IMG/VR virus record: IMGVR_UViG_3300017776_000191
Location: 1 to 23,681 of that record
Length of the DNA stretch: 23,681 bases
Origin: a virus
Strand: one strand, 5' to 3'
Shown here: positions 1-23,681 of the stretch, in pieces
How positions within the stretch are numbered: the stretch's first letter is position 1
Layout of the letters: each line of letters begins with the position of its first letter
Program-made: the position numbers and the translations under genes
Notes under the pieces: generated by a model
What the model saw: the letters and a program-made list of their open reading frames with translations, nothing else
The model's database searches: none
Told to the model about the DNA's origin: nothing

Positions 1-170
1 AAAAAAACACAGCTAAGTCGTTGCGTAAATTACGAGAAAAAAGAAAAACTGTAGAAAATTCTAAAGTGAGTTTTGTAAAAAGAAATGAACGTCTTAGTGA
101 TATACAAGACGACATGAACTCTGTGTATAAACAATTTAATAAACAATGGAATGAAAGGATAGGTAAATGA
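1..170 (+). CDS. C-terminal fragment of an unrecognised coiled-coil phage protein
   Basis: An open frame enters from the left edge (first full codon at base 3) and stops with TGA at 168-170. The visible 55 residues are highly charged, rich in Lys, Arg, Glu and Asn, and look helical or coiled-coil. The stop overlaps the next start in an ATGA junction at 167-170, so the two genes are probably translationally coupled within the late or lysis operon. The start and main body lie outside the window, and I do not recognise the family. Confidence 0.6.
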   Translation, partial: KNTAKSLRKLREKRKTVENSKVSFVKRNERLSDIQDDMNSVYKQFNKQWNERIGK

Positions 171-571
171 ATATAATTTTAGAACGTCTGTGTTACCACC
201 CTAAAGGTGTGCTAGGTAAATTTCACTTAGATCAATACGAACTGTATACGATAGAAAAACCTTGGCTTGATAATAAGCCGTATGAAAGTTGTATACCTGA
301 AGGTCACTACACATGTGAGCCTTATAGTTCAGAAAAATATCCTGACACTTTTGAAGTTATGGATGTTCCAGGCAGATCCAAAATATTGTTTTGTCATATA
401 GGTAATTTTCCTGACGATGTGCAAGGTTGTTTTGCGTTAGGTATGTCTGTAATGGGCGACAGAATAGCTGTCAGCAATAGTGCTATTGCTATGAAAAAAT
501 TTAAAGAATTGACTAAAGGTGTTAAAGAAATAGAACTTACTGTTGCTAGTTACTATCCAGAATATCCATGA
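167..571 (+). CDS. DUF5675-family protein, lysis-region gene
   Basis: 134 residues. The pattern resembles DUF5675: an N-terminal strand with LERL, then KPWLDN, SCIPEGHY, a VPGRSKILFCH stretch and a QGCFALG stretch. Family members are small proteins found in phages and other mobile DNA, often near holins. The conserved His (in ILFCHIGN) followed about 12 residues later by a Gly-Cys pair recalls the His/Cys arrangement of L,D-transpeptidase (YkuD) domains; a peptidoglycan-related role is my inference, not an established function. It overlaps the upstream gene by 4 nt and the next small gene by 4 nt (ATGA at 568-571), in the same operon as the holin-like gene at 720. Confidence 0.65.
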   Translation: MNIILERLCYHPKGVLGKFHLDQYELYTIEKPWLDNKPYESCIPEGHYTCEPYSSEKYPDTFEVMDVPGRSKILFCHIGNFPDDVQGCFALGMSVMGDRIAVSNSAIAMKKFKELTKGVKEIELTVASYYPEYP

Positions 572-723
572 GGAAAGCGACTAAATCTATCAACGTAGTT
601 GATTTAACTAAACGCAGAAAGAAACACACCTCTATAGGAAAAGCTAACAATTCTAATGTTCATGTTAAAAACAAACAAAAGAAAAGACAAAAAAAATTAA
701 GTTACAGAGGACAAGGTAGATGA
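568..723 (+). CDS. Small basic phage protein (51 aa), function unknown
   Basis: An ATG at 568 overlaps the stop of the previous gene (ATGA), and the TGA at 721-723 overlaps the ATG of the next gene at 720, so it is locked between two genes by 4-nt overlaps. The 51-residue product is very rich in Lys and Arg, with the segment KRRKKHTSIGKAN and a C-terminal YRGQGR. I recall similar short KKHTSIG...YRGQG proteins in marine phages, always uncharacterised. The charge suggests nucleic-acid or membrane-surface binding, which is inference. Coding evidence is the double overlap and the continuous frame. Confidence 0.6.
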   Translation: MRKATKSINVVDLTKRRKKHTSIGKANNSNVHVKNKQKKRQKKLSYRGQGR

Positions 724-1001
724 ACGAATGGGTAAGCGCTGTAGAAACTATTGGTATACCAGCGGTAGGAGCTATGGGTTTAGGTTATTTGGTGTGGATG
801 TTGTTCAAAAGTTTAATATCAGACATACATAAAAAACTGGATACGCAACAGACAATGATAGTTGCTTTGATAGACAGAATTAGGCAAATGGATAACGACA
901 TGATTCGTATTGATGCGATGTGTCGGGCAGCGTTAGGCATGCAGCCTGACGTTAATAGGATAGCAAGAGCAGACGGACAAAAAGATCAGCGTAAAGATTA
1001 A
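720..1001 (+). CDS. Holin-like small membrane protein
   Basis: 93 residues with one strongly hydrophobic segment at about residues 10-32 (GIPAVGAMGLGYLVWMLFKS), followed by a helical, probably coiled-coil stretch (residues 33-70) and a charged C-terminus. A single N-terminal membrane helix with a polar helical tail is common among small phage membrane proteins encoded beside lysis genes. Neighbours fit: a DUF5675 gene just upstream and late-gene orientation. No endolysin is visible in the window, so a holin or lysis-accessory assignment rests on size, topology and position. A similar coiled-coil/membrane protein is encoded at 21002-21256, so the actual holin is ambiguous. Confidence 0.5.
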   Translation: MNEWVSAVETIGIPAVGAMGLGYLVWMLFKSLISDIHKKLDTQQTMIVALIDRIRQMDNDMIRIDAMCRAALGMQPDVNRIARADGQKDQRKD

Positions 1002-1002
1002 C

Positions 1003-1473
1003 ATGAAAATGTTTTTTACATTTTTTTCTATTTGGGCTTTGTGCGTTTTCATTACTTTTGGGTTTATTGTTCCAAAAGTTAATGCAGATCAAATGGTGCA
1101 TAAATTCAAAAATCCTAGTTTTTCGGGAAATAATACTAGCTCTCATTATTTAACTATTGAAAATCAAGAGTTCAATAGAAAAGAAAATGTCAGAGAAGAG
1201 ATAAAAGCATATCAAGAAGAACTAGCAAGGGAAGCGGACAATACTACTTTGGCTAGATTCATTCGTAATCTGGAATCAAGAATATATGCACAACTCTCCA
1301 GGCAATTAGTTGAAAACTTATTTGGTGAAAATCAATCTGAGTTTGGAACATTAGAGCTGGAAGGCAACACCATAGAATACGAAGTAGAAGACGACAAAAT
1401 AACATTAACAATCACAGATGAAAATGGAGAAACCACAACTATTACTGTTCCTACTGGTTCTTTTACTTTCTAG
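1003..1473 (+). CDS. csgF: CsgF-like curli assembly factor
   Basis: 156 residues, somewhat longer than E. coli CsgF (138). Residues 1-29 form a Sec signal peptide with a long hydrophobic core and a VNA-DQ cleavage site. The mature N-terminus, with the HKFKNPSFSGNN motif, matches the CsgF signature (FQFRNPNFGGNP in E. coli), the region known to insert into the CsgG pore. The C-terminal half has the family's ending, alternating ITLTITDENGETTTITVP. In curli biogenesis CsgF is secreted and caps the CsgG channel at the cell surface. The gene lies 1 nt after the holin-like gene and its last 56 nt overlap csgG. The F-then-G order is the same as in the E. coli csgDEFG operon. The Shine-Dalgarno is weak. 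Confidence 0.85.
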   Translation: MKMFFTFFSIWALCVFITFGFIVPKVNADQMVHKFKNPSFSGNNTSSHYLTIENQEFNRKENVREEIKAYQEELAREADNTTLARFIRNLESRIYAQLSRQLVENLFGENQSEFGTLELEGNTIEYEVEDDKITLTITDENGETTTITVPTGSFTF

Positions 1474-2281
1474 CTGTGCGTTAAAGAATGACGATTTGTT
1501 GAATAAAGGTGGTATACCAAACAACAAAATTACAGCTCCTAGTATTTTAGATCTCCAGTCACAAGAATTAAAAGAAGTATCTCCCCCGAAAAAAAAACCA
1601 ACAATAGCAATATACCCGTCTAGCTTCACTGATCAAACGGGACAGAGAAGAAGTAATAGTGAGTTTGCTTTATTTAGTACCGCAATTACTCAAGCTCCAC
1701 ACGCTTATTTATTAAGAGCGTTAAAGCATTCTGCTAATGGTCAATTCTGGAGAGTAATAGAACGTATAGGGCTAGACAATCTTGTAAAAGAAAGAACCTT
1801 AATACGATCTACCAGAGAAGGGTTTAAACAAAAAGAGTTGAGTCCGCTGTTATTTGCGGGGTTACTCATAGAAGGTGCTGTCGTAGATTATGACGTGAAC
1901 CAAAGAAGCGGTGGAGTTGGATTTCGCTATTTAGGCATATCCAGTAGTAACCAATACAGGGAAGATACAGTAACAATATCTTTACGCCTGATTTCGGTTT
2001 TAACTGGCGAAGTTTTGATAGAAGTCATGACAACTAAAACCATTCTATCTGTGGGTATATCTCAAGATGTTTTTAGATTTATAGAACTAGGAACAGAACT
2101 AATAGAGCTAGAAGGTGGATTTACAGAAAACGAGAGTGGTTCTATTGCATTGCAAAAAGCTATAGAAAAAAGTGTTTTAGAAATTATAAACATAGGATAC
2201 GAGAGAGGGTATTGGGAACATGAAGAAATTATTATTGAGCCTAGTTGCGATGACGAGTGCATTGCTGCTATTCGCGGCTGA
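1418..2281 (+). CDS. csgG: CsgG-like outer-membrane curli secretion channel lipoprotein
   Basis: 287 residues, close to E. coli CsgG (277). A lipoprotein signal peptide ends in the lipobox LLSS-C20. CsgG hallmarks follow in order: TIAIYPSSFTDQTGQ, LFSTAITQAPHAYLLRAL, VIERIGLDNLVKERTLIRS, then RSGGVGFRYLGI, SLRLISVLTGEVL and VFRFIELGTELIELEGGFT. In E. coli, CsgG forms a nonameric 36-strand outer-membrane pore that exports curlin subunits. The constriction loop after TGQ differs here: aligned by eye it has one extra residue, retains the Phe but lacks the Tyr and Asn. The signal-peptide codons lie inside csgF. ATG 1424 is an alternative start that leaves the lipobox unchanged. Confidence 0.92.
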   Translation: MKMEKPQLLLFLLVLLLSSCALKNDDLLNKGGIPNNKITAPSILDLQSQELKEVSPPKKKPTIAIYPSSFTDQTGQRRSNSEFALFSTAITQAPHAYLLRALKHSANGQFWRVIERIGLDNLVKERTLIRSTREGFKQKELSPLLFAGLLIEGAVVDYDVNQRSGGVGFRYLGISSSNQYREDTVTISLRLISVLTGEVLIEVMTTKTILSVGISQDVFRFIELGTELIELEGGFTENESGSIALQKAIEKSVLEIINIGYERGYWEHEEIIIEPSCDDECIAAIRG

Positions 2282-2939
2282 CAACGAAATATATATTGAT
2301 CAAAGCGGTGGTACTGCTTTGAATTTAGACATTGAACAGATCAATGGATCTGGAAACCTTATTGGTGGTGCAACAGCTGCTGCTGGTTCTATGACACCAT
2401 TAGATTTAGATGGTGCATCTATGAGCCTAGACATATTGCAAAAAGGATCTACAAATAAATTCTTAGGTGATATATGGGCTGACAGTTATACAGGTTATTT
2501 TTCTTTCCTTGGTTCAACAAATACGTTTAACATGCAAACAGACCCAACAAATACTTTTGGAGCTGATTCATCTAATGTCAATGTTCAAGTCACGGGCAGC
2601 TCAAACACAATGACACTTAATCAGGCTACTAACGCTATTGCGGCTACGTTAGATTTAGATTGGATCATACAAGGTTCAAACAACACAATAACATCATCTA
2701 TAGATGTTGATGGTGCTACTAATTACATGGACATAGATGGTTCAGACAATACGGTTACTTATGATGGTGATGGGTATGCAGGTGGTTACTTCTACTTAGA
2801 CCAGACTGGAGGATCAAGGACATTCAACATAACACAACAATCTACCTCTGATAATGATTGGCTTAAGATTACATCTGTTGGCTCTAATGGGGTCGTGTGT
2901 GTTAATCAGTCTGATGCCTCAACAAGTTTTGTGTGCTGA
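2220..2939 (+). CDS. Secreted curlin-repeat (CsgA-like) amyloid protein
   Basis: 239 residues. A signal peptide (MKKLLLSLVAMTSALLLFA) precedes a Gly/Ser/Asn/Thr/Asp-rich mature part with almost no Lys or Arg. It contains about nine spaced turns of the form G-S-x-N followed by alternating hydrophobic residues (GSGNLIG, GSTNKFL, GSTNTFN, GSSNTMT, GSNNTIT, GATNYMD, GSDNTVT), and Gln-bearing strands such as YIDQSGG, MTLNQ and FNITQQ. This is the spacing logic of curlin repeats (S-x5-Q-x-G-x-N-x-x-x-Q), though the repeats are irregular and the Gln ladder is incomplete. Two Cys near the C-terminus are unusual for CsgA. It overlaps csgG by 62 nt and is the obvious candidate cargo for that pore. A GAGAGAGGG tract lies upstream of the start. 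Not csgA by close identity, so no symbol is given. Confidence 0.75.
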   Translation: MKKLLLSLVAMTSALLLFAADNEIYIDQSGGTALNLDIEQINGSGNLIGGATAAAGSMTPLDLDGASMSLDILQKGSTNKFLGDIWADSYTGYFSFLGSTNTFNMQTDPTNTFGADSSNVNVQVTGSSNTMTLNQATNAIAATLDLDWIIQGSNNTITSSIDVDGATNYMDIDGSDNTVTYDGDGYAGGYFYLDQTGGSRTFNITQQSTSDNDWLKITSVGSNGVVCVNQSDASTSFVC

Positions 2940-3966
2940 TTCCATAGGATCAGTTACAGAACTTAACGGCACAGCACAGGTTTTAAGAGATAAACCCTAC
3001 GGAGCTGAACTAGACTTTGGAATACTGAGTTATGACAAAGTAGAAACGGCTGATGGGCGAATGGGGATTACGTTTATTGATGAAACTCAAATAAAGCTAA
3101 CGGAAAACTCGCGAGTATTGATTGATGAGTTTATTTTTGATCCTGATCCAAATAAATCAAAGATGGCTTTAACTTTTGCTAAAGGTACTGCACGTTTTGT
3201 TACTGGCAGACTTAATAAAGTAGCAAAAAAAAATATTAAGATAAGAACGAATACTGCAACAATAGGTATAAGAGGAACAGACTTTACAATAACCGTAGAT
3301 GAGCTTGGACGCTCTTTGATTATTCTTTTGCCAGACAAACTTGGTTTATCAAGTGGTGAAATTGAAGTGTCTACTGGCATGGGAACAGTTGTTTTAAATA
3401 AACCATTCCAGGCTACAACAGTTTCTGCTTTTGAGAATATGCCATCTAATCCAGTCATACTTGATCTAACATTAGATCTTATTGACAACATGCTTATTGT
3501 TTCTGAGCCTAAGGAGGAAAAAGAACAGGTTAAAGAAACAGAGTCTTCATCGACAAATGTATTTTTAGATTTCAATGAGTTAGATGTTGATTATCTAGCC
3601 GAAGATGCACTAGATGATAATGAGCTTGAGTTTACAGAGCTAGATATAGATTTATTACAAGTAAATTTTCTAGAAGATATGTTAAACGTACTTGATGCTT
3701 TAGCCGTAAAAAAAGAGGAAGATCAGTTAGGACTAGCTACTGGTATTAAAATAGTTGGTACTGAGATTGGACAAGATAAAGACACACAGATTACAACGCT
3801 AATACAAGGTCAAAATATAAGTATTAGACGTAACGTAGGTAATTCTCTTATATTAGATTTAGATGGATCGTCTGGCTACACCTTGATACTTACACAAAAC
3901 GGAGTAACTAAAGTTGTGACTATCAATGGTGGTGGAACAAATACAATCAATGTTACTCAACAATGA
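2854..3966 (+). CDS. Secreted FecR-domain protein with curlin-like C-terminus
   Basis: 370 residues as drawn. A signal peptide probably ends at QVLCA-DS. Residues about 30-180 match a FecR domain: GSVTELNGTAQVLR, DKVETADGRMGITFIDET, LTFAKGTARFVTGR and TATIGIRGTDFTI. A Glu/Asp-rich central segment (about 215-290) with repeated ELDVD/ELDID-type units follows. The last about 60 residues are curlin-like, ending in GGGTNTINVTQQ, close to the SRTFNITQQ stretch of the upstream curlin protein. FecR domains are periplasmic or surface folds best known from iron signalling; no sigma factor or TonB receptor is present here, so signalling is unlikely. The start lies 86 nt inside the curlin gene; ATG 2887 is an alternative. 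It may be a fibre nucleator, anchor or adhesin (inference). Confidence 0.75.
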   Translation: MIGLRLHLLALMGSCVLISLMPQQVLCADSIGSVTELNGTAQVLRDKPYGAELDFGILSYDKVETADGRMGITFIDETQIKLTENSRVLIDEFIFDPDPNKSKMALTFAKGTARFVTGRLNKVAKKNIKIRTNTATIGIRGTDFTITVDELGRSLIILLPDKLGLSSGEIEVSTGMGTVVLNKPFQATTVSAFENMPSNPVILDLTLDLIDNMLIVSEPKEEKEQVKETESSSTNVFLDFNELDVDYLAEDALDDNELEFTELDIDLLQVNFLEDMLNVLDALAVKKEEDQLGLATGIKIVGTEIGQDKDTQITTLIQGQNISIRRNVGNSLILDLDGSSGYTLILTQNGVTKVVTINGGGTNTINVTQQ

Positions 3967-3975
3967 GTAAGAACG

Positions 3976-4174
3976 ATGCTGGATAATCTATATAGCAAAT
4001 TTTGCAGAGCTAATTGCTATTAAAAAAACTGGACTGAAAAGAACGGAAGAAACAATTACAAAAAAAACAAAGTCAGAGCGGTACACTTTTTCTCCTATAT
4101 TAGGGGTTAATAAAAATCGGCTGCAAGATATAACATTAATCAAATCAATACAAGAGGATAAACAGAATATATGA
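3976..4174 (+). pseudogene. Frameshifted small gene (or +1-frameshifted ORF)
   Basis: From base 3971 an open frame runs to TGA at 4172-4174 and encodes a natural-looking basic sequence (FAELIAIKKTGLKRTEE, then KKTKSERYTFSPI and NKNRLQDI), but it has no ATG, GTG or TTG start. An ATG at 3976 in another frame begins MLDNLYSKF and stops at 4023. A single +1 shift at the TTTT run near 3997-4000 joins them as MLDNLYSKF-AELIAIKK. Either the gene is broken by a one-base indel, or it uses a frameshift. The stop overlaps the next ATG (ATGA at 4171), as expected for a real gene. I do not know its function. Confidence 0.4.
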
Positions 4175-4251
4175 CTGAAGAAGAAAGAATTTTAATTTTT
4201 ATACACGGAATGATTATTCCAATGATGTTTCTAGTAATCTTTTTATTTTAG
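4171..4251 (+). CDS. 26-residue putative membrane peptide
   Basis: A short ORF with an acidic N-terminus (MTEEER) and one continuous hydrophobic helix (ILIFIHGMIIPMMFLVIFLF) to the C-terminus. An AAGAGG tract lies 14 nt upstream, and the ATG overlaps the preceding stop. It is the last + strand ORF before the attachment site; its stop abuts the first arm-type repeat at 4251. Its size makes it uncertain; a small membrane-active or immunity-type peptide is possible but unproven. Confidence 0.4.
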   Translation: MTEEERILIFIHGMIIPMMFLVIFLF

Positions 4252-4504
4252 TATACCACTTTGTATACCACTTTTATGCGCGCTAAAACGGTCTTAATCT
4301 GTTTAAACTTTCTTAATCGTTAAAACGGGATTTGGCTTAAAAGCCTTTAAATTAAAGGAAAACCAGCTGGGAGAGGTGGTAGACACGAGTGGACTTGAAC
4401 CACCGACCCCCACCATGTCAAGGTTACAGTCTTAAACTAACAATACCCGTTGCAGCTACGTTTCAGAGTAACAACTTTGCTGGTATACCACTATTTATAC
4501 CACT
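4251..4504. other. Phage attachment region (attP-like) with arm-type repeats
   Basis: This 254-nt gap holds no convincing gene. It contains a tRNA-derived core (4377-4424) flanked by two pairs of a 10-nt direct repeat, GTATACCACT: 4251-4260 and 4263-4272 on the left, 4483-4492 and 4495-4504 (first base changed) on the right. In each pair the copies start 12 nt apart. This geometry is what is expected of integrase arm-type sites around a core. Between the left arms and the core lie duplicated TAAAACGG and CTTAATC words and two short inverted repeats (GGCTTAAAAGCC at 4334-4345, CCTTTAAATTAAAGG at 4344-4358), possible sites for accessory factors. The right-hand arm pair ends where the integrase stop begins. 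Confidence 0.7.
4377..4424 (-). other. att core: 3' half of a tRNA-Val(GAC) gene
   Basis: Read on the minus strand, this is the 3' part of a tRNA: anticodon loop TTGACAT (anticodon GAC), stem GGTGG, variable loop GGGTC, T-arm GGTGG-TTCAAGT-CCACT, acceptor strand CGTGTCT, then A and CCA. Upstream of the anticodon loop the match fails (TAACC instead of the expected CCACC), and no D-arm or 5' acceptor strand follows, so it is not a whole tRNA gene. Phages that integrate into tRNA genes carry exactly such a 3' segment to restore the gene. It lies next to the integrase, so it is probably the core of attP, or a prophage end. Confidence 0.7.
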
Positions 4505-5500
4505 CTAGTGCAGCAATTCTACAATTTCTAACAGTTTTGCGTCCCTTGCTTTGATATATTTTCTAGTGGTTTTTGTATCTTTATGTCTAAGAACGGAAGC
4601 AATGTAAGCCTCAGATACATCTTCTTCAGCTAAAGTAGATCCAACGTCATGTCTTAGATCATGTATTCGTAGATCTTCTATACCTGACTTCTTTTTTGCC
4701 AACTGCCATGCTTTTTTAAAATCGCCAAGTCCTCCAGATACTTTAGATTTACCAGCAAAAACTAAAGTTGGGTGTTTCCCTTTATTATTATTTAAAATCT
4801 CTATTGCCTTTTGACTTAAAGGAACATAATCAAATGTATTGTTTTTTTGTTCATTCTCTTTAAACCTAATTCTTTTTTTCTTCAAATCTACTTGTTCCCA
4901 TTTTAAATTTACCAATTCATTTTTTCTCAAGCCTGTTTGTAAATAAAACTTTATCGGGTCTATTAAATGATCTGGTAAGTTTGCAAATAAATTAACCTTT
5001 TCTTTTTTGGTAATTTCTCTATGTCTTTCTACTTCTATACCTACTCTTTCTATAAAAGGTATATCTTTTACCCATCCAATTTTATAAGACAATTTTAAAA
5101 TAGATCTGAGCTGGCTAAAGTTCCTATCAACTGTTTGTGGTTTTAGTCCGTCTTTTAATTGTTTTTGTTGTAATTTAAAAACAAGATCTGCATCTATGTT
5201 AGATATTTTTTTACTCTTAAGCTCTTGGTTAAACCAATTTAATCTGTACTGTTCCTGATCATTCCAATTCTTCCTTGTATCTACCCATCTATCGCGAGCA
5301 TCTTCCCAGGTCTTGCCTTTAAATTTATTAGGGTTTTTTATTTCGTTGGATATTTGTGTCTTTTTTAATAAAGCAATTTTGTATGCTTCACGTTGATTAG
5401 TTGTACCAGTAGAACCTGAATAAACTTTATTTTTTATTTTGAATCTGTAATACCAATAAGGTGATTTTGGTACTTTTCTAATATATTTATATTTACGCAT
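4505..5500 (-). CDS. int: Tyrosine recombinase, phage integrase
   Basis: 331 residues. The N-terminus (KYIRKVPKSPYWYYRFKIK) resembles arm-binding domains. A SAM-like core-binding domain lies at about 60-150 and the catalytic domain at about 165-325. The catalytic set is visible: Arg192 (TGLRKNEL), His280-x-x-Arg283 (IHDLRH), His306 (LRHKD) and nucleophile Tyr315 (TTRKYI). It catalyses site-specific integration and, with an excisionase, excision. The gene ends directly at the right-hand arm repeats of the attachment region. There is no clear Shine-Dalgarno before the ATG; instead a perfect 14-nt palindrome (5503-5516) sits 2 nt upstream. An excisionase-like gene precedes it on the same strand. 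Confidence 0.93.
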   Translation of the reverse strand: MRKYKYIRKVPKSPYWYYRFKIKNKVYSGSTGTTNQREAYKIALLKKTQISNEIKNPNKFKGKTWEDARDRWVDTRKNWNDQEQYRLNWFNQELKSKKISNIDADLVFKLQQKQLKDGLKPQTVDRNFSQLRSILKLSYKIGWVKDIPFIERVGIEVERHREITKKEKVNLFANLPDHLIDPIKFYLQTGLRKNELVNLKWEQVDLKKKRIRFKENEQKNNTFDYVPLSQKAIEILNNNKGKHPTLVFAGKSKVSGGLGDFKKAWQLAKKKSGIEDLRIHDLRHDVGSTLAEEDVSEAYIASVLRHKDTKTTRKYIKARDAKLLEIVELLH

Positions 5501-5502
5501 TA

Positions 5503-5516
5503 GCTACAGCTGTAGC
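5503..5516. promoter_or_regulatory. Palindrome before the integrase start
   Basis: GCTACAGCTGTAGC is a perfect 14-nt palindrome, separated from the int ATG by two bases and replacing any recognisable ribosome-binding site. It could be an operator or, in RNA, a small hairpin covering the initiation region. Either would limit integrase synthesis from read-through transcripts. This is an inference from position and symmetry. Confidence 0.35.
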
Positions 5517-5538
5517 CCATGCTTACAACTAAAGGCTA

Positions 5539-5718
5539 CTAGCGTATAGAAGTTTCTCTTTTTTCTGTAAACTTTTCAAGTGAAGAGGGTTTAAAACGTA
5601 TAATACGTTGCGATATTTGAACGTATGGTAGTTCATCAGACTTAGCTAATAACCTTACTACGTCTACTGAGACTCCTAATACTTTAGCTGTTTCTTTCGG
5701 TGTTAATAGTTGTTCCAT
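5539..5718 (-). CDS. Excisionase-like / AlpA-like helix-turn-helix protein
   Basis: A 59-residue ORF reads MEQLLTPKETAKVLGVS, then VDVVRLLAKSDELPYVQIS and RIIRFKPSSLEKF. The pattern is that of HTH_17/AlpA/excisionase winged-helix domains: (L)LTPKE(T/V)A..LGVS..(V)..L...G.LP......R..R(F)....L..F. Such proteins bend DNA at attachment sites or regulate integrase. It lies immediately upstream of int on the same strand with a 38-nt gap, the classic xis-int arrangement. No strong Shine-Dalgarno is visible. Confidence 0.75.
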   Translation of the reverse strand: MEQLLTPKETAKVLGVSVDVVRLLAKSDELPYVQISQRIIRFKPSSLEKFTEKRETSIR

Positions 5719-5814
5719 ATTAGTGAGATAGTTGCTTATCCTTGAGCGACTAAGGACTAGCTTTAGTAGGTATTAGTAATATTTTATAGGAGAAATATGA
5801 ACCCACAAGGCAGA
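5719..5814 (-). promoter_or_regulatory. Possible leader/promoter region of the xis-int unit
   Basis: A 96-nt gap between two minus-strand genes. On the minus strand it contains an AT-rich tract (TATAAAATATTACTAA) and repeated ACTAA words (in TACTAAT, TACTAAA and CACTAAT), with a weak TCCTT/AAGGA inverted repeat. It could carry the promoter and binding sites for xis-int transcription. No clear -35/-10 pair can be assigned. Confidence 0.25.
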
Positions 5815-6258
5815 CTATCTCAACTGCCTATTAAATAATGCTGCTATATGACTTAATTCTTTTCTTCTGTCATCAACGTCTTTGACTGTAGTTATCTCCC
5901 TTTTAACTTCAGCTTCTCTAAATTGAACAGGTCTGTAACCTAAACTGCAAACTCGCATAACTATATTTTTTTGCACAAGAGACTCTAATTGATACCAATG
6001 ATTCTTTTCATCATCTGTAATTCCACAAGTCTTACATACTGGTCGTTCAAAAGTTTCTATGGCTATTGCAGTTCTTGCACAATCAGGGTCATTAGGATCT
6101 ATCCAACAACTCATATTGTCGCAAGGACGGGCTGTTAATTTATCACTAGGATTCCACTTTGCTGAGGAGCGGCAGTAATCACTACCTTTAGACTCATATA
6201 AGGGATGGAGAGGTATCCCATTGATATATGAATTTAATCGTTTCTTCCCATGAGTCAT
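5815..6258 (-). CDS. Cys-rich, probably zinc-binding phage protein, function unknown
   Basis: 147 residues. Several Cys fall in pairs or clusters: one in DYCRSS, ARPCDNMSCWIDPNDPDC (three), then VCKTCGI and RVCSLGY. The central pair in CKTCG looks like a zinc knuckle, but I cannot match a named family. It is the last gene of the minus-strand recombination operon (ERF, exonuclease, SSB and CsrA-like genes upstream), 21 nt after the acidic gene. A CCCCCTTAC tract before the start provides a GTAAGGGGG-type ribosome-binding region on the minus strand. Confidence 0.65.
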   Translation of the reverse strand: MTHGKKRLNSYINGIPLHPLYESKGSDYCRSSAKWNPSDKLTARPCDNMSCWIDPNDPDCARTAIAIETFERPVCKTCGITDDEKNHWYQLESLVQKNIVMRVCSLGYRPVQFREAEVKREITTVKDVDDRRKELSHIAALFNRQLR

Positions 6259-6279
6259 AACAACCCCCTTACTTTATTT

Positions 6280-6522
6280 TTATTCTACAATTACTTCAGC
6301 ATCATCAACTACGCCTACTTCATCTTGTAGTCCGTTAGCATCATCATTTGCTGCTTCAGGTGCTGGTTGTGCTGCTTGAACTAAAGCGTGTAGTCTATTT
6401 CTAGCTCCACCTATAATTTCCATGTCCGCACCATTATATGCACCAGCTTTAGAGGCTATGTCTATAGCATTAATTGCTATAGCTACATCGTTGAGCTGGA
6501 CTTGATTATTTTCTTCTGCCAT
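6280..6522 (-). CDS. Small acidic phage protein, unknown
   Basis: 80 residues, strongly acidic. Residues about 8-52 are Ala/Ile-rich and helical (NDVAIAINAIDIASKAGAY and GGARNRLHALVQAAQ); the C-terminal 30 residues are disordered and Asp/Glu-rich. It lies 12 nt downstream of the CsrA-like gene, with an AAGGAAAAAA tract before its ATG. I recall no function. The acidic tail might interact with the replication or recombination proteins encoded beside it, but nothing in the sequence proves this. Confidence 0.6.
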   Translation of the reverse strand: MAEENNQVQLNDVAIAINAIDIASKAGAYNGADMEIIGGARNRLHALVQAAQPAPEAANDDANGLQDEVGVVDDAEVIVE

Positions 6523-6534
6523 TTTTTTCCTTAT

Positions 6535-6876
6535 TTATATTAAATCATCCCTATGAATTCTTACTTCCATAGGGGCTTCAAATTCAAGGTCAACGACTTC
6601 ATGATTAATGCCTCTGACCTTTTCTTTGTAAGTTTCTTTGCACCTTATAAAGGTTTCACCAAGTTTTGTTTCTTCGCCTTCTTCTAAGTTAAGTTCAGCA
6701 TAATCCACATAATTAACCTGTCTTGTTAAGACCTCTAACTCAGCCGTTCTCTCTTTTAAGTCAACTTTTTGAACTCTGATCTTGTGATCAAACGTATCTT
6801 TTAAATTGTCTTTATCAAGAGAAGTACCCAAAAAGATTACTTCGTCCTTGCTTCTTCTGATTGTTAATCCAGGCAT
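6535..6876 (-). CDS. CsrA-like protein with a large central insertion
   Basis: 113 residues, about twice the length of CsrA (about 60). The first strand, GLTIRRSKDEVIFLG, resembles CsrA's LILTRRVGETLMIG, and the C-terminus, FEAPMEVRIHRDDLI, matches CsrA's NAPKEVSVHREEIY, including the RNA-binding Arg of the (V/I)HR motif. Between them lie about 75 residues of mostly charged beta-like sequence absent from ordinary CsrA. CsrA dimers bind GGA motifs in leader RNAs and repress or stabilise transcripts. Here the gene follows ssb by 9 nt in the recombination operon. A CsrA-type translational regulator is an inference from the two ends; the long insert could be an additional strand pair, or the likeness could be fortuitous. 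Confidence 0.5.
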   Translation of the reverse strand: MPGLTIRRSKDEVIFLGTSLDKDNLKDTFDHKIRVQKVDLKERTAELEVLTRQVNYVDYAELNLEEGEETKLGETFIRCKETYKEKVRGINHEVVDLEFEAPMEVRIHRDDLI

Positions 6877-6885
6877 CTAATCTCC

Positions 6886-7248
6886 TTAAAATGGTATGTC
6901 TTCGTTAGGGTTATCTCCGCTTTTCTTAGTACCTAAATTTTGTATCTGATTGCCTATGATTTCAGTTCTATATTTTTTAACACCATCGTCTTCCCAGTTT
7001 CTGGTTTTAAGTTTACCTTCAATATAAACCTTATCTCCTTTATCTAAATACTGTTCAACAAATTTTGCAGGTTGACCCCATAAAACTATGTTGTGCCATT
7101 CTGTAACTTCTTTTTTTTCTCCAGTTTCTTTATCTTTCCAAGACTCTGAAGTTGCTACACTTAGGTTTGCTACTTGACTATTACCTGCTTCTTTTACTTC
7201 CTTATTGCCAATATTCCCAACAATAATTACTTTATTAACACCTGACAT
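6886..7248 (-). CDS. ssb: Single-stranded DNA-binding protein
   Basis: 120 residues with the OB-fold pattern of bacterial SSB: NKVIIVGNIGNKEVK, VANLSVATSESWKDK, TEWHNIVLWGQPAKFVEQYLDKGDKVYIEGKL and the NWEDDGVKKYRTEIIGNQIQNLG strand. A short linker leads to the acidic tip EDIPF, equivalent to the DDIPF tail that recruits repair and replication proteins. It coats ssDNA during phage replication and recombination. The gene sits 8 nt after the exonuclease gene in the ERF-exo-ssb set; TAGGAGT precedes its start. Confidence 0.92.
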   Translation of the reverse strand: MSGVNKVIIVGNIGNKEVKEAGNSQVANLSVATSESWKDKETGEKKEVTEWHNIVLWGQPAKFVEQYLDKGDKVYIEGKLKTRNWEDDGVKKYRTEIIGNQIQNLGTKKSGDNPNEDIPF

Positions 7249-7256
7249 ATGTACTC

Positions 7257-8204
7257 CTATTTTCTTGGTGGTGAAAAAGTGATTGACTCACTCGCTTTGT
7301 TTTTAAACTTATCCAGTTTCACGTCATCGTTTTTTAACAGCGCATTGATTTGAAACTCATAAGTATCAAAAATCTTTTTATAATTTATACTTCCTACTTT
7401 TTTAATTATGTTAAGTCTGTAGCCTTGTGGATTAACTAATCCGTTATACGCTGAAGTTTCTAACTTCTCTTTGCTTAACTCTTCTTTAAGGAACTTAAAC
7501 TCTTGATCTAATTCTTTTTTGGTTTCAGATATTTCTACTAATCTCTCAAACCTATCATCCTCAATGGTTAAATTCTTTTCGTCTCCATACTCAGCTCTTA
7601 ATACAGGGTCTTTAATAATCGAACTGTATTCGTCCATGAATGCTTTGAGCTTAGGCAAGTGGGCTTTCCAGAACTCTTGATCTCTTTGCACTCTAAGAAT
7701 CCTTATATCCCCTTCTACCCACTCAACATAATCACAATAATCTAAATCACAGACTTCCATAAAATGTTGAACCTGACCAAAGTAGTTTGGCTTTTTTTTG
7801 TTTAGATCTATATCACCAGTTTCATTTAGGGTAAATTTCATAGGACATTTTATTTCCAACCCTATCCTGTTACCTTCTTGATCTACTGTAATTCCATCAG
7901 GGCTAACGCCTATCCAGTCATATTCATCGTGTAGTTGAAAAAACTCTGAGTCTTCTTCTAGGGCATAACTGGTCTGATCTAAATATTCCAACCTTGCAAC
8001 AGGCTCATAAGTTGTTCCTCTTTCTGTGTGAAAGTTAGGAACAAACTCTGAAGGTGCGCCTATAAACTCTCTAACCATTTCACGATAAACTTCAGAAGGT
8101 CTATTGGAATTTATTTTTCCAGACCTAGTTCCAGTCATCATACCTATTCTCTGGTCAAGCCATTCTTGTGAACCCTGTTCAAACTTTTCTAATACTCTAC
8201 TCAT
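7257..8204 (-). CDS. YqaJ-type (lambda Exo-like) recombination exonuclease
   Basis: 315 residues. The N-terminus shows the YqaJ signature QGSQEWLDQRIGMMTGTRSGK; then Glu67 (TTYEPVAR), Asp103 (GVSPDG) and Glu117-x-Lys119 (GLEIKCP) form the PD-(D/E)XK active site. In this family the enzyme degrades one strand from double-stranded ends to give ssDNA for an annealing protein. The C-terminal 100 residues are a charged helical extension. It overlaps the ERF gene by 4 nt (ATGA), the usual two-component exonuclease/annealase pairing, and is followed by ssb. Confidence 0.88.
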   Translation of the reverse strand: MSRVLEKFEQGSQEWLDQRIGMMTGTRSGKINSNRPSEVYREMVREFIGAPSEFVPNFHTERGTTYEPVARLEYLDQTSYALEEDSEFFQLHDEYDWIGVSPDGITVDQEGNRIGLEIKCPMKFTLNETGDIDLNKKKPNYFGQVQHFMEVCDLDYCDYVEWVEGDIRILRVQRDQEFWKAHLPKLKAFMDEYSSIIKDPVLRAEYGDEKNLTIEDDRFERLVEISETKKELDQEFKFLKEELSKEKLETSAYNGLVNPQGYRLNIIKKVGSINYKKIFDTYEFQINALLKNDDVKLDKFKNKASESITFSPPRK

Positions 8205-8920
8205 GCTTGAGCCTCAAAACTTTTATCCATTGCTTCTTTTATATTTACAAGCAACAAAGAGTGATTTTTCCAGCCATCTATTTTTTTTATAGCCATGCGA
8301 GCTTTTTCTGCTTTATCAGGGGTAGACTCAAATACCAATTTAATAATTGGTTTCTGTAGAGCAGAAGGTACTTTATCTAACTCTCTTATATTCAAATCGG
8401 GTAAATGATCTATAACATCTGTGTACCAATCTATTACAGGTGTTTTGCCATTAGATTTTTTTGTTGTCTGCGCTTTAACATAATCTGCCTGTAATGCTTC
8501 TGCATCATCATCATCTGCGCCTATACCGCATGCAGTAGATAAAGAATATCTTCTAGCATAGGTCAGCGCTGCACCAAATTTTTGTGGCGATAAATTTTCT
8601 GCGGGTATAAAAAACCAACCTGTATGCAGTTCAGAATCATGTCCATAAAATGATGTTTGTATCATTACACCTTTGTCGTGTGGACGTTGATGTTGAAAAT
8701 ACATTATGCCTTCCTTACAAAAAGCTTCTTTTACAGCTGTAATTACTGACACCACAGAAGCATAGCCTCCATACTGCCCTTTCTGATCTTCTCTTGCGTG
8801 TGCAATATTAAGTTGTGCCTTACACCACGCTTTAACAAATTCATTTGTCAAAGGCGCATATTGCACATCTACGGGATTGTTAATTGGTTCTTGGGTTTCT
8901 TGTTGTCTTAAATTTTCCAT
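8201..8920 (-). CDS. erf: ERF-superfamily single-strand annealing protein
   Basis: 239 residues. The ERF core lies at about residues 30-145: AHAREDQKGQYGGYASVVSV, ITAVKEAFCKEGIMYFQH, then the FGAALTYARRYSLSTACGI motif followed by ADDDDAEA, typical of ERF proteins (P22 Erf family). ERF proteins form rings that anneal complementary ssDNA during phage recombination and circularisation. The remaining C-terminus is variable. It is the first gene of the minus-strand recombination operon and is coupled to the exonuclease by an ATGA overlap; an AGGAAAT tract precedes the ATG. Confidence 0.9.
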   Translation of the reverse strand: MENLRQQETQEPINNPVDVQYAPLTNEFVKAWCKAQLNIAHAREDQKGQYGGYASVVSVITAVKEAFCKEGIMYFQHQRPHDKGVMIQTSFYGHDSELHTGWFFIPAENLSPQKFGAALTYARRYSLSTACGIGADDDDAEALQADYVKAQTTKKSNGKTPVIDWYTDVIDHLPDLNIRELDKVPSALQKPIIKLVFESTPDKAEKARMAIKKIDGWKNHSLLLVNIKEAMDKSFEAQA

Positions 8921-9185
8921 AGTATTTCCTGTTAATCTTAGTTGTTTTAATAGAACTTCATTTATTAAAAGCTCTTATTAATTGTTATATTAGTCAAAAA
9001 AAAGACTAAATGGTAGTCTTATTTTTAATTTTCAAGCTCAACAAGAGCTAAATAAATAGCATAATGTATAGTTTCTTTTTCCATACATACAATTTACAGA
9101 ATGAAGACAGCTTGTCTATAATTATTGCTAGTAAATTTTTACAAGTAATTTTTTACAAGTAATTTTTTACTTGTAAGTTTTATTT
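8921..9185 (-). promoter_or_regulatory. Leader/promoter region of the recombination operon
   Basis: About 265 nt without a convincing gene; the longest small ORF is a 19-residue one at 9025-9084 (-), which I do not call. It contains TTAGTC-A8-GACTAA (8990-9009), a perfect 6-bp inverted repeat around an A-run, beside AT-rich promoter-like sequence on the minus strand. It also holds a 14-nt-period array at 9125-9176, described separately. The region presumably holds the promoter for erf and downstream genes, but I cannot fix -35 and -10 elements. Confidence 0.4.
9125..9176. repeat. Four 10-nt repeats at 14-nt spacing (operator- or iteron-like)
   Basis: TTACAAGTAA occurs at 9139-9148 and 9153-9162, its reverse complement TTACTTGTAA at 9167-9176, and a diverged copy TTGCTAGTAA at 9125-9134. 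All start exactly 14 nt apart, with T-rich spacers. The unit is near-palindromic. The array lies just beyond the stop of the 9186-9737 gene and upstream of the recombination operon. It may be a cooperative operator, or it could affect termination. Confidence 0.5.
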
Positions 9186-9737
9186 CTATTCAAGTGGAAG
9201 TTGTTTTTTTTCAAATATGTTTTGTCTAGCTGGCTGCGAACAAAGAGTCTTTATTATTTTTATAGAGATATCTTTGCCATATCTAGGTAAAAATATAGAC
9301 ATAAATGATTTTATTATGTTTGTTGTGTAAATATCTTCAAATGCTTCAAGTATGTTGATCATTCTTTGTTCTTGTGTGTAAACTAAATATTCACTTACTT
9401 CATCAAGAATATCTTGATTAAAATAATATATTTTTGTTCTAGCATCTTCTTCACACACATGGCGGTGTATTATTTTTTTTTCTACACCTTCTTGTATTTT
9501 TTTCTTAATTGTTTCTTCACCATCATAAACAGAATCTATAAAAACATTTAAAATGTCGTTTAGCCTAACCGCCTCACCATCAAATACAGCTCTTAAAAAA
9601 ACAGTAAAAAATTTATAGCCTCTTTTGTCAGCTAAAAAGTATTTATGCCAGTCTTTGTCTTGATGAGGTGAATTTATATAATGTTCGAAAGTAAGTACTT
9701 CAGCTCCTGCTAAAGATCTAAAATCATTAGTTTTCAT
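9186..9737 (-). CDS. Winged-helix-like protein, possibly a transcription regulator
   Basis: 183 residues. Residues about 75-120 resemble a MarR-like winged helix: a helix with VYDGEETIKKKIQEGVEKK, then IIHRHVCEEDARTKIYYF, where the D-x-R followed by an aromatic wing strand is typical (compare the MarR pattern of a 'D.R' wing and Y/F strand). The N-terminal 70 residues and C-terminal helical tail are not recognised. It is encoded 15 nt downstream of the repressor on the same strand, suggesting a partner in lysogeny control. The regulator call is tentative. Confidence 0.45.
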   Translation of the reverse strand: MKTNDFRSLAGAEVLTFEHYINSPHQDKDWHKYFLADKRGYKFFTVFLRAVFDGEAVRLNDILNVFIDSVYDGEETIKKKIQEGVEKKIIHRHVCEEDARTKIYYFNQDILDEVSEYLVYTQEQRMINILEAFEDIYTTNIIKSFMSIFLPRYGKDISIKIIKTLCSQPARQNIFEKKQLPLE

Positions 9738-9752
9738 CGTTATATCCTTATA

Positions 9753-10235
9753 TTAGGAAAAGTAATCTTCAGATGTAGTTTTTGTATAAGCTGCTTGCAA
9801 AAGTTCTAAATCTTCACTTATACGTTGTGTACTCAGCTGTCCCTCTATTGAATCAATATTATAATATTTGGTATAAAGTTTTGCTCTTGCTAACGCAGGA
9901 ATCCCACGCATTTGTTTTTCTGTAATCACTTCTTCAGTTCTAGTTACAATTTCTTCAAACTTATTAACATCGATTGTCATGACATCATTCATGTTTCCTT
10001 TGCCTGTTACTAACCAAGTAAGGTTTATACTTAGGTCATCACAAATAGCGCACAAGGTTTCAATGCGAGGCATTACTCCATGTGACCATTTGTTTACTGC
10101 TTGTTGAGTGCTGTTATAACGAGTGCGAAGCTCAAAGTTTCTTTTAGTTACAGGAAAATCTCGAGCGTTAAGAGCTTGTGTAAGTCTTTTAGAAAATCCT
10201 TCCCTAATATGTTTAGGTATTGGTTCTTTAGTCAT
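9753..10235 (-). CDS. XRE-family phage repressor (CI-like)
   Basis: 160 residues from the ATG at 10235, chosen because TAGGAAAA lies at good spacing; a TTG at 10256 would add 7 residues. An HTH_3-type domain lies at about 10-80: SKRLTQALNARDFP, TRYNSTQQAVNKWSHGVMPR, ETLCAICDDLSINLTWLVTGKGN, where the NLTWLVTGKG ending is typical of phage repressor HTH domains. There is no LexA-like autoprotease motif (no Ala-Gly cleavage site or Ser/Lys pair), so induction is not by RecA-stimulated self-cleavage. It lies divergent from the replication genes across a 222-nt control region, as expected for a lysogeny switch. Confidence 0.8.
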   Translation of the reverse strand: MTKEPIPKHIREGFSKRLTQALNARDFPVTKRNFELRTRYNSTQQAVNKWSHGVMPRIETLCAICDDLSINLTWLVTGKGNMNDVMTIDVNKFEEIVTRTEEVITEKQMRGIPALARAKLYTKYYNIDSIEGQLSTQRISEDLELLQAAYTKTTSEDYFS

Positions 10236-10457
10236 CTTTTTTCCTATATCTTGCAACCTAATATAGCAAATTCCTGGACAAAAATCTTACTTTTTAAGAT
10301 AATTTTTTTATATAAAATTGCGTAAAAATCTATATCTCATAACGTTTTTAGAAACTATTAATAGTGATACACAATTTTGAAGACTTGTTTTTTTATTTTC
10401 TTGCGTTTAAACTCTTGAGACTATGGATTCACAAGACTACAGGAAAAGATAAGATCA
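10236..10457. promoter_or_regulatory. Divergent early control region (repressor / replication genes)
   Basis: 222 AT-rich nt between the repressor (-) and replication initiator (+). Visible elements are a perfect 12-nt palindrome ACTATTAATAGT (10354-10365), a candidate repressor operator; an ATCTTA-N5-TAAGAT inverted repeat (10284-10300) followed by a T-run; and AT-rich promoter-like tracts on both strands. The initiator start is preceded by ACAGGAAAAG. I cannot assign exact promoters. Confidence 0.5.
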
Positions 10458-11195
10458 ATGTGTATAGAAGCTTTAAATTGGGCATGGCAAATTGAAGGTT
10501 TAACACCAACGCGAAAGTTAGTTTTATTAAAGATAGCCGACTATTCAGACCCAATCACAAAAAGAGCTTACCCAAGCAATTCACATATAGCAAAAAAGGT
10601 TGGACTCAAAGATCCAAAAAGCGTACAAAAAATAATAAAAGAATTAGAAGAACTAGGACTGATTAAAAGAATACCAAGGTACAAGGATGACAAAAAAGGG
10701 CAGACTTCTAATTGGATTGAATGCTTGTTACCCGTGGGTTCACAAGACACCCCACCCCCCCGCTCTGTGACCCCCCTCCCCACCGCCACAGCGCACCCCA
10801 ATACATTAGAGGATACAAAAGAAGAAACTAAAAGAAATACAAAAGAAAAAAAAGCTAAAGAATTATTATTCTCAATCAAGGGTATTTACCAAGAAAACTT
10901 CCCAACTCACAAAGAAAAAAAGGTTTCAGCTGAACATCAACATCTTATCTTGAGTTTGTTAAAAAAACCTCCTGAATTTGAAGACGATGGAAAATTAGAA
11001 AAGCAGCCAGTAGGTGATTTGGAATGGTGGGAAGAATATTTTGCTTTTTGTGCCTTGTCTGAAGAGCTGAAGACGGGCTGGCAATTTGAAGATCGAAATA
11101 AAATTCCAGATTTAGAATTTTTATTAAGAAGAAGAACAATGGGCAAGGTTTTCAATCTTGATTACCACCCACAATTAAAAGGAGCGACAAGATGA
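10458..11195 (+). CDS. Phage replication initiator-like protein with HTH_36 domain
   Basis: 245 residues. Residues 1-90 form a winged helix of the HTH_36 / replication-protein-O type: ALNWAWQIEGLTPTRKLVLLKIADYSD, AYPSNSHIAKKVGL, SVQKIIKELEELGLIKRIPR. A Pro-rich linker (DTPPPRSVTPLPTATAHP) encoded by an extraordinary C-rich stretch follows, then a charged segment and a C-terminal domain with WWEEYFAFCALSEE. It overlaps the DnaB gene by 4 nt (ATGA at 11192), the O/P- or initiator/helicase-like pairing. It likely binds the phage origin and recruits the helicase (inference from context). Confidence 0.7.
   Translation: MCIEALNWAWQIEGLTPTRKLVLLKIADYSDPITKRAYPSNSHIAKKVGLKDPKSVQKIIKELEELGLIKRIPRYKDDKKGQTSNWIECLLPVGSQDTPPPRSVTPLPTATAHPNTLEDTKEETKRNTKEKKAKELLFSIKGIYQENFPTHKEKKVSAEHQHLILSLLKKPPEFEDDGKLEKQPVGDLEWWEEYFAFCALSEELKTGWQFEDRNKIPDLEFLLRRRTMGKVFNLDYHPQLKGATR
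10750..10781 (-). other. C-tract / G-quadruplex-capable segment, candidate origin element
   Basis: On the + strand there are runs of 4, 7, 6 and 4 C separated by A, a 9-nt spacer and T. The minus strand therefore has G4, G6, G7 and G4 runs, able to form a G-quadruplex. This is striking in an AT-rich genome and lies inside the replication initiator gene, as the lambda origin lies inside O. The long C runs could also be hypermutable. The function is not shown. Confidence 0.4.
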
Positions 11196-12538
11196 AAAAA
11201 TTTGAGAGCAGAGAATCAGAACGAGGAGTTTTAGGGTGTGTTTTGCTGAAGAATAGTTTACTGGGAACAATAGATCTTACTGAAGATTTTTTTTCTGATA
11301 AATCACACGCAGAAATTTATAAAGCAATGATGAAATTGGCTGATAATAAACTAGACATAGATGTTATAACAGTTTCTGAATCTTTACCTCAAAGCTTATC
11401 GCAAGAGGTGATTAATATTGCAAAAGAAACACCTAGCACCGCTGGTTTTAATTCTTACGTACATATTCTCAAAGATACAAAGCAGATGCGAGATATTTCA
11501 AGCAACGCACAGAGAATAGATAGTATCTTATTGAATGGAGACAATGTATCCGAAAGCTTAAACGAAGTGCAATCCATGTTCATGGACACAGCTATAACCA
11601 AAGGCGAGCCTAAGTTAATACAAGATATATTGAAGGACGTTTTAGATGATGTATTTGATACAGATAAATCAAAACACATAGGAGTTCAGACTGGCTTCAA
11701 AGATTTAGATAGAAGAATAGGCGGATTTAAAAAAGGAAATTTAATAATTTTGGCGGCTAGACCAGGTATGGGCAAAACAACTTTAGCTCTTAACACCTGT
11801 TGGAACATAGCAAAGCAAGGTAATAGAGCTTTGTTCTTTAGTTTAGAAATGGAAGACAAGGAAGTTGTCAGAAAAATTATGTCTCAAGAATTAAAAGTCA
11901 ACAATGAGGACTTAGATAGCGGTAAAGTTTTTGAGAAACACGACAATGTATTAAGTATTCAGGACGTAGTTAGAAATAAACAATTCTATATTGATGAAAC
12001 AGGCGGCTTAACTCTTGCACAGATTGGAGCAAGGGCAAGAAAATTAAGCATGGAAAAGCCACTAGATTTTATTGCAATAGACTATATTCAATTAATAGAC
12101 CAAACAGCATCAAGCCGTACAGAAGAGATTAGAAAAATATCAGGCGGTTTGAAGGCACTAGCTAAAGAGTTGGCTTGTCCTATCTTAGCGCTATCTCAAC
12201 TGAACAGATCAGTTGAAACTAGAATAGACAAAAGACCATTGCTTTCAGATTTAAGAGATTCAGGTTCTATAGAACAAGATGCAGATATTTGCATGTTTAT
12301 TTATAGACCAGATTACTACGAAGATGATCAATCAAAGTTTACTCATCATAGTGAATTGCTGATAAGGAAGTTTCGTATGGGAAAACCTGGTACAGAATAT
12401 TTGATGTGGGATGCTGATATATCCTCTTTCAAAGATGTACCTTTAGACTGGATGCCTCCTGTCATAGAGGAAGTACAACAAAACGTGCAACCTTTTGGCA
12501 GTAGACAAGGAGTTAGGAAAGTAAGCCCGTTTGATTAG
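11192..12538 (+). CDS. dnaB: Replicative DNA helicase, DnaB family
   Basis: 448 residues, typical DnaB length. The N-terminal domain (ESERGVLGCVLL, then VITVSESL) is followed by a RecA-like motor: Walker A ARPGMGKTT near residues 189-197, LFFSLEM, Walker B FIAIDYIQLI near 292, LKALAKELACPILALSQLNR, and the arginine-finger region SDLRDSGSIEQDADICMFIYR. It unwinds duplex DNA at the phage fork as a hexamer. It overlaps the upstream initiator gene by ATGA, consistent with initiator-driven helicase loading. No primase or polymerase is visible in the window, so the phage probably relies on the host for these. Confidence 0.95.
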   Translation: MKKFESRESERGVLGCVLLKNSLLGTIDLTEDFFSDKSHAEIYKAMMKLADNKLDIDVITVSESLPQSLSQEVINIAKETPSTAGFNSYVHILKDTKQMRDISSNAQRIDSILLNGDNVSESLNEVQSMFMDTAITKGEPKLIQDILKDVLDDVFDTDKSKHIGVQTGFKDLDRRIGGFKKGNLIILAARPGMGKTTLALNTCWNIAKQGNRALFFSLEMEDKEVVRKIMSQELKVNNEDLDSGKVFEKHDNVLSIQDVVRNKQFYIDETGGLTLAQIGARARKLSMEKPLDFIAIDYIQLIDQTASSRTEEIRKISGGLKALAKELACPILALSQLNRSVETRIDKRPLLSDLRDSGSIEQDADICMFIYRPDYYEDDQSKFTHHSELLIRKFRMGKPGTEYLMWDADISSFKDVPLDWMPPVIEEVQQNVQPFGSRQGVRKVSPFD

Positions 12539-12556
12539 CGTTGGAGGCGCTCCTAT

Positions 12557-12775
12557 GTGAAAAAATGCTCAGCCTGTAAAGAGCTGAAGCCAATAGAAAA
12601 GTTCTATAAAGATAAATGGAAAAGAGATTTATTAATGTCTCGTTGTAAGGAATGCGAAAAAAGATTACAGAGAGAGAGGTATAAAAAGAACAAAGGAGTA
12701 CCAGGTTACGACCCTAAGATACAAGAACTAGCAGTTCTTTGGTACAAAGAAACAAAGAGTATGAAAAATGGATGA
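12557..12775 (+). CDS. Small zinc-finger-like protein
   Basis: 72 residues from a GTG start, since the adjacent ATG is immediately followed by TGA; GGAGGCGCTCC lies just upstream and includes the ribosome-binding site. The CSACKELKPIEKFYKD ... SRCKECEK arrangement (Cys-x2-Cys ... Cys-x2-Cys) with a basic tail is the small zinc-finger pattern often attached to phage HNH proteins. The overlap with the next gene is 8 nt. It is probably DNA-binding; the exact role is unknown. Confidence 0.65.
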   Translation: MKKCSACKELKPIEKFYKDKWKRDLLMSRCKECEKRLQRERYKKNKGVPGYDPKIQELAVLWYKETKSMKNG

Positions 12776-13115
12776 TTTTTTAAAAGAAAATTACGCACAA
12801 AGAATAAGAGAACACGCAAGAATAATTGAAGAAGCTGAAGTAGAACTTTTTAAGGCTGAAGCAAACGTAAAACATCTGCGAGCTAATCTTATGCTTAAAG
12901 CAGAGAAGCAAGGTGTGCGCTCTATTTCTGGACAAGAAGTAATAGCAGACGCAACAGACGAGCTTAAAGAAGCCCGTGAATACGTTGGAATTGTAAAAGG
13001 ACGTTTACGCGGAGAAGTTACAAGGCTAGGAGCTACAAATACAGAGGTAGAAGTTGAGAAAACAAGACACGTTACAAACAGACAGGAAATGAGAGCATAC
13101 GGGCATGGCACTTAA
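12768..13115 (+). CDS. Coiled-coil phage protein, unknown
   Basis: 115 residues, predominantly helical and charged, with heptad-like stretches at about 8-45 (AQRIREHARIIEEAEVELFK) and 60-90 (TDELKEAREYVGIVKGRL). There are no Cys and no recognisable domain. It overlaps the zinc-finger gene by 8 nt and the Ref-like gene by 11 nt, so it belongs to the + strand replication operon. The function is unknown. Confidence 0.6.
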   Translation: MDDFLKENYAQRIREHARIIEEAEVELFKAEANVKHLRANLMLKAEKQGVRSISGQEVIADATDELKEAREYVGIVKGRLRGEVTRLGATNTEVEVEKTRHVTNRQEMRAYGHGT

Positions 13116-13410
13116 GGGCAGAACACCAACCAAAGCAGAAAAACAATGGATGGATAAAGTAGCACAGTTTGGCTGTATTGTTTGCTGGGAAACATTAGGT
13201 ATACCGCATTCGTGGTGTGAAATTCATCATTTGGACGGGAAAACAAAACCAAATGCACATTTCAGAACGATAGGATTGTGTTACAAGCACCACAGAGATC
13301 AATCAAATAACCCTATGTGGGTATCAAGACATAAAAACAAAAAACAATTTGAAGATAGATACGGCACAGAAGAATATCTATTAGAAAAAACAAAACAATT
13401 TATTAACTAA
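13105..13410 (+). CDS. Ref-like HNH nuclease
   Basis: 101 residues resembling the P1 Ref (recombination enhancement function) nuclease core: a KAEKQWMDKVAQFGCIVC start with Cys-x2-Cys, CEIHHLDGK as the HH part of the HNH motif, then GLCYKHHRDQSN and an FEDRYGTEEYLLEKT ending. In P1, Ref is a RecA-dependent nuclease that cuts at displacement loops; phage homologues are common beside recombination genes. It overlaps the next gene by one base (TAATG). Confidence 0.8.
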   Translation: MALKGRTPTKAEKQWMDKVAQFGCIVCWETLGIPHSWCEIHHLDGKTKPNAHFRTIGLCYKHHRDQSNNPMWVSRHKNKKQFEDRYGTEEYLLEKTKQFIN

Positions 13411-13769
13411 TGTGTTATTTAGCTATGCAAGAAGAATGGAAAGAAGAGTACGATCAGATAAAAAAAGAACTGTTAAAAAGTAGAAAGGCTGTTGGTATAA
13501 CAGATCAAGTAGATGACTTGGTTGAAGAAAAAGGAAAAGAATATGGTTCTCCAGATGTATTTTTTTCGCAACTAGCCAAAGCAAAAGAAGGAATTACTGG
13601 CATCCCTACTAGCGCAAGCAGAGAAGTAGGTTACATGCTTTTGTTTAAAGTTATTAGATACATAAACAATCCAAGTCATAAAGATACATTGGATGATATT
13701 GAAGGTTACGCAAGAATAGGAAAGATACTTGCCAATAATAAACAGGATAAAGATATGCAAGACAGCTAA
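13410..13769 (+). CDS. DUF6378-domain protein
   Basis: 119 residues. The C-terminal half carries the DUF6378 pattern: EKGKEYGSPDVFFSQLAKA, then MLLFKVIRYINNPSHKDTLDDIEGYA, with the conserved H-x-D-x-x-x-D-x-x-G-Y segment. Phage proteins with this domain are common in replication regions; the Lys/His/Asp pattern suggests a MazG-like or nucleotide-related helical fold, but the function is unestablished. ATG 13425 is an alternative start. Confidence 0.7.
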   Translation: MCYLAMQEEWKEEYDQIKKELLKSRKAVGITDQVDDLVEEKGKEYGSPDVFFSQLAKAKEGITGIPTSASREVGYMLLFKVIRYINNPSHKDTLDDIEGYARIGKILANNKQDKDMQDS

Positions 13770-14072
13770 TTGAAGGTAGATCACATACATCATGCCTCGA
13801 CAATGGGCGGTATGTTAGATCATCAAGAACGTATGGATTATTTGGAAAAAGTTCCAGAAAATCACAGAAATTTGGTATCAAATTTAATGCCTATATTTCT
13901 CTCCGTGACAATAGCGAATATAAATACACGTGAAGGTAGAAATAAAGCTTTGGCTTCAATTCCAGAGAATCAAACCTTTGCAAATAACAGTAGTACGATA
14001 AAAAGTTTTGTAAGGGCAAGGGTAATTCACCTTTTCAAAACTACAAATCTGGGTAATGCAAGACGCTTTTAA
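13770..14072 (+). CDS. Unrecognised phage protein
   Basis: 100 residues if the TTG directly after the previous stop is used; ATG 13803 (residue 12) or 13812 are alternatives, and none has a strong ribosome-binding site. The sequence has a PENHRNLVSNLMPIFLSV hydrophobic stretch and a basic C-terminus (SFVRARVIHLF). It overlaps the nuclease-like gene downstream by 17 nt. No family recognised. Confidence 0.5.
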   Translation: MKVDHIHHASTMGGMLDHQERMDYLEKVPENHRNLVSNLMPIFLSVTIANINTREGRNKALASIPENQTFANNSSTIKSFVRARVIHLFKTTNLGNARRF

Positions 14073-14502
14073 ATCAGACTTGGAAGCGGGTCTGAATGTA
14101 GAGCTTGCTGTCCTTGAGATAATTAAAAAGAAATACCCATGTGCAGTACAGATAAGCGGAAAATTTAAAGGTTACGATATATGGATTCCAGAAATACACA
14201 AATCAGTAGAAGTAAAATCAGATCAAAAGTCACAACACACAGGCAACTTTGTTATAGAAGTAGAAATGTATGGGAAACCAAGTGCATTACTAACAACAAC
14301 AGCAGACTATTGGGTGATCTATGACGGACAAGAATATATATGGATTACCACACAAAAGATCTTTGAATGCGTTACAAGGTCAAGACTTAGACCCGCATTA
14401 TTTACGGGTAGAGGTGATACGCAACAGAAATTGGCGTATCTCGTTCCTACAAAGACCATTAAACAATTCAGCGAAAATGGAGCATGTGCATGGGAACATT
14501 AG
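14056..14502 (+). CDS. PD-(D/E)XK-like nuclease
   Basis: 148 residues. After an N-terminal helix with Glu (LNVELAVLEIIKKKYP), the GYDIWIPEIHKSVEVKSD stretch gives the D-x(n)-E-x-K core of a PD-(D/E)XK nuclease, followed by NFVIEVEMYGKPSALLTTTADYWVIYDG, the strand and Trp/Tyr-rich segment typical of small resolvase- or restriction-like folds. It may process branched DNA or ends in replication. Enzyme specificity cannot be read from the sequence. Confidence 0.65.
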   Translation: MQDAFKSDLEAGLNVELAVLEIIKKKYPCAVQISGKFKGYDIWIPEIHKSVEVKSDQKSQHTGNFVIEVEMYGKPSALLTTTADYWVIYDGQEYIWITTQKIFECVTRSRLRPALFTGRGDTQQKLAYLVPTKTIKQFSENGACAWEH

Positions 14503-14660
14503 TCTTATACCTAGAAGTATTTTTCGAGGAGTGCTACAGAAACTATATAAAAAAATGCAATCAACAAAACATCAAGACAATACTCAATAAGGAAGAATTT
14601 CGTATGGTGTTTGAACACGTAGAGGAAAGCGTAATAGATGAAGAAGAAAGAAATAATTGA
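14490..14660 (+). CDS. Small acidic protein (56 aa), unknown
   Basis: The ATG at 14490 lies 13 nt inside the nuclease-like gene, and the stop lies 23 nt inside the next gene, the same overlapping style as the neighbours. The 56-residue product has a hydrophobic N-terminus (MGTLVLYLEVFFEECY) and a very acidic C-terminus (FEHVEESVIDEEERNN). It fills what would otherwise be a gap. A longer frame running through 14321-14590 is a shadow. No family known. Confidence 0.5.
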   Translation: MGTLVLYLEVFFEECYRNYIKKCNQQNIKTILNKEEFRMVFEHVEESVIDEEERNN

Positions 14661-14853
14661 ACAATTACTAACAGAAAAAAATGTTAAATGGGATGATGTT
14701 AGGTGGAGACCTAACAATCCTAGCGGCATGCAAGATTCACCTAGAGGGTGGCTTTACCGCATTAAAGGAGAAAAAGTACACAGATCATTAGGTAAAACTG
14801 CGGATGAGGCAATTCAATATATCAAAAACATAGGAGAAAATAATGCAAGATGA
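14638..14853 (+). CDS. Small DNA-binding-like protein, unknown
   Basis: 71 residues; basic N-terminal helix (MKKKEIIEQLLTEKNVKWDD), then DSPRGWLYRIKGEKVHRSLGKTADEAIQYI, which recalls the three-stranded AP2/arm-binding type fold that reads '..W.Y.i.G....slG.Ta.eA...'. This likeness is tentative. It overlaps the next gene by 11 nt; a GAGGAAAG tract lies upstream. Confidence 0.5.
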   Translation: MKKKEIIEQLLTEKNVKWDDVRWRPNNPSGMQDSPRGWLYRIKGEKVHRSLGKTADEAIQYIKNIGENNAR

Positions 14854-15088
14854 TTACAAGGTCGTATATATACACAGAGAAAAAGCGAAATGGATTCCAA
14901 TAGAAGAAAAGCCAACAGAAATGGCTAGTATGTATCTAATAACGGGTAAATTTGCAGACGGAGAGGAGTTTTTACATCCTATTAATGAACACCCTCAAAA
15001 GGCTTCAATATCATATAAAAGATTAGGCGGACACGTAGGCTATTATATGGTCGTGCCTACTCCTCCTCCATGTAGTCAGGTAAGTTAG
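14843..15088 (+). CDS. Small phage protein, unknown
   Basis: 81 residues with a mixed, beta-rich look (WIPIEEKPTEMASMYLITG, GGHVGYYMVVPTPPP). TAGGAGAAAATA precedes the ATG, giving a good ribosome-binding site. It is the last gene of the + strand replication operon and its 3' end overlaps the convergent gene at 15057-15326 by 32 nt. No terminator is obvious at the convergence. No family known. Confidence 0.55.
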   Translation: MQDDYKVVYIHREKAKWIPIEEKPTEMASMYLITGKFADGEEFLHPINEHPQKASISYKRLGGHVGYYMVVPTPPPCSQVS

Positions 15089-15326
15089 AGCGTTTCATAT
15101 AGTAAACTTTGTTAATACACTTTCTAGAGCAATAGATTTTACTTTTTCTTGTAGATACAAACTTTGCACCACAACACAAACAAGTTTTAGTTCTATCATC
15201 TTCAAACCTATTAACTTTTTTCTGCAAAATTTTCATATTTTTGCTAAAGAAACCTGCACCCTGGAGGTCAGATATAAGATCAATTAAGACCCTAGATTCT
15301 TTTCTAGTAAATTTAATACCTGACAT
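15057..15326 (-). CDS. Zinc-ribbon-like small protein
   Basis: 89 residues from ATG 15326 (MSGIKFTRKESRV), which begins 1 nt after the upstream stop; an earlier ATG at 15383 would overlap the upstream gene by 56 nt and is less likely. The C-terminal half holds CLCCGAKFVSTRKSKIYCSRKC, two Cys pairs in a zinc-ribbon spacing. Probably nucleic-acid binding. It is the last gene of the long minus-strand accessory operon. Confidence 0.6.
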   Translation of the reverse strand: MSGIKFTRKESRVLIDLISDLQGAGFFSKNMKILQKKVNRFEDDRTKTCLCCGAKFVSTRKSKIYCSRKCINKVYYMKRSNLPDYMEEE

Positions 15327-15327
15327 G

Positions 15328-15585
15328 TTAATTTTTTCTATGAGCAAAAATGCCCGTAGGCTTTTGCTTGATCTTGTACTCAAGCATTAAGTCTTCATAC
15401 AACTCTCGTCTAACTTTTGTTGTATGTTTGATAGACAATTTTGTCTTTATGTTTAGATCAGAGATCTTAGGCTTGAAAGTTTTATGATTGTTAGCTTCAT
15501 ACACGCAATCATCATTCCAACCCCAAGCCACCTCGCCAAAGATCTCAGAATCAAAAAAGAAATTATTTAATAAAGTTTTTTCCAA
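15328..15585 (-). CDS. Unrecognised accessory protein
   Basis: 85 residues. An acidic, aromatic N-terminus (NFFFDSEIFGEVAWGWNDD) precedes a basic C-terminal half (KHTTKVRRELYEDLMLEYK). It overlaps the upstream gene by 23 nt. No domain recognised. Confidence 0.5.
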   Translation of the reverse strand: MEKTLLNNFFFDSEIFGEVAWGWNDDCVYEANNHKTFKPKISDLNIKTKLSIKHTTKVRRELYEDLMLEYKIKQKPTGIFAHRKN

Positions 15586-15730
15586 AACCTATCTTCCTTG
15601 CTAGTTTTTTTACCCATTCCTTTTCAGCTTGTTGTTCTCTTTTAAGCTTCTGTTCAGTTTCAAAAAAATGATTACCTTCTCGGTTAATCTCTATCATAGT
15701 TTTTAAATGATTAATGTCTGATTGCGCCAT
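15563..15730 (-). CDS. Small helical basic protein, unknown
   Basis: 55 residues from ATG 15730 (MAQSDINHLKTMIE), chosen because a perfect AGGAGG lies at good spacing upstream; an ATG at 15754 would lie upstream of this site. The product is helical and highly charged (FETEQKLKREQQAEKEWVKK), probably a coiled coil. It starts 20 nt inside the upstream gene. Confidence 0.55.
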   Translation of the reverse strand: MAQSDINHLKTMIEINREGNHFFETEQKLKREQQAEKEWVKKLARKIGFGKNFIK

Positions 15731-16142
15731 ACCACGCCTCCTGTTCAATTTCATATTGGTTTTCTAAAGCCTTGGTTATTTCTGCGTCATTAAAGTTATG
15801 ACTCATCGCATCTTTCAAATTTTTAAAAATTCGGAACTCATCACAAGCTACCCTACAAGCCCGCTCAGCCGTTTCTAAGGGATAAGCAGTAAAACTTTCC
15901 TCTATTTGTTTGTCTTTCCTGTAATCACTATAAAAAGTAAATTGCCAACCCTCTGTATGACCTAATGTTAGAAAATCTTTAGCATGGCTGGAATAGTTGG
16001 GGTAGTCAGTATCAGAAATAGAAATATATTTTATCTCAGCCCCCGTTAAGTTTTTGCAAATCTGTAAAATTTCGTTTTCACTTGCGTAACCAACATCTAC
16101 ATATTCAAACTGTCTTTTAACTATTAGTTGTTTATCATTCAT
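15711..16142 (-). CDS. Unrecognised accessory protein
   Basis: 143 residues with a mixed alpha/beta look: QFEYVDVGYASENEILQI, AEIKYISISDTDYPNY and a helical Cys-containing segment (ETAERACRVACDEFRIF). There is a 4-nt overlap with the upstream Cys-motif gene (16139-16142). I do not recognise a family. Confidence 0.55.
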   Translation of the reverse strand: MNDKQLIVKRQFEYVDVGYASENEILQICKNLTGAEIKYISISDTDYPNYSSHAKDFLTLGHTEGWQFTFYSDYRKDKQIEESFTAYPLETAERACRVACDEFRIFKNLKDAMSHNFNDAEITKALENQYEIEQEAWYGAIRH

Positions 16143-16321
16143 ATAAATACCTTTTTAGTCTTATTAATTGTATCACTTGGCAAATTTTTTTTTGGGTTTT
16201 TTGCCCTATAAATATTATTCCTGGTGATGTCTTTGCTTGTAAGAAAACCTTTACTTGCACAAGCAAAACAAGGATAAGCTTCCTTGTATCTACCTGTTCC
16301 ATTACATATTTCACATTTCAT
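16139..16321 (-). CDS. Small protein with DnaJ-like zinc motif
   Basis: 60 residues. It begins MKCEICNGTGRYKEAYPCFACASKG: a CxxCxGxG motif followed by a second Cys-x2-Cys pair, the DnaJ-type zinc-binding arrangement, then a basic tail. Phage proteins of this kind are common and uncharacterised. Its start is supplied by a repeat-type junction (GGAGAAGAGCTAATG, one mismatch to the consensus). Confidence 0.6.
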   Translation of the reverse strand: MKCEICNGTGRYKEAYPCFACASKGFLTSKDITRNNIYRAKNPKKNLPSDTINKTKKVFI

Positions 16322-16506
16322 TAGCTCTTCTCCTGTAAATTAATTATCGATTCAAAATAAATCTCAAATTCTTTGCGATCTTTCAAACAAGGATTTCTTA
16401 TTTGTAAATATTTGCCGTTGTTTTTGATCAAAATTTCATATTCTTTCTTATTGCATTTGAATAAAAAAGTAAGATTTTTTCCTTCTTCAACTTGACGTAA
16501 ACTCAT
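16321..16506 (-). CDS. Small accessory protein ending in EKS, unknown
   Basis: 61 residues, MSLRQVEEGKNLTFLFKCNK..., beta-rich N-terminus, charged C-terminus. Both ends use the junction block: its start lies in the copy at 16504 and its last codons (Glu-Lys-Ser) in the copy at 16319. No domain known. Confidence 0.55.
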   Translation of the reverse strand: MSLRQVEEGKNLTFLFKCNKKEYEILIKNNGKYLQIRNPCLKDRKEFEIYFESIINLQEKS

Positions 16507-16706
16507 TAGCTTTTCTCCACATATTTGATTTGATACATTTCACAATATTCATCTAAACTAACATCAGCATTTTCTTTGTAATATTCTTCTTTAGAATACT
16601 CACTAACATTACAACTCTCTTCTTGTAAAAAATCCTTTAATTCTTTTTTACTTTTAAAAGTCCAACCTGTCCAATCACTACCTTGTAAATCAATAATTTC
16701 AATCAT
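16506..16706 (-). CDS. Small acidic accessory protein ending in EKS, unknown
   Basis: 66 residues, acidic (EYSKEEYYKENADVSLDEYCEMYQ) with an N-terminal IDLQGSDWTGWTFKSKKEL stretch. It is bounded on both sides by exact junction blocks; the start is at the 16704 copy. No family recognised. Confidence 0.55.
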   Translation of the reverse strand: MIEIIDLQGSDWTGWTFKSKKELKDFLQEESCNVSEYSKEEYYKENADVSLDEYCEMYQIKYVEKS

Positions 16707-16852
16707 TAGCTTTTCTCCTCAATCGTATAAAACTTTTTATCTTTACCGAACCAATTACTATCTATAAATGCTTCTGCATTATTAATATCTTCAAACTCAT
16801 CATTAAGTAAGTGTGTTCGTTTATAGTCTGTATATCTGATTACATAGTTCAT
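16706..16852 (-). CDS. Small accessory protein (48 aa) ending in EKS
   Basis: The frame from ATG 16852 to TAA at 16706-16708 reads MNYVIRYTDYKRTHLLNDEF, then EDINNAEAFIDSNWFGKDKK and TIEEKS. The beta-alpha start (MNYVIRY..., NAEAFID) resembles tiny phage proteins that hold a sheet strand followed by a helix. Bounded by exact junction blocks. Confidence 0.6.
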   Translation of the reverse strand: MNYVIRYTDYKRTHLLNDEFEDINNAEAFIDSNWFGKDKKFYTIEEKS

Positions 16853-16980
16853 TAGCTTTTCTCCTTTTGTAACTTCCATATAACAAATTTCAATAATTCT
16901 TGAGCATCTTGAATACGTCTTGTTTGTTTTTCTTCTTCTAATAAAGAATTAATATATTTTAAGTTTGATACTTCATTCAT
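16852..16980 (-). CDS. Small helical protein (42 aa) ending in EKS
   Basis: Reads MNEVSNLKYINSLLEEEKQ, then TRRIQDAQELLKFVIWKLQK and EKS. An entirely helical, coiled-coil-like product. It is bounded by exact junction blocks at 16850 and 16978, which makes it a real coding unit despite its size. Confidence 0.55.
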   Translation of the reverse strand: MNEVSNLKYINSLLEEEKQTRRIQDAQELLKFVIWKLQKEKS

Positions 16981-17159
16981 TAGCTTTTCTCCTTATAGCT
17001 TTCTTGCCAATCTCTGCAAGGTTTTTGACTTATATAGTAAAATGCACTTGTATCATATATGCGATATTCTTTGAGATTATTTATAGCTTCTTTACGAGAC
17101 TCAAATTCATCAACTGTTTCTAAGTTTCCGTCATAGTCTTTTCTTTGTATATATTTCAT
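16980..17159 (-). CDS. Small accessory protein (59 aa) ending in EKS
   Basis: Reads MKYIQRKDYDGNLETVDEF, ESRKEAINNLKEYRIYDTS and a WQESYKEKS end. The VDEFESRKEAINNLKEY stretch resembles the small 'strand-then-helix' proteins encoded beside it. Bounded by exact junction blocks at 16978 and 17157. Confidence 0.6.
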   Translation of the reverse strand: MKYIQRKDYDGNLETVDEFESRKEAINNLKEYRIYDTSAFYYISQKPCRDWQESYKEKS

Positions 17160-17257
17160 TAGCTTTTCTCCTTAACAGTTAGATCATATTCAGCCTCGGT
17201 TAGATAAGAATAAGAATTTAGAAACTGCTTTTTAGTTAATATCTTGAAGTCTCTCAT
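17159..17257 (-). CDS. Very small protein (32 aa) ending in EKS
   Basis: Reads MRDFKILTKKQFLNSYSYL then TEAEYDLTVKEKS. Its start overlaps the upstream stop (ATGA at 17254-17257) with AAAGAGAAG as a ribosome-binding site, and its end carries an exact junction block. Function unknown. Confidence 0.5.
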   Translation of the reverse strand: MRDFKILTKKQFLNSYSYLTEAEYDLTVKEKS

Positions 17258-17430
17258 CTTCTCTTTGTCGCACTCTCTACAAATTCAAAATAACTATCTT
17301 TTTCAACACTATCCCAAGTGCATAAAGGTTCATCATCTTGAGCAATAGTTTTTGCCTGTTCTTCGTTATCAGCTTCTACTATCTTGAATACTGTATAAGT
17401 GTATTCTCCTTGTACTTTGTATTTAGCCAT
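17254..17430 (-). CDS. Small accessory protein (58 aa), unknown
   Basis: Reads MAKYKVQGEYTYTVFKIVEA, then DNEEQAKTIAQDDEPLCTW and SVEKDSYFEFVESATKRR. The (K)Y.V.G.Y.YTVFKIVEADNEEQA pattern, a beta-hairpin followed by a helix, is common among small phage proteins of unknown role. AGAGGAG precedes the ATG. It overlaps the next gene downstream by 4 nt and the upstream gene by 8 nt. Confidence 0.6.
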   Translation of the reverse strand: MAKYKVQGEYTYTVFKIVEADNEEQAKTIAQDDEPLCTWDSVEKDSYFEFVESATKRR

Positions 17431-17719
17431 TGTTATTCTCCTCTACACCTTCTATACGAAACCAAATTTCATAATCTAAGGCTTCGTTTGAAAATACGAT
17501 ACAAGCATCATCAATAGATTCTGCTGGATCACCATAACTTTCAAATAGTTCTGTAAGTTGTTCTAGGTATTCTGTCTCGTTGTTTTTAACAAAATCTCCA
17601 TTCGGTTCTGTACTAGGACTTATTACGTCTAACTCCTCGTAATCATCCCAATGTCTTTTGTTAGGATCAGTTTCATCACCCTTATAAAGATGAATTGACG
17701 TTGTTACATAATATTTCAT
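17423..17719 (-). CDS. Acidic accessory protein, unknown
   Basis: 98 residues, strongly acidic (DDYEELDVISPSTEPNG, QLTELFESYGDPAESIDDAC), with a beta-strand start MKYYVTTSIHLYKGDE. The start uses the exact junction block at 17717. Acidic charge and the neighbourhood of ardA would fit a DNA-mimic or anti-defence role, but nothing specific shows this. Confidence 0.55.
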   Translation of the reverse strand: MKYYVTTSIHLYKGDETDPNKRHWDDYEELDVISPSTEPNGDFVKNNETEYLEQLTELFESYGDPAESIDDACIVFSNEALDYEIWFRIEGVEENNNG

Positions 17720-17874
17720 TAGCTTTTCTCCTTTAATTTTTTTCTAGCCTTTGATGCTTTGATCTTCCTGTCCCATAACTCTCTAGTACGAGGCTTTATA
17801 TTAGTTCCAGGATTTTCAGCATTTTGACTATCAATAATTTCATCAAAGCCCTCAATGTCTTTTAACTTACTCAT
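17719..17874 (-). CDS. Small basic protein (51 aa) ending in EKS
   Basis: Reads MSKLKDIEGFDEIIDSQNAE, NPGTNIKPRTRELWDRKI, then KASKARKKLKEKS. Very basic C-terminus. The start is in the diverged junction block (17872-17886) and the end in an exact block (17717-17731). Probably nucleic-acid binding by charge; no family known. Confidence 0.55.
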   Translation of the reverse strand: MSKLKDIEGFDEIIDSQNAENPGTNIKPRTRELWDRKIKASKARKKLKEKS

Positions 17875-18131
17875 TGGCTTTGCTCCAAATAATTCCACTC
17901 TCCAGTAATAACTTTCCTCATGTGATCTTTATTCCATTTAAAAGTTTTTAGATCGTATTCGGCATAACATTCACCATACATATCAGTTCTGTTATATAGC
18001 TCTACTTCATTAGGATATTCTTTAAACACAATAAACATATAATCACCTATACTTTTACATCTTTTAATGTCGGATTTTTCTACATCATGTCCTCTATTCC
18101 CTAGCCATTGAACTGCATCGCCTTTATTCAT
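17871..18131 (-). CDS. Accessory protein, unknown
   Basis: 86 residues, MNKGDAVQWLGNRGHDVEKS, a YMFIVFKEYPNEVELYNRTD strand pair, and a C-terminus (TGEWNYLEQSQ) whose last codons, GAG CAA AGC CAA TGA, are a diverged copy of the junction block in which the usual TAA is now CAA and the frame ends at the next TGA. It overlaps the gene downstream by 4 nt (ATGA) and is preceded by AAAGGAGTCC. Confidence 0.6.
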   Translation of the reverse strand: MNKGDAVQWLGNRGHDVEKSDIKRCKSIGDYMFIVFKEYPNEVELYNRTDMYGECYAEYDLKTFKWNKDHMRKVITGEWNYLEQSQ

Positions 18132-18277
18132 TGTCGGACTCCTTTGTTAATCCACCAAAAAGAAACAATATATTGTTCTTCCTTGCAGTCGTTACAGTAA
18201 CAATCCATTTCTTTGTTATTGTCTTTGATGAGTTCAATATCATCAGAGGTACATTCATCACATAACCATTCATTCAT
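18128..18277 (-). CDS. Small Cys-rich, probably zinc-binding protein (49 aa)
   Basis: Reads MNEWLCDECTSDDIELIKD, then NNKEMDCYCNDCKEEQYIV and SFWWINKGVRQ. Cys-x2-Cys followed about 20 residues later by Cys-x-Cys-x2-Cys suggests one zinc site. The start has GGAG at good spacing; the stop overlaps the next ATG (ATGA at 18128-18131). Its leader contains the large hairpin at 18297-18337. Confidence 0.6.
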   Translation of the reverse strand: MNEWLCDECTSDDIELIKDNNKEMDCYCNDCKEEQYIVSFWWINKGVRQ

Positions 18278-18296
18278 TTGGTCGCTCCATTTAAGC

Positions 18297-18337
18297 GATT
18301 GAGCGGGGTAAACTAGGGGTAAAAACCCCGCCCAATC
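18297..18337 (-). promoter_or_regulatory. Large GC-rich hairpin in an intergenic leader
   Basis: Arms 18297-18309 (GATTGAGCGGGGT) and 18325-18337 (ACCCCGCCCAATC) pair over 13 bp with one mismatch around a 15-nt loop; an alternative nested GGGGT/ACCCC pairing exists. It lies between the stop of the 18346-18552 gene and the ribosome-binding site at about 18284-18287. There is no U-run after it on the minus strand, so it is more likely an RNA-stability, attenuation or translation-control element than an ordinary terminator. Confidence 0.5.
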
Positions 18338-18345
18338 TAAAATTT

Positions 18346-18552
18346 TTATAATTTTCGCGCGGATAATCCCCGCCCCCTATTGATCTCATTCACCTGATAA
18401 GAGAAAGGCGCTCTATATCTATTTAAAATGCCTTTAAGCCCATAATTAAGAGCTTCCTCTAGACAATGTTTAATAGCTTCTTCTCTAGTCTCAGCCTCAA
18501 CAAATCCTCTAGGAATTAGATCTTTATCTAGGAAAGTGCATCTGTAGTTCAT
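18346..18552 (-). CDS. Small accessory protein, unknown
   Basis: 68 residues: MNYRCTFLDKDLIPRGFVEA, ETREEAIKHCLEEALNYG, then a basic Arg-rich tail (RGRGLSARKL). The strand-then-helix layout (TFLD...GFVEAETREEAIKHCLEEA) resembles several neighbours. AGAGGAG lies upstream; the start is 2 nt after the previous stop. Confidence 0.55.
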   Translation of the reverse strand: MNYRCTFLDKDLIPRGFVEAETREEAIKHCLEEALNYGLKGILNRYRAPFSYQVNEINRGRGLSARKL

Positions 18553-18554
18553 GG

Positions 18555-18836
18555 CTAAAATAACTCCTCTAATGGTGTGCCTTTCGGAACGTCCTTCAAC
18601 ATTGGCTTTTTTTCTAAAGACTCAGAAAACCTTTCTTTAGGTTCAAATAAATCAATTTGTTTTTCTGTATACAGATACCAAACACAAAATATTTTTTGTT
18701 TTAATCTGCTCAGCTCTGTTTTTTCTTCGTAACCTTCAAACCTAAGAGAGTTACAAGTTAACGCATGCTCCTCTTCGCTCATGTTTATATAAAGCTTAGG
18801 TTTTCCGTTACATATGGCGATTATCTGCGAGTACAT
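18555..18836 (-). CDS. Accessory protein, unknown
   Basis: 93 residues, MYSQIIAICNGKPKLYINMS, a helical EEEHALTCNSLRFEGYEEK stretch, and an acidic and basic mixed C-terminus (RFSESLEKKPMLKDV). The start overlaps the upstream stop by one base (TAATG). No domain recognised. Confidence 0.55.
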   Translation of the reverse strand: MYSQIIAICNGKPKLYINMSEEEHALTCNSLRFEGYEEKTELSRLKQKIFCVWYLYTEKQIDLFEPKERFSESLEKKPMLKDVPKGTPLEELF

Positions 18837-19216
18837 TACGCTTCAGCCTCTAAGTATGAATATTCAGCGTTAGCAGTAACATTAATAACAAGGACTGATT
18901 CGCCTTTGTCGTTAACTTTTGACGTTATAGCGATAGTATCGCCCGCTTCTGCTTGTTGCTTGATTCCCTTAATAGAAAAGCGCCTATCTCCGCGCGCGTT
19001 CTTGGTTCTGTAAAAGCTTAACTTTGTCGGTGTCCCGTCTAAGAATTCAGCCTCTATAGATTCCCTATCGCCCGCCTCCATATCCTCAAAATCAATACCA
19101 AATAACTTAGAAAAGTTTCTAATGCTATTATTTGCGTCAATGATCGCTTTATTGAGCATTGTCGGGGTTAGCCTCACTATTGCGGGCTTGTGGTTATTTA
19201 AACTAATAATCTGCAT
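18836..19216 (-). CDS. Beta-rich accessory protein, unknown
   Basis: 126 residues from ATG 19216 (MQIISLNNHKPAIVRLTP), chosen because AAAGGAGAAC lies just upstream; an ATG at 19237 would overlap that site. The body, IEAEFLDGTPTKLSFYRTKN, ARGDRRFSIKGIKQQAEAGD and TIAITSKVNDKGESVLVINV, reads as a beta-barrel with a 'T.LsFYrTK...rGDrRF' pattern that recalls the DNA-binding barrel of EcoRII-N / phage pseudo-barrel folds. That likeness is tentative; an anti-defence or DNA-binding role is an inference from neighbouring ardA. Confidence 0.55.
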   Translation of the reverse strand: MQIISLNNHKPAIVRLTPTMLNKAIIDANNSIRNFSKLFGIDFEDMEAGDRESIEAEFLDGTPTKLSFYRTKNARGDRRFSIKGIKQQAEAGDTIAITSKVNDKGESVLVINVTANAEYSYLEAEA

Positions 19217-19230
19217 ATGTTCTCCTTTGT

Positions 19231-19292
19231 TTGACATAGACCCGCACGGGGGGGCGGGTTTCGGATATTCAATCCTCTTCAGTATGCCTTTA
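19231..19292 (-). repeat. Diverged copy of the hairpin gene-junction element
   Basis: This intergenic stretch shares CTGAAGAGGATT, AATATCCGAAAC and GTCAAAC-type flanks with the copies at 19854 and 20319, but the stem is ACCCGC...GCGGGT (19240-19259) instead of ACGCGC...GCGCGT. One base pair is flipped, G-C to C-G, with pairing kept. The loop is longer (8 nt, G-rich on the + strand). It follows the ardA stop and precedes the ribosome-binding site of the 18836-19216 gene. Confidence 0.75.
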
Positions 19293-19829
19293 ATAATCTC
19301 TAAAAATAGCCACCGAATAATTGCTTAATTCAATAACTGTATGATCATATTGAAGCGTCCTTGCGTAGCTTTCCCAATCAAAATGGTATTGAAGGTGTTC
19401 GGGTATTTCGTTAAATAAATCGCAATCTGTGGCGTATTCGTCCGCGTAACTTTGGAAGTTGTCCCACTCTCCGCAGTAGCGCTCTTCTGCTTCTGATATA
19501 CATTCTGTAATTTTGTAGCCTGTAGCGTTAGCGAATTCGGAAATAGTTTCTAAATCTAAATGAGATTCTTCTACTGCATGCACAAAGTCGAAAAGCTCTT
19601 CATGGTCGGGGTACTCTCCAAAAGATGAGGGCAGTAGCTCATAATCAAAGACCGCGATTTCTTCCGCGTTCTTCGTGGCTTTTTTAACTGCTTTCCAATA
19701 GTCGGCAAATTCTGAATAATCAGAAGGGGCAACCCATTCACCTACTAAATTACCGCCGTTATATTCGCCTAAATTAGCAACCCATATCATAGGTTTTGTA
19801 TAGTGGTTCTCTTGTATAGTCTCGCTCAT
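19290..19829 (-). CDS. ardA: ArdA-family antirestriction protein
   Basis: 179 residues, slightly longer than typical ArdA (about 165). It begins with the ArdA first-domain pattern IWVANLGEYNGGNLVGEWV, continues DYELLPSSFGEYPDHEELFD, and has the late region with EEIAVFDYE, CGEWDNFQSYADEYATD and EIPEHLQYHFDWESYARTL, the family's acidic helical blocks. ArdA dimers mimic bent B-form DNA and block type I restriction enzymes. The protein is strongly acidic, as expected of a DNA mimic. CTAGGAG lies 9 nt before the ATG. Its junctions on both sides use the hairpin element, shared with its two upstream neighbours. Confidence 0.85.
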   Translation of the reverse strand: MSETIQENHYTKPMIWVANLGEYNGGNLVGEWVAPSDYSEFADYWKAVKKATKNAEEIAVFDYELLPSSFGEYPDHEELFDFVHAVEESHLDLETISEFANATGYKITECISEAEERYCGEWDNFQSYADEYATDCDLFNEIPEHLQYHFDWESYARTLQYDHTVIELSNYSVAIFRDY

Positions 19830-19853
19830 AATATTTTTCTCCTAGTTTATTTA

Positions 19854-19910
19854 TTGACTAAGACGCGCTTGCGCGCGTTTCGGATATTAAATCCTCTTCA
19901 GTTAGCCTTA
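19854..19910 (-). repeat. 57-nt hairpin gene-junction element, copy A
   Basis: Identical over 57 nt to 20319-20375. On the minus strand it begins with the stop codon of the upstream gene, then an AGAGGATTTAATATCCG spacer and the hairpin ACGCGC-GCAA-GCGCGT (19863-19878), whose GCAA loop fits a GNRA tetraloop. It ends before the CTAGGAG of the downstream gene, ardA. Confidence 0.9.
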
Positions 19911-20303
19911 TAAGTTGTTATATGAAGCCTCCCATTTAGCAGTTATTTCATGAAGCCTGTATTTATCTTCAAGGATGCAACTGTAATCCTCGATTCTTTC
20001 AGCGCCTGAATCCCAATTACTCCAACTAATAGAGCCGACATATTGAGCGTCTCCGTTATATGTGTAGTCTTCATATAAAGGCGTAATTTGATCGGGTTTT
20101 GTTTTGTCTATTTTGTAAACTTCAATTAGCGCCGAATCTACCGCGTTCACTCCTTCGTATTGGTCGCCCTCTTTAGTATTGCAAGCTTTGGAAGTGTCCC
20201 GCGTTAGCTCTATAAGGACTTCTTGCTCACATTGAATTAAATAATGCAATTCTTCATCTTGCTCAAGAATGTTATCTAAAATTTCAATTAATAAATGTTT
20301 CAT
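19908..20303 (-). CDS. Acidic accessory protein, possible anti-defence partner
   Basis: 131 residues, strongly acidic throughout: LIEILDNILEQDEELHYLIQ, KEGDQYEGVNAVDSALIEV, then SNWDSGAERIEDYSCILED. Bounded on both sides by identical 57-nt hairpin junctions, with the ribosome-binding block CTAGGAGAAAAAAAATG at its start. Strong negative charge and position next to ardA fit a DNA-mimic or other counter-defence protein. No family recognised, so that is inference. Confidence 0.6.
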   Translation of the reverse strand: MKHLLIEILDNILEQDEELHYLIQCEQEVLIELTRDTSKACNTKEGDQYEGVNAVDSALIEVYKIDKTKPDQITPLYEDYTYNGDAQYVGSISWSNWDSGAERIEDYSCILEDKYRLHEITAKWEASYNNL

Positions 20304-20318
20304 TTTTTTTCTCCTAGT

Positions 20319-20375
20319 TTGACTAAGACGCGCTTGCGCGCGTTTCGGATATTAAATCCTCTTCAGTTAGCCTTA
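20319..20375 (-). repeat. 57-nt hairpin gene-junction element, copy B
   Basis: Exact copy of 19854-19910: stop codon, spacer, hairpin ACGCGC-GCAA-GCGCGT (20328-20343). It then leads into CTAGGAG and the ATG of the 19908-20303 gene. The shared CTAGGAGAAAAAAAATG start block recurs before the 20373-20843 gene, whose leader holds the promoter region instead of the hairpin. Confidence 0.9.
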
Positions 20376-20843
20376 GCAGTTCCACCACATATCCACATCA
20401 ATGACCTTTGAAACTAGGTTTTCTTCTGTGGCTTCATCATTCCAAAAAATCCAATCGTGCAAGTCCTTTAAAACTTTAGATTGTCTCATTGAGTAGGATT
20501 CTTTATGGTGATCTGTGAAGAAGGGAAAAAGTTTTTCGCCCTCATAACATCCCGTTAGTTGCAGAATTCCGTTTCCAGTCATAATGCAATGCCCTTGCAC
20601 TTGGCAATATAGTTTCCAATCATATAATTTTTTTTCTGCTTTTCTTTCCAACATATCTAAAGCAACTATTAAAAAATTATCTATGAGGTTGTTGATGTCC
20701 TGTTGTCTAGTGTCTTCAGGATTCTCTTGCGCGTATCTTTTTCGCTCTTCATAAACCTCATCTTTAGGGAGTCTTTCAACCCTCTCCGCAAGTCGGTTTT
20801 TATGCTCAATTTTTTCCTTAGCTATTCTTTCTCTTACTTCCAT
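20373..20843 (-). CDS. First gene of the accessory operon, unknown
   Basis: 156 residues. The N-terminal half is charged and helical (RIAKEKIEHKNRLAERVE, then LPKDEVYEERKRYAQENP); the C-terminal half is aromatic, with KLYDWKLYCQVQGHCIMTGN, FPFFTDHHKESYSMRQ and DVDMWWNC. His/Cys residues could bind metal but no motif is recognised. CTAGGAG lies upstream. As first gene of the minus-strand run it is probably made early along with ardA. Confidence 0.6.
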   Translation of the reverse strand: MEVRERIAKEKIEHKNRLAERVERLPKDEVYEERKRYAQENPEDTRQQDINNLIDNFLIVALDMLERKAEKKLYDWKLYCQVQGHCIMTGNGILQLTGCYEGEKLFPFFTDHHKESYSMRQSKVLKDLHDWIFWNDEATEENLVSKVIDVDMWWNC

Positions 20844-21001
20844 TTTTTTTCTCCTAGTTTTATAAAAACGATCTTATTAAGATCATTAAGACTATAACAG
20901 TATACGAATAATATCTAACACACAAGCTTTTTTTAATGTGCAGTTGTTAAATAACAAATGATATTTTCTCTCACGTCCTGAAACCCTTCTAATATCTAAC
21001 C
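20844..21001. promoter_or_regulatory. Divergent control region between accessory and packaging genes
   Basis: 158 nt without a gene. It contains GATCTTATTAAGATC (20870-20884, perfect 7-bp arms) near the accessory operon start and TTGTTA-AA-TAACAA (20944-20957) nearer the + strand genes. Both are operator-like. On the minus strand a TATACT hexamer preceded at 15 nt by TTGTGT is a possible promoter. Exact promoters cannot be fixed by eye. Confidence 0.4.
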
Positions 21002-21256
21002 ATGCAAGAAGAACACCTAGAGCGCAGACTCGAAAACGTGGAAACAGAATTGCGCGGAATCGCTCGCACTCTTTCCAGTCTTGCACGCATAGAAGAAAAA
21101 CTATCTAACGTTAATCACTTCATCCTTGACCACGAAACCAGGCTTAGAGTTTTAGAAGACTCAAGCGCTAAAGGTTCGGTTAATATCAAAATCGCAGAAC
21201 GTGTAATCTGGATAGTTCTTGCGGGAGCTTTAGCGTCATTAAATATAATCAACTAG
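21002..21256 (+). CDS. Coiled-coil protein with C-terminal membrane helix (XhlA/holin-like)
   Basis: 84 residues: a heptad-like N-terminal coiled coil (HLERRLENVETELRGIARTL, then RIEEKLSNVNHFILDHETRL), a short polar hinge, and a hydrophobic C-terminal helix (VIWIVLAGALASLNIIN). This is the layout of XhlA-type and related phage membrane proteins, often near lysis or packaging genes. Here it lies first in the + strand packaging cluster. Its stop overlaps the frame of the HNH gene. There is no Shine-Dalgarno before the ATG; the role is uncertain. Confidence 0.6.
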   Translation: MQEEHLERRLENVETELRGIARTLSSLARIEEKLSNVNHFILDHETRLRVLEDSSAKGSVNIKIAERVIWIVLAGALASLNIIN

Positions 21257-21780
21257 AGCTTCTAAAGTATCTACATGGCGGAAGATTCAAACCGCGAAAC
21301 TTTGTTGAAATAGAAAAAATTTGTAATTTTTGCGGACTAACCCTAGCGCAGTCTTCTTTTGATTCCATATATAAGAAGGGTAAAGAATATAAAAGAAATA
21401 GATGCAGAACCTGTAGAGCTAAACAAGGTGAATGCTATAAGAAGTTTATAAGGAGAGCGCACACAAAGCTCAAGCATGCTAGAAGAAAACAAGGAAAAGA
21501 ATGGCAGCTCACTCCAGAAATATTAATAGAGATATATGAGAGGCAAAAAGGCATCTGCTATCTAACTGCAAAGAAGATGACCCATGCAATGGCTGAAGGT
21601 ATGAAAGACACAAATATTAGCATAGACAGAATAGACCCCGCAAAAGGCTACGAGAAAACCAATATCTCTCTCTGTTGTGTTAGAGCTAACCTTATCAAAC
21701 ACACGTTAACAAATAGCGAACTAAAAGACTGGACAGAGGCAATATGGCAACACCTACAGAACGACAAGAACTCTTCATAG
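21238..21780 (+). CDS. HNH endonuclease without a canonical start codon
   Basis: The frame is open from 21238 to the TAG at 21778 (about 180 residues). It encodes an N-terminal zinc-like pair, KICNFCGL ... NRCRTCRAKQ, and a C-terminal HNH/endonuclease-VII-like part, ICYLTAKKM ... ISIDRIDPAKGYEKTNIS and LCCVRANLIKHTLT. The first in-frame ATG is at 21577, inside the domain, and no GTG or TTG exists upstream; ATT at 21238, with GGGAG 11 nt before it, is the best guess. It is next to the terminase, where HNH proteins often support packaging cleavage. The 3' end overlaps terS by 37 nt. Confidence 0.65.
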   Translation: MKYNQLELLKYLHGGRFKPRNFVEIEKICNFCGLTLAQSSFDSIYKKGKEYKRNRCRTCRAKQGECYKKFIRRAHTKLKHARRKQGKEWQLTPEILIEIYERQKGICYLTAKKMTHAMAEGMKDTNISIDRIDPAKGYEKTNISLCCVRANLIKHTLTNSELKDWTEAIWQHLQNDKNSS

Positions 21781-22142
21781 CTGAGTATGTAAAGACTAGA
21801 AATGGCTTTAAATCGGCTGTTAAGGCTGGCTATAGGGAGAACTCGGCACGGCAACAGGCGTCACGCTTGCTTACGAAAGAACACATTTTAAAACGTGTTG
21901 AACAAGAAACCCAACAAATACAAGCCCGTAACAACCTTGACGCTGATTATATAGTTAACAAATTAAGACAAGAGGCAGAAGGGATCACTCCAGACGCTAC
22001 CGCCAGTTCTAGGGTAAAGGCATTGGATCAGTTGGCTAAGATCGCTGGTGTTTATGCTCCTGTTAAGAGCGAAGTAGAAGCCAACATAAACCAAGAGGAT
22101 GACTGGCTCGCTAACTTAGACGAGGAAGAAGACCTCCATTAA
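21744..22142 (+). CDS. terS: Terminase small subunit
   Basis: 132 residues. The N-terminus (TERQELFIAEYVKTRNGFKS, AVKAGYRENSARQQASRLLT, then KEHILKRVEQETQQIQ) is the terminase small-subunit HTH pattern: 'Q..F..eY.k..n...A...AGYs...a...asrll....i...i'. A helical oligomerisation part and an acidic tail (NQEDDWLANLDEEEDLH) follow. TerS recognises phage DNA and regulates the large subunit at packaging initiation. It is joined to the large subunit by a one-base overlap (TAATG) and starts 37 nt inside the HNH gene. Confidence 0.9.
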   Translation: MATPTERQELFIAEYVKTRNGFKSAVKAGYRENSARQQASRLLTKEHILKRVEQETQQIQARNNLDADYIVNKLRQEAEGITPDATASSRVKALDQLAKIAGVYAPVKSEVEANINQEDDWLANLDEEEDLH

Positions 22143-23681
22143 TGGATAAACTCCAAAAGATAGGCGCAAGGGCAAAGAAAGACCTTCCATTCTATTCAAA
22201 GAACTTTTTGCGCATCATTAACAAGCAAGGCGAAAGAGTCCCTTTCGTGTTCAACCCCTCTCAATTAGAGGTTCATAGAAGGCTACAGAGGCAATTAAAA
22301 GAAACAGGACGCATCAGAGCTTTAGTTCTTAAATCGCGCCAGCTGGGTATCTCTACATACTCTGAAGCGCGTTTATTTTGGCGGGCAGTTACTACTAAGA
22401 ATGCTAATGCTGTAGTTATCTCACATTTAAACAGCTCAAGCAAAGCTATCTTTGAAATGATACGCCACTTTTATGACCATATACCGCATCAAGCTTTTAA
22501 ACCAGAGACAGGACAGCTCACGCAAACAAGCATTTCTTTTGAGAAGCTCAATAGCCAGTTCAGGGTGCATACTGCAAGAACGGGAGACGTAGGACGTGGA
22601 CAAACAAACAAGTATTTGCATTTGTCAGAAGTTGCGTTCTTTCCTCAAAAAGCAGAGATTGTTGCTGGATTACTGCAAACAGTTCCGCGTTTAGGTTCAG
22701 AAGTTATCCTTGAATCCACTGCTAACGGGGCGGGGGGATGGTTCTACGAGCGCTGCCTAAAGGCGATCCATGATAATAATAAAGGGGCATCCGAAGATTG
22801 GGAACTAATATTCTTACCTTGGACTGATCACTCAGAGTACAGAGTACCCCCAGACCCCTATTTTGAACCCTCCGAATATGAAGAGTACCTTACCGAAAAA
22901 TTTGGGCTGGATAATTCTCAACTAAACTTCCGTAGGCTAAAAATAGCCGAGTTAGGAAATGAGGATCTCTTTAAACAAGAGTACCCCCTAACCCCACAGG
23001 AGGCGTTCCTATTTTCTGGAAGGACATTTGTAGAGAGTACCTACATAGAAAATATATTAGAAGATTGTTTCTCTCACAACAAAGAGGGGGAGATACTGCC
23101 CGATGTTACATTCTCTGAAAAGGCTAAAGGTCGTTTCAAAGAATGGCGTGAATGCGAAGCCGACCAAAGGTATTGCATAGGAGTTGATGTAGCCGAGGGG
23201 CTAGAAGGTAGAGATTATTCATGCGCTCAGGTAATGGACGCTATGGGTAATCAAGTTGCTTGCTGGCACGGACACATTGATCCGTTCATGTTTGGTGATC
23301 TATTGCGCGCACTAGGTCTTTTGTATAACAAAGCTTGGATGGTTGTTGAAAGAAATAATCACGGGCTTACGACAATAAGACGATTGCAAGAACTAGGTTA
23401 TCCGAACTTGTATGTAGATAGACAGGTAGACAACGCTTACGCAGACAAGATGACTAAGAAGGCTGGGTTCTTAACTACGAGTAAGACTAAGCCAGTATTG
23501 ATAGATGGACTAGCTACTCTGATTAGGCAAGGTGAGTCAGGGATAGTGTGTAAGGATTTGGTGAGTGAGTTGAGGACGTATGTACTGGACGATAAAGGGC
23601 ATACCAATGCTCAGCAAGGTTGCCATGACGATAGAGTTATGTCGTATGCACTAGCTTTATGGGGGCTGCAATCTATGCCCC
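22142..23681 (+). CDS. terL: Terminase large subunit (3' end beyond window)
   Basis: Open from ATG 22142 to the right edge, 513 codons visible. ATPase: LVLKSRQLGIST (Walker A-like, residues 61-72), a YLHLSEVAFF Walker B-like region and VILESTANGAGGWFYE (coupling motif). Nuclease: CIGVDVAEGLEGRDYS (first Asp), MVVERNNHG (acidic), and CHDDRVMSYALALWGL near the end (last Asp pair). TerL is the packaging motor that cuts and translocates phage DNA. The sequence is of the gp17-type ATPase-nuclease class; the end and stop are outside the window. Confidence 0.95.
   Translation, partial: MDKLQKIGARAKKDLPFYSKNFLRIINKQGERVPFVFNPSQLEVHRRLQRQLKETGRIRALVLKSRQLGISTYSEARLFWRAVTTKNANAVVISHLNSSSKAIFEMIRHFYDHIPHQAFKPETGQLTQTSISFEKLNSQFRVHTARTGDVGRGQTNKYLHLSEVAFFPQKAEIVAGLLQTVPRLGSEVILESTANGAGGWFYERCLKAIHDNNKGASEDWELIFLPWTDHSEYRVPPDPYFEPSEYEEYLTEKFGLDNSQLNFRRLKIAELGNEDLFKQEYPLTPQEAFLFSGRTFVESTYIENILEDCFSHNKEGEILPDVTFSEKAKGRFKEWRECEADQRYCIGVDVAEGLEGRDYSCAQVMDAMGNQVACWHGHIDPFMFGDLLRALGLLYNKAWMVVERNNHGLTTIRRLQELGYPNLYVDRQVDNAYADKMTKKAGFLTTSKTKPVLIDGLATLIRQGESGIVCKDLVSELRTYVLDDKGHTNAQQGCHDDRVMSYALALWGLQSMP

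Follow-up and report, generated by a model that had tools for sequence, protein, structure and literature searches.

The window analysed here is the whole of a 23.7-kb IMG/VR virus record (IMGVR_UViG_3300017776_000191, positions 1-23,681), whose genes include an integrase, a RecE-like exonuclease, Erf, an O-like initiator, a DnaB-like helicase and an anti-restriction gene. Part of its minus strand is occupied by what looks like an early or accessory operon of small genes joined by a repeated block, GGAGAAAAGCTAATG, with six exact copies, one copy with one mismatch and one with two, all between 16319 and 17886. Sites with at most three mismatches to it number nine in the window against 1.3 expected, and none of 100 shuffles reached nine. 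The features referred to below are as follows:

7257-8204, minus strand: RecE-like exonuclease, a candidate recombination partner
8201-8920, minus strand: Erf-like ssDNA-annealing protein, a candidate recombinase
16139-16321, minus strand: right-anchor gene, 60-aa Cys-rich protein, 54-58% conserved at the amino acid level in backbone relatives
16319-16333, minus strand: junction block with one mismatch (GGAGAAGAGCTAATG), joint between the 61-aa cassette and the 60-aa Cys-rich gene (sequence scan and backbone comparison)
16321-16506, minus strand: cassette c48, 61 aa, 95.7% DNA match in L102
16504-16518, minus strand: exact junction block (sequence scan)
16506-16706, minus strand: cassette c25, 66 aa, 96.5% DNA match in L146
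16704-16718, minus strand: exact junction block (sequence scan)
16706-16852, minus strand: cassette c3, 48 aa, 97.3% DNA match in L165
16850-16864, minus strand: exact junction block (sequence scan)
16852-16980, minus strand: cassette c47, 42 aa, 97.7% DNA match in L142
16978-16992, minus strand: exact junction block (sequence scan)
16980-17159, minus strand: cassette c1, 59 aa, 98.3% DNA match in L129
17157-17171, minus strand: exact junction block; the next gene differs among backbone relatives (sequence scan and relatives)
17159-17257, minus strand: family c6 gene, short version, with an EKS end at the block (block at gene end only)
17423-17719, minus strand: 98-aa gene (block at gene start only)
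17428-17441, minus strand: second-type variant GGAGAATAACAATG; upstream gene ends ENNNG-stop (de novo search)
17717-17731, minus strand: exact junction block, after the left-anchor gene (sequence scan)
17719-17874, minus strand: left-anchor gene, family c0, with a KEKS end (family clustering, protein-found loci)
17872-17886, minus strand: diverged block with two mismatches (GGAGCAAAGCCAATG) (sequence scan)
18129-18142, minus strand: second-type block GGAGTCCGACAATG, with the gene upstream running over the start codon to an ESDNE-stop end (de novo search)

The block is read in two frames. In one, G GAG AAA AGC TAA TG gives E-K-S-stop, the C-terminus of the upstream gene; in the other, GGAG is a Shine-Dalgarno (SD) sequence and TAATG the stop/start overlap for the downstream gene. 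At all exact copies the upstream frame ends EKS-stop and the next start comes from TAATG. At 17872 the upstream frame is GAG CAA AGC CAA TGA, or EQSQ-stop. This agrees with a preliminary description of the locus, which had reported six exact and two diverged copies in about 1.6 kb, the double function as Glu-Lys-Ser-stop and SD/start, and the change of stop to CAA at 17872 with read-on to TGA. It had also called every unit interchangeable; there is a cassette system, but only five units (42-66 aa) carry the block on both sides.

All five bracketed cassettes have full-length DNA matches in other array contigs, at 95.7-98.3% identity. No DNA match to the 98-aa gene, the Cys-rich gene, the helicase or RecE was found in the contigs matching these cassettes. 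Other neighbours in the window with DNA matches are the c6 gene (93.9%), a 58-aa gene (95.8%) and the anti-restriction gene (88.4%, L189); the point at which the c6 gene is shortened has no block, which counts against the explanation preferred below. Pfam and PHROGs searches for cassette functions gave nothing informative. The cassettes probably encode small accessory proteins, mostly acidic, that would serve in host takeover or counter-defence.

The same locus was compared in three relatives found by helicase search (L219, L220 and L221), which are syntenic with the window and in part 98% identical. The 29 nt leading up to the block at 17157-17171 (with two differences in L221) and the block itself are common to all four. 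After it the window has c1-c47-c3-c25-c48, L219 and L220 have one 94-aa cassette, and L221 has none; all alleles then reach the same Cys-rich gene (L220 being placed by block and gene coordinates). With five, one or no cassettes at one locus, the content between blocks is evidently not constant, and it changes at the block. Searching with the flanking 143-aa gene turned up no relatives of it, though the gene is present in the relatives found by helicase. Elsewhere, a 4-kb stretch around the integrase is 98% identical in the window and L219, but the exonuclease and Erf proteins of the two share only 44% and 71%; the recombination module (window 7257-8920) seems to have been swapped.

A scan of IMG/VR for the exact block found at least 120 stretches, several with two to five copies, and further loci were added by protein searches with four unit families. 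Many single-copy matches, such as a gene pair preceding a large protein that may belong to the tail, are due to chance or unrelated; the statistics exclude them. With duplicates removed, there are at least 71 distinct IMG/VR arrays with the block and its variants. Block-to-block chaining followed by protein clustering gave at least about 81 cassette families in many orders, with a median length of 66 aa; 80% are net acidic, and the median charge is -6. The left anchor c0 is followed by 19 different families, and c1 has eight different neighbours upstream and seven downstream. Nearly all of the sequences compared are metagenomic fragments, and the loci were gathered partly via the block itself; those found by protein and the backbone relatives found by helicase are less biased. 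As a check on ascertainment, in loci found by protein only, the exact block follows c0 in most of 37 and stands before c1 in the majority of its close relatives, though not of its distant ones. The junction Ser codon in protein-found loci is AGC in 71 of 73, while four array contigs use AGC for 11.7% of their serines. Distant c1 relatives in other phages (L148, also L150 and L151) are joined differently, by GGAGGAAGTATGA or a sequence close to it that overlaps as ATGA, and L148 has AGGAGGAAGTATG in three copies.

An all-against-all blastn of the array contigs gave 885 unique internal breakpoints, representing events that are not phylogenetically independent. Of these, 391 fall within 5 nt of a block, compared to a mean of 49 and a maximum of 73 in 200 random placements; with the blocks shifted by 30-90 nt, just 0-22 are nearby. 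Left ends of alignments pile up at block positions 0/-1/-2 and right ends at 15/16/17, which are the block edges. Breakpoints are found at 241/272 blocks and 103/111 blocks of a second type (described below), against 8/132 mid-gene points; the proportion at other gene starts (57/121, 47%) is a point on the other side. In 28 pairwise comparisons (not independent), all four inner ends are at a block, between flanks 93-100% identical, and the difference is a cassette gain/loss or replacement. L016 and L101, for instance, are set apart by a single cassette, with flanks 100% and 99.8% identical, and L061 and L062 by one replacement and one gain/loss. For indels, about 15 nt of the shorter allele belong to both flanks, which is the pattern left by a direct repeat. 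The idea that identical junctions are exchange points for small accessory genes, put forward in the preliminary description together with checks of breakpoint position and of gene content in relatives, is thus supported on both counts: breakpoints of gene gain and loss coincide with the block, and content between blocks varies strongly, in the arrays at large as in the backbone relatives. As far as aligned sequences can record such events, the connector is the exact site of cassette gain, loss and replacement, both between near-identical phages and across different ones.

There are at least two classes of connector, a point missed in the earlier reading. The second (T2, GGAGTCCGACAATG, as opposed to T1, the block described so far) was found de novo before 58 different gene starts in the array contigs. 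Here the upstream gene runs through the start codon, ending E-S-D-N-E(x)-stop, and conservation extends over about 14 nt. Among pairs of junctions with the same downstream but different upstream genes (pairs not independent), 182 are T1-T1, 171 T2-T2 and only two T1-T2. In 47 pairs another start stands in place of T1, which counts against strict separation. A third set (GGAGCAAAACTAATG and similar, with EQN, EKN or EKD ends) is the prevailing type in a second array, which follows a different anchor, and it mixes with T1 to a limited extent. Since T1 and T2 both look usable as starts, selection on translation alone does not account for their failure to interchange; a need for homology at the point of exchange would.

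The block is probably a portable connector for single-gene cassettes, one that joins a signal for translational coupling to a short stretch of putative recombination homology. It supplies E-K-S-stop to the upstream gene in one frame and an SD, spacer and start to the downstream gene in another, and because the same connector lies at both ends of a cassette, exchange inside it would always leave two intact genes with the same stop-SD-start overlap. The short homology might direct recombination by a phage single-strand annealing protein (Erf or Sak4) or host RecA, or act through direct-repeat slippage. Annealing or slippage between direct repeats would suffice for cassette loss; gain would take two such joints, or one joint combined with normal homologous exchange in a neighbouring gene. 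The block would be kept working by selection on its stop, SD and start, and kept identical by recombination and common descent; the connector classes would act as separate sockets. Against this, 15 nt is short for RecA-type recombination. On a wider scale, the balance tips slightly toward a pool of cassettes shared among phage backbones through at least two incompatible 14-15-nt sockets (GGAGAAAAGCTAATG and relatives; GGAGTCCGACAATG), homology-directed and integron-like but with no integron recombinase.

The breakpoints at 57 of 121 other gene starts in the arrays could also reflect illegitimate recombination anywhere, followed by selection for a good stop, SD and start, with the block conserved for translation only. 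This is the process favoured for most phage mosaic boundaries (PMC3029335), but it is unlikely here: synonymous positions are nearly fixed (AGC in 71/73), two apparently serviceable connectors hardly ever swap (two mixed pairs against 182 and 171), the indels carry a 15-nt direct repeat, and alignment ends recur at the block edges. Those sharp 15-nt limits, along with head-to-tail directional cassettes and an anchor gene at one end, would suit a dedicated site-specific recombinase recognising the block, as in an integron. Such an enzyme is quite improbable, given that the block has no dyad symmetry beyond AGCT, that its alleles vary, and that a tyrosine-recombinase domain occurs in only one of 20 array records.

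Two further readings have still less in their favour than a dedicated recombinase. If one gene and its junction had been duplicated in tandem and then diverged, differences in order would be due to differential loss; some arrays do contain a family in duplicate (c3 in L164), and unequal recombination at blocks would duplicate cassettes. About 81 families have no detectable similarity, however, and cassettes 95-98% identical have different neighbours and occur in other phages, which already contradicts this history and makes it very hard to sustain. It is similarly far-fetched that the junctions are assembly chimeras formed at a repeated 15-mer. Most of the sequences are indeed metagenomic contigs, but assemblers use k of at least 21, longer than the repeat, and the junctions turn up again in contigs from separate data sets (L219/L220; L085/L169/L183; L021/L062).

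The backbones of the array contigs differ: G006/G007 have a primase, a Sak4-like annealing protein and exonuclease VIII; G008 has a DNA polymerase and thymidylate synthase, with structural proteins 33-73% identical to those of G007; G001 has a primase, a helicase and a methyltransferase; and the window has Erf, RecE and DnaB. By the criteria used, the window has no protein in common with G001 and two small ones in common with G007, to which the partly overlapping G006 adds curli genes. ERF was found in one of 26 array records and YqaJ in one of 20, the window in both cases, and Sak4 in four of 20, with no recombinase found in several, all of these records being fragments. The tyrosine recombinase domain (PF00589) in one of 20, where records may again be fragments, is the window's phage integrase, outside the array. 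Erf was rejected as a common recombinase on the basis of its occurrence in the window only among 26 records. The preliminary description went too far in naming the phage's ERF/exonuclease pair as agent, as the pair is not shared by the other array records searched and several relatives have a Sak4-like protein instead. Single-strand annealing proteins reportedly can recombine divergent DNA and play a part in phage mosaicism (PMC5499656), which makes them good candidates as a group, though no single one was found in all records.

Neither cassette c1, nor anchor c0, nor the array DNA matched anything in INPHARED, which therefore yielded no cultivated host system, and no relative of c1 or c0 turned up among the GTDB genome contigs scanned. 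Isolates with backbones related to that of G007 are Pelagibacter phages HTVC027P and HTVC023P, phage 023Pt_psg01 and DSL-LC04 (terminase 58-61%, capsid 67-71%). An array of repeated junction blocks is absent from the stretches examined of these isolates; the block therefore does not characterise the G007 lineage as a whole. The phages are apparently marine, as the closest relatives of this backbone include seawater isolates. The window also has a curli-type gene set (1003-3966, plus strand) encoding CsgF, CsgG, a curlin-repeat-like protein and a FecR-domain protein; the set is found in G006 as well, and FecR relatives occur in Pelagibacter phage HTVC008M and Methylophilales phages.

The nearest known systems are lambdoid boundary sequences, start-associated sequences and the Island3 repeat. 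Boundary (linker) sequences are short, conserved and located at gene boundaries, and have been proposed as a substrate for general recombination that shuffles modules (PMC3029335). The preliminary description's likening of the block to them is apt: in both, a short conserved sequence lies at module boundaries and breakpoints coincide with it. Here, however, one block repeats head-to-tail between many small genes per genome and codes for both neighbours, and breakpoints map to the base. The start-associated sequences (SAS) of cluster K mycobacteriophages are 13-bp SD-containing repeats before many non-structural genes of different families, conserved beyond the needs of SD pairing and treated as a translational or regulatory element (PMC3203893). 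The present block is likewise an SD-containing repeat at the starts of unrelated small non-structural genes, but its consensus, GGAGAAAAGCTAATG, differs from that of SAS (GGGATAGGAGCCC, 3-7 bp before the start) and includes the stop and start. In the portion of that report available, SAS are not described as exchange points for cassettes, nor as a fixed stop-SD-start fusion with a constant C-terminus. In Island3, the C-terminal end of an inserted gene repeats that of the gene upstream (67/68), explained by recombination at the repeat (PMC3029335); this is a single case of 18 residues, while the block is a 3-residue, 15-nt junction used repeatedly. Integrons also have a pool of single-gene cassettes in the same orientation and variable order, with an anchor at one end. 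They differ in that no attC-like inverted repeat is found here, sequence adjoining the block is not conserved, 19 of 20 array records (which may be fragments) lack a tyrosine recombinase, and the cassettes are fused through coding sequence.

A search of the open-access literature for junction-directed cassettes or short homologies at phage gene boundaries found no account of a system like this one. Whether phage mosaicism is due to boundary sequences or to random illegitimate recombination and selection has long been argued, and the argument has persisted because boundary sequences are absent at most boundaries. The array is an unusually clear case of the boundary-sequence kind, as its connector is repeated, is part of the coding sequence of both neighbours and exists as at least two types that do not interchange. 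With an identical connector at most array junctions, and empty, one- and five-cassette alleles in one type of phage, the question becomes directly testable. The connector also offers a way to retrieve small accessory phage genes, probably for takeover or counter-defence, from metagenomes by sequence, and its dual-frame design resembles a ready-made part for operon assembly.

Other elements were noted in the window. Rfam HPnc0260 matches at 4262-4415 (plus strand, 67 bits), where the strongest part resembles the 3' end of a minus-strand tRNA and adjoins the integrase; the site is probably an attachment site rather than an antisense RNA. Three hammerhead-ribozyme-like motifs lie on the minus strand (20321-20372, 19856-19907 and 19233-19288), upstream of small-gene SDs, with a CUGAAGA / GAAA / GUC core and three stems in type I layout. 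The pattern is not reported by Rfam and is expected 0 times in shuffles; the third copy has compensatory changes in stems I and III, and similar motifs occur in L052, L068 and L132. A repeated start region, AAACTAGGAGAAAAA, precedes three neighbouring genes on the same strand (19834-19848, 20306-20320 and 20846-20860), and two of its three copies come right after a hammerhead-like motif.
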